Below, piece after piece: positions 1 to 64,000 of a DNA stretch of 64,000 bases. The stretch covers positions 124,001 to 188,000 of the forward strand of contig NZ_AP014924.1 of assembly GCF_001544015.1 (NCBI RefSeq). The letters run 5' to 3'. The position numbers and the translations under genes are program-made. The notes under the pieces were generated by a model. It saw only the letters and a program-made list of their open reading frames with translations, had not been told where the DNA came from and made no database searches. The stretch is from Limnochorda pilosa (GTDB lineage: Bacteria > Bacillota > Limnochordia > Limnochordales > Limnochordaceae). The stretch's first letter is position 1. Each line of letters begins with the position of its first letter.

Positions 1-759
1 CGCCTCGTTGCTGGCCTCGGCGTTCCGGAAGGCCACGTGCCAGAGGGGCCAGTCCGAGTCGAAGACCAGGTGCAGGGCCCGGATCAGCTCCGCCTGGCTC
101 AGGTAGGCCAGGGCCCAGACGCTCAGGGGCGCCTCCCGGGCCACCTTGAGGGTGACGCGGGTGATGAGGCCGGTGATGCCCTCCAGGCCGCAGACGAGCC
201 GCAGGTCGTTCCCTGCTGACCTCAAGGTCTCGCCGGTGGCGGTCACCATCTCCACCGACTGGAGGTTGGAGTGGAGGTAGCCGTACTGATAGCTTCCCAA
301 CCCGGCCCCGTCCTCGGCCACCCAACCGCCCACCGTGCTTCGAGGCGCGCTGGTGGGGAGCAGGCGCAGCGCCAGGCTGTGGGCGAGGAGGGCTTCCTCC
401 ACCCGGTTCCAGGTCACGCCCGGCTCCACCGTCACCGTCTGGGTGGTGGGGTCCACCTCGAGCACCCGGGCCATGCGGGAGAAGTTGACCGCGATTCCGC
501 CGCGTACGGGAAGCGCCCCGCCCCACGGGCTGGTGGCCCCGCCGCGCGGTACCAGCGGCACGCCGGCCTCGGCCGCGATCCGCACCAGCTCTATCACTTC
601 ACCGGCGCTCTCAGGCCAGACCACCGCCGAGGGCCGGGTGTGGAGGAAGGGGCCGAATCCCGCGGAGGCACCGCCGTCGCGCCCGTGCTCGGAAAGGACG
701 TCGCCCTGGAACTGAGCCCTCTCGCCGAACAGGGCCTGAAGCCGTTCTCGCCAGTGCAC
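1..759 (-). CDS. FAD-linked oxidase, GlcD-like (partial, C-terminus off the left edge)
   Basis: About 253 residues are visible. They match the FAD-binding type 4 (GlcD/vanillyl-alcohol oxidase) fold: a proline/glycine loop VPRGGATSPWGG, followed by VTVEPGVTW, then STVGGWVAEDGAGLGSYQYG, the usual flavin-contacting segments. Such enzymes oxidise 2-hydroxy acids such as glycolate or lactate, but the substrate-binding C-terminal half is outside the window, so the substrate is unknown. I chose the GTG at 759 because a purine-rich site (GGAGAGGGGGG) ends 7 bases upstream. An in-frame GTG at 828 would add 23 residues but has no good ribosome site. The gene diverges from the pyrimidine operon. Its partner subunits, if any, would lie to the left. 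Confidence 0.75.
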   Translation of the reverse strand, partial: MHWRERLQALFGERAQFQGDVLSEHGRDGGASAGFGPFLHTRPSAVVWPESAGEVIELVRIAAEAGVPLVPRGGATSPWGGALPVRGGIAVNFSRMARVLEVDPTTQTVTVEPGVTWNRVEEALLAHSLALRLLPTSAPRSTVGGWVAEDGAGLGSYQYGYLHSNLQSVEMVTATGETLRSAGNDLRLVCGLEGITGLITRVTLKVAREAPLSVWALAYLSQAELIRALHLVFDSDWPLWHVAFRNAEASNEA

Positions 760-956
760 CTGGAGACCCCCCTCTCCGCCGCCCCGGCCGCCGTCGTTGC
801 AGGGCCCTGCATTCGTGAACTCGTTCACAAAGACCGGCCATAAGAACGCTCCCGTGAAGGAGCGGCAGGACGTAACGTTTTTCCCAAGTCCAATCTAGCA
901 CACCCGAGGGGCCGCGTCAAACGCGGCCGCGCCCTCAAGCGCCCTCGATTCTTTCC

Positions 957-985
957 TTGACCTGACGCGGTGGGTCCGGTAGAGT
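957..985 (+). promoter_or_regulatory. Predicted sigma-A promoter of the pyr operon
   Basis: TTGACC (957-962) and TAGAGT (980-985) are separated by exactly 17 bases. This predicts a start near 992 and a leader of about 150 bases before pyrB. It is the only good housekeeping-type match in the gap. Confidence 0.6.
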
Positions 986-991
986 ATCCAC

Positions 992-1141
992 GAAGGCCAT
1001 TCCTTTAAGCGGGTCCCGCGAGACCGGCAAGGGATGGGCGAACACGGTCCGGCCCCCGGAAGCGTCCGGGGTCCACGTGCCTGCGCTCCCCTGCCGCGGG
1101 CTTTTCCTCTGCCCGCCGGGTCCCGGTCAGGAGGGAGCACG
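992..1141 (+). promoter_or_regulatory. pyr operon leader with consecutive hairpins
   Basis: The untranslated leader can form a 7-bp stem CCCCGGA/TCCGGGG (1054-1060 with 1065-1071), then GCGGGC/GCCCGC (1096-1101 with 1111-1116), then CCGGG/CCCGG just before the ribosome site GGAGGGA. Pyrimidine operons are often controlled by leader attenuation. No U-run and no recognisable PyrR-binding consensus was seen, so regulation here is only a possibility. Confidence 0.3.
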
Positions 1142-2083
1142 ATGCATCCGGACCGTAAGGACCTGCTGGGGCTTGAGCCCCTGGCACCCGAGGAGATCCA
1201 GGAGATCCTGGATCGCGCACGGCCCTTCCTCCCAGCCCTCCAGCGGCCCACCACCCTCCCGCAGCCGCTGCGGGGTCGCCTGGCGGTCAACCTTTTCTAC
1301 GAGCCCAGCACCCGCACCCGGAACTCCTTCGAGCTGGCAGCCCGCCGCCTGGGCGCCGAGGTGATCAACATGGGCGCCGCCGGCTCCAGCGTGCAGAAGG
1401 GCGAGAGCCTGATCGACACCGGCCGCACCCTGGACGCGATGGGGGCGGACTTCATCGTGATCCGCCACGCCTCGTCGCTGGCGCCCGAGCTGATGGCCCG
1501 TTCCGTGGCCGCCGGGGTGGTGAACGCGGGCGACGGCGCGCACGAGCACCCCACCCAGGCCCTCCTGGACCTCCTCACTCTGCAGGAGGCCTTCGGCAGC
1601 GTGAAGGGCCTGAACGTGGTGATCGTGGGCGACATCCTCCACTCCCGGGTGGCCCGGTCGGACCTCTGGGGGCTGACCAAGCTGGGGGCGCGGGTCACCC
1701 TGGTGGGACCGCCCACCCTGCTTCCCGCCGCCTTCGAGGCCCTGGGCGCCCGCACGGCCCACCGCCTCGACCCGCTCCTGCCGCACGCCGACGTCCTCTA
1801 CATGCTCCGCATCCAGCGGGAGCGCCAGCAGGGCGGCCTCTTCCCGTCGCTGGAGGAGTACCGGGAGCTCTATGCCCTGGATGGCCGCAGGCTCCAGATG
1901 CTTCCACGGAACGCGCGGATCCTTCACCCCGGCCCCGCCAACCTGGGGGTGGAGATCACCGAGGAGGTGGTGGGGGACCCTCGCGCCCTCATCCACGATC
2001 AGGTGCGATCGGGTGTGGCCGTGCGCATGGCCGTCCTGGAGATGCTGGCCGAAAGGAGGGGTGTTCGTGCGATTTCAGCTTGA
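1142..2083 (+). CDS. pyrB: Aspartate carbamoyltransferase catalytic subunit
   Basis: Condenses carbamoyl phosphate with aspartate to carbamoyl-aspartate, the committed step of pyrimidine synthesis. The 313-residue length is normal. The carbamoyl-phosphate loop FYEPSTRTRNSFE lies near residue 52, GDGAHEHPTQ near 135 and ILHPGPAN near 257; all are family signatures. I chose the ATG at 1142 because GGAGGGA lies 6 bases upstream and the protein then starts at the usual place. An upstream in-frame ATG at 1034 would add a non-homologous arginine/proline-rich tail. First gene of the pyr operon; its end overlaps pyrC by 17 bases. No pyrI regulatory subunit gene is adjacent. Confidence 0.97.
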   Translation: MHPDRKDLLGLEPLAPEEIQEILDRARPFLPALQRPTTLPQPLRGRLAVNLFYEPSTRTRNSFELAARRLGAEVINMGAAGSSVQKGESLIDTGRTLDAMGADFIVIRHASSLAPELMARSVAAGVVNAGDGAHEHPTQALLDLLTLQEAFGSVKGLNVVIVGDILHSRVARSDLWGLTKLGARVTLVGPPTLLPAAFEALGARTAHRLDPLLPHADVLYMLRIQRERQQGGLFPSLEEYRELYALDGRRLQMLPRNARILHPGPANLGVEITEEVVGDPRALIHDQVRSGVAVRMAVLEMLAERRGVRAISA

Positions 2084-3518
2084 AGGAGCCCGGATCTACG
2101 ACCCCACGTCGAGCCTGCGCCTGCCCCCGGCCGGTCCGGGCGAGCTGCCCCGGGGCAACCTGCAGGTGGAGGACGGGCGGATCGTCGCCGCCGGGGCGGA
2201 GCTTCCCGCCGGCGGTGCCCGGGTGCTCGACGCGACGGGGCTGGTCCTGGCCCCGGGGCTGGCGGACCTACACGTCCACTTCCGGGATCCGGGCGAGGAG
2301 GCCAAGGAGGACCTGGTCTCCGGGGGGCGGGCCGCGGTGGCCGGCGGCTTCGCCCACGTGGTGACCATGGCCAACACCCGGCCGCCCATCGACGAGGTGC
2401 CGCGCCTGAGGGACCTCATCACCCGGTCGGGCGCTTCCCCGGTGCGGATTCACCCTGCCGCCGCGGTCACCCGTGGTCTGGGCGGGGAGAGCCTAACGGA
2501 GATGGTGCGCCTGGCCGAGGCGGGCGCCTGCGCCTTCACCGACGACGGCCGGCCGCTTCCCGACGCCCGCATGGCCCGGCTGGCCATGCGCTACAGCACC
2601 CTGGCCGGGCGGCCCCTCCTGCTCCACGCCGAGGATCCGTCCCTCTCCGCAGGGGGCGTCATGCGCCTGGGGCTCGCGGCCACCCGGATGGGGTTGAAGG
2701 GGATCCCGGCCACCTCCGAGGAGGTGGCGATCGCCCGGGAGATCGCGCTGGCCCGGGAGACCGGCGCCCGCATCCACCTCCAGCACCTGAGCACCGCCCG
2801 CGCCGTGGAGCTGGTGCGGCAGGCCAAGGAAGAGGGCCTTCCGGTGACCGCGGAGGTGACCCCCCACCACCTGGCGCTCACCGACGAGGCCGTGGCCCGG
2901 TGGGGTGCCTCCGCCAAGATGAACCCGCCTCTGGGGACGGCGGCGGACCGGGAGGCGCTGCGGCAGGCCCTGGCCCAGGGGCTGATCGACTGCATCGCCA
3001 CCGACCATGCCCCCCACTCCCGGGAGGAGAAGGACCAGGAGCTGGACCTGGCGCCCTTCGGGGTGGTGGGGCTGGAAACCGCCCTGGGCGTGGTGCTGAC
3101 GGAGCTGGTCCACACCGGGCTCCTGGACCTAGCCCGGGCGCTCCACCTGCTCACCGCCGGCCCGGCCGCGATCCTGGACTTGCCCGCCGGGAGGCTGGAC
3201 GTGGGCGGCCCCGCCGACCTGGTGCTCATCGACCCCTGGGAGCGCTGGACGGTGGAGCCCGAGCGCTTCGCCAGCAAGGGCCGCCACACCCCCTTCGCCG
3301 GAGCGGTCCTCACCGGACGGGCGGTGGCCACCTGGGTGGGCGGGCGCCTGCAGGCCGTGGGGGGGAGGCCGGTGGACGACGAGGCGGAAGGCTGGCGGGC
3401 GCTGGAAGCCCACCTGGCCGGGCGGGCCGGAGCGGGAGACCCGGGAGCTCGGCCCGCTGGAGAGACGCCGGAACCGCGGAGCCTGTGGCGCGCCGAGCGC
3501 GCCCGGACGCCGGCATGA
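2067..3518 (+). CDS. pyrC: Dihydroorotase
   Basis: Cyclises carbamoyl-aspartate to dihydroorotate. The amidohydrolase metal motif DLHVHFRDPG lies near residues 67-76, HLQHLST provides further metal histidines, and ATDHAPHS carries the catalytic aspartate, as in class I (PyrC/AllB-type) enzymes. The GTG at 2067 is preceded by AAAGGAGG at a 7-base spacing inside the end of pyrB, which implies translational coupling. At 483 residues it is longer than the usual roughly 430. The extra length is a C-terminal tail of about 50 residues rich in Ala, Gly and Arg with no recognisable domain. It overlaps pyrF by ATGA. Confidence 0.95.
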   Translation: MRFQLEGARIYDPTSSLRLPPAGPGELPRGNLQVEDGRIVAAGAELPAGGARVLDATGLVLAPGLADLHVHFRDPGEEAKEDLVSGGRAAVAGGFAHVVTMANTRPPIDEVPRLRDLITRSGASPVRIHPAAAVTRGLGGESLTEMVRLAEAGACAFTDDGRPLPDARMARLAMRYSTLAGRPLLLHAEDPSLSAGGVMRLGLAATRMGLKGIPATSEEVAIAREIALARETGARIHLQHLSTARAVELVRQAKEEGLPVTAEVTPHHLALTDEAVARWGASAKMNPPLGTAADREALRQALAQGLIDCIATDHAPHSREEKDQELDLAPFGVVGLETALGVVLTELVHTGLLDLARALHLLTAGPAAILDLPAGRLDVGGPADLVLIDPWERWTVEPERFASKGRHTPFAGAVLTGRAVATWVGGRLQAVGGRPVDDEAEGWRALEAHLAGRAGAGDPGARPAGETPEPRSLWRAERARTPA

Positions 3519-4597
3519 GCGGCGCGATCCCGAACGCGGGCAGCCATGGGGCTTCGGGCGCAGCGACCCTGCGTCCCAGCCCCTACGTGGAGAGGCTCCA
3601 CCAGGCGGTGGAGGCGAAGGGAGCCCCCCTGCTCCTGGGCCTCGACCCACACCTCGACCGGATTCCCGCCTGTTTCCGCTCGCGCCCCTGGCCCGCGGCG
3701 GGGCGTGGCGACGCGGGCGACCCGCGGATGGGCACGGGCACCCCGGGCGCGGGTCGCTCCCGCCCCGATTCGCAGGAGACGCGGGCCCGGCGGGCCGTGG
3801 CCCGCACCTACCTTCGCTGGGCCGAGGCGATCCTGCCCGCGGCGGCCCCCTATGTGGCCGGCGTCAAGATCCAGGCGGCCTTCTACGAGGAGGCCGGCTG
3901 GGCAGGGGCCTGGGCCCTGGAGCGGACCGCCGCGCTGGCCCGGGAGCTGGGGCTCCTGGTGGTGCTGGACGTGAAGCGGGGCGACGTGCCCTCCACCGCC
4001 GCGGCCTACGCTCGGGCCTGGCTCGACGGACCCCTAGGGGCCGACGCCGTCACCCTCCACCCGTGGCTGGGCTCCGACAGCCTGGAGCCCTTCCTCGAAA
4101 GGGTCCGCACCAACGGCCGCGGGCTCTACCTGCTGGTGCTCCCCTCGAACCCCGGCGCGTCCGAACTCCAGGAGCTGCCCACGGGAGCCACCGGAGAGCC
4201 CCTCTACCGGGTGCTGGCGCGCCGGGTGGCCGCGTGGGCCGACGCCACTGACGGCGACTCCCCCTGGTCGTCGGTGGGCGCCGTGGTGGGGGCGACCCGG
4301 CCCGACCGGGTGGCCGAGCTCCGCCGCCTGATGCCCCGGGTTCCCTTCCTCCTGCCGGGGGTGGGCGCTCAGGGCGGCCGGGTGGAGACCCTGGGCGCCG
4401 CCTTCAGCTCGGGAGGCCGGGGGGCGGTGGTGACGGCGTCGCGAAGTGTGCTGTTCGGAGACGGGTTGTCGCCCCCAGGCGGTACCCGGCCCGCGGTCGA
4501 GGCCGCCCGGGAGGTGGCCTCCCGGGCCAAGGAGCTGCGGGACCGGCTCGCGGCCCTGGTGATGGGGCACGACGGCGAGGAGGTCGAGCCTTCATGA
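3515..4597 (+). CDS. pyrF: Orotidine 5'-phosphate decarboxylase, type 2
   Basis: Decarboxylates OMP to UMP, the last step of UMP synthesis. The catalytic lysine/aspartate motif DVKRGDVPSTA (about 152-162) is the type 2 form of the DxKxxD signature, and LLPGVGAQGG near the C-terminus is the phosphate-binding loop. At 360 residues it is long for the family, which is usually under 300. A hydrophilic stretch at about 56-92, rich in Arg, Gly and Asp, looks like an insertion between the first strand and helix. The start ATG overlaps the pyrC stop (ATGA). Confidence 0.93.
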   Translation: MSGAIPNAGSHGASGAATLRPSPYVERLHQAVEAKGAPLLLGLDPHLDRIPACFRSRPWPAAGRGDAGDPRMGTGTPGAGRSRPDSQETRARRAVARTYLRWAEAILPAAAPYVAGVKIQAAFYEEAGWAGAWALERTAALARELGLLVVLDVKRGDVPSTAAAYARAWLDGPLGADAVTLHPWLGSDSLEPFLERVRTNGRGLYLLVLPSNPGASELQELPTGATGEPLYRVLARRVAAWADATDGDSPWSSVGAVVGATRPDRVAELRRLMPRVPFLLPGVGAQGGRVETLGAAFSSGGRGAVVTASRSVLFGDGLSPPGGTRPAVEAAREVASRAKELRDRLAALVMGHDGEEVEPS

Positions 4598-6570
4598 GCG
4601 GGAGCGTGATCCACACCTCCCCCCCCGGGGAGCGGGCCGCCGGGCCCCAGGCTCCCCGGACGGTGCACGCCCGGGTGGCCGCGCGCCGGGTGCTGGAAGG
4701 CGCCGAGGGCCTGGGCGCGCGCCCGGAGGGCACCGGGGGGCGCGTGGCCGGACCCGAGCTGGTCCTGCTGGAGCTGGAGGCACCGCGGCTGGCGCGCACA
4801 GTGCGGCCCGGTCAGCTCGTTCGCGCTCGGCTGGGCGGCGCGGCGCAACCCTTCCACGTGGCTACCCGATGGGAACGGGGCATCGGCCTGCTGGTGCGCC
4901 CCGGCTGGGGCATCTCGGCGCAGGTGGCCGCCCTGGCGCCGGGCGGGCGCCTGGAGGTGACGGGGCCGCTGGGAACCTCCTTCGAATCGGTGGGAAGACG
5001 GCCCGTGTGGCACGTCGCCGCGCCCGGTCGCCTGCACGCGCTGCTGCTGGCGGCGGCGGAACCGGGGGAAGGTGCGGGTCGGGTGATCCTCACCGAGGTG
5101 GGGCGCGACCCAGAGCCCTGGTGGCCGGAGGTCTTCGGCCGCCGGGTGCCGGGGCCCTCAGAGCCCGGCGGGGCACCGGAATGGGTCCGCCTGGACGGCC
5201 TCCCGGATCTGGACGCTCGCCTGGCCGCTCTCCCACCCGAGGACCGACCGGCGCTGCGGGCAGCGGGCCCCATGCCCTTCCTGGCCGAGGCGGCCCGAAT
5301 CGCCGCCAGGCACGGGGTGCCGTTGGAGGTGACCGTGGAGCAGCCCATGCCCTGCGGGGTCGGCATCTGCCTTGGGTGCGTGGTGCCGAGGCGGGACGGC
5401 AGGGGCGAGACGCGCTGGGCACGCGCCTGCCGCGAGGGTCCTGTCTTCGATGCAGCAGTGCTGGACTGGGAGCGGCTGGCCGCAGGCTCGCAGGCGGCGG
5501 TGCCCCCGCCCCGAGAGCGATTGGGGACGGCCCGCCGCGGGGCCGAGCCAGGCGCTTCAGAGGCGCCCCCGGAAGGGCTCCCCGACGCACCCCTCAACGT
5601 GCGGCTGGGCTCGATCAGGCTTCGGAACCCCCTGATGCCTGCTTCGGGGTGCTTCGGCTACGGCCGCGAGATGGCGGCCTTCTACCCCCTCCGCCTGCTG
5701 GGCGCGGTGGTGACCAAGGGCGTCAGCCTGGTGCCCTGGGAGGGCCGGCCCACACCCCGGGTGGCGTGGGCGGCGGGCGGGCTGCTGAACGCCATCGGGC
5801 TCCAGAACCCGGGGGTGGACCACTTCCTGGCGGAGGACCTGCCCTTCCTCGTGGCCCAGGGGGCGGCCGTGGTGGTGAACGTGGTGGGAGAGACCGTGGC
5901 CGAGTACGCCGCGGTGGCGGCCCGGCTGGAAGGTGCGGCCCGGTTCCCCGCCGCGCGCCCGCCGGGAGGGGGGGCCACCGAAGCCTCGACCGGCCGGCCC
6001 TACACCCCGGGCCACGGCGGGCTGACGGCCCTGGAGCTGAACATCTCCTGCCCCAACGTGGATGCCGGGGGGCTCCACTTCGGCCAGGACCCGGCCACGG
6101 CGGCCGCCGTGGTGCGGGCGGTGCGCGGGGCCAGCTCCCTGCCCCTGTGGGTGAAGCTCTCACCCCAGGGGCCCGTGGCGGAGGTGGCTCGGGCGGTGGT
6201 GGAGGCGGGAGCGCAGGTGCTCTCGGTGGCCAACACCCTGCCGGCCCTGGCCCTGGATCCCCGCACGGGGCGCCCGCGTCTGGCCGCCGGGCCCGGTGGG
6301 CTCTCGGGGCCTCCCCTCAAGCCCGTGGCCCTGGCGCTGGTACAGCGGCTCCACCGGGAGCTCGTGGTGCCCATCGTCGGCATCGGGGGCATCCGGAGCC
6401 TGGAGGACGTGCTCGAGTACCGGCGGGCGGGCGCCGCGGCGGTGGCCGTGGGCAGCGCCCACTTCGCCGACCCCTACGTGCTTCTCAAGCTCCGGCGCGA
6501 CCTGCGCAAGGACCCGCAGGCCTGGACGGCCATCGGGGCGAACGATGAAGCCCGGGAGGTGGGGCGATGA
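4594..6570 (+). CDS. pyrKD: Fused dihydroorotate dehydrogenase: PyrK electron-transfer domain plus PyrD catalytic domain
   Basis: A single 658-residue protein joins the two subunits that normally form the class 1B enzyme oxidising dihydroorotate to orotate. Residues about 20-290 are PyrK-like, with [2Fe-2S] cysteines at 254, 259, 262 and 279 (CGVGICLGC then C). Residues about 333-650 are PyrD, with catalytic Cys486 in ELNISCPNV, WVKLSPQG, and FMN-phosphate loops VGIGGIR and AVGSAHF. The usual FAD motif RPxS reads QPFHVA. The glycine-rich NAD loop expected near residues 138-146 is absent (VWHVAAPGRLHA), so NAD+ may not be the electron acceptor. A roughly 25-residue Gly/Pro insert sits at 451-476 of the PyrD part. 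Overlaps pyrF and pyrE by ATGA. Confidence 0.92.
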   Translation: MSGSVIHTSPPGERAAGPQAPRTVHARVAARRVLEGAEGLGARPEGTGGRVAGPELVLLELEAPRLARTVRPGQLVRARLGGAAQPFHVATRWERGIGLLVRPGWGISAQVAALAPGGRLEVTGPLGTSFESVGRRPVWHVAAPGRLHALLLAAAEPGEGAGRVILTEVGRDPEPWWPEVFGRRVPGPSEPGGAPEWVRLDGLPDLDARLAALPPEDRPALRAAGPMPFLAEAARIAARHGVPLEVTVEQPMPCGVGICLGCVVPRRDGRGETRWARACREGPVFDAAVLDWERLAAGSQAAVPPPRERLGTARRGAEPGASEAPPEGLPDAPLNVRLGSIRLRNPLMPASGCFGYGREMAAFYPLRLLGAVVTKGVSLVPWEGRPTPRVAWAAGGLLNAIGLQNPGVDHFLAEDLPFLVAQGAAVVVNVVGETVAEYAAVAARLEGAARFPAARPPGGGATEASTGRPYTPGHGGLTALELNISCPNVDAGGLHFGQDPATAAAVVRAVRGASSLPLWVKLSPQGPVAEVARAVVEAGAQVLSVANTLPALALDPRTGRPRLAAGPGGLSGPPLKPVALALVQRLHRELVVPIVGIGGIRSLEDVLEYRRAGAAAVAVGSAHFADPYVLLKLRRDLRKDPQAWTAIGANDEAREVGR

Positions 6571-7184
6571 GCCTGAACGGCGAACCGGCGGGTGTGGCGC
6601 CCGGCTGGGCGGAGACGTGGATGCGGGAGCGGGGGGCGCTCCTGGAGGGGCACTTCCTCCTCAGCTCAGGCCTCCACAGCGACCGCTACCTGGAGAAGTT
6701 CCGGCTCCTGGAAGATCCCGCGCGTGCGGAGGAGGCCCTGCGCCTGCTCCTGGAGCCCTGGCTACGGGGAGCGGAGCCGGTGGCCGCCTGTCTCGGCCCG
6801 CTCACGGGCGGCGCCTTCATGGCCTGGGCCGCCGCCAGGCTTCTGGGGACCCGCTTCCTCTTCGCCGAGCGGGAGGCCGGGCGGCTCTCCCTGCGGCGGG
6901 GCTTCCGGTTGGAGCCGGACGAGCCGGTGCTGGTGACCGAGGACGTGCTCACCACCGGCGGCTCCGCCCGGGAGACCCTGGAGCTCGTCCATCAGGCGGG
7001 CGCCCGCCCGCTGGCGCTGGTGGTCTTGGCGGACCGGAGGGCACCCGACGTCCAGGACCTGGGCGTGCCGGTGCGGGCCCTCTGGAGCCTGCCCCTGGGC
7101 GCCTGGCCGCCCCGGACCTGTCCCCTCTGCCTGGCGGGCACCCCGCTGACCGAGCGCGGCAGCCGGCGCCTGGCGGGCCCGTGA
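6567..7184 (+). CDS. pyrE: Orotate phosphoribosyltransferase
   Basis: Transfers ribose 5-phosphate from PRPP to orotate, giving OMP. The PRPP-binding signature [13 protein letters not shown] is intact and [13 protein letters not shown] near the N-terminus matches the family's substrate loop. Length 205 residues, as usual for the thermophile/Firmicute subgroup. The C-terminus carries CPLC, found in that subgroup. Last gene of the operon; its ATG overlaps the previous stop. It converges with sodA across 43 bases. Confidence 0.93.
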
Positions 7185-7190
7185 GGCCGG

Positions 7191-7206
7191 GCCCGCCGGC
7201 GCGGGC
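7191..7206. terminator. Possible bidirectional terminator between pyrE and sodA
   Basis: GCCCGC/GCGGGC with a 4-base loop lies in the 43-base gap between converging genes. There is no U-run on either side, so it could be a transcript-end stabiliser rather than an intrinsic terminator. Confidence 0.25.
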
Positions 7207-7227
7207 GGCGGCCGGCAGCCGAGGAGC

Positions 7228-7842
7228 TCAGGAGCGGGCTTTCAGGAACCGCTGGTTCACCTCGGGCCAGTTGACGACGTTCCACCAGGCCTGGACGTAC
7301 TCGGGCCGGCGGTTCTGGTACTTGAGGTAGTAGGCGTGCTCCCACACGTCCAGGCCCAGGATGGGCACCTGCCCCTCCATGTAGGGGGAGTCCTGGTTGG
7401 CCGTGCTTGAGACCTCGAGCCGCCCGCCCTTCAGCACCAGCCAGGCCCAGCCGCTGCCGAAGCGGCCCAGGGCGGCCTTGGCGAAGGTCTCCTTGAAGCT
7501 GTCGAAGCTGCCGAAGGCACTCGTGATGGCAGAGCCGAGCTCCCCCGAGGGCGCGCCCCCGGCGTTGGGTGCCATGATCTCCCAGAACATGCTGTGGTTG
7601 GCGTGGCCGCCGCCGTTGTTCCGCACCGCGGTGCGGATCGACTCGGGGACCTCGTTGATCCGTTGAAGGAGCTGCTCCACGCCAAGGGCACGGAGGCCGG
7701 CGTCCGCCGACTCCAGGGCCGCGTTGAGGTTGTTCACGTAGGTGCCGTGGTGCTTGTCGTGGTGGATCTGCATGGTCTGGGCGTCGATGTACGGCTCCAG
7801 GGCATCGAACCCGTACGGCAGAGGCGGAAGCTCGTGAGCCAT
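7228..7842 (-). CDS. sodA: Superoxide dismutase, Mn/Fe type
   Basis: Dismutates superoxide in the cytoplasm. At 204 residues it has all four metal ligands: His27 in [10 protein letters not shown], the His in GHANHSMFW, and the Asp and His in [11 protein letters not shown]. Mn versus Fe use cannot be settled by eye. I chose the ATG at 7842; a 35-residue upstream extension is non-homologous. The promoter candidate at 7918-7926 and a leader hairpin at 7872-7893 precede it. It diverges from the M48 protease gene. Confidence 0.95.
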
Positions 7843-7871
7843 GGGCAGGTGATCCCTCCGTAGGAAGATGT

Positions 7872-7893
7872 GGGGCCTTCGCAGGAAGGCCCC
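7872..7893 (-). promoter_or_regulatory. Hairpin in the sodA leader
   Basis: A perfect 8-bp inverted repeat GGGGCCTT/AAGGCCCC with a 6-base loop lies between the predicted sodA transcription start and its ribosome site. It could stabilise the mRNA, terminate early, or be an operator for a redox regulator. Confidence 0.35.
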
Positions 7894-7917
7894 CCGGTGT
7901 GCCGCGTGCTCGTCTCC

Positions 7918-7926
7918 ATTATAGCA
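7918..7926 (-). promoter_or_regulatory. Extended -10 promoter for sodA
   Basis: The minus strand reads TGCTATAAT, a perfect extended -10 element. No convincing -35 lies 16-18 bases upstream, as is common for extended -10 promoters. The predicted start is about 70 bases before the sodA ATG. Confidence 0.45.
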
Positions 7927-8088
7927 ACCATTCCCAAGGACATACACGTCCTTTTCCCGCGGGCCGGCAGGACCGCCTTTCCCTCCACCGCCGACGCGAT
8001 TTCCAGCAGGCGAACAGGCAAGGAAGGAGAATCCTCCCCTGGGTCAGCCTTCCGGCCCGTCCTCTCCGCTGGAAGGAGGAAAGCCTGC

Positions 8089-9402
8089 ATGGAGCGCCCA
8101 TCGGCCCATCGTCCTCTGACCGCGCCCTGCGCCCTGCCCCAGCGCCCTGCCTTTGGCTCCCCGCGGGTCTGGCTGGTGGCGGCGATCCTCCTGGCGCTGC
8201 TTTTCACGGGCACCTCCCAGGCTCAGGGAAGCCTCTGGGACCAGATGGAGCGCAGCGCGGGCGAGTCGGCCTACCCAGAGCTGGTGGCCCGCTACGGCGG
8301 CGTGGCCCGCCTTCCCGAGGAGCACACCCGGTGGTTGAACGCGATCTTCGAACGGGTCGCCGCCCAGAGCAAACGGAGCGGCTCGGTCGGGTACAGCCTC
8401 ACCGTGGTCAACACCGACCTGGTGAACGCCTTCGCGCTGCCGGGAGGCTTCGTGTTCCTCACGCGGGGCCTGCTGGACCTCACCGCCTGGGATCCGGACC
8501 AGCTCGCCAACGTCATGGGGCACGAGGTGGCCCACATCGATCAGGATCACTACCGCGACCGCATCGTGCGCCAGCTGGGGATGGCCTTCTTCATCACCCT
8601 CTTCTTCCGCCAGTCGGCGGGGGTCGACGCCCGGGTCGTCCAGCAGCTGGTGAGCCTCACGGCCGACCTCATCGACCGGGGCTGGTCCCGGGAGGACGAA
8701 GCCGAGTCCGACCACGTGGGCCAGCTCTTCGCCGCGCAGGCGGGGTACGATCCCGCGGGCATGGTCGCGTTCCTGCAGAACCTGAAAGAAGAAGAAGCTC
8801 GCAACCCGGGGCCACAGGTGGCCGAGGTGCTCCGAACCCACCCCCTCACCGAGAACCGGCTCGCGGCGGCCCGCCAGAGGGCGGAAGAGCTGCGGCCCAC
8901 CTACGAGGCGACCCGCACCAGCCGGCCCGATCCGCCGGAGCGGCTGGGGGTGGACACCGAACGCGCCCTCTACCAGGATCCCTTGGGGCGCTTCCGCTTT
9001 CCCCTGCCTTCCGACTGGAAGCCGGGGCGGGTCTCGGCCAGCGAGAGCACCACGGTGGTCGGCTCCCGCGATGGGCGCGTCTTCTTCGTGCACGTGGATC
9101 CGGTGCCCCCGGGTGTGCGCGACGCCCAGGGCCTGGCGGACGCGGTGCTGGAGCGCTACCGCCGGGAGGTGCCTAGCTTCGAGCTGGAGCGGCCGCCCAC
9201 CCCGAGCCGGCTGGGTTCGGACGAGGCCGCTTACTTCGAGTACCGGTACGTTGACCAGGACGGGCGCCGGCTCCATGAAGGAAGCTTCGCCGCCCTCCAC
9301 GGGAACCGGGCGTACCTCTTCCAGTTCGCGGACTCGCCGGAGCGTTTCGCCTCCACGGTCGCGGCCTTCCACCGGGGGGCCGAGCGGTTCGCGTTCGAGT
9401 GA
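8089..9402 (+). CDS. Secreted or membrane-anchored M48 family zinc metalloprotease
   Basis: A 437-residue protein with an N-terminal hydrophobic segment (about 27-42, ending TGTSQAQ) that looks like a signal peptide or anchor. The M48 domain has the zinc motif HEVAH (about 145-149) and the third ligand in DEAESDHVGQLF. The architecture resembles BepA/LoiP-type periplasmic proteases, which act on outer-membrane protein assembly in diderms. That would fit the LptD operon nearby but is inference. The C-terminal ~140 residues are an extra domain of mixed strands and helices with no recognised family. The ATG at 8089 has GGAAGGAGG 9 bases upstream. Confidence 0.88.
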   Translation: MERPSAHRPLTAPCALPQRPAFGSPRVWLVAAILLALLFTGTSQAQGSLWDQMERSAGESAYPELVARYGGVARLPEEHTRWLNAIFERVAAQSKRSGSVGYSLTVVNTDLVNAFALPGGFVFLTRGLLDLTAWDPDQLANVMGHEVAHIDQDHYRDRIVRQLGMAFFITLFFRQSAGVDARVVQQLVSLTADLIDRGWSREDEAESDHVGQLFAAQAGYDPAGMVAFLQNLKEEEARNPGPQVAEVLRTHPLTENRLAAARQRAEELRPTYEATRTSRPDPPERLGVDTERALYQDPLGRFRFPLPSDWKPGRVSASESTTVVGSRDGRVFFVHVDPVPPGVRDAQGLADAVLERYRREVPSFELERPPTPSRLGSDEAAYFEYRYVDQDGRRLHEGSFAALHGNRAYLFQFADSPERFASTVAAFHRGAERFAFE

Positions 9403-9486
9403 GCCGAGCCCGGGGCTGCACGCCGACGCCCGCCGCCGGGTGCACGCCGGAGCCAGGTGAAGGCGGGTGCCCGCTGCGCGGGCGCG

Positions 9487-10374
9487 TCAGGCGCCGGCCG
9501 GTTCGGGCTCCAGCGCCTCCAGGTAGGCGATGACCTCCCGGGTGAGCTGGCTGGGGGTGGAGGAGCCCGCGGTCACCGCCACCCTTCGGGTCCCCCGGAG
9601 CCAGCGCGGGTCGATATCCTCCACCGAGTCGATGAGGTAGGCGGGCCTCCCCGCGATCTCACGCACCACCTGCACCAGCCGGTTCGAGTTGTTGCTGCGC
9701 CGGTCGCCCACCACCAGCACCAGGTCCGCCTCGCGGGACTGAGCCACGGCCGCCTCCTGCCGCTGCTGGGTGGCCAGGCAGATCTCGTTGTAGACCCGTA
9801 CGCCCGGAAAGCGCCGGCGCATCTCCTCGATGAGCCGGGCCGTGTCCCACTGGCTCAGCGTGGTCTGGGTCACCACCGCCAGCCGCTCGGCCTGGGGAAG
9901 GTCCAGCGCGTCCAGGTCGGCCTCGTCGCCCACCAGGTGAACGTGCTCGGGAGCCTCGCCGAGGACACCCTCGGGCTCGGGGTGGCCCTTCTTGCCGATG
10001 TAGAGGATTTCGAAGCCGTCGGCCGCCAGCCGGCGCACCAGGTCGTGGGAGCGGGTGACGTCCGGGCAGGTCGCGTCGAAGCAGCGCAAGCCCTTTTCCC
10101 GGGCCCGTTGCTTCACCTCGGGCGCGACCCCGTGAGCCGTGAAGATCACCGTTCCCGAGTCGATGCCGTCCAGGAGCTCCAGCCGGCCGGCCCCGTCGAG
10201 GGTGCGGATGCCATACGCCTCCAGGCTCTCCACCGCGTGCCGGTTGTGGACGATCTGCCCCAGCACGTAGATGGGCCTGGGCACGTCCTTCATGGCCGCC
10301 ACCTGCTTGGCCAGCTGCAGGGCATCCACCACCCCGTAGCAGTAGCCCCTGGGGTTGATCCGGATCACGTCCAC
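9487..10374 (-). CDS. ispH: 4-hydroxy-3-methylbut-2-enyl diphosphate reductase
   Basis: Last step of the MEP isoprenoid pathway, making IPP and DMAPP. The three iron-sulfur cysteines are in RGYCYGV (Cys12), DATCPDV and NEICLATQQRQ. TAHGVAPEV, GKKGHPEPEG and SNNSNRL are family signatures. Length 295 residues is typical. I chose the GTG at 10374, preceded by GGAGGG with a 7-base gap; an upstream in-frame ATG at 10497 adds 41 Pro/Gly-rich residues with no support. Confidence 0.95.
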   Translation of the reverse strand: MDVIRINPRGYCYGVVDALQLAKQVAAMKDVPRPIYVLGQIVHNRHAVESLEAYGIRTLDGAGRLELLDGIDSGTVIFTAHGVAPEVKQRAREKGLRCFDATCPDVTRSHDLVRRLAADGFEILYIGKKGHPEPEGVLGEAPEHVHLVGDEADLDALDLPQAERLAVVTQTTLSQWDTARLIEEMRRRFPGVRVYNEICLATQQRQEAAVAQSREADLVLVVGDRRSNNSNRLVQVVREIAGRPAYLIDSVEDIDPRWLRGTRRVAVTAGSSTPSQLTREVIAYLEALEPEPAGA

Positions 10375-10585
10375 GCGGCGTCCCTCCTGCCCACCGAACA
10401 GTCTACCCGCGCCGGAGGAGGCTGGCAACGGTCCCGGCCCCGCGTTCCCGGGTGGTTGGGCGAGCCCCGAGCTGCCCGGCACCGGCGGGGCCGGCACGGA
10501 TCGCTCGCGCCATCCCTAGAGGGAACGGGCCGGCCGCGGGGAAGCTAGGACGAGACGCCTGCTGAACAGAAGGGAGGCTCGACGG

Positions 10586-11068
10586 GTGCAGACAGAGCTG
10601 GTCGCGATCCGGAAACCCGAGGACGTGAACGTGATCCTGGGCCAGAGTCACTTCATCAAGACGGTGGAGGACCTGCACGAGGCCATGGCCGGCGCCGGGG
10701 GCGGCATCCGCTTCGGCGTCGGCTTCAACGAAGCGTCGGGGCCCCGCCTGGTGCGCACCACGGGCAACGATCCCGAGATGGTGGCCCTGGCTCGGGAGAA
10801 CGTCCAGGCCATCGGCGCCGGGCACGCCTTCGCCATCTTCATGCGGAACGGGTTCCCGATCCAGGTGCTGAACGCGGTGAAGGCGGTGCCCGAGGTCTGC
10901 CGCATCTACTGCGCCACGGCCAACCCGGTACAGGTGGTGGTGGCCGTCACCGACCAGGGCAGGGGCATCCTGGGAGTGGTGGACGGCTGGTCTCCCGTGG
11001 GAGTGGAGGGAGAAAGGGAGGCCCAGGAGCGCCGTGAGCTCCTGCGAACCTTTGGCTACAAGCTCTGA
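10586..11068 (+). CDS. Adenosine-specific kinase family protein (DUF355/COG1839)
   Basis: A 160-residue protein matching the small archaeal/thermophile family called adenosine-specific kinase. Recognisable segments are GGIRFGVGFNEASG, TTGNDPEM, IGAGHAFAIFM and CRIYCATANPVQVVV. The family binds adenosine or AMP; the true physiological reaction is poorly known. The start is GTG with AGGGAGG 8 bases upstream. The 211-base gap before it, shared with divergent ispH, shows no convincing promoter. Confidence 0.85.
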   Translation: MQTELVAIRKPEDVNVILGQSHFIKTVEDLHEAMAGAGGGIRFGVGFNEASGPRLVRTTGNDPEMVALARENVQAIGAGHAFAIFMRNGFPIQVLNAVKAVPEVCRIYCATANPVQVVVAVTDQGRGILGVVDGWSPVGVEGEREAQERRELLRTFGYKL

Positions 11069-11074
11069 ACGGGA

Positions 11075-11344
11075 TCAGCTCACCCGGAGCTGGTGCTCCT
11101 CCATGAGCTTCTGGATGTCGCGGTCGGTGATGGTCGCGGCGGGTCGTTCGCCGCGCAGGCGCCGCTCGGTGAGGGTGTGCGGCCAGAGGTCGATGAGCAC
11201 CTCGCCCGTCTCGATGTTGACCCGTACCAGCGGGTGCTCGAACTCGGGTTCGTCCGGCGAGCCTGCATCCCGGAGGAGCGGTGTGGCATCCCGGTAACCG
11301 CCGGTTGCGCCGCCGTAAAGGCTCGACATGGCCACGAGGTTCAT
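11075..11344 (-). CDS. Hypothetical protein
   Basis: I do not recognise this protein of about 89 residues. The coherent part contains EHPLVRVNIETGEVLIDLWPH followed by a charged C-terminus ending EEHQLRVS, and converges closely on the adenosine-kinase gene. Start codon uncertain: ATG at 11344 has AGAAGGGGG directly upstream (too close), ATG at 11329 is the alternative, and the open frame extends to 11464 with a Cys-containing N-terminus. The codon composition of the main part matches neighbours. Confidence 0.5.
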   Translation of the reverse strand: MNLVAMSSLYGGATGGYRDATPLLRDAGSPDEPEFEHPLVRVNIETGEVLIDLWPHTLTERRLRGERPAATITDRDIQKLMEEHQLRVS

Positions 11345-11572
11345 CCCCCTTCTGTACTGCACCCCCATTCTTGCATGCGCGCCATGGGTGGTGACATGGG
11401 CAAATGACCCGTCTTGCCAGGGACAAGTGTCGCATAGGATACGAAAAGGGAGGTTTTCCGACATCGAATCCCGCGGCGCTGGGCCGACGCGACGCGCCGG
11501 CTCTTGGACGGCGCGCGGCGCGGGCAGCTCCGGGCCATGTCCAGGGGGAGGCGCGGTGCCCCGCCTCGCCGC

Positions 11573-12085
11573 CTAGAGGCGGGGCGCGGGCTCGCCCGTG
11601 AAGAAGAAGGTACCGGTGCCCTGGGAGATCAGGTCGCCCGCGGGGTCCTCCACGCGGCCCTCAGCCACGGCGGTGAAGCGGCCGGTGTGGGTGGGGTGCG
11701 CCCGTACCACCAGCTTCTCTCCCCGCCCTGGCTTCACGTAGTTGACGTTCAACTGGACCGTGACCACCTGGCGGCCGGTCCGGTCCGCAATGCTCCAGCC
11801 CATGGCGGAGTCGAGGAAGACGGCGGTGACCCCTCCGTGCAGGATCCCCAGGGGGTTGAGGAAGAAGGGCAAGAGGGGGATGCGGAGCACGTACCAGTCG
11901 CCTTCCACCGAGCGGTCGATGGGAAGGAGACGGGACAGGCTGAGCATGTCGCCGCTCGCGAGCATCCCGGCCGCCCGCTCCAGGACCTCCCTTTGGATCG
12001 CCTGCAGGTTCGATGCTGGGTTTGGTGGGCCCTCACCCCGGCCGGCGGAGGATTCCGGCGCCGGGCCCTCAAGATCGCGGCTCAT
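11573..12085 (-). CDS. PaaI-type hotdog thioesterase
   Basis: A 170-residue single-hotdog protein. LGILHGGVTAVFLDSAMGW carries the HGG motif of the PaaI/YdiI group, followed by VTVQLNVNYVKPGRGEKLV and the central strands. Such enzymes hydrolyse acyl- or aryl-CoA thioesters in the cytoplasm; the substrate is not predictable. The start overlaps the stop of the upstream glycoside-hydrolase-like gene by 17 bases, so the two are probably co-transcribed. The first ~25 residues are low-complexity, and a later start is possible. Confidence 0.8.
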   Translation of the reverse strand: MSRDLEGPAPESSAGRGEGPPNPASNLQAIQREVLERAAGMLASGDMLSLSRLLPIDRSVEGDWYVLRIPLLPFFLNPLGILHGGVTAVFLDSAMGWSIADRTGRQVVTVQLNVNYVKPGRGEKLVVRAHPTHTGRFTAVAEGRVEDPAGDLISQGTGTFFFTGEPAPRL

Positions 12086-13310
12086 CAGGCTCCTCTTTCT
12101 GTTCCGGACGCTGATGGGAGGCCGGTTGTACCGCCACGGCCGGTGTCATCAGCTCCTTGGGGGTCGCGTACCTCCCCGACGGATTCCAGAGAAGCCATCC
12201 CGATACCTGCAGCTCCTCCGCGGCCCGGATCTGCTCCCAGACCTCCAGGGGACCGTAGGGGCTCTGGAGGCTGAAGGACTGGAGCCACGGGCGGATCTTC
12301 CAAGGGTCCACCCGCCGGGCCGCCGCCGCCAGGGAGCGCTGCACCGCCTCGTAGGGTGCCCGGTCCGGGTTGGCTAGACCCATCGCGCCCGGGGGGAAGT
12401 GAGATGGGTAGACCATCAGGGAGACCACGTCCACCTGGCCGGCCAGCAGCTCGAGCTGGTGGCCGATGCCCAGGTCGCCCTCGGTGAGTGCGGCGAACCC
12501 GAAGAGGTCGGCGCTGGTGTAGGCGCCGGCCGCGGCCACGGCCCGCCGGGCCTCGGCCAGGAAGGCCGCGATCGTCTCGCTCTTGGACACGCCGGCGGGG
12601 TAGACGAGCCGGTCCAGGTCGCCGTCGGTGGGGAAGCGGACGTAGTCCCATTGGATCTCGTCGACGCCCGCCAGGGCCGCCTCCACCGCCAGGCCGATCA
12701 GGTACGACCAGCTCTCCCGCCGGGAGGGGTCCGCCCATCCGATGCCGTGCCGGTCGAGCCAGGCGGTGCCGTCGGGCTGGTGCAGCGCCAGGTCGGACCG
12801 GCGCGTGGCCAGCCGGTGGTCGCGAAAGGCCACCATACGCCCTACCACGTAGATCCCCCGCTCGTGGAGCTGCGCCACCAGGGCTCGCAGGTCGCGGATG
12901 TCGCCCCGAACCGCGCCCATCTGCCGGGCCCACGGGTTCTCGGCCCGGAAGGTCACGTTGCCCAGCTCGTCCTTCAGCTCGATGACGATGGCGTTCAGGC
13001 TGCTCTGGGAAAGCAGGGCCAGGACCCGAGGCATCTGGGAGCTGGCGGCCAGGGCGCCGGTCACGTAGAGCCCGCGCACCTCCTGGGGGGGATACGGCAG
13101 GTGCAGCCGGTCCGAGGCCAGCGCCTCGGGCGGCGGCTCGCTGCTGGGGGCGGGGGCCTCGGAGCGGGCCGGCGATACCAGGAGAGAGGCGAGCAGGACC
13201 GCCGCCAGCGTCGTGAGGCGGCGGGCACGGATGGCTCGCGCGCCGCCGCCGAGGTCAGCCTCGCCGCCGGACCTCGACGGTCGTGCCCCGCATCGTGGAA
13301 GACGCGCCAT
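12069..13310 (-). CDS. Secreted putative glycoside hydrolase (DUF4015/COG1306)
   Basis: 413 residues with a basic N-terminus and hydrophobic segment (about 30-50, LTTLAAVLLASLLV) consistent with export. The rest matches the COG1306/DUF4015 TIM-barrel family: GLYVTG, NAIVIELKDELG, and the signature EIQWDYVRFPTDG with putative catalytic acid residues. The polysaccharide substrate is unknown; cell-envelope glycans are a reasonable guess. The start is uncertain, since no strong ribosome site precedes 13310. It diverges from lptD. Confidence 0.78.
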   Translation of the reverse strand: MARLPRCGARPSRSGGEADLGGGARAIRARRLTTLAAVLLASLLVSPARSEAPAPSSEPPPEALASDRLHLPYPPQEVRGLYVTGALAASSQMPRVLALLSQSSLNAIVIELKDELGNVTFRAENPWARQMGAVRGDIRDLRALVAQLHERGIYVVGRMVAFRDHRLATRRSDLALHQPDGTAWLDRHGIGWADPSRRESWSYLIGLAVEAALAGVDEIQWDYVRFPTDGDLDRLVYPAGVSKSETIAAFLAEARRAVAAAGAYTSADLFGFAALTEGDLGIGHQLELLAGQVDVVSLMVYPSHFPPGAMGLANPDRAPYEAVQRSLAAAARRVDPWKIRPWLQSFSLQSPYGPLEVWEQIRAAEELQVSGWLLWNPSGRYATPKELMTPAVAVQPASHQRPEQKEEPDEPRS

Positions 13311-13550
13311 CCGCCGTCACCCTGTCTTGGTCCCTCTCCCCAGGATATGGATTCGGCATGAGACGGTGCCTCCTGGAGGGAGGGGATTCCTTTGCTCTTG
13401 AGGCCGGGCGTGGAGGTGGCCTCTGCGGCTCCGTCGAAGCCTCTCCACATCGTACGGGCTCGAGGGCAGGGTGATACCGGCCACGCCCGCCCGTCCCCGG
13501 GCCTGCGCCCCGGGGACGGGGCGCCGTGCCGTTGCAGGGGAGGGATCGCC

Positions 13551-15842
13551 GTGGAGCGGGGGGAGGCGCGAAGAGACCGCAGGAGCCGGTCGCCGGCTCC
13601 GGGGCCCTTGCCGCGGGCACGCCGCGGCGCGTCCCGGCAGGGGCCAAAGGTTCCCCGCCTCCTCGCGACCCTCCTGGGCCTGGTGCTGGCCGGCCTCACC
13701 ATGGTCGGGGCGCCCGCGTCGCCGGTGGCCGCCGAGGCCCTTCCCGCCCGCCTCCAGGTGAACGGTGAGGCAACCTACGATCCCGGGAGCCACTGGCTCT
13801 CCGCCAGCCAGGTGCGCTTCCAGCAGGGGTCGCTCACGGTGGAGAGCGACTGGCTGGAGGCCGACCTGGCCCGCCAGACGGTCATCTTCTCGGGCCAGGT
13901 CCGGCTCGATGCAGAGGGCGGCCGCTGGGAGGGTGAGCAGCTCACCTACGCCCTGGACACGGGGCGCTTCTCCTTGGACCAAGGGACGGCGGAGGTGCAG
14001 GCGCCCGGCGCCCAGGGCCCGCTCCGCCTGCGCGTGCCGCGGGTGGACGGGTCTCCGTCCCGCATCCACCTGGGGGGAGCGTCCCTCACCACGTGCGGCC
14101 TGGACAAGCCTGAGTACCACGTGCGCGCCCGAGAGATCGAGATCGAACCCGGGCGCCGGATGGTTCTCCGCCACGTGGTCTACGTGGAGGGGTCCATCCC
14201 TCTCTTCTACTGGCCCCAGGTGACGATCCCGCTGGACGAGGAAGGTGGCGGCCTGGGGGCCTCGCCGTTCGAACCTCCCGAGGTCGGGTGGTCGGAGGAG
14301 GACGGCTGGTACCTACGCACCACCTACTACTACGACACCCGGGCCGAGCGCCTGGGGGCCCTCCACGCGGGCTACCACCAGTACTCCGGGTGGGGGCTGG
14401 GGGTGACCCAGCGCCTGCCCCTGGGGCCCGCATCGTGGACGGTGGGGGCCGACTGGCTGCAGAACCCGCCCAGCGAGGCGAGGGATCGGGCCGTGGCCGA
14501 ACCGCGCTACCGCCTCCGCACCCGCCTGGAGCTCCCTGCCGACCCGGGCGCGCCCGTACGGGCAACCTACCAAGGGGAGTACTGGGAGCTTCGCCCGCAG
14601 GGCACCCCGGTCCGGGGGGACTGGTCGCTCGCGGACGACCTCACTGTTTCCGCCGAGGTGGGCGGCGTCCAAGCCGCGCTCACCGCCCACCAGGAGCGAT
14701 CGGTGGAGGATGGCGTGCAGGCCGGTAAGGAGGGCGCGGACGTGACCGTCCGCCGGACGGTGGGCCCCCTCACGCTTCGGGTCGAGGCTCGGGGCCGCCG
14801 GTGGCAGGAGGACGACACGGTGAAGGAGCACCTCGGCTACCTGGGCGCGGTGGAGGCCCGGGCGGGGGGATGGGACGCCGCGGTACGGGACGGGTGGACT
14901 CTCCATCCCAACCTGCTGGCGTACAAGGACCCCTCGGGCTGGATCCGCTTCGGGCGGAACCCTGAGGCGGAGCTGGGGTACACGCTTCCAAGCACTCTCT
15001 GGGTTGGCCCCATGAGGGGTACCCGCCTGCGCTTGTCCGCCCAGGATGGACGCTACGCGGAGGAAGACGTGAAGGGAACCTCGAGCGAGTGGATCCACGC
15101 CACCCATCTGGAGGCCCGCAGCAGCAGCACCCGCATTCCCCTGGGCGCAGGCCTCAGCCTGGGCGCGGGTGCCTGGGCCGGGGACTGGGCGTACGAGACG
15201 GGGGAGCGACTCGACTACGCCGGGACCTCCTGGACCCTCCAGGTCCGCCCGAGCGCGGCCTTCATCGGCGAGCTGGGCTACACCGTGCAGCAGGCGTGGG
15301 GCGAGACCCCTTTCGTCTCGCACAGGGACGTGTGGAACGACAGGGAGCGGGTGAGCCTGCTGCTGGAAGCGGACCTCCGGCCCCTGCGGGTGGGTGCCTA
15401 CGCCTCCTACGACCTCCTGGAACAGAGCGCCGACGACCTGGTGGGTCTGGTGGAGCTGAGGCCCAGCCCTCGCCTTCAGGTGGGCGCGGCAGCCCACTAC
15501 AGCGTCCCCGACGAGGAGTTCACCCGGTACGATGCCCGCGTGGCCGTGGGTCTCAGCGAGCGGTGGTGGCTCGAGGGGCAGGCGGCCTACACCTTCGACC
15601 CGGCCGACCCGGACAAGGGCACGGTGCCCCTGCGGAGCCAGGTGAGTCTGAAGTACACGTCGGACTGCCGCACCGTGAGCCTCCGCTTCGACGGGGCCAC
15701 CAAGACGGTATGGCTCGAGTACCGGCTCAACGCCTTCCCTGCCTCGCCCCTGCAGCTCGGCCGGGAAGCTGAGACAGAGGAGCCCACCCTCTTCGACCTG
15801 CCGGACATGAAGGCCGTGGTGAGGCAGGTGACCTCGTCATGA
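13551..15842 (+). CDS. lptD: LPS-assembly protein LptD-like (OstA/Imp)
   Basis: A 763-residue protein with a hydrophobic signal segment at about 36-61 ending in ASPVAAEA, an OstA-like beta-jellyroll region (about 65-170), then the LptD signature: LTTCGLDKPEYHVRAREI, followed by VEGSIPLFYWPQ. The remainder is rich in alternating aromatic/charged strands, as in an outer-membrane beta barrel. The C-terminal YTSDCRTVSLRFD matches the terminal Cys-containing strand of LptD. The family inserts lipopolysaccharide into the outer membrane with LptE. GTG at 13551 is preceded by AGGGGAGGG. First gene of an lptD-lptC-lptA operon with ATGA overlaps. Confidence 0.85.
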   Translation: MERGEARRDRRSRSPAPGPLPRARRGASRQGPKVPRLLATLLGLVLAGLTMVGAPASPVAAEALPARLQVNGEATYDPGSHWLSASQVRFQQGSLTVESDWLEADLARQTVIFSGQVRLDAEGGRWEGEQLTYALDTGRFSLDQGTAEVQAPGAQGPLRLRVPRVDGSPSRIHLGGASLTTCGLDKPEYHVRAREIEIEPGRRMVLRHVVYVEGSIPLFYWPQVTIPLDEEGGGLGASPFEPPEVGWSEEDGWYLRTTYYYDTRAERLGALHAGYHQYSGWGLGVTQRLPLGPASWTVGADWLQNPPSEARDRAVAEPRYRLRTRLELPADPGAPVRATYQGEYWELRPQGTPVRGDWSLADDLTVSAEVGGVQAALTAHQERSVEDGVQAGKEGADVTVRRTVGPLTLRVEARGRRWQEDDTVKEHLGYLGAVEARAGGWDAAVRDGWTLHPNLLAYKDPSGWIRFGRNPEAELGYTLPSTLWVGPMRGTRLRLSAQDGRYAEEDVKGTSSEWIHATHLEARSSSTRIPLGAGLSLGAGAWAGDWAYETGERLDYAGTSWTLQVRPSAAFIGELGYTVQQAWGETPFVSHRDVWNDRERVSLLLEADLRPLRVGAYASYDLLEQSADDLVGLVELRPSPRLQVGAAAHYSVPDEEFTRYDARVAVGLSERWWLEGQAAYTFDPADPDKGTVPLRSQVSLKYTSDCRTVSLRFDGATKTVWLEYRLNAFPASPLQLGREAETEEPTLFDLPDMKAVVRQVTSS

Positions 15843-16579
15843 GGGCCGAGCCGATCGTACAGGGCGCGTCGCGGCGCGACGGGCGCACCCCTTGGGTGCT
15901 CGTGGCTGGCGTCGCGGCCCTGGCTGTCCTGGTGTGGATCATCCGGGCCAGCGCGCCCGGCGGGCCGCCCGAGGACATCCCGCCCGCCGCCGGGCCGCCG
16001 CACCTGGAGCGGGTGAAGGTGGACGGGCTCCTGGAGGGCACGCGCCAGTGGACGCTGGAGGTCCGCAGCCTGGAGGAGGGGCCCGAGGTGGTCTCCCTGG
16101 AGGGCATCGAGCGGGGACTCTTCCTGAGGGGTCAGGCGCTCTGGCTCACCCTCACCGCGGCACGGGGACGGTGGACCCCGGAAACCAACGGGCTCGTTCT
16201 GGAAGGCGACGTGCAGATGGACCTGGTGGAGGGCGGTCACCTGGAGACCGAGCAGGTGCGATGGCGCAGCGAGGCAGGGGTGCTGGAGGCCGAAGCCGGC
16301 GTCACTGCCACCCTGGCAGGAGACCGGCTCACTGCGGGCCGCATGGTCGCAAGCTCGGTCACGGGCGTGGTGGAGCTGGGCGGGGGTGTGGAGCTGGTCC
16401 GCCCGGACGGCCAGATCCTGCGGGCCATGGGGGCCCGCTGGCTGGACAGGGAACAGCGGCTCGAGCTGGTGGGGGGGTTCGACTGGTTCCTCCCCTCCCT
16501 GCCCGGGCCGGGCGAAGGGCCGGCAGGTGGATCAGGATCCGCGCCGGGCCAGGCTTCGCATGAGGAGGCGAGCGGATGA
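15839..16579 (+). CDS. lptC: LptC-like periplasmic LPS-export bridge protein
   Basis: 246 residues with one N-terminal membrane anchor (about 18-36, WVLVAGVAALAVLVWII) followed by a beta-rich domain of the OstA/LptC jellyroll type (repeating strands such as LVLEGDVQMDLVEGG and GVVELGGGVELVRPDG). In diderms LptC hands lipopolysaccharide from the inner-membrane ABC transporter to LptA. The identification rests on topology, fold pattern and position between lptD and lptA. The ATG overlaps the lptD stop. Confidence 0.75.
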   Translation: MRAEPIVQGASRRDGRTPWVLVAGVAALAVLVWIIRASAPGGPPEDIPPAAGPPHLERVKVDGLLEGTRQWTLEVRSLEEGPEVVSLEGIERGLFLRGQALWLTLTAARGRWTPETNGLVLEGDVQMDLVEGGHLETEQVRWRSEAGVLEAEAGVTATLAGDRLTAGRMVASSVTGVVELGGGVELVRPDGQILRAMGARWLDREQRLELVGGFDWFLPSLPGPGEGPAGGSGSAPGQASHEEASG

Positions 16580-17301
16580 TGCGGGGACGCACCGGAGCCA
16601 GGAGTCTCCGGCTGAGCGTGGCGGTGGGGGCGCTGGCAGCGTTCCTGGCCGTCGCGGGGCTTCTCACTCTCCGGGCGGCCGCGGCCGAGCTGCGCCTGCG
16701 GGTGGTGGAGGCCGAGAGCGGCGCGACCACAGCGTACGTGGATCCTGAGACGGGACGGTACGTGATCGCGCCCCCCACGGGGCACGTGGAGGCCGAGTAC
16801 GGCCAGCAGCGGCTGCAGGCCCGGCGGGCCGAGTACGACCCGGAGGCGGGCACCTTGCAGCTCTCGGGCGCCGTGCGGCTCGAGGACCCGGGCGTGAAGG
16901 CCAGGGCCGAGCGGGTGGACGCCGACCTGCGGGCGGAGCGCTACCGGTTGGAGGGCCAGGTATGGATCGAACGATCCCGAGCCGACGGCCCCGCCGACGT
17001 CCTCACCGCGGCCCAGGTCACCTACCGCCCGGGAGCAGGAGAGGCGCTGGCCCAGGGGAACGTGCGTGTGGAGGAGGGGCCGCGCTGGTTCCAGGCGGCC
17101 ACCGCCCGGCTTTGGGACGGGCTCGGCTGGCTGGAGCTCACGGGCCAGGTGACGGGCGACTGGGGCGAGTGGGCGGTGAACCAGGCCGATCGGGTCCAGG
17201 TGGAGCTCGAGTCCGGACGGGTGACCCTGTACGGGCCGGCCGAGATCCTCTTCCAGGTGGCCGAGCCCGAACCGCCGCAGCCCGTACCCCCCGGACCCTG
17301 A
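16576..17301 (+). CDS. lptA: LptA/OstA-like periplasmic protein
   Basis: 241 residues: a signal-type hydrophobic segment (about 14-36, ending LRAAAAE), then a repetitive beta-jellyroll region with LptA-like alternation (TLQLSGAVRLEDPGVKARAE, RYRLEGQVWIE, WLELTGQVTGD). LptA forms the periplasmic bridge for lipopolysaccharide transport. ATGA overlap with lptC. No lptB ATPase or lptFG permease gene lies in the window. Confidence 0.75.
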   Translation: MMRGRTGARSLRLSVAVGALAAFLAVAGLLTLRAAAAELRLRVVEAESGATTAYVDPETGRYVIAPPTGHVEAEYGQQRLQARRAEYDPEAGTLQLSGAVRLEDPGVKARAERVDADLRAERYRLEGQVWIERSRADGPADVLTAAQVTYRPGAGEALAQGNVRVEEGPRWFQAATARLWDGLGWLELTGQVTGDWGEWAVNQADRVQVELESGRVTLYGPAEILFQVAEPEPPQPVPPGP

Positions 17302-17384
17302 TAGGGGACATCCGTCCCGGGGGAGGGGTACCTTGTGATGCAGGTCACGACCCAGTAGACTGTCGGTGGAGGGGGGAGGCCCGT

Positions 17385-18533
17385 ATGCCCATGTCATCCC
17401 ATTCTGCTCCGGTCGTCCACCGATCCTCGGCGCCCCCGGGCGCGCCTCGCGGAGGCACCGTGCCGCAGGCCGAGGCTACGGGCGGCCATCCGGGCCGGCC
17501 GGCCTGGGACCTGGGGACCCGCCCGGTCATCGTCATCTGGGAGGTCACCCACGCCTGCGCCCTGGCGTGCGTCCACTGCCGCGCCGCAGCCGACCCCCAC
17601 CGCCACCCCGAGGAGCTCACCACCCAGGAGGGGTACGCCCTCATCGACTCGGTGGCCCGACTGAACCCGGCCATCTTCGTCCTCAGCGGGGGCGACCCCC
17701 TCATGCGTGAGGACCTCTTCGACCTCATCGCCTACGCCCGCACCCGGGGCCTGCGCGTGGCCGCCGCGCCCACAGGGAGCGCGCGGGCCACGCCCGAGGC
17801 CATGCAGCGCTTCCGGGAGGCGGGGGTGAACACCCTCTCCTTCAGCCTCGACGGGCCCGACGCGGTGATCCACGACAGCTTCCGCCGGGTGCGGGGCACC
17901 TTCGACCGGACCGTGAAGGCCATCGAGGCCGCCCGGGAGCTGGGCATCCCCTTCCAGATCAACACCACCGTCACCCGCGCCACCCGGCCCCACCTGGACC
18001 GGCTGCGCGAGCAGGTCCAGATCCTGGGCGCCGTCCAGTGGGACCTCTTCATCCTGGTGCCCACGGGCCGCGGCGAGAGCCTGGAGCCGCTTTCCCCGCC
18101 GGAGTACGAGGCTTTCCTCGGGTGGCTGGCCGGCGTCGCCGAGGGCGCGCCCTTCCGGGTGAAGACCACCGAGGGTCCCCAGTTCCGGCGGATGCAGGCG
18201 GTCCTCCGGGGCGAGCCGCCCGAGCGGTTGCGGCCAGGCGTCAACGCGGGCAAGGGGTACGTCTTCGTCTCCAACCGGGGAAAGGTCTTTCCCAGCGGCT
18301 TCCTTCCGCTGGAGGTGGGCGACGTGCGGGCGACGCCCCTGGACCGCATCTATCGAGAGAACCCCGTTCTCCACCAGCTCCGGGACGCCTCGCTCCTCAA
18401 GGGGCGCTGCGGCCAGTGCCCCTTCGACCAGGTGTGCGGCGGCTCCCGCTCCCGGGCGTACGCCGCCACGGGCGACTACCTGGCCGAGGACCCGCTCTGC
18501 GGGTTCGACCCGGCACAGGTCCGCACAGCGTAA
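17385..18533 (+). CDS. Radical SAM/SPASM enzyme (AhbD/NirJ-like group)
   Basis: 382 residues. The radical SAM cluster motif CALACVHC follows VIWEVTHA, with the SAM-binding LSGGDPLMRED downstream. The C-terminus holds a SPASM-type Cys cluster (GRCGQCPFDQVCGGSR, then a final Cys in DPLCGFD) for extra Fe-S clusters. Relatives process haem precursors (AhbC/AhbD, NirJ) or peptides. No peptide precursor or haem gene is adjacent, so substrate is unknown. The ATG at 17385 has GGGGAGG 5 bases upstream. The next gene region downstream is a lower-GC island. Confidence 0.8.
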   Translation: MPMSSHSAPVVHRSSAPPGAPRGGTVPQAEATGGHPGRPAWDLGTRPVIVIWEVTHACALACVHCRAAADPHRHPEELTTQEGYALIDSVARLNPAIFVLSGGDPLMREDLFDLIAYARTRGLRVAAAPTGSARATPEAMQRFREAGVNTLSFSLDGPDAVIHDSFRRVRGTFDRTVKAIEAARELGIPFQINTTVTRATRPHLDRLREQVQILGAVQWDLFILVPTGRGESLEPLSPPEYEAFLGWLAGVAEGAPFRVKTTEGPQFRRMQAVLRGEPPERLRPGVNAGKGYVFVSNRGKVFPSGFLPLEVGDVRATPLDRIYRENPVLHQLRDASLLKGRCGQCPFDQVCGGSRSRAYAATGDYLAEDPLCGFDPAQVRTA

Positions 18534-18541
18534 GAGCTTCG

Positions 18542-18808
18542 TCATGAGGGTGCTGTCCGACCATGACACTCATTCGTGTGCCGGGCGATCCTAGAAAGCC
18601 ATAGACTCGCCGGCGAACTGCCCAGCGCAGTGAGCCTGATCGGCTCTCGCACACCCAGGAACTCGCCCAGGCTGCCACCTACGGCCGCACCGATAGGTAC
18701 GGTCATCCACGTGCTCGCCCGCATGGTGGCGCTGACGCGGCCAAGCAGGTGAGGGGGAGTGCCGGTCTGCCAGAGACTCACCTGACTCACCGAGCTCTCC
18801 GGATCCAA
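18542..18808 (-). pseudogene. C-terminal remnant of an MFS efflux transporter
   Basis: The open frame has no N-terminal half. It matches the loop and helix pattern of MFS drug exporters near transmembrane helix 10-11: TPPHLLGRVSATMRAS followed by TVPIGAAVGGSLGEFLGVRE. Only about 65 of the expected 400-plus residues remain. No continuation was found in other frames upstream. The protein is therefore not functional; it marks the edge of the island. The rest of the 350-base gap (18534-18884) shows nothing else. Confidence 0.6.
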
Positions 18809-18884
18809 AGCCGGCTCTTTCAGCGGGCCCTAAGCCCTGCGGCCAGAAGCGGCGCCAGCCTGTGGCTACGGGCACCCCGCCACA

Positions 18885-19490
18885 TCAGCTGACCATGCTG
18901 ACTATCGCCACGACCGCCGGCAGAGCCGCTGTCGCGATGAGTGCCTTAACCAGCGGTACTCGCGCTCCGACTGAAAGCAGGATTATGGTTAGAAACGCGC
19001 CGAGCGCCAAACTTCCTTGCAACGCAGAACGGAGCACGACACCGTAGTGCAGTTGCGCGTCAACTATTCCGTAGGCGCTTGCCAGGCGCTCAAGAGGAAG
19101 GTTTTCCGCTGACGCACGCAGTACCGGGGCTATCTTGGGCTGCACGAGAACGCGGGTTAGGACAGCCGCCATGAGTGCCACGGGCGCCAATCCCACGCCT
19201 GTGGCTCCGAAAACCCGAGCAAGGTTAACCTGTTCAGCAAGCGCGCGCAGGAGCATGGCCGCCGCCAATGACCATACTACCCACCCACCCACAACGACTC
19301 CCGTATCCATTACGAGTTGTATCACGGCCGACAACCCACTGAATGGGTCAGCCACACCCCTACCCGCGAGGACGTGCTCCGCGACGAGGAGTGCCGCACT
19401 GCGTAGCCCAGCCAAAGAAGCCATGTAGAAGCCGGAAAGTTCAAGGACCGCATGGGGCAGTAGATGCGTCATGACCACATTGGGTCCCAT
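18885..19490 (-). CDS. Multipass membrane protein with SpoIIM/DUF95- or Yip1-like segments
   Basis: About 201 residues, almost wholly hydrophobic, with some five predicted membrane segments. LLPHAVLELSGFYMASLAGL resembles the PHGxLELPA signature of the SpoIIM/DUF95 family. Members of that family are found beside circular-bacteriocin precursors, where they take part in secretion, maturation or immunity. The later GGWVVWSLAAAMLLRALAEQ segment is more Yip1-like. The protein lacks the first two helices of typical SpoIIM. ATG at 19490 overlaps the end of the peptidase gene by 50 bases; ATG at 19472 is the alternative. Last gene of the cassette. Confidence 0.6.
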   Translation of the reverse strand: MGPNVVMTHLLPHAVLELSGFYMASLAGLRSAALLVAEHVLAGRGVADPFSGLSAVIQLVMDTGVVVGGWVVWSLAAAMLLRALAEQVNLARVFGATGVGLAPVALMAAVLTRVLVQPKIAPVLRASAENLPLERLASAYGIVDAQLHYGVVLRSALQGSLALGAFLTIILLSVGARVPLVKALIATAALPAVVAIVSMVS

Positions 19491-20997
19491 CACACTCCCA
19501 ACCCAGAGCGCGGCAGCGCTCTCGCACGCTTGGGTGAAGACGCAACATCGATACATTCTCAACCTCGCCGTTGCGCGCATCGATTTCCCGAAGAGCTGCT
19601 GCCACTTCGTGGGCGCTTGCTCTTTCTGCCGCGAAGGCATCGGCCTCAAGCTCGTAGCGGCGTGATAGTGCTGGGAATCCAAGGAAAGCCGCAACATATG
19701 CTACTACAACTACCACTACCACGCCTGGTTCGGGAATTCTATCCCGCAAAACCATGATCAGAATGGCGGCCGCACTTGCCAGCACGAAGCTCCAACCCAG
19801 CATGCGCCATCCGTGTCGCCTCTCTATGTGTCCAATCTCGTGAAGGTAGACCGCCAGGCGTTGTTTTTCTCCTAACTCATCGACCAAGTCGCTGGTAACG
19901 AAGACCTGTGGTCGGATCAATCCGACCGCAACCGCGTTGAGCGTCCCTGTACCCTCTATGACCCATGGTCGTACCCATGCTCGACCGTGGGAGGTTCTGT
20001 TCGTTGCATCGTGCCAGGCAGGATCTTCGTACTCAACGGCCCCAAGTGCTCTCCTGACGAATCCAGGTAGAACCAGTGTCGAAAGGAGATGGAGAAAGGA
20101 AAGGCTGGTGGGGAACAACAGGGGAGCATGCTGGAGGACATCTATGACAAGATCGGGGACCGCAATGAACGCAAGAGTCACTGCAAGGGGTCCAACGAGT
20201 GCGGTCATATTCTGCGCAAAGTGAAGAAGTCCGAGAACACGGGGCTTGGCCGAAGAACGAGTCCTTCGCCGTACCGAAACCACGACGACCAGGAGGGCCC
20301 CCTGTGCTAGCGCGAAGTCGAGTACGAAGAACCCCAGAACTACGACGCCAAGCCCTAAAGCGTATCGCATCGTTTGAAGCGGTCCGAGGAAGAGTCTCAC
20401 GTGGAGCGCGCCCCACAGAGCCATGAAAGCTGCCGACGCTATGAGCGCCGAACGCTCCGCCCTAGCCGGGGGAAAGGACTTCACGATAAGCGCTGTTGCT
20501 GCCAGATACGCAATCAGTACGGCAACGAAGGGCAGAAAGTGCCGTACAAAGTATGATGTTTCCGGCAGGACAGCCCGGAGTGTCTGTCCTGGTTTCAATT
20601 CAACGCAACCACGGACCGCGCGATCCGTTGGTACGTGCAGAGCAATGTCGCGCGGAGCGCAGACCCGCAAGGGGCGACCCAACTCGGCCGCCAGGATGGC
20701 GGCGGCTGATACAGCATCCGTGCCCCGAACGAGGAGAGTGGACCGCTCCCCCGATTTCTGGCGGTGAACCCGCCACTCGTAGACCTGAGCGACGCCCTCG
20801 ACTCTGACCACGAGATCGTGTGGAATCACCACTCTCAATTCGTTCGGGTAAACAAGATTGGCTTCTGGGATTGAAGTGGCAGCCCGAGCGGTGAAGAATC
20901 CAAGGGCAAGGGCGGTATACAGAGCGAATAGAAGGATGGCTGCCTCATTTCGACAGAGACTCGGGCGCCTTTCGTGAGTCCCGCTCGGGCTCCGCAC
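19441..20997 (-). CDS. Multipass membrane zinc peptidase (M48/M56-like)
   Basis: 518 residues. An N-terminal anchor (about 19-40) is followed by a roughly 100-residue extracytoplasmic domain with two Cys (about residues 114 and 132), then five membrane segments, then the catalytic region VYLHEIGHIERRHGW (HExxH) with the third ligand in RRYELEADAFAAE, two further helices and the family-typical LRLHPSVRERCRAL. Start GTG at 20997 has GAGGGGG 6 bases upstream, 39 bases after the small-peptide gene. Position suggests it cleaves or matures the peptide; other possibilities are a BlaR1-type sensor protease or an immunity factor. Low-GC codon use sets it apart from chromosomal neighbours. Confidence 0.72.
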   Translation of the reverse strand: MRSPSGTHERRPSLCRNEAAILLFALYTALALGFFTARAATSIPEANLVYPNELRVVIPHDLVVRVEGVAQVYEWRVHRQKSGERSTLLVRGTDAVSAAAILAAELGRPLRVCAPRDIALHVPTDRAVRGCVELKPGQTLRAVLPETSYFVRHFLPFVAVLIAYLAATALIVKSFPPARAERSALIASAAFMALWGALHVRLFLGPLQTMRYALGLGVVVLGFFVLDFALAQGALLVVVVSVRRRTRSSAKPRVLGLLHFAQNMTALVGPLAVTLAFIAVPDLVIDVLQHAPLLFPTSLSFLHLLSTLVLPGFVRRALGAVEYEDPAWHDATNRTSHGRAWVRPWVIEGTGTLNAVAVGLIRPQVFVTSDLVDELGEKQRLAVYLHEIGHIERRHGWRMLGWSFVLASAAAILIMVLRDRIPEPGVVVVVVVAYVAAFLGFPALSRRYELEADAFAAERASAHEVAAALREIDARNGEVENVSMLRLHPSVRERCRALGWECDGTQCGHDASTAPCGP

Positions 20998-21036
20998 TTC
21001 GATCCCCCTCGTCCAGAGTCATAAGCCAGGTCTCGA

Positions 21037-21300
21037 CTACAACCCAGTGGCGAGGCCGGCTAGCGCGCCCCAGGGCCCACCGTAGACGAAGCCCCAGGCG
21101 GCGCCTTGGATCGTGGAATGAAGTGCTCCGACGGCCCCCACAGCTCCAGCAGCCACCGGGCCTGCCCCGGCAGTCGCGACACCGATTGCAGCCCAGAACG
21201 CGCCAAGCGCACTGGGAGCGATCAGCAGCGCACTGAGCATCAAGGCGAGCCACAGAGCCAGCACGTAGTTGCGTTCTCGGTGAACCAACACCGCTCTCAT
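21037..21300 (-). CDS. Small glycine-zipper peptide, candidate bacteriocin precursor
   Basis: 87 residues. A basic N-terminus (RAVLVHRERN) and hydrophobic segment to about residue 33 (ALMLSALLIAPSALG) look like a leader or signal peptide. The remaining ~54 residues contain no Lys, Arg, Asp or Glu at all, and are rich in Gly, Ala and Trp: AGAGPVAAGAVGAVGALH and VYGGPWGALAGLATGL. Such small-residue zippers occur in class II and circular bacteriocins and in membrane-inserting glycine-zipper proteins. ATG with GGAGGAGGG 9 bases upstream, and a good promoter in front. First gene of the minus-strand cassette with a membrane peptidase and a SpoIIM-like protein. Function is inference. Confidence 0.65.
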   Translation of the reverse strand: MRAVLVHRERNYVLALWLALMLSALLIAPSALGAFWAAIGVATAGAGPVAAGAVGAVGALHSTIQGAAWGFVYGGPWGALAGLATGL

Positions 21301-21358
21301 GTGGGTTTCCCTCCTCCCTGTCTATGGAGCTCCCGCTGAAGAGGCGAGGTCATGTCTC

Positions 21359-21387
21359 ATTCTCCATTGGATGGTATCTACCGTCAA
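21359..21387 (-). promoter_or_regulatory. Promoter of the small-peptide cassette
   Basis: The minus strand reads TTGACG, 17 bases, GAGAAT. The predicted start is about 50 bases before the peptide ATG. Confidence 0.5.
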
Positions 21388-21399
21388 CGCAAGCGGTAG
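21378..21399. promoter_or_regulatory. Inverted repeat over the cassette -35 element
   Basis: CTACCG and CGGTAG, 10 bases apart, overlap the TTGACG hexamer, a position suited to a repressor operator. A second short repeat, TCCATTGG, occurs at 21363-21370 and 21423-21430. Confidence 0.35.
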
Positions 21400-21402
21400 T
21401 CC

Positions 21403-21710
21403 TTAGCGACAGGACCGCATCTTCCATTGGCTGCCATACGTGAGGACCCCGGCGCTACGCAGGATCGGTCCGTCATGCGTCAGATTGCTCGTGCTAGAGC
21501 CCAAGTTCTGGATTCGGCCCCAGGCAGCGCTCTCGACAAAGCCCCCTGAGCCACTTGCACCCGACGTCTGTATGCAGAGGCGGCGTCGGGGTAGTGGAGA
21601 GCGTGTCCGCGAGCCGTTGGAGGTACAGGGTGTGATGGCGCGATTGAATGGGCCCTCCCACCTGGTGTAGGAGAAGACGGGCCCCGGGAGGCGGTGAGCC
21701 TCACCCGAGT
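21403..21710 (-). pseudogene. Possible broken gene for a small secreted protein
   Basis: The last ~90 codons of an open frame ending at 21403 read like real protein: YTRWEGPFNRAITP, ASGSGGFVESAAWGRIQNLG, and a C-terminus YGSQWKMRSCR, with three Cys in all. The upstream part of the same frame looks non-coding. A hydrophobic signal-like stretch (FVLLVTLARAAATR) sits in another frame just upstream, suggesting a frameshift or decay. No start codon with a ribosome site fits. The rest of 21301-22025 holds the cassette and folP promoters and nothing else I can identify. Confidence 0.35.
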
Positions 21711-21936
21711 CGCGGCGGCTCGGGCGAGCGTGACCAGGAGCACGAAACGCTGGCAGTGCCCCGAATGTCGGACGCGGCAGCCTCTCCACGAGCTGACGAA
21801 GGCCAACCGATCCGCGCTTGCGGAGCAATGTGGGGTACAGCCAGGCCGTTCCTCCGGGCGCAGCCCACCACTTCGCCACCAGCCCCTCCTGATTGCCCTG
21901 GGCCCATCCTGACGCGTCGGCCCCTGGGTCTTCCCG

Positions 21937-21945
21937 TGCTATAAT
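21937..21945 (+). promoter_or_regulatory. Extended -10 promoter for folP
   Basis: TGCTATAAT, a perfect extended -10, with no clear -35. The predicted start is near 21952, about 75 bases before the folP GTG. It sits at the right-hand edge of the lower-GC island. Confidence 0.5.
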
Positions 21946-22025
21946 GGAGCGTACCTTGCGTGGTCCGAGGCCGCGGGGCGTCTCCGTGGGAAGGCTTCCC
22001 GGACCGACGGTGGGGGGAGCGGAGC

Positions 22026-23333
22026 GTGGCGCGGTCCGGGCCCTGGATGCCCATGGAAACCAATATCCAGGCGTGGCTCATCGACGCCGGCGGCGTCTCG
22101 GAGGCGTTCGGGAGCCGTGGCAGAGCCGGGGAGACCCCGCCCCGGCCTGGCCTGCGCGTGAAGGTGGCCGGGGCCTCTCTGGAGCGCCTTCAGGCCCTGG
22201 CCGAAGCGGCAGGCCCGCTTGGGATCGAGGTGCGGTGGGATTGGGGCGCCTCCGGGGGAACGCCTGGCGCCGAACGACCACCCGGACCGCTCCCGGTGCC
22301 GGAAGCCGCCCGCGTTCGGAACGAGCCTCCCGGTCGCTGGAGCCAGGATGCAGCCGACGGGCAGGGGCTGATGCTGGGGGGGTCCCAGGAGCAGCTTCAG
22401 GCCCTGGTGGAACGCTGGCAAGACCTGGACCCCCAGGCGGCGCTGGCCCTTGAGGCGGGCCTCAGGGCCGGGCTCTCCCGGCCCGAGCGCTTCCGGGCCC
22501 GAGGTACCGTTTACCCGCTGGCTCGCTTCCCCTACCTGCTGGGCATCCTCAACGTGACCACCGACTCCTTCTACTCCGGAGCCCGCCACTTCGGCACGGA
22601 CGCGGCCCTGCGCCGGGCGGAGCAGGTGGCCCGGGAGGGCGGCGACTGGATCGAGGTGGGCGGCGAGTCGGCCCGGGGCGGCACGCCCCTTTCGCCCGAG
22701 GCAGAGGCCGAGCGGGTGGCCCCGGTGGTGGCGGCCCTGCGGGCCCGCATCCCATTGCCCGTTGCGGTGGATACCTACAAGCCCCAGGTGGCCAGGGCCG
22801 CGGTGGAGGCAGGCGCCTCGCTCATCAACGACATCTCGGGTGGGGCCGACCCGGAGATGTTCCGGGTGGCCCGGGAGACGGGCGCGGCCCTGGTGCTCAT
22901 GCACCTGACGGCGCGGCCGAAGGAGGAGTACGAGGACCCCGGGTACCCCTCCACCCTGGACGCGGTCCGCTGGTTCCTGGGCGAGCGGCTGGCCCTGGCC
23001 CGGGAGGCGGGCGTGGAAGAGGAGCAGCTCCTGGTCGACCCCGGGCTCAACTTCGGCAAGCACCCCCGGCGGGACCTGGAGATCATGCGCTCGCTGAAGA
23101 GCTTTTCGGCGCTGGGTCGCCCCCTTTACCTCGCGACCTCCCGTAAGGACTACCTGAGGGACCTGCTCGGGCTGCCGCCCGAAGAGCTCCTGGAGGCCAC
23201 GGAGGCGGCCGTCGCCTTCGCGGTTCTCCAGGGCGTGCAGCTCTTCCGGGTGCACGACGTGGCAGCCGTGGCTCGGGTGCGCGCGGTCGCATGGGCCATC
23301 CACGAGGCAGTGGCCGCCGGGGCGCGGGGGTGA
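22026..23333 (+). CDS. folP: Dihydropteroate synthase with N-terminal extension
   Basis: Joins para-aminobenzoate to the pterin diphosphate in folate synthesis. 435 residues: an N-terminal domain of about 160 residues, then the DHPS barrel with [59 protein letters not shown] and RVHDV. The usual NVTPDSF has Thr for Pro. A longer N-terminal region is known in some clostridial FolP proteins; its role is unclear. GTG at 22026 chosen because GGGGGGAG lies 6 bases upstream; ATGs at 22047 and 22053 are alternatives. folE follows 71 bases later. Confidence 0.92.
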
Positions 23334-23404
23334 GCCGGCGGCAGGCCGGATGCGCATCGTCTGGGCAGGGGAACACCGGCAGCGGCAGCAGAGGAGGACG
23401 GTTC

Positions 23405-24019
23405 ATGCGCGTGGACGCGGAGCGGAACGGTACCACCCGGGTGCGGCCGGGAGTCGCCCTGGAAAGGATCGAGGCCGCGGTGCGGGAGATCATCGAGGCC
23501 ATCGGGGAGGACCCGGGGCGGGAAGGCCTGCAGGAGACCCCCCGCCGTATCGCGGAGATGTACGCGGAGCTCTTCTCCGGGCTCAGGGAGGACCCGGCCC
23601 GTCACCTGGCCGTCTCTTTCGAAGAAGGGCACGACGAGATGGTGATCGTGAAGGAGATCCCCTTCTACTCCATGTGCGAGCACCACTTCATGCCCTTTCA
23701 CGGCGCCGTGCACGTGGGCTACCTGCCCCGGGGCCGGGTGGTGGGCATCAGCAAGGTCGCCCGGGTGGTGGAGGACCTGGCCCGCCGGCCCCAGCTTCAG
23801 GAACGTCTCACGACCCAGGTGGCCGACACCCTCATGCAGGGGCTGGAACCCAGGGGCGTGGGGGTGGTCATCGAGGCGGAGCACACCTGCATGACGGCCA
23901 GAGGTGTGCGCAAGCCGGGCAGCCGCATCGTCACCTCGGCGACCCGCGGGCTCTTTCGCGAGAACATGGCCACCCGCCACGAGTTCCTCTCGCTGATCGG
24001 GCGGGGCCTGAAGGGCTAG
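23405..24019 (+). CDS. folE: GTP cyclohydrolase I
   Basis: First step of tetrahydrofolate synthesis, GTP to dihydroneopterin triphosphate. 204 residues with zinc ligands in [13 protein letters not shown] and [11 protein letters not shown], and the [16 protein letters not shown] segment typical of the type I enzyme. The ATG at 23405 is preceded by GAGGAGG. Pairs with folP upstream. Confidence 0.95.
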
Positions 24020-24065
24020 TCCGGCCCGGGCCCCGGGTGAAAGGGCTTCGGGTCGATCCCGTCGC

Positions 24066-24094
24066 TTGACGGCCGCCGGAGCGGGCGCTATGCT
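24066..24094 (+). promoter_or_regulatory. Promoter of the regulator-selenoprotein operon
   Basis: TTGACG (24066-24071), 17-base spacer, TATGCT (24089-24094). The predicted start is near 24101, giving a very short leader before the ATG at 24116. Confidence 0.65.
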
Positions 24095-24115
24095 CAGGAG
24101 TGTACGGGGTGGGGT

Positions 24116-24484
24116 ATGAAGGCCCGCGGCGACGGTGCAGCGCCTGAGCCGGAGGGCGAGGAGGTGACTCGGTTGCCCCGAACGAGGGAGACCGCCCTGC
24201 CGGGCCTGAAGGTGGACGTGCAGGAGGGGCCCGATGAGGAACGGCTCGCCCCCCTGCTGGCGCGGATGCGGCGGATCGAGGGGCAGGCGCGCGGCATCCA
24301 GCGGATGCTCCAGGAAGGCCGCCCGTGCCACGAGGTGGTGATGCAACTCGCGGCCATGCGCGCGGCCCTGTCGAAGGTCGGGATGGCGCTGATCGCCGAC
24401 AATCTGGAGCGGTGCGTCTCCCAGGGGGATGACCCCCGTGCCACGCTGGACCAGGCGCGCGATCTGCTCATGAAGTTCAGTTGA
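24116..24484 (+). CDS. CsoR/CstR-family repressor with Cys-Asn-Cys sensing site
   Basis: A 122-residue DUF156 all-helical repressor: MRRIEGQARGIQRML, then EGRPCHEVVMQLAAM and IADNLERCV. Copper-sensing CsoR uses Cys-His-Cys; here the His position is Asn, as in the persulfide/polysulfide-sensing CstR branch. It therefore probably senses sulfur species or redox state rather than copper; this is inference from three positions. It probably represses its own operon, whose next gene starts 13 bases later. The N-terminal ~40 residues are extra; GTG at 24164 (GGAGGG upstream) would give a length closer to the family's. Confidence 0.82.
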   Translation: MKARGDGAAPEPEGEEVTRLPRTRETALPGLKVDVQEGPDEERLAPLLARMRRIEGQARGIQRMLQEGRPCHEVVMQLAAMRAALSKVGMALIADNLERCVSQGDDPRATLDQARDLLMKFS

Positions 24485-24497
24485 AGGGGGAAGCCTG

Positions 24498-25190
24498 TTG
24501 GCCCTGTTGCAGGAACGGGACCGTCAGTACGTCCAGACCTTCTTCAAGGAGCGCTTGGAGCGGCCGGTGAAGATGCTGGCCTTCGGCCAGCGCCCCACGA
24601 AGCTGGAAGTGCCCGGCGTCCGCCGGAACCCGCTCATGGAGCAGACCCTCGAGCTGGTGGAAGAGGTGGGGCAGCTCTCCGACCTCCTGGAGACGACCGT
24701 GGCCTACGCCGGCGAGAACGAAGATCTCTTCGACCAGTGGAACGTCCCCAAGGACCGGCTCCCGGCCCTTGTCCTGCTGCCCGAGGACGGCGTCGACCGG
24801 GGCGTCTGGTTCTTCGGCGCGCCGGCCGGGTACGAGTTCCGCACCCTCATGGAGGATCTGGCCGACCTCTCCAGCGGCGCCACCTCGCTCAGCCAGGAGA
24901 GCCGCAGCAAACTCCAGGCCCTGGCCGATCCCGTCTACATCCAGGTCTTCGTTACACCGACCTGACCGTACTGTCCCCAGGCGGTCCGCCTGGCACATCA
25001 GTTCGCGATGGAGAGCGAGAAGGTCCGGTCGGTGATGATCGAGGCGAGCGAGTTCCCGGAGCTCTCGCGGCGCTACGGCGTCTACGGCGTGCCCAAGACC
25101 ATCATCAACGAGACCGAAGAGGTGGAGGGGGCCGTCCCGGAGTCCGTCTTCCTCGAGGCGGTGCTTCGGGCCACGAACGGCAAGGCGTGA
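24498..25190 (+). CDS. Predicted selenoprotein: PDO-type thiol-disulfide oxidoreductase with Sec-Pro-Tyr-Cys site
   Basis: One frame encodes a 230-residue protein like the two-thioredoxin-fold protein disulfide oxidoreductases, broken only by TGA at codon 156. Reading through gives VFVTPT-Sec-PYCPQAVRLAHQF, so Sec replaces the first Cys of the CPYC redox motif. The frame continues with YGVYGVPKTIINET, the cis-Pro loop of the family, and stops at 25188-25190. The N-terminal thioredoxin domain (1-125) has no Cys. A hairpin 11 bases after the UGA fits a bacterial SECIS. TTG start with GAAGGGGGAA upstream. Co-transcribed with the CstR-like regulator. The alternative is a point mutation in an ordinary Cys codon. 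Confidence 0.8.
24963..24993 (+). promoter_or_regulatory. Sec UGA codon and SECIS-like hairpin
   Basis: UGA at 24963-24965 is followed by 11 bases and then a perfect 7-bp hairpin, CCAGGCG (24977-24983), loop GUC, CGCCUGG (24987-24993). The 17-base hairpin at 11 bases from the UGA has the same dimensions as the SelB-binding upper stem-loop of E. coli fdhF, whose loop also carries GU. The hairpin lies inside the coding region, as bacterial SECIS elements do. Confidence 0.72.
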
Positions 25191-25202
25191 GGAGGCGGGG
25201 GC

Positions 25203-26123
25203 ATGAACGACGGAGTCCCGGCCCTGATCGTCCACGGCGGCGCCGGCTCGATCAGCGACCCTGAGGGTCATCGAGCCGGCGTCCGGCGCGCGGTGGACGC
25301 GGGCTTTGCGGTGCTGGACGACGGCGGTTCCGCGCTGAATGCGGTGCTGGCGGCGGTTCGGGTGCTGGAGGACGATCCCGTTTTCAACGCGGGCACGGGG
25401 TCTTGCCTGACCCTCCAGGGCGAGGTGGAGATGGACGCGGCCGTGGCCCGAGGGGACGGGGGCTTCGGCGCAGTCACCTGCGTGCGGGGGGTCCGGCACC
25501 CTGTGGACCTCGCGCGGGCGGTGATGGAGCGCACCGACCACCTGATCCTGGCGGGCGAGGGTGCCGTGCAGCTGGCCCGGAGGCTTGGCTTCCCCCCCTA
25601 CAACCCCGTCACCGAAGAGCGGCTCGCCCAGTGGCGCCGGGCGCTGGAGGCGGCGGAGCGGGGCGAGGGACGGTTCAGCCGCCGGGGAGGGTGGTACTCC
25701 ACCGTGGGCGCGGCGGCCAGGGACGCCTCGGGAGCGGTGGCGGCCGCCACGTCCACGGGCGGCATCGTCCTCAAGCTTCCGGGCCGGGTGGGCGACACCC
25801 CCGTGCCCGGGGCGGGAACCCACGCCGGGGTTCATGGCGCCGCGTCGGCCACCGGCCACGGGGAAGGCATCCTGCGGCTGGCCCTCACCCGGGGGGTGGT
25901 GGAGGCCATGGAGAGCCTCTCAGCGCAGGAAGCGTGCCGGATGGCCGTGGACCGCGCGAGGGCTGCCGGCGTGGAGGCGGGAGTGATCGGCGTGGACCTC
26001 CAGGGGCGCGTGGGCTTCGCCTTCAACACGCCTTCCATGGCCTGGGCCTACCGCGTGGCCGGAGAAGCCGCGGTGGCCCACGCGGGCGGTCCCCAAGGGG
26101 TGGAGCCCGCCGCCCGCTTCTGA
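25203..26123 (+). CDS. Isoaspartyl peptidase/L-asparaginase (Ntn-hydrolase)
   Basis: 306 residues of the plant-type asparaginase family, which self-cleaves to expose a catalytic Thr. Visible signatures are VHGGAG near the N-terminus, NAGTGSCLT, the cleavage/nucleophile region YSTVGAAARD, TSTGG, and GRVGDTPVPGAGTHAG. It hydrolyses asparagine or isoaspartyl dipeptides. Starts 12 bases after the selenoprotein stop with GAGGAGG upstream, so probably in the same operon. The 211-base gap after it has no clear promoter. Confidence 0.9.
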   Translation: MNDGVPALIVHGGAGSISDPEGHRAGVRRAVDAGFAVLDDGGSALNAVLAAVRVLEDDPVFNAGTGSCLTLQGEVEMDAAVARGDGGFGAVTCVRGVRHPVDLARAVMERTDHLILAGEGAVQLARRLGFPPYNPVTEERLAQWRRALEAAERGEGRFSRRGGWYSTVGAAARDASGAVAAATSTGGIVLKLPGRVGDTPVPGAGTHAGVHGAASATGHGEGILRLALTRGVVEAMESLSAQEACRMAVDRARAAGVEAGVIGVDLQGRVGFAFNTPSMAWAYRVAGEAAVAHAGGPQGVEPAARF

Positions 26124-26334
26124 TCCCAGCCTGCGCGCACGTCAGAAAACGAGCGCAGCTTCTGCCCTACTCTGGAAGGAGTCCGACCGGGCGGGAACGA
26201 AGTGAGAACGAGTGGCGGGAACGACGTGGCCCAGCTCGTGCATACTGGACACACAAGGCCCGCAGCGGGCCGGGCCCTGGCAGGGAAGGAACTCCCGGGG
26301 CCCGGCGGGAAGAACCTCTGGGGAGAGGTGGACC

Positions 26335-27054
26335 ATGCGGCTCGTCTTCCTCGGACCGCCTGGCGTGGGCAAGGGCACGCAGGCAGAGATCCTGGCGCAA
26401 CGCGAAGGCATTCCGGCCATCTCCACCGGACAGATCCTGCGCGAGGCCGCCCAGAGCGAGGCTCTGGGCCCGTCGCTCCGCCGGATCATGGAAGGCGGGG
26501 GCTTGGTCCCCGACGAGGTCATGGTTCGGATCATCGAAGAGCGCCTGGGTCGCCCCGACTGCCGCCCCGGCTTCATCCTGGACGGGTTCCCCCGAACCCT
26601 CGGGCAGGCCGCGGAGCTCGATCGGCTCCTGGAACGCCTGCATCTGGAGCTGGACGCGGTGCTCCTCCTGGACGTGGACGAGGAGCGGCTGGTCCAGCGC
26701 CTGGTCCAGCGTCGCGTCTGCTCCCGGTGCGGCGCCAACTACCACCTCACCTCCCGCCCGCCCGCCCAGCCGGGCCGCTGTGACCGCTGCGGGGGCGAGC
26801 TGGTGCAGCGTGAGGACGACCGCGAGGAGGTCGTCCGGGAGCGGTTCCGAACCTACCGCCAGAAGACCCTGCCCCTGGTGGAGTACTATGCCTCGCGGGG
26901 GCTCCTTCGGACCGTGGATGGCGACCAGCCTATCGAAGCGGTAGGCGCCGCCATCGAGGCGGCCTTGGCGCGCCGGGCCCTTCCGGGCGCCCACCGGCCC
27001 GAGGCAGGCGACGGAGGTCCCTCCCCCAGGCAGGCGGCCGCCGGCCGCGGCTAG
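26335..27054 (+). CDS. adk: Adenylate kinase, zinc-LID type
   Basis: Converts ATP and AMP to two ADP. GPPGVGKGTQ is the P-loop; the LID has four Cys in two CxxC pairs (CSRCG and CDRCG), the zinc form common in Firmicutes. DGFPRTLGQA is the AMP/Mg segment. 239 residues; the last ~25 are a Pro/Gly/Arg tail beyond the usual end. The ATG at 26335 has GGAGAGGTGG just upstream. It stands alone rather than in the usual ribosomal-protein operon. Confidence 0.95.
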   Translation: MRLVFLGPPGVGKGTQAEILAQREGIPAISTGQILREAAQSEALGPSLRRIMEGGGLVPDEVMVRIIEERLGRPDCRPGFILDGFPRTLGQAAELDRLLERLHLELDAVLLLDVDEERLVQRLVQRRVCSRCGANYHLTSRPPAQPGRCDRCGGELVQREDDREEVVRERFRTYRQKTLPLVEYYASRGLLRTVDGDQPIEAVGAAIEAALARRALPGAHRPEAGDGGPSPRQAAAGRG

Positions 27055-27111
27055 CCCGGGCCGGAGGGGCAGGCCGGGTGCGAGCCTGAGGCCGACAGCC
27101 GGCGCAGGCCC

Positions 27112-27774
27112 TCAGGAAGAAGGCCCGCCGGTCTGGGGGATCAAGAGCCTCCCCATCGCCAGGACGTTCTCCTGCCAGTAGGTGCCGCCCGGACGGGCGA
27201 AGGTCTCGACGACTTTCCCCGCCCTCGCAGAGGCCACCACAAAGTCCACCCGCTCAGGGGAGAGGCGGGTGATGATCGCGACGCCCTGCGGGTCGCCGCT
27301 GCGCCCCTTGAAGAAGAGGAGGTCCCCAGGCACCGCCGACGCCAGGTCGACCGCGTCCACGTTCCAGTAGAAGAGCGCCTGGCTGCTGGCATCCGTCGCC
27401 TCGCTCAACCCCGATTCGGTGGCTTGCCAGAGAAAGGTGAGGCCCGGTACCACCGACCGGTACACGTTCACCACCAGGCCCGAGGCGTCCACCCCCATGG
27501 ATCCCGGGTCCGCCCCGGCCTGAACCGCGTCCAGGAACTCCTGCAACGTCGTCTGGCCAGCCAGCTTGAAGGGCATGCCTTGCTGCGTCTCGTCGCCCAC
27601 CGGATAGCTCAGACGGGCGTAGCTCAAGGCCTCCTCGGCCGCCTGAGCCGCCGCCTCGACGCTGAGGGGCTCGCGCGGCGCCGGCGCCTGCTGGCCGGTC
27701 GCGTGCACCCCCAGGACGAGGACCGCAGCCAAGCCCAGGCAGGCCGCCCTGCGTACCCTCATGGATCGCGCCAT
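27112..27774 (-). CDS. Secreted NlpC/P60-like protein lacking the catalytic Cys
   Basis: 220 residues with a signal peptide (basic MARSMRVRR, hydrophobic CLGLAAVLVLG, then ATGQQA). The C-terminal domain follows NlpC/P60 order: GVDASGLVVNVYR where active enzymes have DCSGLV, then PGDLLFFKG and GVAIITRL where active enzymes have a His. Nucleophile and His are both replaced, so peptidoglycan hydrolysis is unlikely; a binding or regulatory role is possible. The ATG at 27774 follows GAAGGGGG. Downstream of the hydroxyacyl-CoA dehydrogenase gene on the same strand. Confidence 0.6.
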   Translation of the reverse strand: MARSMRVRRAACLGLAAVLVLGVHATGQQAPAPREPLSVEAAAQAAEEALSYARLSYPVGDETQQGMPFKLAGQTTLQEFLDAVQAGADPGSMGVDASGLVVNVYRSVVPGLTFLWQATESGLSEATDASSQALFYWNVDAVDLASAVPGDLLFFKGRSGDPQGVAIITRLSPERVDFVVASARAGKVVETFARPGGTYWQENVLAMGRLLIPQTGGPSS

Positions 27775-27836
27775 GCTCTGTCCCCCTTCACCCGGGGTGC
27801 GCCGGACCCATCCGGCGCACCCGTGGAACCTGCTCT

Positions 27837-28694
27837 TCACTGATTCGGAACGTAGCTGTAGAAGCCCTGCCCCGTCTTGCGCCCCAGGTGTCCGGCCGCC
27901 ACCAGGCGCTTGAGGAGCCGCGGGGGTGCGTAGCGGGGGTCACCCGTCTCCTGGTGGATGGCCACCAGGACGTCGTGGATCACGTCGAGCCCTGTCATGT
28001 CCGCCGTTTCCAGAGGCCCCATCTTCCACCCGTAGCCCAGGCGCATGGCCCGATCGATCTCCTCCGCGGGCGCCACGTTCTGTTCCAGGAGCTGGATGGC
28101 CTCGATCATGGTGGGCACGGCCACCCGGTTGGCGATGAACCCGGCCACGTCGGCCCGTACCTCGACCGGCTCCTTCCCCACCTGCCGAACGAAGGCGAGT
28201 CCGGCCTCCACCGTCGCGGGCCGGGTGCGCAGCCCGTGGATCACCTCCACCAGCGGCATGAGGGGAACGGGGCTGAAGAAGTGGAGCCCCATCATCCGGC
28301 CGGGGTCCGAGAGGGCCGCGGCCAGACGTGTGATGGGGATGGACGAGGTGTTGCTGGCCAGGAGCGCCGACGGCGCCCGCGCTTCCAGCTCGCGAAAGAC
28401 CTCCAGCTTCAGCTCCAGGCGCTCGGGCACGGCCTCGATCACCAGGTCGGCCTCCCCCGCCCCGCTCCAGTCCAGGGTGGGGGTGACCCGCTCGAGCACC
28501 GCCTCCGGCGCCTCCGCGAGGCGTCCCTTCTCGTGCAGCTTGGCCAGAGACCAGCCCATGGACTTCACGGCCCGGTCCAGAATCTCCCGGCCCACGTCCC
28601 GCAGCGTCACCCGGATGCCCGCCTGGGCCGCCACCTGTGCGATGCCGCCCCCCATGAAACCTGCGCCCACCACGAAGAGCCGCTCGATGCCCAA
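27837..28694 (-). CDS. 3-hydroxyacyl-CoA (3-hydroxybutyryl-CoA) dehydrogenase
   Basis: 285 residues, NAD-dependent oxidation of 3-hydroxyacyl-CoA or, in reverse, formation of 3-hydroxybutyryl-CoA. VVGAGFMGGGIAQVAAQAG is the Rossmann loop, SNTSS and GLHFFSPVPLMPLVEV carry catalytic Ser and His, and MGPLETADMTGLDV is in the C-terminal helical domain. TTG start with GGGGTGAG upstream. No thiolase or enoyl-CoA hydratase gene is adjacent, so whether it works in fatty acid breakdown or butyrate formation is unknown. Confidence 0.92.
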   Translation of the reverse strand: MGIERLFVVGAGFMGGGIAQVAAQAGIRVTLRDVGREILDRAVKSMGWSLAKLHEKGRLAEAPEAVLERVTPTLDWSGAGEADLVIEAVPERLELKLEVFRELEARAPSALLASNTSSIPITRLAAALSDPGRMMGLHFFSPVPLMPLVEVIHGLRTRPATVEAGLAFVRQVGKEPVEVRADVAGFIANRVAVPTMIEAIQLLEQNVAPAEEIDRAMRLGYGWKMGPLETADMTGLDVIHDVLVAIHQETGDPRYAPPRLLKRLVAAGHLGRKTGQGFYSYVPNQ

Positions 28695-28903
28695 GAGCTC
28701 ACCCCGTTTCCAGGAGATGTCCCGCAGGGGCTGCCTGCGACCACGTACTCTCGGCTTCGCTGCTCGGGCGTGCGCCTCCTCTCCTGGCAGGCAGCCCCGC
28801 TCACGGCGGGCCGTGGGCGGGGGCGTGCTCCTTTCCTCTCATCCGGTGGACCCCACCCCGGGCAGACTACTCTGCGGCAACCGCCCAACGAGGGGGAACA
28901 GCG

Positions 28904-29116
28904 GTGGCGGGTACGGTGAAGAACGCGCAGGAGATGCAGACGCGCCTGCGCCGGGCTCAGAACGCCATGATGGAGATCGGGCAACTGGGCCGGCAGTTGG
29001 GCACGGGCCAGAAGCAGCCGAAGGCACAGCAGCAGGCCCGCCTGCAGCAGCTGATCAACGACGTCGGTCAGGAGCTGCAGGAGATCCAGCGATACGCGGA
29101 CCGGCAGTTCTCGTAA
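28904..29116 (+). CDS. Small helical protein of unknown function
   Basis: 70 residues, rich in Gln, Ala, Arg and Leu with no Cys or His, and strongly helix/coiled-coil-like (QTRLRRAQNAMMEIGQLGRQ, QQLINDVGQELQEI). It resembles in style the DUF1657-type small proteins of spore-formers, but the match is not certain. GTG start with AGGGGG 7 bases upstream. It diverges from the dehydrogenase gene across 209 bases, in which I see no clear promoter. Confidence 0.6.
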   Translation: MAGTVKNAQEMQTRLRRAQNAMMEIGQLGRQLGTGQKQPKAQQQARLQQLINDVGQELQEIQRYADRQFS

Positions 29117-29191
29117 CGCCGGAAGGCTCACCCGCCAGGGGGACGCGGGAGAGCCCGCGTCCCCCCTCTCGCGCGCCTGAGGCTACCGAGC

Positions 29192-29911
29192 ATGGTTCTC
29201 GTTCGCAAGAGGGGTCTCGGCCAGGCAGGAAGCCGACGCCCGCGTGCGAAACCATCACGAGCGGGCGGGTGCGTCCCGCGAAACGTGTGCGGGCCGCACA
29301 GCCACGCCGTCGTCCGGGAGTTGAACGTCACGGTGAGCCTCGATCTCTTCGCGACCGTACCGACCTTGAACGAATCCCGTCTGAACACCCTGGCGCCGCC
29401 GCACGCCTTCCGGGGCATCTCCCACCTGGCCCCGGGCCAAACGGCGGGCCGCGGTGAAGGCTCCTTCGACGTGGAACCCTACGCCCGTCTTCTCCAGCGG
29501 CTGACCGGCGTCGACCTGCTGCAGGAGGAACCCGAAGGGGTCACCCGGGTGCCCAAGGAAGAGCGGAGCACCACCCGGCCCTTCCGGGTGCGGCGGGTAC
29601 CGCCCCACAAGGTGGCCGAGGTGGCGGCGCACCTGGCGGGGGCGTTCGAGAGGAGCCCCGACGGCCCTCCCGCCGCGGGCGCGGCCGAACGGCGCGAGCC
29701 GGTGCACGCCGCGACCGCCGCCGGCGGGGCGGTGCGTGCCCCAGGTGGAGACACGCCGCCCCCGGTCGCTGGAGGCGACGGTCCTCCTCCGCCGCCGGAA
29801 GACGGTGCGGGCGAGGAGCGGCCTCTGACGCGCGAGGAGTGGCAGGACCTGGTCCGCTTCTTCCAGGTCTGCGCCCAGCGCCGGTACGCCGTTACCATCC
29901 GCCTGGAGTGA
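29192..29911 (+). CDS. Hypothetical protein with Pro-rich linker
   Basis: Up to 239 residues, not recognised. The first ~40 residues are basic and may not be translated. A structured part follows (VTVSLDLFATVPTLNESRLN, SFDVEPYARLLQRLTGVDLL), then a Pro/Gly/Ala linker with PPPPPE, then a C-terminal LTREEWQDLVRFFQVCAQRR. ATG at 29192 has GAGG 9 bases upstream; a later GTG near 29333 is possible. Converges on the debranching-enzyme gene. Confidence 0.5.
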   Translation: MVLVRKRGLGQAGSRRPRAKPSRAGGCVPRNVCGPHSHAVVRELNVTVSLDLFATVPTLNESRLNTLAPPHAFRGISHLAPGQTAGRGEGSFDVEPYARLLQRLTGVDLLQEEPEGVTRVPKEERSTTRPFRVRRVPPHKVAEVAAHLAGAFERSPDGPPAAGAAERREPVHAATAAGGAVRAPGGDTPPPVAGGDGPPPPPEDGAGEERPLTREEWQDLVRFFQVCAQRRYAVTIRLE

Positions 29912-29917
29912 GCGCCT

Positions 29918-32065
29918 TCAAGGGTTCCCCCGGTCCGGCCGGATCACCGTCCATCCGGGCGGCAGGCCGGAGGCCTCGACACGGACGGTGCGCCCCCGTC
30001 CCTCCACCTTCAGGTCCATGCGCCCGGGCCCCGCGGGAAGGCCGCGAAGGGTGAGCCAGGGCAACCACTCGGGGAGGAAGGGATCCAGCCGGACCTGCCG
30101 CGCGGCCGCGTCGACCTCCAGGTTGAGGAGGCTCTCCACGAGCAAGAATGGAACGGCCGCCGCCCAGGCCTGAGGCGAGCAGGCCACCGGATAGGGGGCG
30201 GGCCCGCCCGGTCCGGCTGGGTGACCGGCGAAGAGCTCGGGCAGGCGGCGCCAGGGAAGCGCCCTGGAGGCGTCCAGGATGCCCCGCACCAGCCGGGCGG
30301 CCTCCTCGCCGCGGCCGAAGCGGGCCATGCCACGGGCGATCAGGGCGGTATCGTGGGGCCAGACTGATCCGTTGTGGTAGCTCAGCGGGTCGTAGGCGCG
30401 CTGGCCCGCGGCCAGGGTGCGGATGCCGTAGCCCGAGAAGAGGTCCGACTCCATCAGCCGGCGGGCCAGAGCGTCCCCCTCCGCCTGCTCCAGGGCGCCG
30501 CACCAGAGCAGGTGGCCGGGGTTGGAGGCGAGGGTGGCCACGGGCCGTTTCTCGCCGTCGAGGGCCAGGGCGTAGCGACCTTCGCCCAGGGAGAAGTGCC
30601 TGGCGATGGACCGCTGGAGGCCGCGGGCCCGGGCCTCGAGCTCGCCGCCTCGCCGGGGTTCGCCCCAGAACCGGGCCAGGGAAGCCGCACCCTTCAGCGC
30701 GGCCACCAGGTAGCCCTGGACCTCCACCAGCGCGATGGGAGGCGGGGCCAGGGTGCCCTCGGGCGTGACGGTGGAGTCGAAGGAGTCCTTCCATCCTTGG
30801 TTGGGCAGAAGTCCCTGCCCGTCGTATTCCAGAAAACCGTCGCCGTCCAGGTCGCCTTCGCCGGTGATCCACGCGAGGGCGGCCTCCACGTGAGGCCGCA
30901 GGCGTGCCGCCGCTTCCGTGTCACCCATCCAGCGGGTCAGGTCCGCGGCCAGGATGAGGAAGAGGGGCGTGGCGTCCACGCTTCCGTAGTAGGGGGTGTG
31001 AGGCACCGTGCCCATCCGGGCCAGCTCGCCCCGGCGCAGCTCGTGCAGGATCTTGCCGGGGGCCTCTTCCCGCCAGGCATCGTGGCCTCTGCCCTGGTAG
31101 CGGGCCAGGGTGAAGAGGGTGGCCCGGGCCAGCGCCGGGGTGAGAAGCAAGGCCTCCCGGGCCGCGAGGAGGCTGTCCCGTCCGAAGAGGACCGCAAACC
31201 AGGGGACCCCCGCCGTGGGGACCGGACCGTCGCCCATGTCGGTCGCCAGGCTCAGTAGGTCCCGGCGGCCGCGCTCCCACAGGAGGACCAGGTCCTCGTC
31301 GGGGGCCTCCACGGACGTGGTCGCCTCGAGCCAGGCCTGCTCCGCGTCCTCCCGGCGCTGGACCTCGTCGGCCATCAGGTGGTCCAGGGGCCGGAGGGGG
31401 CCGGCGGCGGCTCGCTGCCCGTGGGAACGGGGCGTACCCGCCGAGCCAGCGGGCGCCTCCTCCGGGCCGGGCATGGTTCCCTCGCCCACCTCCACCCGCA
31501 CGCGTACAATGAAAGAGGCCTGGGGTTCCAGCGACAACTCGAAGAGGAGGTCGCCGTCCTCCACCCGACCCTCCGGCTCCACTCGGACCCGGGTGAAGCG
31601 GGCGACCCCGTCGCGCCCCTGATAGTCGAGGCGAAACCCGCCGGGGGAGGTCTCCCGCGCTACGGGTGGCCGCTCGTCCTGCAGGGGGTAGCCGCGCACC
31701 AGGAACATGTCCGCAAAGTCGGCGTCGGCCACGAGCCGGAGCTTCAGCTGGAGCGGCTCCCGGTGGTGGTTCACCAGCCGGACCTCCTCGTAGAAGGCCT
31801 CGCCCACCACGCGCCGGCGTTGGATCTCCACGGCGTAGGGGGAGACGGCGGCCTTCCGTTCCAGGGGATGGCCCATGAGTGCCCGGCTGGTGCACCCGTC
31901 CGTCCAGGTGTGCAGGGTGGCGGGCCGTTCGCCGTCCACCAGCCACTCCAGGCGGGAGAGGTAGCGGGTGTCCTGACGGAAGAGGCCCGCCTGGCCTCCG
32001 GCCAGGCGATCGTCCCCGTCGGTGAAGAGGAAGAGGTCACCAGTCTTGAGCACGTAGCCGTCCAT
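29918..32065 (-). CDS. Amylo-alpha-1,6-glucosidase/glycogen debranching-type enzyme
   Basis: 715 residues of the COG3408 (GDE1) family. The N-terminal all-beta domain (about 1-230: GDLFLFTDGDDRLAGGQAGL, DTRYLSRLEW) precedes an (alpha/alpha)6 barrel with FAVLFGRDSLLAA, NQGWKDSFDS, SGYGIRTLA and YHNGSVWPHDTALIA, all family signatures around the catalytic acids. It trims alpha-1,6 branches or acts on related gluco-oligosaccharides; cytoplasmic, as no signal peptide is seen. ATG with GGAGGTG 4 bases upstream. A GH13 hydrolase lies 3 kb away. Confidence 0.88.
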   Translation of the reverse strand: MDGYVLKTGDLFLFTDGDDRLAGGQAGLFRQDTRYLSRLEWLVDGERPATLHTWTDGCTSRALMGHPLERKAAVSPYAVEIQRRRVVGEAFYEEVRLVNHHREPLQLKLRLVADADFADMFLVRGYPLQDERPPVARETSPGGFRLDYQGRDGVARFTRVRVEPEGRVEDGDLLFELSLEPQASFIVRVRVEVGEGTMPGPEEAPAGSAGTPRSHGQRAAAGPLRPLDHLMADEVQRREDAEQAWLEATTSVEAPDEDLVLLWERGRRDLLSLATDMGDGPVPTAGVPWFAVLFGRDSLLAAREALLLTPALARATLFTLARYQGRGHDAWREEAPGKILHELRRGELARMGTVPHTPYYGSVDATPLFLILAADLTRWMGDTEAAARLRPHVEAALAWITGEGDLDGDGFLEYDGQGLLPNQGWKDSFDSTVTPEGTLAPPPIALVEVQGYLVAALKGAASLARFWGEPRRGGELEARARGLQRSIARHFSLGEGRYALALDGEKRPVATLASNPGHLLWCGALEQAEGDALARRLMESDLFSGYGIRTLAAGQRAYDPLSYHNGSVWPHDTALIARGMARFGRGEEAARLVRGILDASRALPWRRLPELFAGHPAGPGGPAPYPVACSPQAWAAAVPFLLVESLLNLEVDAAARQVRLDPFLPEWLPWLTLRGLPAGPGRMDLKVEGRGRTVRVEASGLPPGWTVIRPDRGNP

Positions 32066-32258
32066 GCCACACCTCCGGTCCGTAACACCGAACGGGCCGG
32101 CCCCGCAGGAATGGGCCTGGCCCGGAGCGAAGCCTCTCGGGGCATTCGCCGGAGGCTCCGTGACTCCTTCCCGCCCGCCGGGGCATGGCAGGCCGCTCAG
32201 CGCCGCAAGCTAGGGTGGGCGAAACGGGCGAAACCGCCGGCGCTCAGGGAGGTCCGCC

Positions 32259-33041
32259 ATGCGACGTCTCTACCCGTCGCCCGCCGACGTGGAGGCGGCA
32301 CACCGCATCTACGACGAGCTCGCCTTTCCCCCGCCGCCCCCGGGGCGACCCTACGTGTGGATCAACATGGTCAGCACCCTGGATGGGCGCGTCACCCTGG
32401 GGCGGGGCCGCATTCGAACGCCCCTGGGTTCCCGGCTCGATCGGACCCTCATGGCGCGCATGCGGGTGCACGCCGACGCCGTCCTGCAGGGCGCGGGGAC
32501 CGTACGCGACGCCGGGTACTTCCCGGGCGTGCCCGACGACCTGCGCGAGTGGCGCAGGGCCCAGGGGCGGCAGGAGCACCCGCTGGTGGTGGTGATCACG
32601 GGCTCCTGTACCCTTCCCCTGGAAGCCCCGCTCTTCAGCCGGGCTCCCCGTCGCCCCCTGGTGATCACCAGCCGGCGCGCGCCGGAAGAGCGCGTGGCCG
32701 CCGTTCAGGCCGTGGCGGACGTGGAGGTGGCGGGCGACGAGCAGGTGGACCTCCCCCGCGCCCTGGCCTTCCTCCGCACCTCCCGCGGCGTCGAGTACCT
32801 GCTTTCGGAGGGGGGGCCCACCCTCAACCACAGCTTCTTCGCCGGAGGGCTGGCTGACGAGCTCTTCCTCACCGTGACCCCCCGCATCGATGGGTACCGG
32901 GCCGACCTCACCCCCGTGGACGGCCCGTCGGTGATCGAACCGCTGCCCCAGATGGAGCCCGTGAGCATCCACCTGCACGAGGGGGAGCTCTTTCTCAGGT
33001 ACCGGCGGGCCGTTGAAGCAGGCCGGGGCGGCCAGAGGTGA
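32259..33041 (+). CDS. RibD C-terminal domain (dihydrofolate-reductase-fold) reductase
   Basis: 260 residues. YVWINMVSTLDGRVTLGRG and DAVLQGAGTVRDAGYFPG are the RibD_C/DHFR-like NADPH and pyrimidine contacts; EYLLSEGGPTLNHSFF matches the late GGP motif. The family reduces the ribosylamino-pyrimidine in riboflavin synthesis, or acts as an alternative dihydrofolate reductase. No deaminase domain and no other rib gene are present, so which role applies is open. ATG with GGGAGGT 5 bases upstream. Divergent from the debranching enzyme over 193 bases without an obvious promoter. Confidence 0.83.
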   Translation: MRRLYPSPADVEAAHRIYDELAFPPPPPGRPYVWINMVSTLDGRVTLGRGRIRTPLGSRLDRTLMARMRVHADAVLQGAGTVRDAGYFPGVPDDLREWRRAQGRQEHPLVVVITGSCTLPLEAPLFSRAPRRPLVITSRRAPEERVAAVQAVADVEVAGDEQVDLPRALAFLRTSRGVEYLLSEGGPTLNHSFFAGGLADELFLTVTPRIDGYRADLTPVDGPSVIEPLPQMEPVSIHLHEGELFLRYRRAVEAGRGGQR

Positions 33042-33070
33042 CCGCCCCGGGGCGCCCGCCAGAGGTGGGC

Positions 33071-33316
33071 TCACCGCTGGACCAGCTTCACCAGGGCGCT
33101 GGCGATGGCTTTCTGCTCCGACTCGTCGGCCGCCCGCCAGAGCTCCTGCAGGACGGCTTGCTCAGGGGCGGCGGGCGCCACGTTGCCCGCCAGGAAGTCC
33201 CCGATGGTCTCGGCCTGGTTGGCGATGCTCTCGTGCCCCAGGCCGGCCTTCTCGCCGGCGTGTACCGCCTTCGACAGCGTCTGCTTCCACTGGTCCCAGC
33301 CCATGTTCAAATCCAA
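33071..33316 (-). CDS. DUF3243 family protein
   Basis: 81 residues: MGWDQWKQTLSKAVHAGEKA, then IANQAETIGDFLAGNVAP and ANALVKLV-like ending, matching the DUF3243 family that is largely confined to Firmicutes. Helical and soluble; function unknown. TTG at 33316 has a GGGGGG block upstream; the internal ATG at 33304 is an alternative. The family is useful as a taxonomic marker. Confidence 0.82.
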   Translation of the reverse strand: MDLNMGWDQWKQTLSKAVHAGEKAGLGHESIANQAETIGDFLAGNVAPAAPEQAVLQELWRAADESEQKAIASALVKLVQR

Positions 33317-33471
33317 GCCCTTCCCCCCTTCCTCCCCGATGGGACACCGGGTGCATCCTTAGCTTGAGGGGGCGTACCCTCGGGGATGCACCGCGGGCTC
33401 TGGAAGATTCCCGCGGGGAGGGCTTCAGGCATGGCGGCGGGGACGGGGGAGACGGTAGCGGAGGTGAACCG

Positions 33472-35274
33472 ATGGAACCTCAGGACGCATCCGGGTCGGT
33501 GCTCTTCGACCCGTCCCGTCGAGCCGACGTGAACCTGGTGGAAGGGGATGGGCAGATCCGGCTCGTCTTCCGGCTGCGCCTGCGCCAGCCTGGCGTGACG
33601 CCCCGGGTGGAGTGGCGCCAGGCCGGCTGGACCACCCTGTCCATGGAAGACGTGGGTCTCCTGGGCGAGTGGGCCGTCTTCCAGGCCGTGATCCACGTCC
33701 AGGACCCGGCCCGTCCCGTCGTCTACCGGTTCTGCCTGTCGGGCCCGGAGGGCGAGCGTTTCTTCGGGCCCGCGGGCCTGGCGCCGGAACCGGAGGCTGC
33801 CGGCAGCTTCCAGCTCCACCCGGGGACGCAGGCCTCCTTCCCCGTGGTGGCCTGGACGCGCGGCCGGGTCTTCTACCAGGTCTTTCCCGACCGCTTCGCC
33901 AACGGCGACCCTTCCAACGACCCGCCCGGCACCACGCCGTGGGGTGGCGCCGTGCGGCCCGACACGGGGAGCCAGTACTTCGGCGGCGACCTGGCCGGTC
34001 TCATCGACCGGCTCGACTACCTGCAGGACCTGGGCGTGGGCGGCCTCTACCTGAACCCCATCTTCTCTGCCGGAAGCTCCCACGGCTACGATACCGTGGA
34101 CTACCTCCGCATCGACCCGCGCCTGGGCGACCTGGACACCTTCCGCACCCTGCTGGACGAAGCCCACCGGCGGGAGATGCGGGTGATCCTCGACGCGGTC
34201 TTCAACCATACCGGCACGGGCTTCTGGGCCTTCCAGGACGTCGCAGAGCGCGGCGCGGCCTCCCGCTACAAGGACTGGTACCACTTCCACGGCTTCCCCG
34301 TGAACGTGGAGGTGCCCAACTACGAGGCGTGGTGGAACGTCCCCTCGCTTCCGAAACTGCGGGTCTCCAACCCGGACGTGCGGGCGTACCTGATGGGCGT
34401 GGCCCGCTACTGGACCCGCCTGGGGATCGACGGGTGGCGGCTCGACGTACCCAACGAGATCCGTGAGCCCGGCTTCTGGGAGGAGTTCCGCCTGGTGGTG
34501 AAGGGCATCAACCCCGAGGCGTACATCGTGGGGGAGATCTGGCACGTGGAGCCCGAATGGCTTGAGGGGACCTGCTTCGATGCGGTGATGAACTACCCTC
34601 TGGGGCGGGACGCCCTGGTGCCCTTCTTCCGGGGGAAAGGCGGCTTCGGCGCCCGTGAGCTGGACCGGGCCGTCCAGCGGGCGGTCCTGGCCTATCCGGA
34701 GCAGGCGGTGACGATGAACTTCAACGTCGTGGGCTCCCACGATACCGCACGCGTCCTCACCGCGCTCGGGGGAGGCAACCTGGGCGTTGAGCCGGACCCG
34801 GGGGCGGTACGGCGCCTGAAGGCGCTCATGAGCTTCCTCTTCGCCCTCCCTGGCGTCCCCGTGATCTACTACGGCGACGAGCGCGGCATGCTGGGCGAGA
34901 AGGGCGAGGATTGGGACGCGCAGCGGGCCCCCATGCCCTGGGACGAAGGCGCGGTCCGCGCCGGCGCGGAGATCTTCGACCATCTTCGAAAGCTCGTGCG
35001 CCTCCGGCGGCAGCATCCCGCCCTGGTGGGGCCGGTGGTGACCCGGCTCGCCCTGGACGACGCGCAGGGTCTCTACGCGTGCGCCCGGGGCGGCGGGGGG
35101 GAGGAGGTCGTGGCGGTCACCACCCGCGAGGCGCGGAGGGTCCACGTGGTCCTCGCCGGCCTGACCGGCCGCTTCCGTGACCTCGTCCGGGACGAGAGCC
35201 TCCACGCTGGAGGTCAGGGCCTCAACGTGGAGTTGGATGGGCCCGAGACGCGGCTCATCGTGAAAGAAAGCTGA
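33472..35274 (+). CDS. GH13 neopullulanase/cyclomaltodextrinase-like alpha-glucanase
   Basis: 600 residues without a signal peptide. An N-terminal starch-binding (CBM34-like) domain of about 130 residues is followed by the GH13 barrel: VFYQVFPDRFANGD, DAVFNHTG (region I), DGWRLDVPNEI (nucleophile Asp), GEIWHVEP (acid/base Glu) and VGSHDTAR (third Asp; the common NHD reads SHD). Acts on maltodextrins, cyclodextrins or pullulan in the cytoplasm. ATG with GGAGGTG upstream. Together with the debranching enzyme it suggests glycogen or maltodextrin use. Confidence 0.92.
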   Translation: MEPQDASGSVLFDPSRRADVNLVEGDGQIRLVFRLRLRQPGVTPRVEWRQAGWTTLSMEDVGLLGEWAVFQAVIHVQDPARPVVYRFCLSGPEGERFFGPAGLAPEPEAAGSFQLHPGTQASFPVVAWTRGRVFYQVFPDRFANGDPSNDPPGTTPWGGAVRPDTGSQYFGGDLAGLIDRLDYLQDLGVGGLYLNPIFSAGSSHGYDTVDYLRIDPRLGDLDTFRTLLDEAHRREMRVILDAVFNHTGTGFWAFQDVAERGAASRYKDWYHFHGFPVNVEVPNYEAWWNVPSLPKLRVSNPDVRAYLMGVARYWTRLGIDGWRLDVPNEIREPGFWEEFRLVVKGINPEAYIVGEIWHVEPEWLEGTCFDAVMNYPLGRDALVPFFRGKGGFGARELDRAVQRAVLAYPEQAVTMNFNVVGSHDTARVLTALGGGNLGVEPDPGAVRRLKALMSFLFALPGVPVIYYGDERGMLGEKGEDWDAQRAPMPWDEGAVRAGAEIFDHLRKLVRLRRQHPALVGPVVTRLALDDAQGLYACARGGGGEEVVAVTTREARRVHVVLAGLTGRFRDLVRDESLHAGGQGLNVELDGPETRLIVKES

Positions 35275-35427
35275 CCGCACCTTCACGCGGGCTCGACCCG
35301 GCGCGGGAGGATTCTCACCTTTTCCTGCGAATGATGCTTATTACCTAAACCCGTATAGGTACCTCGTGACCCGAGGGGCACCCGTCACGCGCCCGCCGGG
35401 TCCCTGGTGCCCGCGAGGAGGCTCGAC

Positions 35428-36630
35428 ATGTCCCTGGCATGGAACCGGCGGGAGTTCCTCCGGAGGGGGATCCTCACCGTGGGGGCCGCCGGTCTGGCCG
35501 TCTCGGGGCTCGGCCCTCTGGCTCGGGCGGCTGCTCCGTTCCCGGGCGTGGGGCCGGCCACCCGGGATCCCAACCGCCTGGTCGCCCTTCCCGGAAAGCG
35601 CCCGCTCGTCCAGATCTACGACAAGCCGCCCGTCTACGAGACGCCCACCGCGTACCTGATCGGCGACGAGCTCTACCCCCTCACCAACCGCGACGCGTAC
35701 TACGTGCGCTGGCGGGAGGCGCTCATCCCCGAGATCAAGCCGGAAGAGCTCCGCCTGGAGGTGGGCGGGGACGCGGCGGTCCGCCCCCGCACCTTCACCC
35801 TGGACGAGCTGAAGGCCTTCGGCGAGGTCTCGGTGGCTGCCGTGGGCAGCTGCAAGCGGAACGCGAGCGGCACCCTGCGCCCCATGTTGGGCGGCGTCCC
35901 CTGGGGGAAGGGCGACGTCTCCGCGGCCAAGTGGACGGGGGTGCGGGTGAAGGACGTGCTGGAGGCTGTGGGCGTCAAGGAGAACGCCGTCCAGGTGGCC
36001 TTCAAGTCCGCGGGCTTCACCATCGCCCTGGCCGCGCAGGAGTACTGGCGCATCCAGTCGGTGGACGAGATGATGGACCCCAAGGCCATCCTTGCCTACC
36101 GCATGAACGACGGGGAGATCCCCATCTGGAACGGCGCCCCGCTGCGGCTGGTCAACCCCGGCGAGTACGCCCCTGAGTGGGTGAAGCAGGTGGTGCGGAT
36201 CGAGATCCGCTCCACCCCCATCGAGAACCGCTGGGCCGGCACCCACGCCGGACCGGACCCCATCCGGATCGTCTCGCTGGTCACCACCCCCCAGGACGGC
36301 GAGAGGCTCCCCAGCGGCCGGGAGGTGGAGCTCACCGGTGTGGCCTACGACTCAGGCGTCGGCATCGCGAAGGTGGAGGTCAGCATCGACGGCGGCAAGA
36401 GCTGGGAGCGGGCCTCCCTGGAGCCGCTCTCTCCGCACGGCCGCTACGTGTGGCGGGTGTGGCACTACCGCTTCACTCCCAGGCAACGGGGACCGCTCAC
36501 GGTCTTCACCCGGGCCACGGGCGTCGAGGGTGAGGTACAGCCCTTCGGGGTCCAGGAGGCCCATTACACCAGCAACGGGCGGCGCATGAACTCCATCGTC
36601 GAGTTCGCCGCCCACCTGGAGGTGGTGTGA
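35428..36630 (+). CDS. sorA: Sulfite dehydrogenase molybdopterin subunit (SorA-like), Tat-exported
   Basis: 400 residues. RREFLRRG at 7-14 plus a hydrophobic stretch is a twin-arginine signal, so it acts outside the cytoplasmic membrane. The sulfite-oxidase fold shows the molybdenum-ligand Cys142 in VGSCKRNASG (the common form is CxGN) and WTGVRVKDVL; the C-terminal dimerisation domain has VELTGVAYDSGVGIAKVEVS. Oxidises sulfite to sulfate and passes electrons to the cytochrome encoded next. ATG at 35428 with GAGGAGG upstream. An AT-rich stretch at 35321-35360 may hold the promoter, but no clear boxes were found. Confidence 0.85.
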   Translation: MSLAWNRREFLRRGILTVGAAGLAVSGLGPLARAAAPFPGVGPATRDPNRLVALPGKRPLVQIYDKPPVYETPTAYLIGDELYPLTNRDAYYVRWREALIPEIKPEELRLEVGGDAAVRPRTFTLDELKAFGEVSVAAVGSCKRNASGTLRPMLGGVPWGKGDVSAAKWTGVRVKDVLEAVGVKENAVQVAFKSAGFTIALAAQEYWRIQSVDEMMDPKAILAYRMNDGEIPIWNGAPLRLVNPGEYAPEWVKQVVRIEIRSTPIENRWAGTHAGPDPIRIVSLVTTPQDGERLPSGREVELTGVAYDSGVGIAKVEVSIDGGKSWERASLEPLSPHGRYVWRVWHYRFTPRQRGPLTVFTRATGVEGEVQPFGVQEAHYTSNGRRMNSIVEFAAHLEVV

Positions 36631-36631
36631 G

Positions 36632-37003
36632 GTGCGCATCCCGCGCCGCTCGTCGCTCCCGGCGGCCGTGGCCCTGGGGGCGCTGGTGCTGGCCCTGGTC
36701 CTGGGCCCCGGAGGGGAGCCCGTGAGCCGGGGCCAGGCGGTCACCCCCTATGCGGAGCTCCCCCTGGAGGCCTGGGAGCTGGAGCCGGGCGAGGACGCCC
36801 AGCTCGTGCAGGCGTTCTGCACCATCTGCCACTCCCTCGCACCCATCATTCAGCACCAGGGCTTCACCAAGGAGATGTGGGCGCAGGAGGTCGACAAGAT
36901 GCGCCAGCAGCACGGGGCGCCCGTGGACGACGCCACCGCCGCAAAGATCGTGGCTTACCTCCAAGAACACTACAGCCAGGAAGCCCTCCAGGCCGGCCGG
37001 TAG
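36632..37003 (+). CDS. sorB: Monohaem cytochrome c (SorB-like)
   Basis: 123 residues with an N-terminal signal or anchor (AAVALGALVLALVLG) and one haem site CTICH at 63-67. A downstream Met (EMWAQEVDKM) could be the sixth ligand. Begins one base after the sorA stop (GTG, GGAGG upstream), so it is almost certainly the electron acceptor subunit of the sulfite dehydrogenase. Confidence 0.85.
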   Translation: MRIPRRSSLPAAVALGALVLALVLGPGGEPVSRGQAVTPYAELPLEAWELEPGEDAQLVQAFCTICHSLAPIIQHQGFTKEMWAQEVDKMRQQHGAPVDDATAAKIVAYLQEHYSQEALQAGR

Positions 37004-37044
37004 CCGCGGGCAGACCCTGTCGGGCGCTTCGGTTGAAGACCGGA

Positions 37045-37069
37045 GGGGCCCGGGACAGGCCCGGGCCCC
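37045..37069. terminator. Bidirectional hairpin between sorB and fumC
   Basis: GGGGCCCGGG/CCCGGGCCCC, a perfect 10-bp stem with a 5-base loop, lies in the gap of two converging genes. No U-run follows, as for most hairpins in this GC-rich sequence. Confidence 0.45.
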
Positions 37070-37130
37070 CTCCCCGTCCGGCCCCGCCTCCGCGTGGCAG
37101 GGCTTCGGTGCGGCCAGCCATGCGCCGCCT

Positions 37131-38525
<1,395 letters not shown>

Positions 38526-38560
38526 TGCTCCCAAACCTCCTCACGCGGGAAGAGCTCCCG

Positions 38561-38590
38561 ATAGTACCCCCTACCGTTTCACTTCGTCAC
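38561..38590 (-). promoter_or_regulatory. Promoter candidate for fumC
   Basis: Minus strand GTGACG, 18 bases, TACTAT; the predicted start is about 30 bases before the fumC TTG. Confidence 0.4.
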
Positions 38591-38620
38591 CGGCGGATCG
38601 ATTCATGCTCCATCCAACCG

Positions 38621-38649
38621 TTGACCTTCCCGGAAGGCGGCGGTATTAT
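38621..38649 (+). promoter_or_regulatory. Promoter of the padR-ABC operon
   Basis: TTGACC (38621-38626), 17 bases, TATTAT (38644-38649). The expected start, about 38656, falls at the ATG of padR, so the message would be leaderless. Confidence 0.65.
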
Positions 38650-38676
38650 CGCTAGTGATGAGTATCGCTGGCGATA
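38647..38676. promoter_or_regulatory. Tandem palindromic operators over the padR promoter and start codon
   Basis: TATCGCTAGTGATG (38647-38660) and TATCGCTGGCGATA (38663-38676) are two copies of a palindrome close to TATCGCTAGCGATA, 16 bases centre to centre. They cover the -10 box, the transcription start and the first codons. This is an ideal autorepression site for the PadR protein. Confidence 0.6.
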
Positions 38677-39125
38677 GCATCCACGAGAGGGCGCCGGAGA
38701 CGGCCTCGCCCCTGGACCGAATCCTGGACCGCTCCAAGCTCAGCGGCAGCCTCCTGCTTCGGGGCCTGCTCCCTTACTACGTTCTCCTCTTGCTCCGGGA
38801 CGGGCCCCGGTACGGAAACCAGATCCTGGGCGCCATCGCGCGGGAGACCCGCGGGCGGTGGAAGCCCTCGCCCGGCGGTCTCTACCCCCTCCTGCGCCGG
38901 CTGCGGGCTGCCGGCTACATCGCCGAGGAGGCCGGCGAACCGCGTGGGGGCCGGCTGGCCCGGCGCTATCGCCTCACCGCCGCCGGGGCCCGGGCCCTGG
39001 AGGCGTTGCGGGACCAGCTGAAGCCCATGCTGGAGGAGACCATTCACCTGCTCCAGGTCCACCTGGAGCAGCTCAAGCGCTGGGAAGAGGCGCGCCGGGG
39101 CGAAGGAGGCGACCAGGGACGGTGA
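38658..39125 (+). CDS. PadR-family transcriptional regulator
   Basis: 155 residues. The winged-helix PadR domain runs from LLPYYVLLLLRDGPRYGNQI through SPGGLYPLLRRLRAAGYI to ARRYRLTAAGARAL; a C-terminal helix (ETIHLLQVHLEQLKRW) forms the dimer interface. It probably represses its own operon and the ABC exporter that follows, releasing on ligand binding. ATG at 38658 has no ribosome site and coincides with the predicted transcription start. Confidence 0.88.
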   Translation: MSIAGDSIHERAPETASPLDRILDRSKLSGSLLLRGLLPYYVLLLLRDGPRYGNQILGAIARETRGRWKPSPGGLYPLLRRLRAAGYIAEEAGEPRGGRLARRYRLTAAGARALEALRDQLKPMLEETIHLLQVHLEQLKRWEEARRGEGGDQGR

Positions 39126-40069
39126 TCCGGGAAAGAGGCTGGGCCGTGCGGGTGGAGGAGCTCGTCAAGAGCTACGGGGCGGTGCGAGCCCTGGCGGGCG
39201 TATCGCTGGAGGTGCCGAGGGGCGTCGTCCAGGCGGTGCTGGGGCCCAACGGGGCCGGCAAGACCACCCTCTTCGCCATCCTTTCCACCCTGCTCGTCCC
39301 TGACCGCGGCAGCGCCGAGGTGCTGGGGCTGGACCCGGTCCGGCAGGCGGCTGCGGTGCGAAGGCGCATCGCCGTCACCTTCCAGGAGACGGTGCTGGAC
39401 CCCGAGCTGACGGGCCGGGAGACGCTGGTGGACCACGGCCGTCTCTACGGCCTGCGGGGGCGGGAGCTGGCCCGCCGGGTGGACGAGGCGGTGGAGGCGG
39501 TCCAGCTTCAAGACGCGCTCAACCGCCGCACGGGAACCTACTCGGGCGGTATGAAGCGCCGTCTGGAGCTGGCCCGGGGGCTCCTAACCCAGCCGGAGCT
39601 CCTCATCCTGGACGAGCCCACCCAGGGGTTGGACCCCCAGAACCGGACCTACTTCTGGGAGCAGGTGCGGGCCCTGCCCGGGCAGGGGACCACGGTGCTC
39701 CTCTCCACCCACGCCATGGAGGAGGCGGAGGCGCTGGCCCATCAGGTGGCCATCATCGACCAGGGGCGGGTCCTCACCCAGGGAACGCCCGGGGAGCTGA
39801 TCACGAATCTGGGTTCCGAGCAAGTGATCGTGGCCGGTAGCGGCGAGCCGGCGTCGCTGGAGGCCCGCCTGCGGGTGCTCCCCTTCGTGCGGGGAACGCA
39901 TCCCAACGGGCGGGGCCTGCGGGTGGAGGTGGATTCAGGTGCCCGCCGCCTGGCCCAGCTCGCCCAGCTCGCGGCGGACGCCGGCTTCGCCGTGGAGGAG
40001 ATGGCGGTACGGCGCCCCACGCTGGAAGAAGTGTTCCTGAAGCTGACGGGAAGGAGCCTGAGGGACTGA
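39122..40069 (+). CDS. ABC exporter ATP-binding protein
   Basis: 315 residues. Walker A GPNGAGKTT, Q-loop region TFQETVLDPELTG, signature YSGGMKRR, Walker B LLILDEPTQGLDP, and H-loop STHAMEEAE. The C-terminal ~100 residues match the DrrA/CcmA-type extension. Energises the permease encoded next; PadR-linked exporters of this type usually carry drugs or lipids. GTG overlaps the padR stop (GTGA); GTG at 39146, with AAGAGG upstream, is an alternative start. Confidence 0.9.
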   Translation: MIRERGWAVRVEELVKSYGAVRALAGVSLEVPRGVVQAVLGPNGAGKTTLFAILSTLLVPDRGSAEVLGLDPVRQAAAVRRRIAVTFQETVLDPELTGRETLVDHGRLYGLRGRELARRVDEAVEAVQLQDALNRRTGTYSGGMKRRLELARGLLTQPELLILDEPTQGLDPQNRTYFWEQVRALPGQGTTVLLSTHAMEEAEALAHQVAIIDQGRVLTQGTPGELITNLGSEQVIVAGSGEPASLEARLRVLPFVRGTHPNGRGLRVEVDSGARRLAQLAQLAADAGFAVEEMAVRRPTLEEVFLKLTGRSLRD

Positions 40070-40824
40070 TGCCCGCAGCGGCCACCATCTGGGCTCGACA
40101 GGTGCGGAAGTTCACGCGGAACGGCATGGAGCTTTTCGGAACCGTGCTCCAGCCCCTGCTCTGGATGGTCCTCTTCGGCGCCGGGGTGCAGGGGGTGATG
40201 GCCCGGGGGGTCGACCGGCCGGAGTACCTGGCCTTCATGACGCCGGGCATCCTGGCCCTGACGGCCGTGATGGGCGCCGTGGCCGGCGGGGCCTCCTTCC
40301 TGGAGGAGCGGCTCCGGGGCATCGTCAAGGAGTACTGGGTGGCGCCCATCGCCCGCTGGAGCATCCTGGTGGGGACCCTGGCGGCCAGCAGCACCAAGGC
40401 GTTGATCCAGGCGGGCCTCATCCTGGTCACGGGCCTGTTCATGGGGGCCCGGCCCGTGGGTGGACCTGCCGGTTGGGTCGCCTCCCTGGGGCTGCTACTG
40501 GTTTTCAGCATGGGTTTCGCGGGCGTGGCGGCGGCGGCCGCCATGACGGCCCGCTCCACGGGAGCGTATCACGGCGTCATCTTCCTGCTGAACCTGCCGC
40601 TTCTCTTTGCTTCCAACGCGCTGGTGCCGCTGGCCGTGCTTCCGGGGTGGCTCGCCTGGCTGGCCCGCCTCAACCCGGTCACCTACCTGACGGCGGCCGT
40701 GCGGGCCCTCACCTACGGGCAGCCCTCCGAGATCCCCACCCTCGCGGCCTCGGCCGTGCTCCTTCTCTTCGGCGGCGCGGGCGTCCTGCTGGCGCTGGGA
40801 TCCTTCCGGCGGCTCTCGCCCTGA
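40069..40824 (+). CDS. ABC-2 type exporter permease
   Basis: 251 residues with about six membrane segments, including LFGTVLQPLLWMVLFGAGVQ, FMTPGILALTAVMGAVAGGA and the family-typical LNLPLLFASNALVPLAVLPG followed by LNPVTYLTAAVRAL. Starts on the last base of the ATPase stop codon. Substrate unknown; DrrB/daunorubicin-type exporters are the nearest pattern. Confidence 0.88.
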   Translation: MPAAATIWARQVRKFTRNGMELFGTVLQPLLWMVLFGAGVQGVMARGVDRPEYLAFMTPGILALTAVMGAVAGGASFLEERLRGIVKEYWVAPIARWSILVGTLAASSTKALIQAGLILVTGLFMGARPVGGPAGWVASLGLLLVFSMGFAGVAAAAAMTARSTGAYHGVIFLLNLPLLFASNALVPLAVLPGWLAWLARLNPVTYLTAAVRALTYGQPSEIPTLAASAVLLLFGGAGVLLALGSFRRLSP

Positions 40825-40876
40825 CGCGGCCGGCCTCCGGAGCGACCGGCCAGCCGCCAGGGGCGGGCGCGGCTCT

Positions 40877-41293
40877 TCAGTCGCCCCGGTACCCCGCGGG
40901 CAGGGCCACCCGCTGCCCGACGATGACGAAGCCGTCCTCCTCCATCGCGTGCAGCACCGCCTCGGGCGACTCCAAGGGCCGTCCATCCCGGGCGAAGTGT
41001 TCCCGCCCCTCGCCCATGTGCCTGCCGATGACCTGGAGCATCTGCTCGCGGGTGGGTCCCTCCCTGCCCGACGGGGGGTCGAGAGCCATCTCTGCGGGAA
41101 GGCCGGCCGGCCGCCCGTCGAGAGCTTCGGGACGGGGGGCCGCAGGCGCCTGGGGCTCCTTGGGGCGGTGGGCCGCCCCGTTGGCCAGGATCTGCTGAGC
41201 AGTGCCCTCCAGCGCCCGGGCGATGGCCTCCCGCACCCGGGCCTCCACGTCGTTCTGCCAGGACCCCGCTCCTTCCATGCCGGGCTCTTCCAA
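40877..41293 (-). CDS. Hypothetical protein
   Basis: About 138 residues, not recognised. An N-terminal amphipathic helix (VEARVREAIARALEGTAQQI), a Pro/Ala-rich linker, then a charged C-terminal half with TREQMLQVIGRHMGEGREHF and EEDGFVIVGQRVALPAG. TTG at 41293 has the best ribosome site (AGGGGGG, 8 bases); ATG at 41278 is the alternative. No membrane segment. Confidence 0.55.
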   Translation of the reverse strand: MEEPGMEGAGSWQNDVEARVREAIARALEGTAQQILANGAAHRPKEPQAPAAPRPEALDGRPAGLPAEMALDPPSGREGPTREQMLQVIGRHMGEGREHFARDGRPLESPEAVLHAMEEDGFVIVGQRVALPAGYRGD

Positions 41294-41370
41294 GGGCGTC
41301 ACCCCCCTTTCACTCTCCCGCAAACGCGCCGGCTTCTCCCCCGAGAGGTCCTGGGAATGTGTGGAACGGC

Positions 41371-42300
41371 TCAGTCCAGGGGCGACCAAAGGGGGAGCAG
41401 CCCCTCCTCGCACGCGAGGGCGCTCACGGTCTGGTCCGAAGGGCCCGGGGGGCAGCGGGGAACCAACTGCCCTGCGAAGAGGAGGGCAACCCGGGGAACC
41501 CGGGGGCCGAGCTCCGGGAGGAGGCGGTCGTAGTAGCCGGCCCCGTACCCCACCCGGTTGCCGAAGCGGTCGAAGGCGAGGCCGGGCACGAGCACCAGAT
41601 CGACCAGCGCGGCGACCTCCGGGGCCGGCTGGGCGACCCGGGGTTCGGGGATGGCCTGGAAGGGGCCGGGCACCAGGTCCGTCTCGGGGTCCCGGACCTC
41701 GCCGATCTGGAGGCGCCGGCTCGCGCGGTCCACCCGCGGGGCGAAGACCCGCTTGCCCGCGGACAGCGCCCCCCGCATCAGGGTCAGGGTCTCCACCTCG
41801 TGGCCCACCGAGAGGTAAAGCAGCACGCCCCCGGCGTCGTGGTAGGCCTCGGTAGCCACCACCGCCGCGCGCACCGCCTGGCTGCGGCGCCGCACCTCGT
41901 CGCCCGCGAGCCCGTCGCGCCACGCCTGAAACCGGTGCCGGAGCTCGGCCTTGGGCGGGGGCGCCAGGAACTCCTCCACCACCCGGGCCAGCACCTGGGC
42001 CTGGTTGTGGCGGGTGTCGCGGGCGCCGTAAACGAGGGTCACGTCGCCTGTAGCCGCCATGCGTGCCAGGCGGAGCAGCGAGAGGCCGTCCCCCAGCAGG
42101 AGCTCCTCGCGGTAACGGGCCTCGAACTCAGGAAACCGGGCCGGATCGTGACCGAACCAGCGCCGCAGGTCCGCTGAGGGCGCCAAGTCTTGGAGCCAGA
42201 GGGCGTCGACCCGCTCCCGGCTCAAGCCCCGGGGCCACACCCGGTCCACCAGGACCCGCTGGCCGTCCGCCGGCGACGGGGGATCGTAGACACGCTTCAA
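41371..42300 (-). CDS. Fusion of DUF488 and 5-formyltetrahydrofolate cyclo-ligase
   Basis: 309 residues. Residues 1-112 are a DUF488 domain (RVWPRGLSRERVDALWLQDL, then DVTLVYGARDTRHNQA). Residues about 118-309 are a 5-formyl-THF cyclo-ligase (MTHFS/YgfA): LYLSVGHEVETLTLM, AGKRVFAPRV, VLVPGLAFDRFGNRVGYGAG then YYDR. The ligase recycles 5-formyl-THF to methenyl-THF with ATP; DUF488 function is not known. No stop or frameshift separates the two parts. TTG start, weak ribosome site. Confidence 0.88.
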   Translation of the reverse strand: MKRVYDPPSPADGQRVLVDRVWPRGLSRERVDALWLQDLAPSADLRRWFGHDPARFPEFEARYREELLLGDGLSLLRLARMAATGDVTLVYGARDTRHNQAQVLARVVEEFLAPPPKAELRHRFQAWRDGLAGDEVRRRSQAVRAAVVATEAYHDAGGVLLYLSVGHEVETLTLMRGALSAGKRVFAPRVDRASRRLQIGEVRDPETDLVPGPFQAIPEPRVAQPAPEVAALVDLVLVPGLAFDRFGNRVGYGAGYYDRLLPELGPRVPRVALLFAGQLVPRCPPGPSDQTVSALACEEGLLPLWSPLD

Positions 42301-42440
42301 CGGCAGTCCCAGAAGCCGTCATCCCTTTCCGAAGCCGCCTCTACCGTATTCTGGCACCGAGACCCGGGCGGGGCAAGGGGAGGGGAGATGCAGGGCCGAG
42401 GCAGGCTACGCCCAGAACCCACGGACGTGGAGGGAGACCC

Positions 42441-42809
42441 ATGCGCGTGCAGCCGGTGGAGGATGTGCACAAGCTGGCCGGCGAGCTGGAGCGGCGGTTG
42501 AAGGACACCCTGTGCGTCGTCAACCTGCGCCAGGGACAGGACGAGCTGGCCCAGGCCCGCCTGGAGGTGGAACAGGTCTACGTGGACGACCGGGTCCCCA
42601 CCACCCGGACCCTGCGGGTGGTGGGTCGCACGCCCGGCGGGCGCGACCACGGCGCGGTCGCCATACCCCTGGCCGGGCCCATGAGCGGCCAGTGGACCGA
42701 GGCCAGCGGCCGGGTCGACCTGATCCAGGGCGGGTACATCCTCTCGATCATCCCCGCCCCGGGCGCCCGCGAGGGGCACGCGGACCGAAAGAGTCTCGCC
42801 CGGGTCTAG
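42441..42809 (+). CDS. Hypothetical protein
   Basis: 122 residues, not recognised. VHKLAGELERRLKDTLCVVNLRQ is followed by a beta-rich half (TRTLRVVGRTPGG, GRVDLIQGGYILSIIP). No signal or membrane segment. ATG at 42441 with AGGGAG 4 bases upstream. It converges on ldh; the two genes stop on the same CTAG palindrome. Confidence 0.6.
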   Translation: MRVQPVEDVHKLAGELERRLKDTLCVVNLRQGQDELAQARLEVEQVYVDDRVPTTRTLRVVGRTPGGRDHGAVAIPLAGPMSGQWTEASGRVDLIQGGYILSIIPAPGAREGHADRKSLARV

Positions 42810-43774
42810 AGGAGGCCGGCCTCTCCCGCTGCCTGGCGAAGCACCTCCGCCGAGCGCTGGAAGCCGGCTTGCTCGGCGGGGTCCAGGGGGAGCACGATCA
42901 CCCGCTCCACGCCGGACCGGTCCACCACCGCCGGCACCCCGATGCAGAGACCCTCGGCGCCCCGATAGCCCTCGGCCTGGACCGACAGGGCCAGGACCGA
43001 CGCCTCGTTGTGGACCACCGCCTCCACGACGCGGGCCAAGGCCGCGGCGATCGCGTAGTACGTCGCGCCTTTGCGGCGGATGATCTCGTAGGCGGCCCGG
43101 CGCACCTCCTCCACCAGCGCCTCGCGGAAGGCCGGGTCCGCCAGGCGGCGGGCCTCGGGGGGCCCCGTCCGGGCCGCCTCGGCCACGGGGATCCCCGCCA
43201 CGGTGGCGCGGCTCCAGACCGCCAGCTCCGAGTCGCCGTGCTCGCCGATGATGTACGCGTGGATGCTGCGGGGGTCCACCTGCAGCACCTCCCCCAGGCG
43301 GACCCGGAAGCGGGCCGTGTCGAGCAAGGTGCCCGACCCGAAGACCCGGCGGGCGTCGAAGCCCGAGAACCGCCGGGCCGCGAGGGTGAGGACGTCCACC
43401 GGGTTGGTCGCCACCAGCAGGATCGCCTCCGGCGCCGCCCGGGCCGCTGCGGGCACCACCTGGTGGAAGATCTCCACATTCCGGCGCAGCAGGTCCAGGC
43501 GCGACTCGCCCGGCCGCTGGGCGGCCCCGGCCGCGAGCACCACCAGGTCGCTTCCCTCCAGGTCGTCGTAGGAGCCCGACCGGACCCGGACCGGGCGGGC
43601 GAAGGCCTGGGCGTGGCGGATGTCCATGGCATCCCCCTCCGCCTTCTCCGCATTCACGTCCACCAGCACGATCTCACGGGCCAGGCGGCGGAGCACCGCC
43701 GTGTAGGCGAAGGTGGAACCCACCAGCCCCGAGCCGACCACACCGATCTTGACCGAATCCCATCGCTCGCGCAC
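42806..43774 (-). CDS. ldh: L-lactate dehydrogenase
   Basis: 322 residues. GVVGSGLVGST is the NAD loop; the specificity residue in AAQRPGESRLDLL is Gln (lactate) rather than Arg (malate); LLDTARFRV carries the Asp-Arg pair and IGEHGDSE the catalytic His. Regenerates NAD+ from pyruvate. GTG at 43774 chosen because GGGGGG lies 6 bases upstream; TTG at 43780 is closer to the same site. Confidence 0.93.
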   Translation of the reverse strand: MRERWDSVKIGVVGSGLVGSTFAYTAVLRRLAREIVLVDVNAEKAEGDAMDIRHAQAFARPVRVRSGSYDDLEGSDLVVLAAGAAQRPGESRLDLLRRNVEIFHQVVPAAARAAPEAILLVATNPVDVLTLAARRFSGFDARRVFGSGTLLDTARFRVRLGEVLQVDPRSIHAYIIGEHGDSELAVWSRATVAGIPVAEAARTGPPEARRLADPAFREALVEEVRRAAYEIIRRKGATYYAIAAALARVVEAVVHNEASVLALSVQAEGYRGAEGLCIGVPAVVDRSGVERVIVLPLDPAEQAGFQRSAEVLRQAAGEAGLL

Positions 43775-43831
43775 GGGCAACCCCCCCAGGAGCCGTTCTC
43801 AGGAAAGGGTTCCCGGAAAATGGGTCGATCC

Positions 43832-44872
43832 CTACACAGCGGGCGAAGCTTCGGCAAGGACCGCGCCGTCCGGGCTCAGGTCGGGCAGCCCGTCGGCAGG
43901 GGCTTCCCCAGGTTCGGGGCGGGGGGAGGGTGAGGGCTCCTCTTCCTCCCACAGGAGGTGGAACGTGGAGAGGGAGAGGTCCAGGTCGATGCGGTACCGG
44001 ATCGAGGCCTCGGGGTAGTTGGGCGAGACGTAGCGGTCGCCGTCGCGCACCAGGCCCTCCCCCGAGAGCCCAGGCTGGAGGCCTGCCCCCTGTACCCGCA
44101 GGCTGAGGCCCGCCCCGGCCGGAACCCCTAGCTCGAGGCGGCTCGAGCGCAGGCGGAACCGGAGCCGCACGGGCGCAGCGGGCGGCTCCGGATACGCGCC
44201 GGTGGCGGGCAGGCTCACCCGCAGCCGGCTCGACGTGCCGCTCAGGCGGAGCTCCCGCACCGGCAGGCGACGGGCGTCGAGCTCCAGGAGGGCGGAGACC
44301 AGGTCCAGGTCCAGGTCCCACGGAAGGGCGGGATGAAGCCCCACCTGCCAGCTCGCGGTCGCGGCGCCGGGCCACAGGAGGCCCGCCAGGGGCGAGGGAA
44401 GCGGCTGAACCAGCTCCACCTCCAGGTCCTCGCCCTGGGCGTAGCTCGCCACGTGCACGGGCCGGGCGAGCCCTCGCAGGGCGCCGTGCACCAGGTCGCC
44501 CGAGCCGGCCGCCAGCTCCACCCGTCCCCCCCCGCCCCGGAGGTAGAGGCGGGCCGCGACGGGCGGGCCCTGGTCGGGCAGGGCGACCCGGAGAGGCTGG
44601 GAGAGGTTTCCCGCAACGGGAACGGGGCCGCGCTGGAGGGAGAGGGCGAGGGCCAGACCCGCGAGCAGCGCCGCCAGGGAGAGCAGGCGCGCGAGCCGCG
44701 GCTGGCGGTGGAAGATGAGCGAGATGCCCCACACCACCAGCAGCGCCGGCCACAGCCGCACGAGGGCCTGAAGGACGAGCTCGGCCGCGGCCGGGTCCAC
44801 CAGCCCCAGGTTGGTGAAGAGGATGAGGCCGCCCGCCAACACCAGGAGCAGCCCCAGGAGGAAGCGGAGCAC
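43832..44872 (-). CDS. LiaF-like membrane protein with beta-rich extracytoplasmic domain
   Basis: 346 residues. Three N-terminal membrane segments (LLGLLLVLAGGLILF, LWPALLVVWGISLIF and LLSLAALLAGLALAL) are followed by a long beta-helix-like region, as in LiaF/DUF2154 (toast-rack) proteins. Those sense or restrain cell-envelope stress systems. The final ~40 residues are Glu/Pro-rich and probably unstructured. GTG at 44872 has GGAAGGGGG upstream; longer in-frame starts exist but add non-homologous sequence. Confidence 0.68.
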   Translation of the reverse strand: MLRFLLGLLLVLAGGLILFTNLGLVDPAAAELVLQALVRLWPALLVVWGISLIFHRQPRLARLLSLAALLAGLALALSLQRGPVPVAGNLSQPLRVALPDQGPPVAARLYLRGGGGRVELAAGSGDLVHGALRGLARPVHVASYAQGEDLEVELVQPLPSPLAGLLWPGAATASWQVGLHPALPWDLDLDLVSALLELDARRLPVRELRLSGTSSRLRVSLPATGAYPEPPAAPVRLRFRLRSSRLELGVPAGAGLSLRVQGAGLQPGLSGEGLVRDGDRYVSPNYPEASIRYRIDLDLSLSTFHLLWEEEEPSPSPRPEPGEAPADGLPDLSPDGAVLAEASPAV

Positions 44873-45122
44873 GCCAACCGCCCCCTTCCCGGCCGTGGCG
44901 GCCCACTCGCCCGGCCACATGCACCCGCAGGGCACCCAAACGGTTCCTCTCCTTCCCTGGTTCTTCCTGCTCGCGGAACGATCTGGGCCACGCGCCGTGC
45001 AGGCCGCTTGGGTGGGGCCGGCCGGAGGGTGGGCCCGCGAAAAGGGGCCATCCGTCCTGGGACGGGCGACTCTCCCCTCTCCGTGTCCCACCGGATACGA
45101 TCGGAGGGGAGGAGGTGGCGAC

Positions 45123-45635
45123 GTGGCGCGCCCGCAGCGGATCATGCTCACCGTGGTCTTCCTGGGCATCCTAGGCTGGATCGGGCTCACGGTGGCTACG
45201 GGCGTGGGCGTGCGCGATGCGCTCCCCGAGCGCGGGTACCGGGTACCGGAGTTCACCCTGGTGGACCTGGACGGCCGGCCCTTGACGCCCGACGGGCTCC
45301 TGGGGCGACCCTGGCTGCTCCACTTCTGGGCCACCTGGTGCTCCTCGTGCCAGAAAGAGATGCCCGACCTCGCGGCCTTTGCCCGGGAGCACCCGGAGGT
45401 GACGGTGCTCTCGGTCTCGGTGGGGGAGAAGGAGCAGACCGTGGTGGACTACGTCGCGGAGCACCCGGTGGCCAGCCCCGTCGCCCTGGACCCGAACCAG
45501 GACCTCTACGGCCGCTTTGCCGCCCGGGGCCTGCCCACCACCCTCTGGATCGACAGCCGGGGTGTGATCCGCCAGGTGGTGACGGGGCCCATGACCCGCT
45601 CCCAGATGGACGCTCTGCTCGCGACCGTCCGCTGA
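45123..45635 (+). CDS. Membrane-anchored thioredoxin-fold protein, ResA/TlpA type
   Basis: 170 residues: an N-terminal anchor (LTVVFLGILGWIGLTVATG) and an extracytoplasmic thioredoxin domain with WATWCSSCQKEM (Cys73, Cys76) and the cis-Pro loop GLPTTLWIDSRG. Reduces disulfides outside the membrane, for example in cytochrome c haem attachment, which would suit the SorB cytochrome; this link is inference. GTG with GGAGGAGG 7 bases upstream. The 228 bases after it hold a GGCCC/GGGCC hairpin near 45732 and nothing else clear. Confidence 0.88.
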   Translation: MARPQRIMLTVVFLGILGWIGLTVATGVGVRDALPERGYRVPEFTLVDLDGRPLTPDGLLGRPWLLHFWATWCSSCQKEMPDLAAFAREHPEVTVLSVSVGEKEQTVVDYVAEHPVASPVALDPNQDLYGRFAARGLPTTLWIDSRGVIRQVVTGPMTRSQMDALLATVR

Positions 45636-45863
45636 CCTCCCTGTTCTGCGAGACCTCTGCCGCTTCCATCCGCCCCTGCCGGCGGCTGCGCCCGGCCCCG
45701 CGCGCTGGCCCCGTGCCGGCCTGATCCCCCGGGCCCTCTGGGCCGTAGAAGGATATGGCAGCCCTGGCGTGAAAGAATGGAAAGTGTTCGACGCGTGCAC
45801 GGGCGGCGGGCCCGGCGGCCTGCCGCCCATGGGCTGAAGCCTTCAGCAGGGGGAATCCCTTCG

Positions 45864-47000
45864 GTGGCATCTGAGCGATTCGCGATCTCCATTCCGACCG
45901 ATTCAGGCCAGGCGGAGGCCTTTCGGACCTGGTTCAGCCAGGGCCTGGCCCGCCTCCTTGCCCGCGACGGCTACCAGGAGGCGGCGGCGGCGGAACCCAA
46001 CCTGCAGCTGGTCCTTCACTTCGTGGATCCGAAGCGGCCCCGGCCCTACCGTCGCCAGGCCCAGGCCACCTTCGTGGCGGTCATCGCCGAGAGCGAGGCG
46101 CCGGTGCGTGATGCCCTCCGCGAGGCGTACCGGGTTCTGATCGGAAGCCTGGGCAATCTGATGCTCTACGTGGGGCCGGTCGGCAACGGCAGTCCTGGGC
46201 CCATGGGCCCAGGGCGTCCTCTGGAGGTTCACTTCATCACCCTGGAGCAGGGCCACTATGTGGAGCCCTACGAGCCCGGTCGCGAGGAGGAGTTCTTCCA
46301 GCGGGTCTACTACCGCCTCAAGCCCTTGGCGTGCTCCACCCTGGTGATCAACAACGAGTTCGTCGCCGACCTGGAGGAAGAGCTCTGGAACGGCGACGAG
46401 CTTACCGAAGAGATCGGCCGGGCGGGCAAGCGGCTGGACGAGATGGGTCTCCTTCCGGCGCCCTTCCCCTTGGACGAGGTCCTGGACGAGCGTGACCGCC
46501 GCCACCTGAACAAGCTCTTCGGGCTGGGTGGCCTGAGCTACAGCAACTTCAGCGCGCGCAAGGACGCCACCCGGTTCTGGATGAGCGCAAGCGGCGTGGA
46601 CAAGTCCCGCATGCGCGAGATCGGGCGCGACATCCTGATGGTGAAAGGGTACGATCCCGGCCGGAACGTCATGGAGCTGAGCGTGCCGCCCGGGGTGGCG
46701 CCCCGGCGGGTCTCGGTGGATGCCATCGAGCACTGGATGATCTACCGGGAGCACCCGCAGGTGGGGGCGATCCTGCACGCGCACGCGTGGATCGAGGGCG
46801 CCGAGGCGACGCCCTTCAACTACCCCTGCGGCACCCTGGAGATGGCCCAGGCGGTGGCCGAGAAGGTCCGCCAGGCCCCCGACCCCGGCAAGACCGTGGT
46901 GGGGCTGAAAAACCACGGCCTGACCATCACCGGCCAGAGCCTGGACGAGATCCTGGAGCGGGTGGGGGACCGGCTGGTGAGCCAGGTCCCCATGTCCTGA
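45864..47000 (+). CDS. Class II aldolase/adducin-family protein with an extra N-terminal domain
   Basis: 378 residues. The C-terminal ~170 residues are a class II aldolase fold: zinc ligands in LHAHAWIEGAE and LKNHGLTITG, and ASGVDKSRMREIGRDIL as the substrate loop. The N-terminal ~200 residues (SLGNLMLYVGPVGNG, EVHFITLEQGHYVEPY) form another domain I cannot assign. The substrate could be a sugar phosphate or hydroxy-keto acid. GTG at 45864 has AGGGGGAA upstream. An alcohol dehydrogenase gene follows one base after the stop, suggesting a shared pathway. Confidence 0.75.
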   Translation: MASERFAISIPTDSGQAEAFRTWFSQGLARLLARDGYQEAAAAEPNLQLVLHFVDPKRPRPYRRQAQATFVAVIAESEAPVRDALREAYRVLIGSLGNLMLYVGPVGNGSPGPMGPGRPLEVHFITLEQGHYVEPYEPGREEEFFQRVYYRLKPLACSTLVINNEFVADLEEELWNGDELTEEIGRAGKRLDEMGLLPAPFPLDEVLDERDRRHLNKLFGLGGLSYSNFSARKDATRFWMSASGVDKSRMREIGRDILMVKGYDPGRNVMELSVPPGVAPRRVSVDAIEHWMIYREHPQVGAILHAHAWIEGAEATPFNYPCGTLEMAQAVAEKVRQAPDPGKTVVGLKNHGLTITGQSLDEILERVGDRLVSQVPMS

Positions 47001-47001
47001 G

Positions 47002-48270
47002 GTGGCAGAGGTCCGGGGGGTGGGGTACCGTCTTTCCATCCCCCGCTTTCTCGCGGCCCGGGCGTTCGGCCGGCACGCGCCTTCCCTCTACTACGGGCCC
47101 CTATCCAGCCTGGGTGTGGTGACGAGCCCCCGGAAGCCGCTGCCCGATGCCGCCTGGGCGCGGGTGGTGCCGATCCTGGCCGGCATCTGCGGCAGCGACC
47201 TGGGCACCCTGGCGGGGAAGAACAGCCCCGCGCTTTCGCCCTACGTCTCCTTTCCGGCGGTGCTCGGCCACGAGGTGGTGGGCCGGGTGGCGGAGGCCGG
47301 ACCCGACGCCGGCGTGGACGAGGACGAGCGGGTGGTGGTCAACCCATTCCTGCCGTGCCAGGTGCGGGGGCTGGATCCCTGCCCTGCCTGCCGCCGGGGC
47401 GAGACGTGCATGTGCGAGAACTTCGACCGTGGCGCCTTCTCCCCCGGCATGCTCCTGGGCTTCTGCCGCGACCTGCCCGGCGGCTGGGGGGAGGAGCTGC
47501 TGGCCCACGGGAGCCAGCTCTTCCACGCGCCCGAGGACCTGTCGGACGAGCGGCTGGTCCTGGTGGAGCCCCTCAGCATCGCGCTCCACGCGGCCCTGAG
47601 GGAGGCGCCCGCTCCGGGGGAGCGGGTGCTGGTGCTGGGGGCCGGCCCGATCGGGCTTGCGACCGTAGCCTCCTTGCGTCTGCTGGAGTTGCCCGTCCAC
47701 GTCACCGTCTTGGCCAAGTACCCTGTCCAGGAGGATCTCGCCCGCCGGCTGGGGGCCGACGCGGTCTACCGGACCGCCCGGCGCGGCGAGGATCCGGCCT
47801 TCCAGGCGGCCCGGGAGGTGGCGGGCGCCCGGGTGTTGCGGCCTTTGCTGGGCCGGCGGGTGGTGAGCGGCGGCTTTGACCTCACCTTCGATTGCGTAGG
47901 ATCGCCGTCGAGCCTGGACGACGCGCTGCGGGTCACCCGGGAGGGCGGCCGGGTGGTGCTGGTGGGTGCCGCCGGCGAGGTTCCTCGGCTCGACTGGACC
48001 TTCGTCTGGGCCCGGGGCCTGAGGCTGGTGGGGAGCGTCGGCTATGAGGTGGAGCGTTTCCGGGATCGTCGCCTCCACACCTTCGAGCTGGCCATGGAGC
48101 TCCTGCGGAGCCACCCGGAGCTGCCCGTGGAGGCCATGGTCACCCACCGCTTCCCCCTGGGCCGGTTCCGGGAGGCGCTGGAGCTCAGCCTTGGCCCACG
48201 GCGCCGCGAGGCGGTGAAGGTGGTCTTCACGGGACCAGCGGCGGGGGGGTCCCAGGGTGCCGGCCGCTAA
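47002..48270 (+). CDS. Zinc-dependent alcohol/polyol dehydrogenase
   Basis: 422 residues of the medium-chain dehydrogenase family. Catalytic zinc site: GICGSDLGT and LGHEVVGRV. Structural zinc Cys cluster: DPCPACRRGETCMCENF. NAD(P) loop VLGAGPIGLATVASL. It oxidises an alcohol or sugar alcohol; the aldolase-like partner upstream suggests both act on one carbohydrate substrate. The GTG start follows directly after the aldolase stop and the end overlaps the methyltransferase gene by 14 bases. Confidence 0.87.
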   Translation: MAEVRGVGYRLSIPRFLAARAFGRHAPSLYYGPLSSLGVVTSPRKPLPDAAWARVVPILAGICGSDLGTLAGKNSPALSPYVSFPAVLGHEVVGRVAEAGPDAGVDEDERVVVNPFLPCQVRGLDPCPACRRGETCMCENFDRGAFSPGMLLGFCRDLPGGWGEELLAHGSQLFHAPEDLSDERLVLVEPLSIALHAALREAPAPGERVLVLGAGPIGLATVASLRLLELPVHVTVLAKYPVQEDLARRLGADAVYRTARRGEDPAFQAAREVAGARVLRPLLGRRVVSGGFDLTFDCVGSPSSLDDALRVTREGGRVVLVGAAGEVPRLDWTFVWARGLRLVGSVGYEVERFRDRRLHTFELAMELLRSHPELPVEAMVTHRFPLGRFREALELSLGPRRREAVKVVFTGPAAGGSQGAGR

Positions 48271-49771
48271 GGGGCCGGGCGAGCCCACGGACCAGCCCGA
48301 GGCCCGGCTGGTCTGGCCGGGCAAGGCGACGCCCCGGGAGGTGCTGGCCGAGGCGGAGGCGACCCAGGTCCGGTTCCGCGTGGCCGAGCGGTTCGACGCT
48401 GGAGACGGGGAGCCCAACCTGCTCTTCTGGGGCGACAACGTGCACGTGGCCGCCGCCCTCCTGGAGCGATGGCGAGGCCGCATCGACCTGGTCTACATCG
48501 ACCCGCCCTTCGGCCTCCAGCGCACCCTGCGCATGGGATGGGGCTCCCACCCTTCCGACCCGCTCGCCTACGACGACCGCTGGCCCGAGGGATGGGCCGG
48601 CTACCTTCAGATGCTCTATCCCCGGCTGGTCTTGATCCGGGAGCTGCTGAGCGAGCGCGGCAGCCTCTACGTGCACATGGGACCCCAGCTGGCGCCTTAC
48701 GTCCGGGTGGTGCTCGACGAGCTCTTCGGCCCCGGCGGCTTCCGGAACGAGATCGTCTGGCGCCGGGACGCGGCGGGCAAGGGCGGCAAGCGCCGGTCGC
48801 TCCAGTGGCCGCGCAACACCGAATCCATCCTTTTCTACACCCGCCGTCCCCGAGGGTATCACTTCGAGCAACCGAGCCGGCCCCTGAGCCCCCGGCAGGC
48901 CGCCGCCTACCGGCTGCGGGAGCCGGACGGCCGGCGGTTCCGGGCGGTGCAGCTGGGGAACTACACTGAAACCTCCATCCGGCGCCTGGAGGCCGAGGGG
49001 CGGATCTACGTCTCGCCTTCGGGAAGACGGTACAAGAAGTACTACCTGGACGAGGCGACGGCCACGGTTGACGGGCTCTGGACGGACCTGCCCGGCTTCG
49101 GCACCCGGACGGCGGCCCGCGAGCACCTGGGCTACCCGGGGCAGAAGCCCGAGGCCCTGCTGGAACGGATTCTCCTTGCGTCCTCCCGCCCGGGCGACTG
49201 GGTGGCGGACCTCTTCTGCGGCGCAGGCACCACCCTGGCCGTGGCCGAGCGCCTGGGCCGCCGGTGGATCGGCTGCGACCTGGCGCCCCTGGCCGTGCAG
49301 ACCTGCCGGCGCCGCCTGGCTCCGGCAGCCCGTCGCCCCTTCGAGATCCACTGGGAGGAGGCTCCCGTGCGCTGCACGGTCCACGAGGGCCTGCCGCCGG
49401 TAGGGGTGGAGGCGGCCTGGGACGGGCCCGCCGTGCGGGTACGGCTGGTGCCGCCGGGAGACGTTTCGGGCGGTGGGACCGGCGCCGGTGCCGGAGAGCA
49501 GGGGTGGGCACCCGAGATCGATGGCTGGTCCCTGGACGTGGGTGCCGGGTCGGCCTTCCGCCACCGGTGGGTGAGCTTCCGCCCATACCGGCCCTCCGAT
49601 CCGCCCTTGGCACTGGAGATCCGCAGCGCCGCGTCCGGAGCGGGCGAGCGGCTGGTCGTGCAGGTCGCGGATCGGGACGGGCGGGTCTTCCGTTTCCATG
49701 GAGCGCCCCCCGGCCGGGACGGAGGGCGGGCCGGGAGCTGGGAGCCGCTCCACCCGGTTGCGGCCGGGTAA
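48257..49771 (+). CDS. Orphan beta-class DNA (adenine/cytosine-N4) methyltransferase
   Basis: 504 residues. Motif IV VYIDPPFG lies about 80 residues in and motif I DLFCGAGTTLAVAERLG about 315 in, the beta-class order of type III Mod and related enzymes. KPEALLERILLASS is the motif X-like segment. It methylates DNA at an unknown site. No restriction subunit is adjacent, so it may be a solitary epigenetic or protective enzyme. The last ~130 residues form a beta-rich tail not typical of the family. GTG start overlapping the dehydrogenase end. Confidence 0.85.
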   Translation: MPAAKGPGEPTDQPEARLVWPGKATPREVLAEAEATQVRFRVAERFDAGDGEPNLLFWGDNVHVAAALLERWRGRIDLVYIDPPFGLQRTLRMGWGSHPSDPLAYDDRWPEGWAGYLQMLYPRLVLIRELLSERGSLYVHMGPQLAPYVRVVLDELFGPGGFRNEIVWRRDAAGKGGKRRSLQWPRNTESILFYTRRPRGYHFEQPSRPLSPRQAAAYRLREPDGRRFRAVQLGNYTETSIRRLEAEGRIYVSPSGRRYKKYYLDEATATVDGLWTDLPGFGTRTAAREHLGYPGQKPEALLERILLASSRPGDWVADLFCGAGTTLAVAERLGRRWIGCDLAPLAVQTCRRRLAPAARRPFEIHWEEAPVRCTVHEGLPPVGVEAAWDGPAVRVRLVPPGDVSGGGTGAGAGEQGWAPEIDGWSLDVGAGSAFRHRWVSFRPYRPSDPPLALEIRSAASGAGERLVVQVADRDGRVFRFHGAPPGRDGGRAGSWEPLHPVAAG

Positions 49772-49912
49772 CGGTTTGGTTACACGCGAAGGGGATCGCG
49801 GCCGTGAGGCGAACCTGTCAGCGGTCCCGTGTCGGGTGCCATCGCGCCGGAGGCTCTCGCCTGGGGCCCGCCAGGCGGCCGTTCGCTCCTGGCCGCGGAG
49901 GAGGTTTCGCCT

Positions 49913-50821
49913 GTGCTGGAGTTGCGTGGTGTGGCCAAGCGGTTCGGACCCGTCCGGGCCGTGGAAGACGTCGACCTGACCGTGGAGGAGGGGTCCATCT
50001 TCGGCCTGATTGGCCCCAACGGTGCAGGCAAGACGACCAGCATGCGCATGATCCTCAACATCCTGGAGCCCGATGCGGGCCAGATCTCCTGGCAGGGGCG
50101 CCCGGTGCGGGCGGTGGCCGCCAGGGAATTCGGGTACCTGCCCGAGGAGCGGGGCCTCTACCCCCGCATGAGCGTCCGCGACGAGCTCCGCTTCTTCGCC
50201 GCGTTGCGGGGCGTGAGCGGCCCCCAGCTCGAGCACGAGATGGACGGGTGGCTCGACCGGTTCATGGGAGATCAGGCCGGCAAGAAGGTGGAGGACCTCT
50301 CCAAGGGCAACAGCCAGAAGGTCCAGTTTCTGGCGGCCATCCTACACCGCCCCCGGCTGCTGATCCTGGACGAGCCCTTCGGCGGGTTGGACCCGGTGAA
50401 CGTCCAGGCGCTGAAGGAGGCGGTGCGCGAGCTCAACGCCCAGGGAACCACCATCCTCTTCTCCAGCCACCGGATGGACCACGTGGAGGAGCTCTGCACC
50501 CACCTGGCCCTCATCGACCGGGGCCGGGTGAGGCTGAACGGGTCGCTGGAGGAGGTGCGGGGCTCTTCGGGAAGGCGCTACCTGCGCCTGACCATGCAGG
50601 ATCCCGGGGACCTGGACGCGCTCCTGCAACGGCTGCCGCAGCTTCAGGGCGCAAGCCTGGCCGGCGGAGGCCTGGAGGCGGAGGTGGACGCCCGGCTGGA
50701 TCCCCAGGTCGTGCTGCAGGAAGCCCTGGCGGTAGGGCCGGTGCGGCGCTTCGAGGTGGCACCTCCCAGCCTGGAGCAAGTCTATCTCGAGCAGGTGGGA
50801 AAGGAGGCCGTCGCCCCGTGA
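49913..50821 (+). CDS. ABC exporter ATP-binding protein, NatA-like
   Basis: 302 residues. Walker A GPNGAGKTT, signature LSKGNSQKVQ (a variant, the NatA/EcsA form), Walker B LLILDEPFGGLDP, and H-loop SSHRMDHVEEL. Pairs with the NatB-like permease, whose GTG overlaps its stop (GTGA). GTG at 49913 has GGAGGAGG 8 bases upstream; in-frame starts further left add unrelated sequence. Sodium or drug export is typical of NatAB. Confidence 0.9.
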   Translation: MLELRGVAKRFGPVRAVEDVDLTVEEGSIFGLIGPNGAGKTTSMRMILNILEPDAGQISWQGRPVRAVAAREFGYLPEERGLYPRMSVRDELRFFAALRGVSGPQLEHEMDGWLDRFMGDQAGKKVEDLSKGNSQKVQFLAAILHRPRLLILDEPFGGLDPVNVQALKEAVRELNAQGTTILFSSHRMDHVEELCTHLALIDRGRVRLNGSLEEVRGSSGRRYLRLTMQDPGDLDALLQRLPQLQGASLAGGGLEAEVDARLDPQVVLQEALAVGPVRRFEVAPPSLEQVYLEQVGKEAVAP

Positions 50822-52101
50822 AGCCCTGGCAGGTCATCGCCCGGCGCGAGTTTCGCCAGCTGGCCGGTGGACGGACCTTCATCATCATCACCGTGGTCGG
50901 AGCCCTCATCATCGGGGGGCTGGCCTTCGCACCGGCACTCCTGGAGTTCTTCTCCACCCGAGAAACGCAGCCCGAACGGGTGCTGGTGGCGGCGCCCCAG
51001 GCGCTCTTCCAGGAGCTGGAGCGGTCGGCCCGGAACCTCCAGGGTGCCCGGCCCGTGCGCCTGGAGTGGCTCGGCCCCTCCCTGGACGAGGCCGGCCGGG
51101 CGGCGGCCGACGAGCGGCTGCGATCGGACGAGGCGGGCGGTTGGCTGGAGATCGCCCCCCAGCCGGGGCCGGAGCCGCTGCGGGTCCGGTTCACCCAGAT
51201 CGGGGCGGCGAGCCGGCTCTTCGCGACCGTCCAGCAGATGGTCACCCCCCTGGTGACTGCTGCCCGGGCCGGGCGGCTGGGGGTCGATCCCCAGAGGTTG
51301 GCCGACCTCCAGCGGCCCGTTCAGGTGGAAGGACGTGTCCTCGACGTGGGCGGCCGGGACCCGCTCCAGACCGCCCTGGCCCAGGGGCTGAGCTACGTTC
51401 TCCTCTTCGGCCTCTACATGGCCATCATCCTCTACGGGAGCTCGATCAGCACGGGCGTCATCCAGGAGAAGGGCAGTCGGGTGGTGGAGCTCCTGGCCGG
51501 CGCGACCTCGCCCACCCAGATCCTGGTGGGCAAGGTGCTTGGCATCGGCGGGGCCGGGCTCCTGCAGTTCGTGGTCTGGATGCTGGTGGGGCTCCTCTTC
51601 TCCCTTCCCCAGGCAGCCTCGGGGCTCGCGGCGCGGCTTGGCTTCGGGGCCGTGGAAGTCTCGGTGCGGGCCATCCCTGTCTCCACCCTGCTTTACTTCA
51701 CCCTCTTCTTCCTGGTGGGGTACACCCTCTATGCCCTCCTCTACGCGGCTTTCGCCAGCACCGTCTCCCGCATGGAGGAGGCGAACCAGGCGCTGATGAT
51801 CCCCGTCTTCCTGGTGATCATCGGCTTCTTCGTGGCCATCACCGCCTGGGGTGCCCCTGAGAGCCGGGTGGCCGTCGTTGGTTCGCTCATCCCCTTCTTC
51901 ACCCCCATGGCCCTCTTCACCCGGATCGTCCTGACGCCGGTGCCGGTCTGGGAGATCCTGACGGGCCTGGGGCTCACCCTAGCGACGATCCTCCTGGTCC
52001 TGGCCTTCGCGGCCCGGGCCTACCGCCGCAACATCCTCCGATACCGCCGCGTCACGCTGAAGGAGCTCTTCACGGGCCGCGGGGGCGAGCGCCCGGCGTG
52101 A
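50818..52101 (+). CDS. ABC exporter permease, NatB-like
   Basis: 427 residues. One N-terminal membrane segment (FIIITVVGALIIGGLAFAPA), a large extracytoplasmic domain of about 150 residues, then five or so helices, including LFGLYMAIILYGSSISTG and the conserved EKGSRVVELLAGATSPTQIL cytoplasmic loop. This is the ABC-2/NatB topology. Translationally coupled to its ATPase. Confidence 0.88.
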   Translation: MKPWQVIARREFRQLAGGRTFIIITVVGALIIGGLAFAPALLEFFSTRETQPERVLVAAPQALFQELERSARNLQGARPVRLEWLGPSLDEAGRAAADERLRSDEAGGWLEIAPQPGPEPLRVRFTQIGAASRLFATVQQMVTPLVTAARAGRLGVDPQRLADLQRPVQVEGRVLDVGGRDPLQTALAQGLSYVLLFGLYMAIILYGSSISTGVIQEKGSRVVELLAGATSPTQILVGKVLGIGGAGLLQFVVWMLVGLLFSLPQAASGLAARLGFGAVEVSVRAIPVSTLLYFTLFFLVGYTLYALLYAAFASTVSRMEEANQALMIPVFLVIIGFFVAITAWGAPESRVAVVGSLIPFFTPMALFTRIVLTPVPVWEILTGLGLTLATILLVLAFAARAYRRNILRYRRVTLKELFTGRGGERPA

Positions 52102-52168
52102 GGTCCCTCCGGGCGTCGCCCCCGCGAACCTGTACGGCCTTCGCCTTGCGGCTGGGGATCCCAGCGGC

Positions 52169-52729
52169 CTAGAATCCGCTGTCGCCCGGCTCGCCCGTGT
52201 CGCCCGTGTCACCCATGTCGCCGGTGGAGCCGCCCGCCAGAAGCAACTGGATCTCCTGAAGGGCCGTCGCCTGCTCCGCCAGAACAGTGGCCGGGTCTGC
52301 GTCGCCGCCGGCCACGGCGGCGGTCAGGGCCTCATCCACGGCCACCGCCTTGGCCAGGGCCCGCACCAGCGGGTCCTCACCGTCGGCCGAGACGCCGCCG
52401 GCGAACTCGCTGGCGCTCCGGCCGGTGGCCGCCTCCAGGTTCGGGATGATCCCGACGCCGTCGTCGCCCTCGGCCATCACCGAGCTGTCGTAGTTGGCCC
52501 CGTTGGGACCCTCCAGCAGGTTGATCACCGCCTGGACGTCGGTGGCGGCCAGAGCGGCGTCTACCAGGGCTGCCGCGGCGCTGGCCGGGCCGGCTGCGGG
52601 TTCCTCAGTGGTCGTCTCGTCCTGGGCGTCGACCAACGTGAGCATGGGCGCCAGGAACGCTGCCGCGAGAGCCAGGGTCAAGCCGGCGACCCACCCCCAG
52701 CGGGAGACACGCGTCCTACGATCCAGCAT
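52169..52729 (-). CDS. Secreted Ala/Asp-rich protein of unknown function
   Basis: 186 residues with a clear signal peptide (RRTRVSRWGWVAG, then LTLALAAAFLAPML, cleavage near VDAQD). The mature part is acidic, Ala-rich and helical, and ends in Gly-Asp repeats (GDMGDTGDTGEPGDSGF). No domain recognised. ATG at 52729 with GGAGGG upstream. It lies downstream of the two-component genes on the same strand but 205 bases away. Confidence 0.65.
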   Translation of the reverse strand: MLDRRTRVSRWGWVAGLTLALAAAFLAPMLTLVDAQDETTTEEPAAGPASAAAALVDAALAATDVQAVINLLEGPNGANYDSSVMAEGDDGVGIIPNLEAATGRSASEFAGGVSADGEDPLVRALAKAVAVDEALTAAVAGGDADPATVLAEQATALQEIQLLLAGGSTGDMGDTGDTGEPGDSGF

Positions 52730-52934
52730 CGTCTCACCCTCCGCAACGCGCGGGTTCTCGGACCCGCGGGATTCCGCCCTGAGGGCGGTACGACGTGCCG
52801 GCCGGCGTGACGTCGCACTGTCAGTCTCCCATGAATGGCCCCCGGAGACCATGGACGGCCAACCGGGCCCAGGTGTAAGTTCCGTACCGTCTGGTGCGCG
52901 AGAAGATCGTGACCGGCCCCGCCGCTTCGGGGGG

Positions 52935-53693
52935 TCACGGGCGGGCGGTGCGTGCCGCCGGCTCACCGCCCGAGTCCACGGCGGCGTCCGGCTCTGCCGT
53001 CTCGTCCGCCCCATCGCCCACGCCAGCGTCGAGCTGGTAGCCGAACCCGCGCACGGTACGGATCACCTCGGGCAGGGACTCGGGGCGCTGCAGCTTGTGA
53101 CGGAGGAGGTAGACGTACTTGGAGACGTCCTCGGGGGTCGCGTCCGGGCGGCTCCAGGCCTGCCGGGCGATCTCTGCCGCGGAGAGGACCCGGCCGGGGC
53201 GCCGGGCCAGAACGCTCAGCACCTGGTACTCCTTGGGCGAGAGGCGGATCTCCCGCCCGTCCAGGAGCACCCGCTTGGCCCGGTCGTCGATCTCCAGCGG
53301 GCCCAGGGTCATGTGGCTCTCCATGGGCTCGCCCGCCCGGTAGCGACGTTGGACGGCCTCGATGCGCGCCTCGATCTCGCTCAGGTCGAAGGGCTTGGTG
53401 ACGTAGTCGTCGGCCCCTTCCTTGAGGCCGCGCACCTTGTCCTCGGTGGCGTCCCGCACGGTGACCATGATGACCGGGACCTGGGAGGTCTCCCGGATCT
53501 CGGCCAGCACGTCCCAGCCGGAGCGCTCGGGCATCATCACGTCCAGGAGCACCAGCTGGGGGTCGTGGGCCACGAACTGGGTGAGGGCCTGGGAGCCGTC
53601 CCGGGCCGAGGCCACCTGGTGCCCGCGACCCCGCAGGAACTTCTCCAGCAGCAACAGGGACTGGGGATCGTCATCCACGACCAGAATGCGCAT
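52935..53693 (-). CDS. OmpR/PhoB-type response regulator
   Basis: 252 residues. The receiver domain has the acidic pocket (VVDDDP), phosphorylated Asp in LVLLDVMMPERSGWD, and TKPFD. The C-terminal winged helix shows IRLSPKEYQVLSVLARRPGR and YVYLLRHKLQ with IRTVRGFGYQL. Its start overlaps the histidine-kinase end by 23 bases. Target genes unknown; the unusually long C-terminal tail (about 28 residues) is Ala/Asp/Glu-rich. Confidence 0.93.
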   Translation of the reverse strand: MRILVVDDDPQSLLLLEKFLRGRGHQVASARDGSQALTQFVAHDPQLVLLDVMMPERSGWDVLAEIRETSQVPVIMVTVRDATEDKVRGLKEGADDYVTKPFDLSEIEARIEAVQRRYRAGEPMESHMTLGPLEIDDRAKRVLLDGREIRLSPKEYQVLSVLARRPGRVLSAAEIARQAWSRPDATPEDVSKYVYLLRHKLQRPESLPEVIRTVRGFGYQLDAGVGDGADETAEPDAAVDSGGEPAARTARP

Positions 53694-55308
53694 GCAGCTC
53701 AGCCTCCTCGGGAAGGTCGTCCGAAAGCTGGGGCCCCGACGTGGGCAGCTCCACCACGAACGTGGCCCCCTGCCGGCCGTCGCGCTCGGCGATGCGGTTG
53801 CCGGACTCGGCCCAGACGCGGCCGCCGTGGAGCTGGACGAAGCGGCGAACCACGGCCAGACCGAGCCCGATGCCCTCCTGGCCGGGCTCCTCCTGCCCGC
53901 CCAGCTGGACGAAGGGATCGAAGACCTTCTCCTCGTTGCCGGGCTCGAGACCCTTGCCGGTGTCGCTCACCTCCACGACGGTGACGCTTGCTCCGGGTTC
54001 GAGGCGCACCTGCACCACGCCGTGGCGGGTGAACTTGACCGCGTTGTGGAGCAGGTTGATCATGACCTGACGGAGCTTGGTCCGGTCGGCCATCACCCGC
54101 ACCCGCCTGGGCGCCAGGAGCCGCAGGCGGACGCTTCGACGCTCGGCCAGGAAGCGGACGTGGTCCCAGGCCCGGCCCACCAGCTCCACCAGCTCCACCG
54201 GCTCCAGGTGGAGCGGCTCCCGGTCCTCGCCCGTCCGGTTGAAGAAGAGGATGTTGTCGATCAGCTCCAGCAGGTGGTCGCCTGCCTGGAGGATGGCCTC
54301 GGTGTCCTCCCGCTGGCTTCGGGTGAGGCGGCCGTCGCTCTCCCGCAGCAGAAGCTGGGCATAGCCTCGTACCGAGTGGAGGGGGGTCTTCAGTTCGTGC
54401 CCCATGGTGGAGAGGAAACGCGACTTGGCCTGGTTCGCCTGCTCGAGCTCCCGGTTCACCTGCTGGAGCTGCCGGTTGGCCTCCTCCAGGCGCTCGTTCA
54501 CCTGGCGCAGCGCGTGGTCCCGGTGCGCGAGGGAATCGGCCATCTGGTTGAACTCGTGGGCCAGGGCCTCCAGCTCGTCGCCGCTGGTCACCTCGACCCT
54601 CGCCCCCAGGTCGCCCTCGCCCACGCGCTTGACGAAGCCCATCATCCGCCCCACCGGGCCCAGGATGGCCTGGAAGAGGGTGAAGGCCACGGCCAGCCCC
54701 GCCGCCACGAAGGCCAGGGCCAGGAGACCGATGCGGAGCTGGGTGTGCCGGATCTCTCCGTTGATCTGGGAGAGGGAAAGGCCCAGGCGGACGTACGAAG
54801 GCGCCGGCGCGGCCTCCTGCCCGTCGGCCGGGGCCGCGGGGGCCGCAGCGGGGGAAGAGGGGATCACCTGCAGCATGTCCAGGTACGGGGAGCCATCCGA
54901 GCCGCGGGAGGTGACCACCACCCGAGGCGAGGTTACCCCCGGACCGCCGGCCAGCACCGCCGCGAAGGCCCCAGGCAGCGACGGCACCTTGCCGTCCGAG
55001 GCGGCGCTGCTCTGCGAGAGGACCTGTCCGTCCTGGACGACCTGGGCATAGATCACCTCGCCCACCACGGCCCGGTAGGTGAGGAGGGTGAGGTAGAGGT
55101 CGCGCCGTAACGGCTCCTCGATCTCCTGGGCGGAGGCGGCTTCCTTGCGGAGGTCACTCAGAAGCAGCTCGCCCCGGCGCAGCAGCTGCTCGTAGAGGGC
55201 GTCCGCGATCTGGCGCGACGCCAGCCACCCCAGCGAGGCGGAGAGGGAGACCACGAAGAAGACGAAGGCGGCGACGAACTTGAAGCGCAGGCTGCGAGCG
55301 AAGCGCAC
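53671..55308 (-). CDS. Membrane sensor histidine kinase
   Basis: 545 residues. TM1 at about 9-28, an extracytoplasmic sensor of about 150 residues, TM2 (LLALAFVAAGLAVAFTLF), HAMP, a Gln-rich coiled coil (LEEANRQLQQVNRELEQ), HisKA with phospho-His in STMGHELKTPL, and the ATPase domain with NLLHNAVKFT, SDTGKGLE and GIGLGLAVV. Signals to the overlapping response regulator. The sensor domain matches no family I know. GTG start with only a weak ribosome site. Confidence 0.92.
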   Translation of the reverse strand: MRFARSLRFKFVAAFVFFVVSLSASLGWLASRQIADALYEQLLRRGELLLSDLRKEAASAQEIEEPLRRDLYLTLLTYRAVVGEVIYAQVVQDGQVLSQSSAASDGKVPSLPGAFAAVLAGGPGVTSPRVVVTSRGSDGSPYLDMLQVIPSSPAAAPAAPADGQEAAPAPSYVRLGLSLSQINGEIRHTQLRIGLLALAFVAAGLAVAFTLFQAILGPVGRMMGFVKRVGEGDLGARVEVTSGDELEALAHEFNQMADSLAHRDHALRQVNERLEEANRQLQQVNRELEQANQAKSRFLSTMGHELKTPLHSVRGYAQLLLRESDGRLTRSQREDTEAILQAGDHLLELIDNILFFNRTGEDREPLHLEPVELVELVGRAWDHVRFLAERRSVRLRLLAPRRVRVMADRTKLRQVMINLLHNAVKFTRHGVVQVRLEPGASVTVVEVSDTGKGLEPGNEEKVFDPFVQLGGQEEPGQEGIGLGLAVVRRFVQLHGGRVWAESGNRIAERDGRQGATFVVELPTSGPQLSDDLPEEAELHAHSGRG

Positions 55309-55397
55309 CGGCCATCACCAAACCATCATGGCCCATCTCGAGAGGTCGAGGCCATAGAAGGTCGGTTCCAATCCCGTACCGCCCGCCCGCCGGTCTC

Positions 55398-57137
55398 TCA
55401 GGATCTGGGCCCGCCTGAGTCCGCCCGCAGCTCGCGCCGCAGCACCTTACCCACCATGGACTTGGGCAGCTCGTCCCGGAACTCCACGATCCGGGGCACC
55501 TTGTAGCCCGCCAGGCGCTCCCGGCAGAAAGCGATCAGCTCGTCCTCGGAGAGGTTCTCACCCTCCTTCACCACCACGAAGGCCTTCACCCGCTCCCCCG
55601 CGTAGGGGTCGGGCACGCCTGTGACGGCCGCCTCCCTGACCTTTGGATGCTGGTAGAGGACCTCCTCCACCTCCCGGGGGTAGACGTTGAAGCCGCCGGT
55701 GAGGATCAGGTCCTTCTTCCGCTCCACGATGGCGATGTAGCCGTCCTCGTCCATGCGGGCCACGTCGCCGGTGTAGAGCCATCCGTCCCGGATGGTGGCC
55801 GCCGTCTCCTCGGGCCGGTTCCAGTAGCCCTTCATCACCTGAGGCCCCTTCACCACCAGCTCTCCCGTCTCGCCGGGGGGAAGCTCCCGCTCGCCCGTCT
55901 CCAGGTCCACGATGCGGCAGAGGGTCCCGGGGGCGGGGATCCCCACCGTTCCCGGCTTGCTCCGGTGCACGGGGTTCCCCGAGACGAAGGGCGACGCCTC
56001 CGAGAGGCCGTATCCCTCCACGATGCGACCGCCCGAGCGCTGCTCGAACCGCCGCATCACCTCCACCGGCAGGGGGGCGGCCCCCGAGTTCATCATCTGG
56101 AGGGAGCTCAGGTCGTAGCGGGCGCTCTCGGGGGCGTTCAGGATCGCGATGTACATGGTGGGTACCCCCGGGAAGTGGGTGGGCCGGCCGCGGTGGATAG
56201 TGCGCAGGACCTCCTCGAGGCGGAACCGCGGGAGCGCGATGAGGGTGTGCCCGTGGAAGAGGGCGAAGTTGAGGCACGTGGTGAGCCCGTACGAGTGGAA
56301 GAAGGGGAGGACGGCCAGCACTCGGTGGTAGCCCCGGAAGAGCTCGGCCCCGGCCACGCCCGCGAGCTGCTCCACGTTGACCACCAGGTTGGCGTGGGTG
56401 AGCATGGCGCCCTTCGGGGTGCCGGTGGTGCCGCCCGTGTACTGGAGGCAGGCCACCGTCTCCTGCGGGTCGACGGGTCCCTGGGGGGCCTGCCAGCCCT
56501 GACGCCGGGCCTGCCGGATCAGGTGCGAGAGGTTGTGATGGCCGGCCCCTCGCGGGGCGGGCACCCATTGGCGCTGCCGCCGGGCCTGCAAGGGTTGGAG
56601 CAGGGCCAGGAGCGGGGGCAGGTACTCCCGAATACGGGTGTACACCACCGTCTCCAGGTGGCGGAGCTCCTGCTCCCGCCGGGCACGCTCCAGCGTGGGG
56701 AGCATCTGGTCCAGCACCACCAGCGCCCGGGCCCCTGAATCCTCCAGCAGGAAGGCGAGCTCGCGCGGCGTGTACAGAGGGTTCACCTGCACCACCACCG
56801 CGCCCAGCCGCAGGACGCCCAGGTAGGCCACCACGTACTGGGGGCTGTTGGGCAGCATGACGGCCACCCGGTCACCGCGGGCCACGCCCAGGCGGTGGAG
56901 CGCGGCCGCGAGGAGGCGGCTCTCCTCCTGGATCCGGGCGAAGGAGAAGCGGGCGCCGAAGAACTCCACCAGCGGGCGGCGGGCCGCCTCGGAGCCCAAG
57001 AGCGCGACCTGCCGGTCGAACCGTTCGGGGATCGTCTCCGGCGGCACCTGGAGATCCGCGCCGGTGCCTTCCGGATAGAAGCGGGCCCATGGCCGCTGGC
57101 CCGGGGCCGGGGCGTTCAAGACCTTCTCCTCGTGCAT
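55398..57137 (-). CDS. Long-chain acyl-CoA synthetase (AMP-forming)
   Basis: 579 residues. YTGGTTGTPKGAML is the AMP-binding P-loop, EGYGLSEASPFVS the substrate/AMP motif, YTGDVARMDEDGYIAIVER the hinge, and PKSMVGKVLRREL carries the catalytic Lys. Activates fatty acids with ATP and CoA. The hydroxyacyl-CoA dehydrogenase at 27.8 kb may use its products; they are not linked. No convincing ribosome site before the ATG at 57137. Confidence 0.9.
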   Translation of the reverse strand: MHEEKVLNAPAPGQRPWARFYPEGTGADLQVPPETIPERFDRQVALLGSEAARRPLVEFFGARFSFARIQEESRLLAAALHRLGVARGDRVAVMLPNSPQYVVAYLGVLRLGAVVVQVNPLYTPRELAFLLEDSGARALVVLDQMLPTLERARREQELRHLETVVYTRIREYLPPLLALLQPLQARRQRQWVPAPRGAGHHNLSHLIRQARRQGWQAPQGPVDPQETVACLQYTGGTTGTPKGAMLTHANLVVNVEQLAGVAGAELFRGYHRVLAVLPFFHSYGLTTCLNFALFHGHTLIALPRFRLEEVLRTIHRGRPTHFPGVPTMYIAILNAPESARYDLSSLQMMNSGAAPLPVEVMRRFEQRSGGRIVEGYGLSEASPFVSGNPVHRSKPGTVGIPAPGTLCRIVDLETGERELPPGETGELVVKGPQVMKGYWNRPEETAATIRDGWLYTGDVARMDEDGYIAIVERKKDLILTGGFNVYPREVEEVLYQHPKVREAAVTGVPDPYAGERVKAFVVVKEGENLSEDELIAFCRERLAGYKVPRIVEFRDELPKSMVGKVLRRELRADSGGPRS

Positions 57138-57519
57138 CTGCGTCGCCCGGAGGACCCGGGCGCTCCCTCCCCCCGTGGACGGAACCGTGGCAGCGATGGT
57201 CGCGGCCCTGGGACGGATCCGCCGGCAACATGCCCCTTGGTACCAAAAGATTCGGCTGGGTTATAATCGATTCCTGTTGTTCCTGCGTTCACAAAGCAGG
57301 CAAGGTTTCTGAGACGATCAGATGAAGGAAGCTTTCTTCAAGATACGGAATGGATAGCCGAAGGGTGGGGGCGCGGGTCGTCCCGCCCTCATCGATGCGG
57401 GAAGCAGGCATCCCTCGAGCTGCGGCCGGGCATCCTTCCCCACGGGAACGCGCGCCGGGGAGGAAAGCCCTGGCCCCGCGGTGAAGCGGGAGCCTGAACC
57501 GGGGTCGGAGGGCTGGACG
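57138..57519. other. Intergenic region with promoter and possible structured leader
   Basis: A 382-base divergent gap. TATAAT occurs at 57262-57267 on the plus strand with a poor -35 (TTGGTA at 57237, 19-base spacer). Downstream, inverted repeats such as CCTGC/GCAGG (57282-57300) and several GC-rich stems precede the DUF559 gene. The long leader (about 245 bases) could hold a regulatory RNA, but it matches none of the riboswitch consensus patterns I compared it with. Confidence 0.3.
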
Positions 57520-58017
57520 GTGGCGAACACCAAGCGCGAACGGGCACGCCTCCAGCGGTGGGCCGAGCGGGAGGCGTGGCGGGCTCCCGGGGGCCGGGAA
57601 GGCGCACGCGGGATGCACGAACCAGGAGGGCTCGAGTACCTGGCCGGGGAGGACCCGCGAGCCCCTGCGCGGGCGTCCCGGGGCCCGGTGCCCCATGGGC
57701 GCGTCTGGGACCACCAGTCCCGATCTCCCTTCGAGGACGAGCTGGCCCGGGCGCTGAGGCGCGCGGGGGTCTCCGGCTTCGAGCAGAACGCGCGCCTGGG
57801 GCCCTGGGAGCTGGACTTCGTCTGGCGGCGGGAGAAGCTGGCGGTGGAGGTGGACGGCTTCACCCACCTGTCCAACGAGCGCCGGGAGCTCGATCGTCGC
57901 AAGGAGCTGGTCCTGGCGGAACAGGGTTATCGGCTGCTGCGGTTCCAGAATCAGGAGGTTCGGGCCCGCCCGGCGGCGTGCGTGCGGAGGATCCGGGAGG
58001 CGTTGCGGGGCTCCTGA
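57520..58017 (+). CDS. DUF559 endonuclease-like protein
   Basis: 165 residues. The C-terminal ~100 residues are the DUF559/very-short-patch-repair-like fold: SPFEDELARALRRAG, then GPWELDFVWRREKLAVEVDG (the D...ExD core of the PD-(D/E)xK nucleases), and GYRLLRFQNQEV. May cut or bind DNA; role unknown. The N-terminal ~65 residues are basic and low-complexity. GTG at 57520 has GGAGGG 6 bases upstream; GTG at 57481 has none. Confidence 0.78.
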   Translation: MANTKRERARLQRWAEREAWRAPGGREGARGMHEPGGLEYLAGEDPRAPARASRGPVPHGRVWDHQSRSPFEDELARALRRAGVSGFEQNARLGPWELDFVWRREKLAVEVDGFTHLSNERRELDRRKELVLAEQGYRLLRFQNQEVRARPAACVRRIREALRGS

Positions 58018-58089
58018 AAGGGGACCCGCGCGCCGGCGAGCTCGGCCCTGGAGGGCCGGCGCCCGGCCCTGAGGAGGCGCTGATTCGCA

Positions 58090-60102
58090 ATGGTGGAAAA
58101 CGACGTGCTCGAGCAGATCGCCAACACGGTCCGGGTGCTAGCGGCGGAGGCGGTGGAGAAGGCGAACTCGGGCCACCCAGGCCTGCCCCTGGGAGCGGCC
58201 GAGATCGGAAGCATCCTTTTCGCGGAGACCCTCCGCCACGACCCGGCCGACCCCCGCTGGCCGAACCGGGACCGGTTCGTGCTCTCGGCGGGGCACGGCT
58301 CGATGCTCCTCTACGCGCTGCTGCACCTGTCGGGTTACCCCCTGCCCATGGAGGAGATCGAGCGCTTCCGCCAGCTGGGCTCGATGACCCCAGGTCACCC
58401 CGAGTACGGGCGCACCGCGGGGGTGGAGACCACCACCGGGCCCCTGGGCCAGGGCCTCGGCAACGCGGTGGGTATGGCCCTGGCCGAGCGGATGCTGGCC
58501 GAGCGCTTCAACCGCCCCGGATTTCCGGTGGTTGACCACCTCACCTACTGCCTCGCGGGCGACGGCGACATGATGGAGGGCGTCGCCTCGGAGGCGGCCT
58601 CCCTGGCTGGGCACCTGGGCCTGGGGCGCGTGATCGTGCTCTACGACGCGAACCGCATCTCCATCGAGGGAAGCACCGAGCTGGCCTTCAGCGAGGACGT
58701 GGCCGCCCGCTTCCGGGCCTACGGCTGGCACGTGCAGGCGGTGGACGGCTACGATCTGGAGGGGCTGCGCGGCGCCCTGGCCGCGGCCCGGGCCGAGGAA
58801 GGGCGACCCAGCCTGATCGTGGCGCGCACCCGGATCGCCCGGCGAAGCCTGCTGGAAGGCGACGCGGAGGCCCACGGGGCCCCCCTTGGGTCCGAAGCGG
58901 TCGCCCGGCTGAAGGCGGACCTGGGCTGGCCCGAGGAGCCCTTCCACGTGCCCGGAGCGGTGCGGGCCTTCTTCGAGCGGCGCCGGGCGGAGTGGGCTGC
59001 GGCGCGCCGGACCTGGCAGGAGCTCTTCGACCGCTGGTCCGCAGCCTTCCCCGACCTCCGGCGGGCGTGGGACGAGGCCACGGGCCTGGTGCTGCCCGCG
59101 GACCTGCCGGAAAGGCTGCCCCGCTTCGAGCCGGGGGGCAAGCCCGTGGCCACCCGGAGCGCCGGCGGGAAGGTGCTCCAGGCCCTGGCCGAAGCGCTCC
59201 CGTACCTGGCGGGCGGTTCCGCCGACCTGGCCCCCTCCACCAAGACGTACCTGGAGGCATGCGAGGCCGTGGGCCCCGGCGCATACGGCGGGCGGAACCT
59301 CCACTTCGGCGTGCGCGAGCACGGCATGGGCGCGGTGCTGAACGGCATGGCGCTGCACGGCGGGTGGCGGGTCTTCGGCTCCACTTTCCTGGTCTTCTCG
59401 GACTACATGCGCCCCTCCATCCGGCTGGCGGCCCTCATGGGCCTGCCCGTGGTCTACGTCTTCACCCACGACTCCATCTGGGTGGGCGAGGACGGCCCCA
59501 CCCACCAGCCCGTGGAGCAGCTGGAGGCGCTCCGCCTCATCCCCAACCTGGCCGTGATCCGGCCGGCCGATGCCCGCGAGACGTCCGAGGCGTGGCTCGA
59601 GGCGCTGGGGCGAGGTACGGGGCCCACCGCCCTGATCCTCAGCCGGCAGAACTTGCCGATCCTGCCGGTGCCCGACGCGCCCGCGACCCTGGTGGGACGG
59701 GGCGGGTACGTCGTCCGGCGGGAGCCGGAAGGAACGGCGCCCGATCTGGTACTGGTGGCCACGGGATCCGAGGTGGCGCTGGCCCTGGAGGCGGCCGGCC
59801 GCCTGGCGGGCGAGGGCCTCGCCTGCCGGGTGGTCTCCATGCCGTGGCGGGAGCGGTTCGTGGAGCAGCCCGAGGCGTACCAGGGGGCGGTGCTCCCCGA
59901 AGAGGCTCCCCGGCTCTTCCTGGAGGCCGGGGTGGGCCAGGGCTGGTGGCGCCTGGCCCGGCGGGGCGACGGGTTCGTCACCCAGGACGGGTTCGGTGAG
60001 AGCGGGCCGGGCGGCCAGGTGGCCGCGCACTTCGGTTTCTCCGCGGACCGGGTGACAGCAGAGGCCCGAGCCCTGGTGAAGCGGGCCCGCTCCCGGCGGT
60101 GA
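58090..60102 (+). CDS. tkt: Transketolase
   Basis: Thiamine-diphosphate enzyme of the pentose phosphate pathway. 670 residues with [15 protein letters not shown], the TPP/Mg motif [21 protein letters not shown], catalytic Glu in [20 protein letters not shown], and [22 protein letters not shown], all canonical. ATG with GGAGG 12 bases upstream. The mobA-moeA fusion starts one base after the stop codon. Confidence 0.96.
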
Positions 60103-60103
60103 G

Positions 60104-62047
60104 GTGAACTCCGTGGGGGTGCAAGGCGGGGGCGTTGGACCGGACCAGGTGACCGCAGTCTTGCTGGCGGGCGGGCTCAGCAGCCGCATGGGTACCGAGA
60201 AGGCCCTGCTCACCCTGGACGGTGAGAGGCTGGTCGAGCGGGTGGCCCGGGTGCTGGAGCTCTTCCCCCGGCGGCTCCTGGTTCTGGACGTGCCTGGCAC
60301 CGGTCCGCTCCGTAGCGGCGAGCTCCTTCCGGAGTGGCCGCGGGCCTACGACCGCTTCCCCGGTACTGGACCCTTGGGCGCCCTGGCCACCGCCCTGGCC
60401 GTCGTCGAAACCCCCTGGATCGTCGTGGCCGCCTGCGACATGCCGTTCCTTACCCCGGCGTACTACCGGGGCCTGGTGGAACGCCTGGGCCCGGGCTGCC
60501 GCGCGCTGGTGCCCCGCTGGCACGGGGGGGCCGAACCGCTGGCCGGGGCGTACCACCGAGAGGCCCTGCCCGAGCTGGAGCAGGCCCTGGCCCGGGGCGA
60601 GCGACGGGTGCTGGATGCGGTGACCCGCCTGCCCCAATGCGGATGCGAACCTGGCTGGCTGGAGGCCCTGAAGCCCGACCGGCTTTTCCGCAACGTGAAC
60701 CGCCCCGAGGAGTACCGGGCCCTCCTCGAAGAGGGACCCACCCCCGGGCAGCGGGCCTTCGCCGGGGCGGCGGCCGTTTCCCTCGAGGAGGCTCAGCACC
60801 GGCTCCTGGCGGAGCTGGCGCCGCTGGCGGGCGAGGTGGTGCCCCTGGGCGAGGCCCTGAGACGCCACGCGGCCCGGGACGTGCGGGCGCCCCGTCCCGT
60901 TCCCGCGGAGCCCCGGGCGGCTCTGGACGGGTATGCCGTGCGGTGTGAAGACCTCGGAACGCTCGATACGGATGCGATCGTCTGGCTGCCCCTGGCGGGC
61001 CAGCAGGCCGCCGGGCTGGGAGCGCCCGCGCCCTTGCCGCCGGGGGCCGTTCACCGGGTGGCCACCGGCGCCGTTCTCCCCCAGGGCGCCGACGCGGTGG
61101 TGCGCTGGGAAGAGGTCGAGGTGCGCAGGACGGCGCACGGCATGGTGGAGGTGGGTTTCCGCCGCGCGCTGGAGGCCGGGGAGGGGGTCGTGCCGGCGGG
61201 TGAGGAGGCTGCACAGGGCCAGCTCCTCCTCCGGGTGGGGTCCCGGGTGGACGCGGCGGCCGCAGGGCGGCTGGCGGTGGCAGGCCTGCAAGAGGTGGTG
61301 GTCCGGCGTCGTCCCCGGGTCTGGCTGATCACTCTGGGCGACGAGCTGCTGGCGCCGGGGGCGCCCTACCAGACCGGGGGCACCTACGACTCCAACGGGG
61401 TGATGCTGGCCGGCTGGCTGCGCTGCCTGCCTGTGGAGCTCACGGTGCGCGGGCCTCTGCCCGATGACCTCGCGGCGCTCACCGCGGGCCTTTCGGAGGC
61501 GACGGAGGCAGGGGCGGACCTGGTGATCACCAGCGGCGGGATCTCCGCGGGGCCCTACGACCTGGTGGCGCCGGCCCTGGAAGCCCTCGCAGGCCGGATC
61601 CTCTTCCGGCAGGTCCGGGTCCACCCGGGGAAGGCGTGCGCGGCGGCGATCGTCCGTGGGGTACCGGTGGTGGCCGTTCCGGGCAGCCCCTCGGCGGCAG
61701 CCGTGGACTACTGGGTGCTGGTGCGCCCGGCCCTCGTCCGGCTCCTGGGCGGCCGGTGGGAGCCCCTGCGGCTGCGGCTGCCCCTGGCGGGCGGCTACCC
61801 GAGGCCGAGCCGGCAGCGCCGTCTCCTCTGGGCCCGCCTGCTGGCAGGGCCCGACGGGGCCCCGTGGGTCCAGGCGGGAGCGGTGCAGCGGTCCAGCGCG
61901 GTGGCGAGCCTGGCGGGCGCCTCCTGCCTGGTGGAGGTTCCGGCCGGCTCCGGCCCCGTTCCCGAAGGCGAGCGCGTGACCACGTGGCTCCTGGAGCTGG
62001 AGGCCTCGGAGACCAGCGACGAAGCCGCGACGAGCGGGAGGCGATGA
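60104..62047 (+). CDS. Molybdenum cofactor fusion protein MobA-MoeA
   Basis: 647 residues. Residues about 15-215 are MobA, which attaches GMP to molybdopterin: VLLAGGLSSRMGTEKALL, GTGPLGALATAL and ACDMPFL. Residues about 225-640 are MoeA, which inserts molybdate: LDGYAVRCEDL, TGAVLPQGADAVV, LGDELL, YDSNGVML, ITSGGISAGPYD and VPGSPSAAA. Both halves keep their motifs, so the fusion probably channels the cofactor. The window's SorA needs molybdenum cofactor, though sulfite-oxidase-type enzymes normally use it without GMP. GTG at 60104; GTG at 60113, better placed after GGTGAGG, is an alternative. Confidence 0.9.
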   Translation: MNSVGVQGGGVGPDQVTAVLLAGGLSSRMGTEKALLTLDGERLVERVARVLELFPRRLLVLDVPGTGPLRSGELLPEWPRAYDRFPGTGPLGALATALAVVETPWIVVAACDMPFLTPAYYRGLVERLGPGCRALVPRWHGGAEPLAGAYHREALPELEQALARGERRVLDAVTRLPQCGCEPGWLEALKPDRLFRNVNRPEEYRALLEEGPTPGQRAFAGAAAVSLEEAQHRLLAELAPLAGEVVPLGEALRRHAARDVRAPRPVPAEPRAALDGYAVRCEDLGTLDTDAIVWLPLAGQQAAGLGAPAPLPPGAVHRVATGAVLPQGADAVVRWEEVEVRRTAHGMVEVGFRRALEAGEGVVPAGEEAAQGQLLLRVGSRVDAAAAGRLAVAGLQEVVVRRRPRVWLITLGDELLAPGAPYQTGGTYDSNGVMLAGWLRCLPVELTVRGPLPDDLAALTAGLSEATEAGADLVITSGGISAGPYDLVAPALEALAGRILFRQVRVHPGKACAAAIVRGVPVVAVPGSPSAAAVDYWVLVRPALVRLLGGRWEPLRLRLPLAGGYPRPSRQRRLLWARLLAGPDGAPWVQAGAVQRSSAVASLAGASCLVEVPAGSGPVPEGERVTTWLLELEASETSDEAATSGRR

Positions 62048-62048
62048 G

Positions 62049-62786
62049 ATGGAGAGGCCGTTGATCCTGGCCCACCGGGGTGCCAGCCTGGAGGCCCCGG
62101 AGAACACCCTGGCTGCCTTTCGCCTGGCCCTGGAGCAGGGGGCCGACGGCTGGGAGCTGGACGTGCACCGGAGCCGCGACGGGCACCTGGTGGTCTGTCA
62201 CGACGAGCGGGTCGATCGCACCACCGATGGCTCGGGGCTCATCCGCGAGATGACCCTGGCCGACCTGGGCCGGCTGGATGCGGGAGCCTGGTTCGACCGC
62301 CGCTTTGCGGGCGAGCGGATCCCCACCCTGGACCAGGTGTGGGCCCTGGCGGAGGAGGCCGGGGGGATCCGGCTCCTGAACGTGGAGCTGAAGCTGGGCT
62401 TCGCCGCCTACCCGGGCATCGAGGAGCAGCTCGCGGAGTGGATCGAATCGCACGGGCTCGTGGACCGGGTGATCGTCTCTTCCTTCAACCACTTCAGCCT
62501 GCTTCGCCTGGGGCAGGTGGCGCCCCAGGTACGTACGGGCATCCTCTACATGGCCGCGTGGGTGGAGCCGTGGGCCGGCGCCCGGAGGGTGGGTGCCCGT
62601 AGCCTGCACCCCTACCACCCCACCCTGGTTCCGCCGCTGGTGGAGGCGGCCCACGCTCAGGGCCTGGAGGTCTACCCCTTCACCGTGGACGAGCCCGCGC
62701 GGCTGCGGGAGCTGGCGGCCATGGGCGTGGACGGGCTCATCACCGGGCGGCCTGCGGAGGCGCGGGCGGTGGTCGCGGCGCCCTGA
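62049..62786 (+). CDS. Glycerophosphodiester phosphodiesterase
   Basis: 245 residues of the GDPD family: catalytic LAHRGASLEAPENT, metal ligands in WELDVHRSRDGHLVVCHD, and NVELKLG. Hydrolyses glycerophosphodiesters to glycerol 3-phosphate and an alcohol. No signal peptide, so cytoplasmic. ATG immediately after the mobA-moeA stop. Confidence 0.92.
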   Translation: MERPLILAHRGASLEAPENTLAAFRLALEQGADGWELDVHRSRDGHLVVCHDERVDRTTDGSGLIREMTLADLGRLDAGAWFDRRFAGERIPTLDQVWALAEEAGGIRLLNVELKLGFAAYPGIEEQLAEWIESHGLVDRVIVSSFNHFSLLRLGQVAPQVRTGILYMAAWVEPWAGARRVGARSLHPYHPTLVPPLVEAAHAQGLEVYPFTVDEPARLRELAAMGVDGLITGRPAEARAVVAAP

Positions 62787-62831
62787 GGGAGCGCGGGCCG
62801 GTAGGCCTCGGAGCCCTGGAACGGTCGTACC

Positions 62832-63572
62832 CTAGAAGAAGGCCACCAGCCATGCGCCCACCAGCGCCCCCAGGGCGTAGGCGAGACGGACGGTGGAGGC
62901 CGGGCCGAGCCGGAAGGCCTGGGGAGGCAGGGTGATCGAGCCCAGGTAGAGCATGAGGCCCCCGGCCAGCCCCAGGGCGAGCCCGGGCCCCAGGGGAGCC
63001 CCGCCGGTCGCGTAGCCGGCCGCAGCGCCGGCCGCCATGGGGAGGCTGGTGAGCACGCAGGCTCCCAGCGCCAGGGCGGGGGTCAGGCCGCCCAGGCGGA
63101 GGGGGATGGCCATGGCCATCCCCTCGGGGATGTTGTGGAGCGCGATCAGGAGCGCCACGCTCAGACCCACCGACGGCTGGTGGTGGTAGCTCGCCCCCAC
63201 GGCCACGCCCTCAGCCAGGTCGTGGAGGGCGATGCCTCCTGCCGCGCTGAGGCCCGCGGCCCGCAGGTGCTCCGGGGAAGGGGGCGCCCCAGGGTCGCCG
63301 TGGGGCGACCGCCTCCCCTCCCAGGAGGCCGGCAGCAGCAGCCCCAGGGCGAGCCCGGCCAGAGACGCGGGCGAGACGGTGCCCGGGCCGAAGGCTTCCG
63401 CCGCCAGCTCCAGCGCCGCCACGGCCAGCATCATCCCCGCGGCGACGGCCAGGAGGGCGGCCACCAGCCGGGGTGAGGAGCGGCGCACCAGGAGGGCGGC
63501 GACCCCCCCGAGCCCGGTACCCAGGAGTCCTGAGAGGAAGGCGACCAGGATGGACGCAGACAGCGGACGCAC
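62832..63572 (-). CDS. ZIP-family metal transporter
   Basis: 246 residues, about eight membrane segments. GIALHDLAEGVAVG and LIALHNIPEGMAMAIPL are the metal-binding helix 4/5 signatures of ZIP/ZupT proteins. Imports zinc, iron or manganese. The central loop is Pro/Gly/His-containing. GTG start overlaps the divergent threonine synthase start by 23 bases. Confidence 0.88.
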   Translation of the reverse strand: MRPLSASILVAFLSGLLGTGLGGVAALLVRRSSPRLVAALLAVAAGMMLAVAALELAAEAFGPGTVSPASLAGLALGLLLPASWEGRRSPHGDPGAPPSPEHLRAAGLSAAGGIALHDLAEGVAVGASYHHQPSVGLSVALLIALHNIPEGMAMAIPLRLGGLTPALALGACVLTSLPMAAGAAAGYATGGAPLGPGLALGLAGGLMLYLGSITLPPQAFRLGPASTVRLAYALGALVGAWLVAFF

Positions 63573-64000
63573 CCCCCGGGATCCTTATGAGGGTGAGGCC
63601 GGCATCCAGAAGGAAACGGGCCGCGGGGAAGACGCGCGGGACGTCTTTCGCTGCCAGGCCTGCGGTGCCGCCTATCCGGCGGCAGGAACCACCTGGCGGT
63701 GCCGGTGCGGCTCGCCCCTGGAGTGGGCGGGGCGAGAGCCCTCCTTTTCCCTGGAAGCCATCCGGACGCGGCCGGCGGACCTCTGGCGGTACGCCGAGGC
63801 CCTGCCCAGCGTGCCGGCTTGGGCGCGCGTCAGCCTGGGCGAGGGGATGACCCCTCTGGTGGAGGAGCGCCGGGGGGGCCGCTCGTTCCTCCTCAAGCTG
63901 GACCATCTGATGCCCACAGGCTCCTTCAAGGATCGGGGCTCGGCCGTGATGGTGAGCCTGCTGCGAGCCTGGGGGATCGACGCGGTGGTGGAGGACTCCT
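63550..64000 (+). CDS. thrC: Threonine synthase (partial, C-terminus off the right edge)
   Basis: 150 residues visible. An N-terminal zinc-ribbon-like CQAC and CRC, then SLGEGMTPLVEE, and the PLP lysine in PTGSFKDRG, as in threonine synthases that convert O-phosphohomoserine to threonine. The ATG at 63550 is the only standard start before the zinc ribbon and has AAGG 8 bases upstream. It lies inside the first codons of the divergent ZIP gene. Confidence 0.88.
   Translation, partial: MDADSGRTPRDPYEGEAGIQKETGRGEDARDVFRCQACGAAYPAAGTTWRCRCGSPLEWAGREPSFSLEAIRTRPADLWRYAEALPSVPAWARVSLGEGMTPLVEERRGGRSFLLKLDHLMPTGSFKDRGSAVMVSLLRAWGIDAVVEDS

Follow-up and report, generated by a model that had tools for sequence, protein, structure and literature searches.

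Analysis of a 64-kb window of the Limnochorda pilosa chromosome (C1:124001–188000; the genome is one contig of 3,817,036 bases, 99.95% complete) revealed a gene for a thioredoxin/glutaredoxin-fold protein disulfide oxidoreductase (PDO) in which an in-frame UGA is, with a probability of about 0.96, read as selenocysteine (Sec) at the C-terminal active site. The reading frame, the active-site column, the SECIS hairpin, the Sec machinery of the genome and the selection past the UGA were each established by computation, and are described below with the alternatives on which they bear. The features in the window are as follows.

24498–25190, + strand: predicted Sec-containing PDO (TIGR02187) gene; 231 codons, 230 residues, Sec156, TTG start; profile match
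24963–24965, + strand: in-frame UGA, predicted Sec codon 156, opening the UPYC active site; homologue column
24977–24993, + strand: upper stem-loop of a bacterial SECIS, CCAGGCGGTCCGCCTGG / CCAGGCGGUCCGCCUGG; RNA fold, SECIS model and homologues
24970–25002, + strand: putative wider SECIS stem-loop; fold and inference
24116–24484, + strand: CsoR/RcnR-type metal-sensitive repressor; PF02583, 80.8 bits

Reading frame and family of the PDO gene

The TTG start is preceded by a GGGGG ribosome-binding–like stretch, and the TGA at 24963–24965 is the sole internal stop of the frame, the terminal TGA being codon 231; no further lesion was present. With the UGA read as Sec, the product scored 231.6 bits against TIGR02187 (cut-off 185) over model positions 2–208 of 209, and residues 148–223 matched PF13192. 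The sequence-only reading had placed the UGA, at codon 156, on the first Cys of a CPYC motif, and frame translation and alignment confirmed this position; residues 156–159 form a UPYC motif of the UxxC type at the C-terminal active site, and the segments VRLAHQF and YGVYGVPKT, reported beyond the UGA, both align with the family.

The nearest solved structures were the archaeal PDOs 1a8l and 1j08 (phmmer, residues 2–225, E 4e-40 and 4e-38), which share with the window PDO two thioredoxin-fold units. The archaeal proteins are Cys proteins, whereas the window PDO has the Sec codon at its C-terminal site and an N-terminal unit without CxxC: RNPL occupies that column, and the protein is thus not of the two-site, archaeal type. 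Several homologues, UGA forms such as L101 included, have CPYC at the N-terminal column. The NCBI model TIGR02187 has no requirement for an N-terminal CxxC and was passed without one. Because this motif has been lost, the Sec site is predicted to be the only thioredoxin-type site, and the window PDO to be a one-site PDO.

Hairpin downstream of the UGA

The perfect 17-nt hairpin reported to begin 11 nt after the UGA was found at 24977–24993, where it can be drawn as a 7-bp stem with a GUC loop or as 6 bp with GGUCC. Folding of the RNA past the UGA showed that it fits the published constraints for bacterial SECIS elements (loop of 3–9 nt, stem of 4–16 bp, G within the first two loop positions, 16–37 nt from UGA to loop, and MFE of at most −7.5 kcal/mol; PMC13188914): the stem has 7 bp, the GUC loop lies 18 nt from the UGA, and the energy is −11.2 kcal/mol. 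The hairpin was present in the 76-nt MFE structure (RNAfold; only z = −1.56 versus shuffles), and its apical GGUCC recurs unchanged in both selD SECIS candidates of the genome. Below the upper stem, ACUG (24970–24973) can pair with CAGU (24999–25002); Cys homologues use these codons too, so this wider stem is not specific to the Sec form. A scan of the 64-kb window against Rfam at the gathering threshold yielded no RNA family.

Analysis of chance occurrence revealed that a SECIS-model hairpin at least as stable follows the TGA trinucleotides of the window in 5.2% of cases and random positions in 6.2%, and that synonymous recoding of this peptide yields one in 3.2%. The hairpin by itself is therefore weak evidence, being matched by 3–6% of controls and unremarkable in G+C-rich DNA. 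It had been argued that chance would not be expected to place a stop on the active-site Cys, keep the family frame beyond it and supply a hairpin; these three jointly, and above all the comparison with homologues, do exclude chance, but the improbability of the hairpin was overstated.

The same rate would suit a pseudogene, in which a recent nonsense mutation (TGC/TGT to TGA) disabled a redundant PDO copy that happens to carry a coincidental hairpin. A paralogue is indeed present at C1:2549121–2549765 (52% identity), with CPYC and, unlike the window gene, a TGC codon and a broken hairpin (4 bp, −6.0 kcal/mol); the UGA gene could thus in principle be dispensable, which counts against the Sec reading. 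A pseudogene is nevertheless highly improbable, since the frame carries no other lesion, selection persists beyond the UGA, the genome holds the full Sec machinery, and 19 UGA homologues in other genomes, most of them with the hairpin, have a stop in the same column.

Comparison with homologues

The active-site column was compared across 49 sequences from Bacillota relatives and other genomes, window gene included. TGA occupied the column in 20 sequences and a Cys codon (TGC or TGT) in the other 29, so that every non-UGA homologue has Cys where the sequence-only reading had expected it. A SECIS-model hairpin (−7.5 kcal/mol or better) accompanied 17/20 TGA forms versus 1/29 Cys forms (Fisher p = 3e-9, to be taken as a contrast and not as a probability, the sequences being related). 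Three UGA homologues missed the ungapped SECIS model, although in two of them, G080b and G080c, a bulged hairpin folds in the corresponding position. The Bacillota genome G080 has three PDO paralogues (L067, L068 and L069); UGA fills the active-site column in all of them, and two have these bulged hairpins.

The stem register of the window gene is common to 15 TGA forms. Two of its stem pairs vary (the first as A-U, G-U or G-C, the adjacent one as G-C, G-U or U-A) yet remain paired in 15/15, and all six pairs are formed in 12/15. A single fixed register for all UGA forms was ruled out by the shifted stems of L101/L103 and G119/G157/G191; since one register misfits some UGA forms, the SECIS model was used in place of fixed columns. 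In the Bacillota survey, tRNA-Sec was found in 15/15 genomes with a UGA-PDO versus 10/15 of the Cys-only genomes checked.

These data also bear on the alternative of an ordinary Cys gene misread in sequencing. TGA is one base from TGC and TGT, and the same-genus orthologue has TGT; however, the genome is a single contig of high completeness, TGA stands in the same column of 19 other sequences from independent assemblies, which makes a local error unlikely, and the SECIS-like hairpin is almost confined to UGA forms. An error of this kind is barely credible. We give as little credence to a UGA read through with another residue (Cys or Trp) or serving a regulated, truncated product of 155 residues. 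One report puts UGA recoding in E. coli at 30–40%, the rest terminating (PMC4513850), and a certain amount of truncated product should therefore arise in any case; but every homologue has its catalytic nucleophile at this position, the full Sec machinery is present, and the 155-residue product would be without the whole C-terminal redox domain (PF13192, 148–223).

Selection and the same-genus orthologue

The predicted Sec form was compared with its orthologue in a second Limnochorda genome (G001).

G001:C43:96383–97039; L062 (G001:C43:92383–101039) 3977–4672, − strand: same-genus PDO orthologue; 73% identity

FolE, a metal-sensitive repressor and adenylate kinase are neighbours of both genes. 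Relative to this orthologue, dN/dS was 0.30 upstream of the UGA and about 0.25 downstream (dN 0.155, dS 0.631); the part after the UGA is therefore under purifying selection as protein, although the orthologue is a Cys gene and the constraint was partly exerted on that branch.

The G001 orthologue differs from the window gene in having TGT (Cys) in place of TGA, and selA, selB, selC and selD, four genes in separate places, were not found in that genome (86% complete). Its 17-nt hairpin matches that of the window gene in every letter, and this orthologue is the single Cys form among the 29 with a strong hairpin. With pS of about 0.43 downstream, the chance of six unchanged stem third positions was estimated at roughly 3%. 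The hairpin of G001 is probably a fossil SECIS, left undecayed when a Sec gene turned to Cys at the loss of the trait. In the tree, the Limnochorda pair is nested in a clade of its own order that is otherwise all Cys (99/96 support), and the Sec and Cys states require 6–7 changes over the tree. Sec may have arisen anew in the lineage of Limnochorda, or may have been kept there while others lost it.

Upstream repressor

The repressor gene ends 13 bases ahead of the PDO start, has the same neighbour in the same-genus genome, and is probably co-transcribed with the PDO gene. This adjacency hints at regulation of the PDO by metal or sulfur stress. Copper-sensing CsoR proteins have a metal-binding His where the window repressor has Asn (in ADNLERC); because of this replacement, the inducer may not be copper.

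Sec machinery and a second Sec cluster

The absence of selB, selC and selD had been named as evidence that would speak against a selenoprotein. The genome search revealed all components: a single selA (562 bits), two selB above the cut-off, two tRNA-Sec (selC) with UCA anticodon and two selD. An in-frame TGA (MSSKAGUASK) is present in each selD gene as well, together with a hairpin whose GGUCC loop resembles that of the PDO gene. Part of this machinery lies in a separate cluster.

C1:368797–379000: second Sec cluster, with selD2 (UGA), three UGSC-family genes, a UshA-like gene, tRNA-Sec2 and selB2
L028 (C1:362001–380000): TGA of selD2 at 7693; in-frame TGA of the UGSC genes at 9294, 13923 and 15828
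L028 (C1:362001–380000): tRNA-Sec2 at 11376–11474; selB2 at 11498–13462

The product of selB2 is 40% identical to that of selB1, tRNA-Sec2 lacks one base where acceptor and D-stem meet, compared with the Rfam model, and the apical loop of two UGSC genes differs from the GGUCC of SelD and PDO. A tentative and rather unlikely scenario has two partly separate Sec-insertion systems drawing on one SelA. SelB1 would act on the GGUCC-loop SECIS elements of SelD and PDO, and SelB2, whose gene adjoins that of a diverged tRNA-Sec, would handle the UGSC proteins of the cluster; in the same scenario the PDO of this lineage would have changed from Cys to Sec and that of the congener would then have reverted to Cys, with the fossil SECIS left behind. 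Two gene sets in one genome have a precedent in Photobacterium profundum 3TCK, which has two complete operons (PMC5330540). Pairs of tRNA-Sec candidates that exceed the Rfam cut-off were also seen in the Bacillota genomes G020, G164, G191, G292 and G388; the candidate at G388:C1:1007566 is a tRNA-Cys according to ARAGORN.

Proposed mechanism

SelB would bind the SECIS hairpin just 3' of the UGA at 24963–24965 and bring Sec-tRNA-Sec, made by SelA with the selenophosphate of SelD, so that the codon is decoded as Sec and the product carries UPYC at its C-terminal active site. By analogy with the biochemistry of characterised archaeal PDOs (PMC7278568), from which we infer mechanism and activity, the Sec selenolate would attack a disulfide of the substrate, or else a persulfide or an oxidised Cys, Cys159 would resolve the intermediate through a selenenylsulfide, and a thioredoxin-reductase–like partner would reduce the latter. 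Sec insertion itself, the redox role and the reducing partner are predictions.

Relation to known selenoproteins

TIGR02187, named PDO_seleno_TRX by NCBI, is listed in a 2026 review as a UxxC selenoprotein family with high-confidence prediction (example ABB15282.1), under the name 'homolog of AhpF N-terminal domain (Grx-like domain protein)' (PMC13188914), and a glutaredoxin-like TGA cluster that includes Carboxydothermus hydrogenoformans CHY_0740 was described before (PMC1914089). A literature search for selenocysteine under 'protein disulfide oxidoreductase' returned nothing relevant, the family being listed by the older name, and selenium is absent from the Limnochordia paper PMC11456536. 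The window PDO shares with the family its model score, the UxxC column and a SECIS hairpin directly downstream, but its Sec form is nested in a Cys clade of its own order and its N-terminal CxxC has been lost. It adds a sound new example to a recorded selenoprotein family and is no new kind of system; more unusual are the nesting of the Sec form within Cys orthologues, the probable fossil SECIS, and the second cluster of selD, UGSC genes, selC and selB.

A standard gene call would cut the PDO at 155 residues, with the loss of the catalytic domain, while the correct reading gives the genome one more well-supported selenoprotein. The species pair represents a tidy Sec/Cys exchange and provides a test of the rate at which a SECIS decays after loss of the Sec trait.
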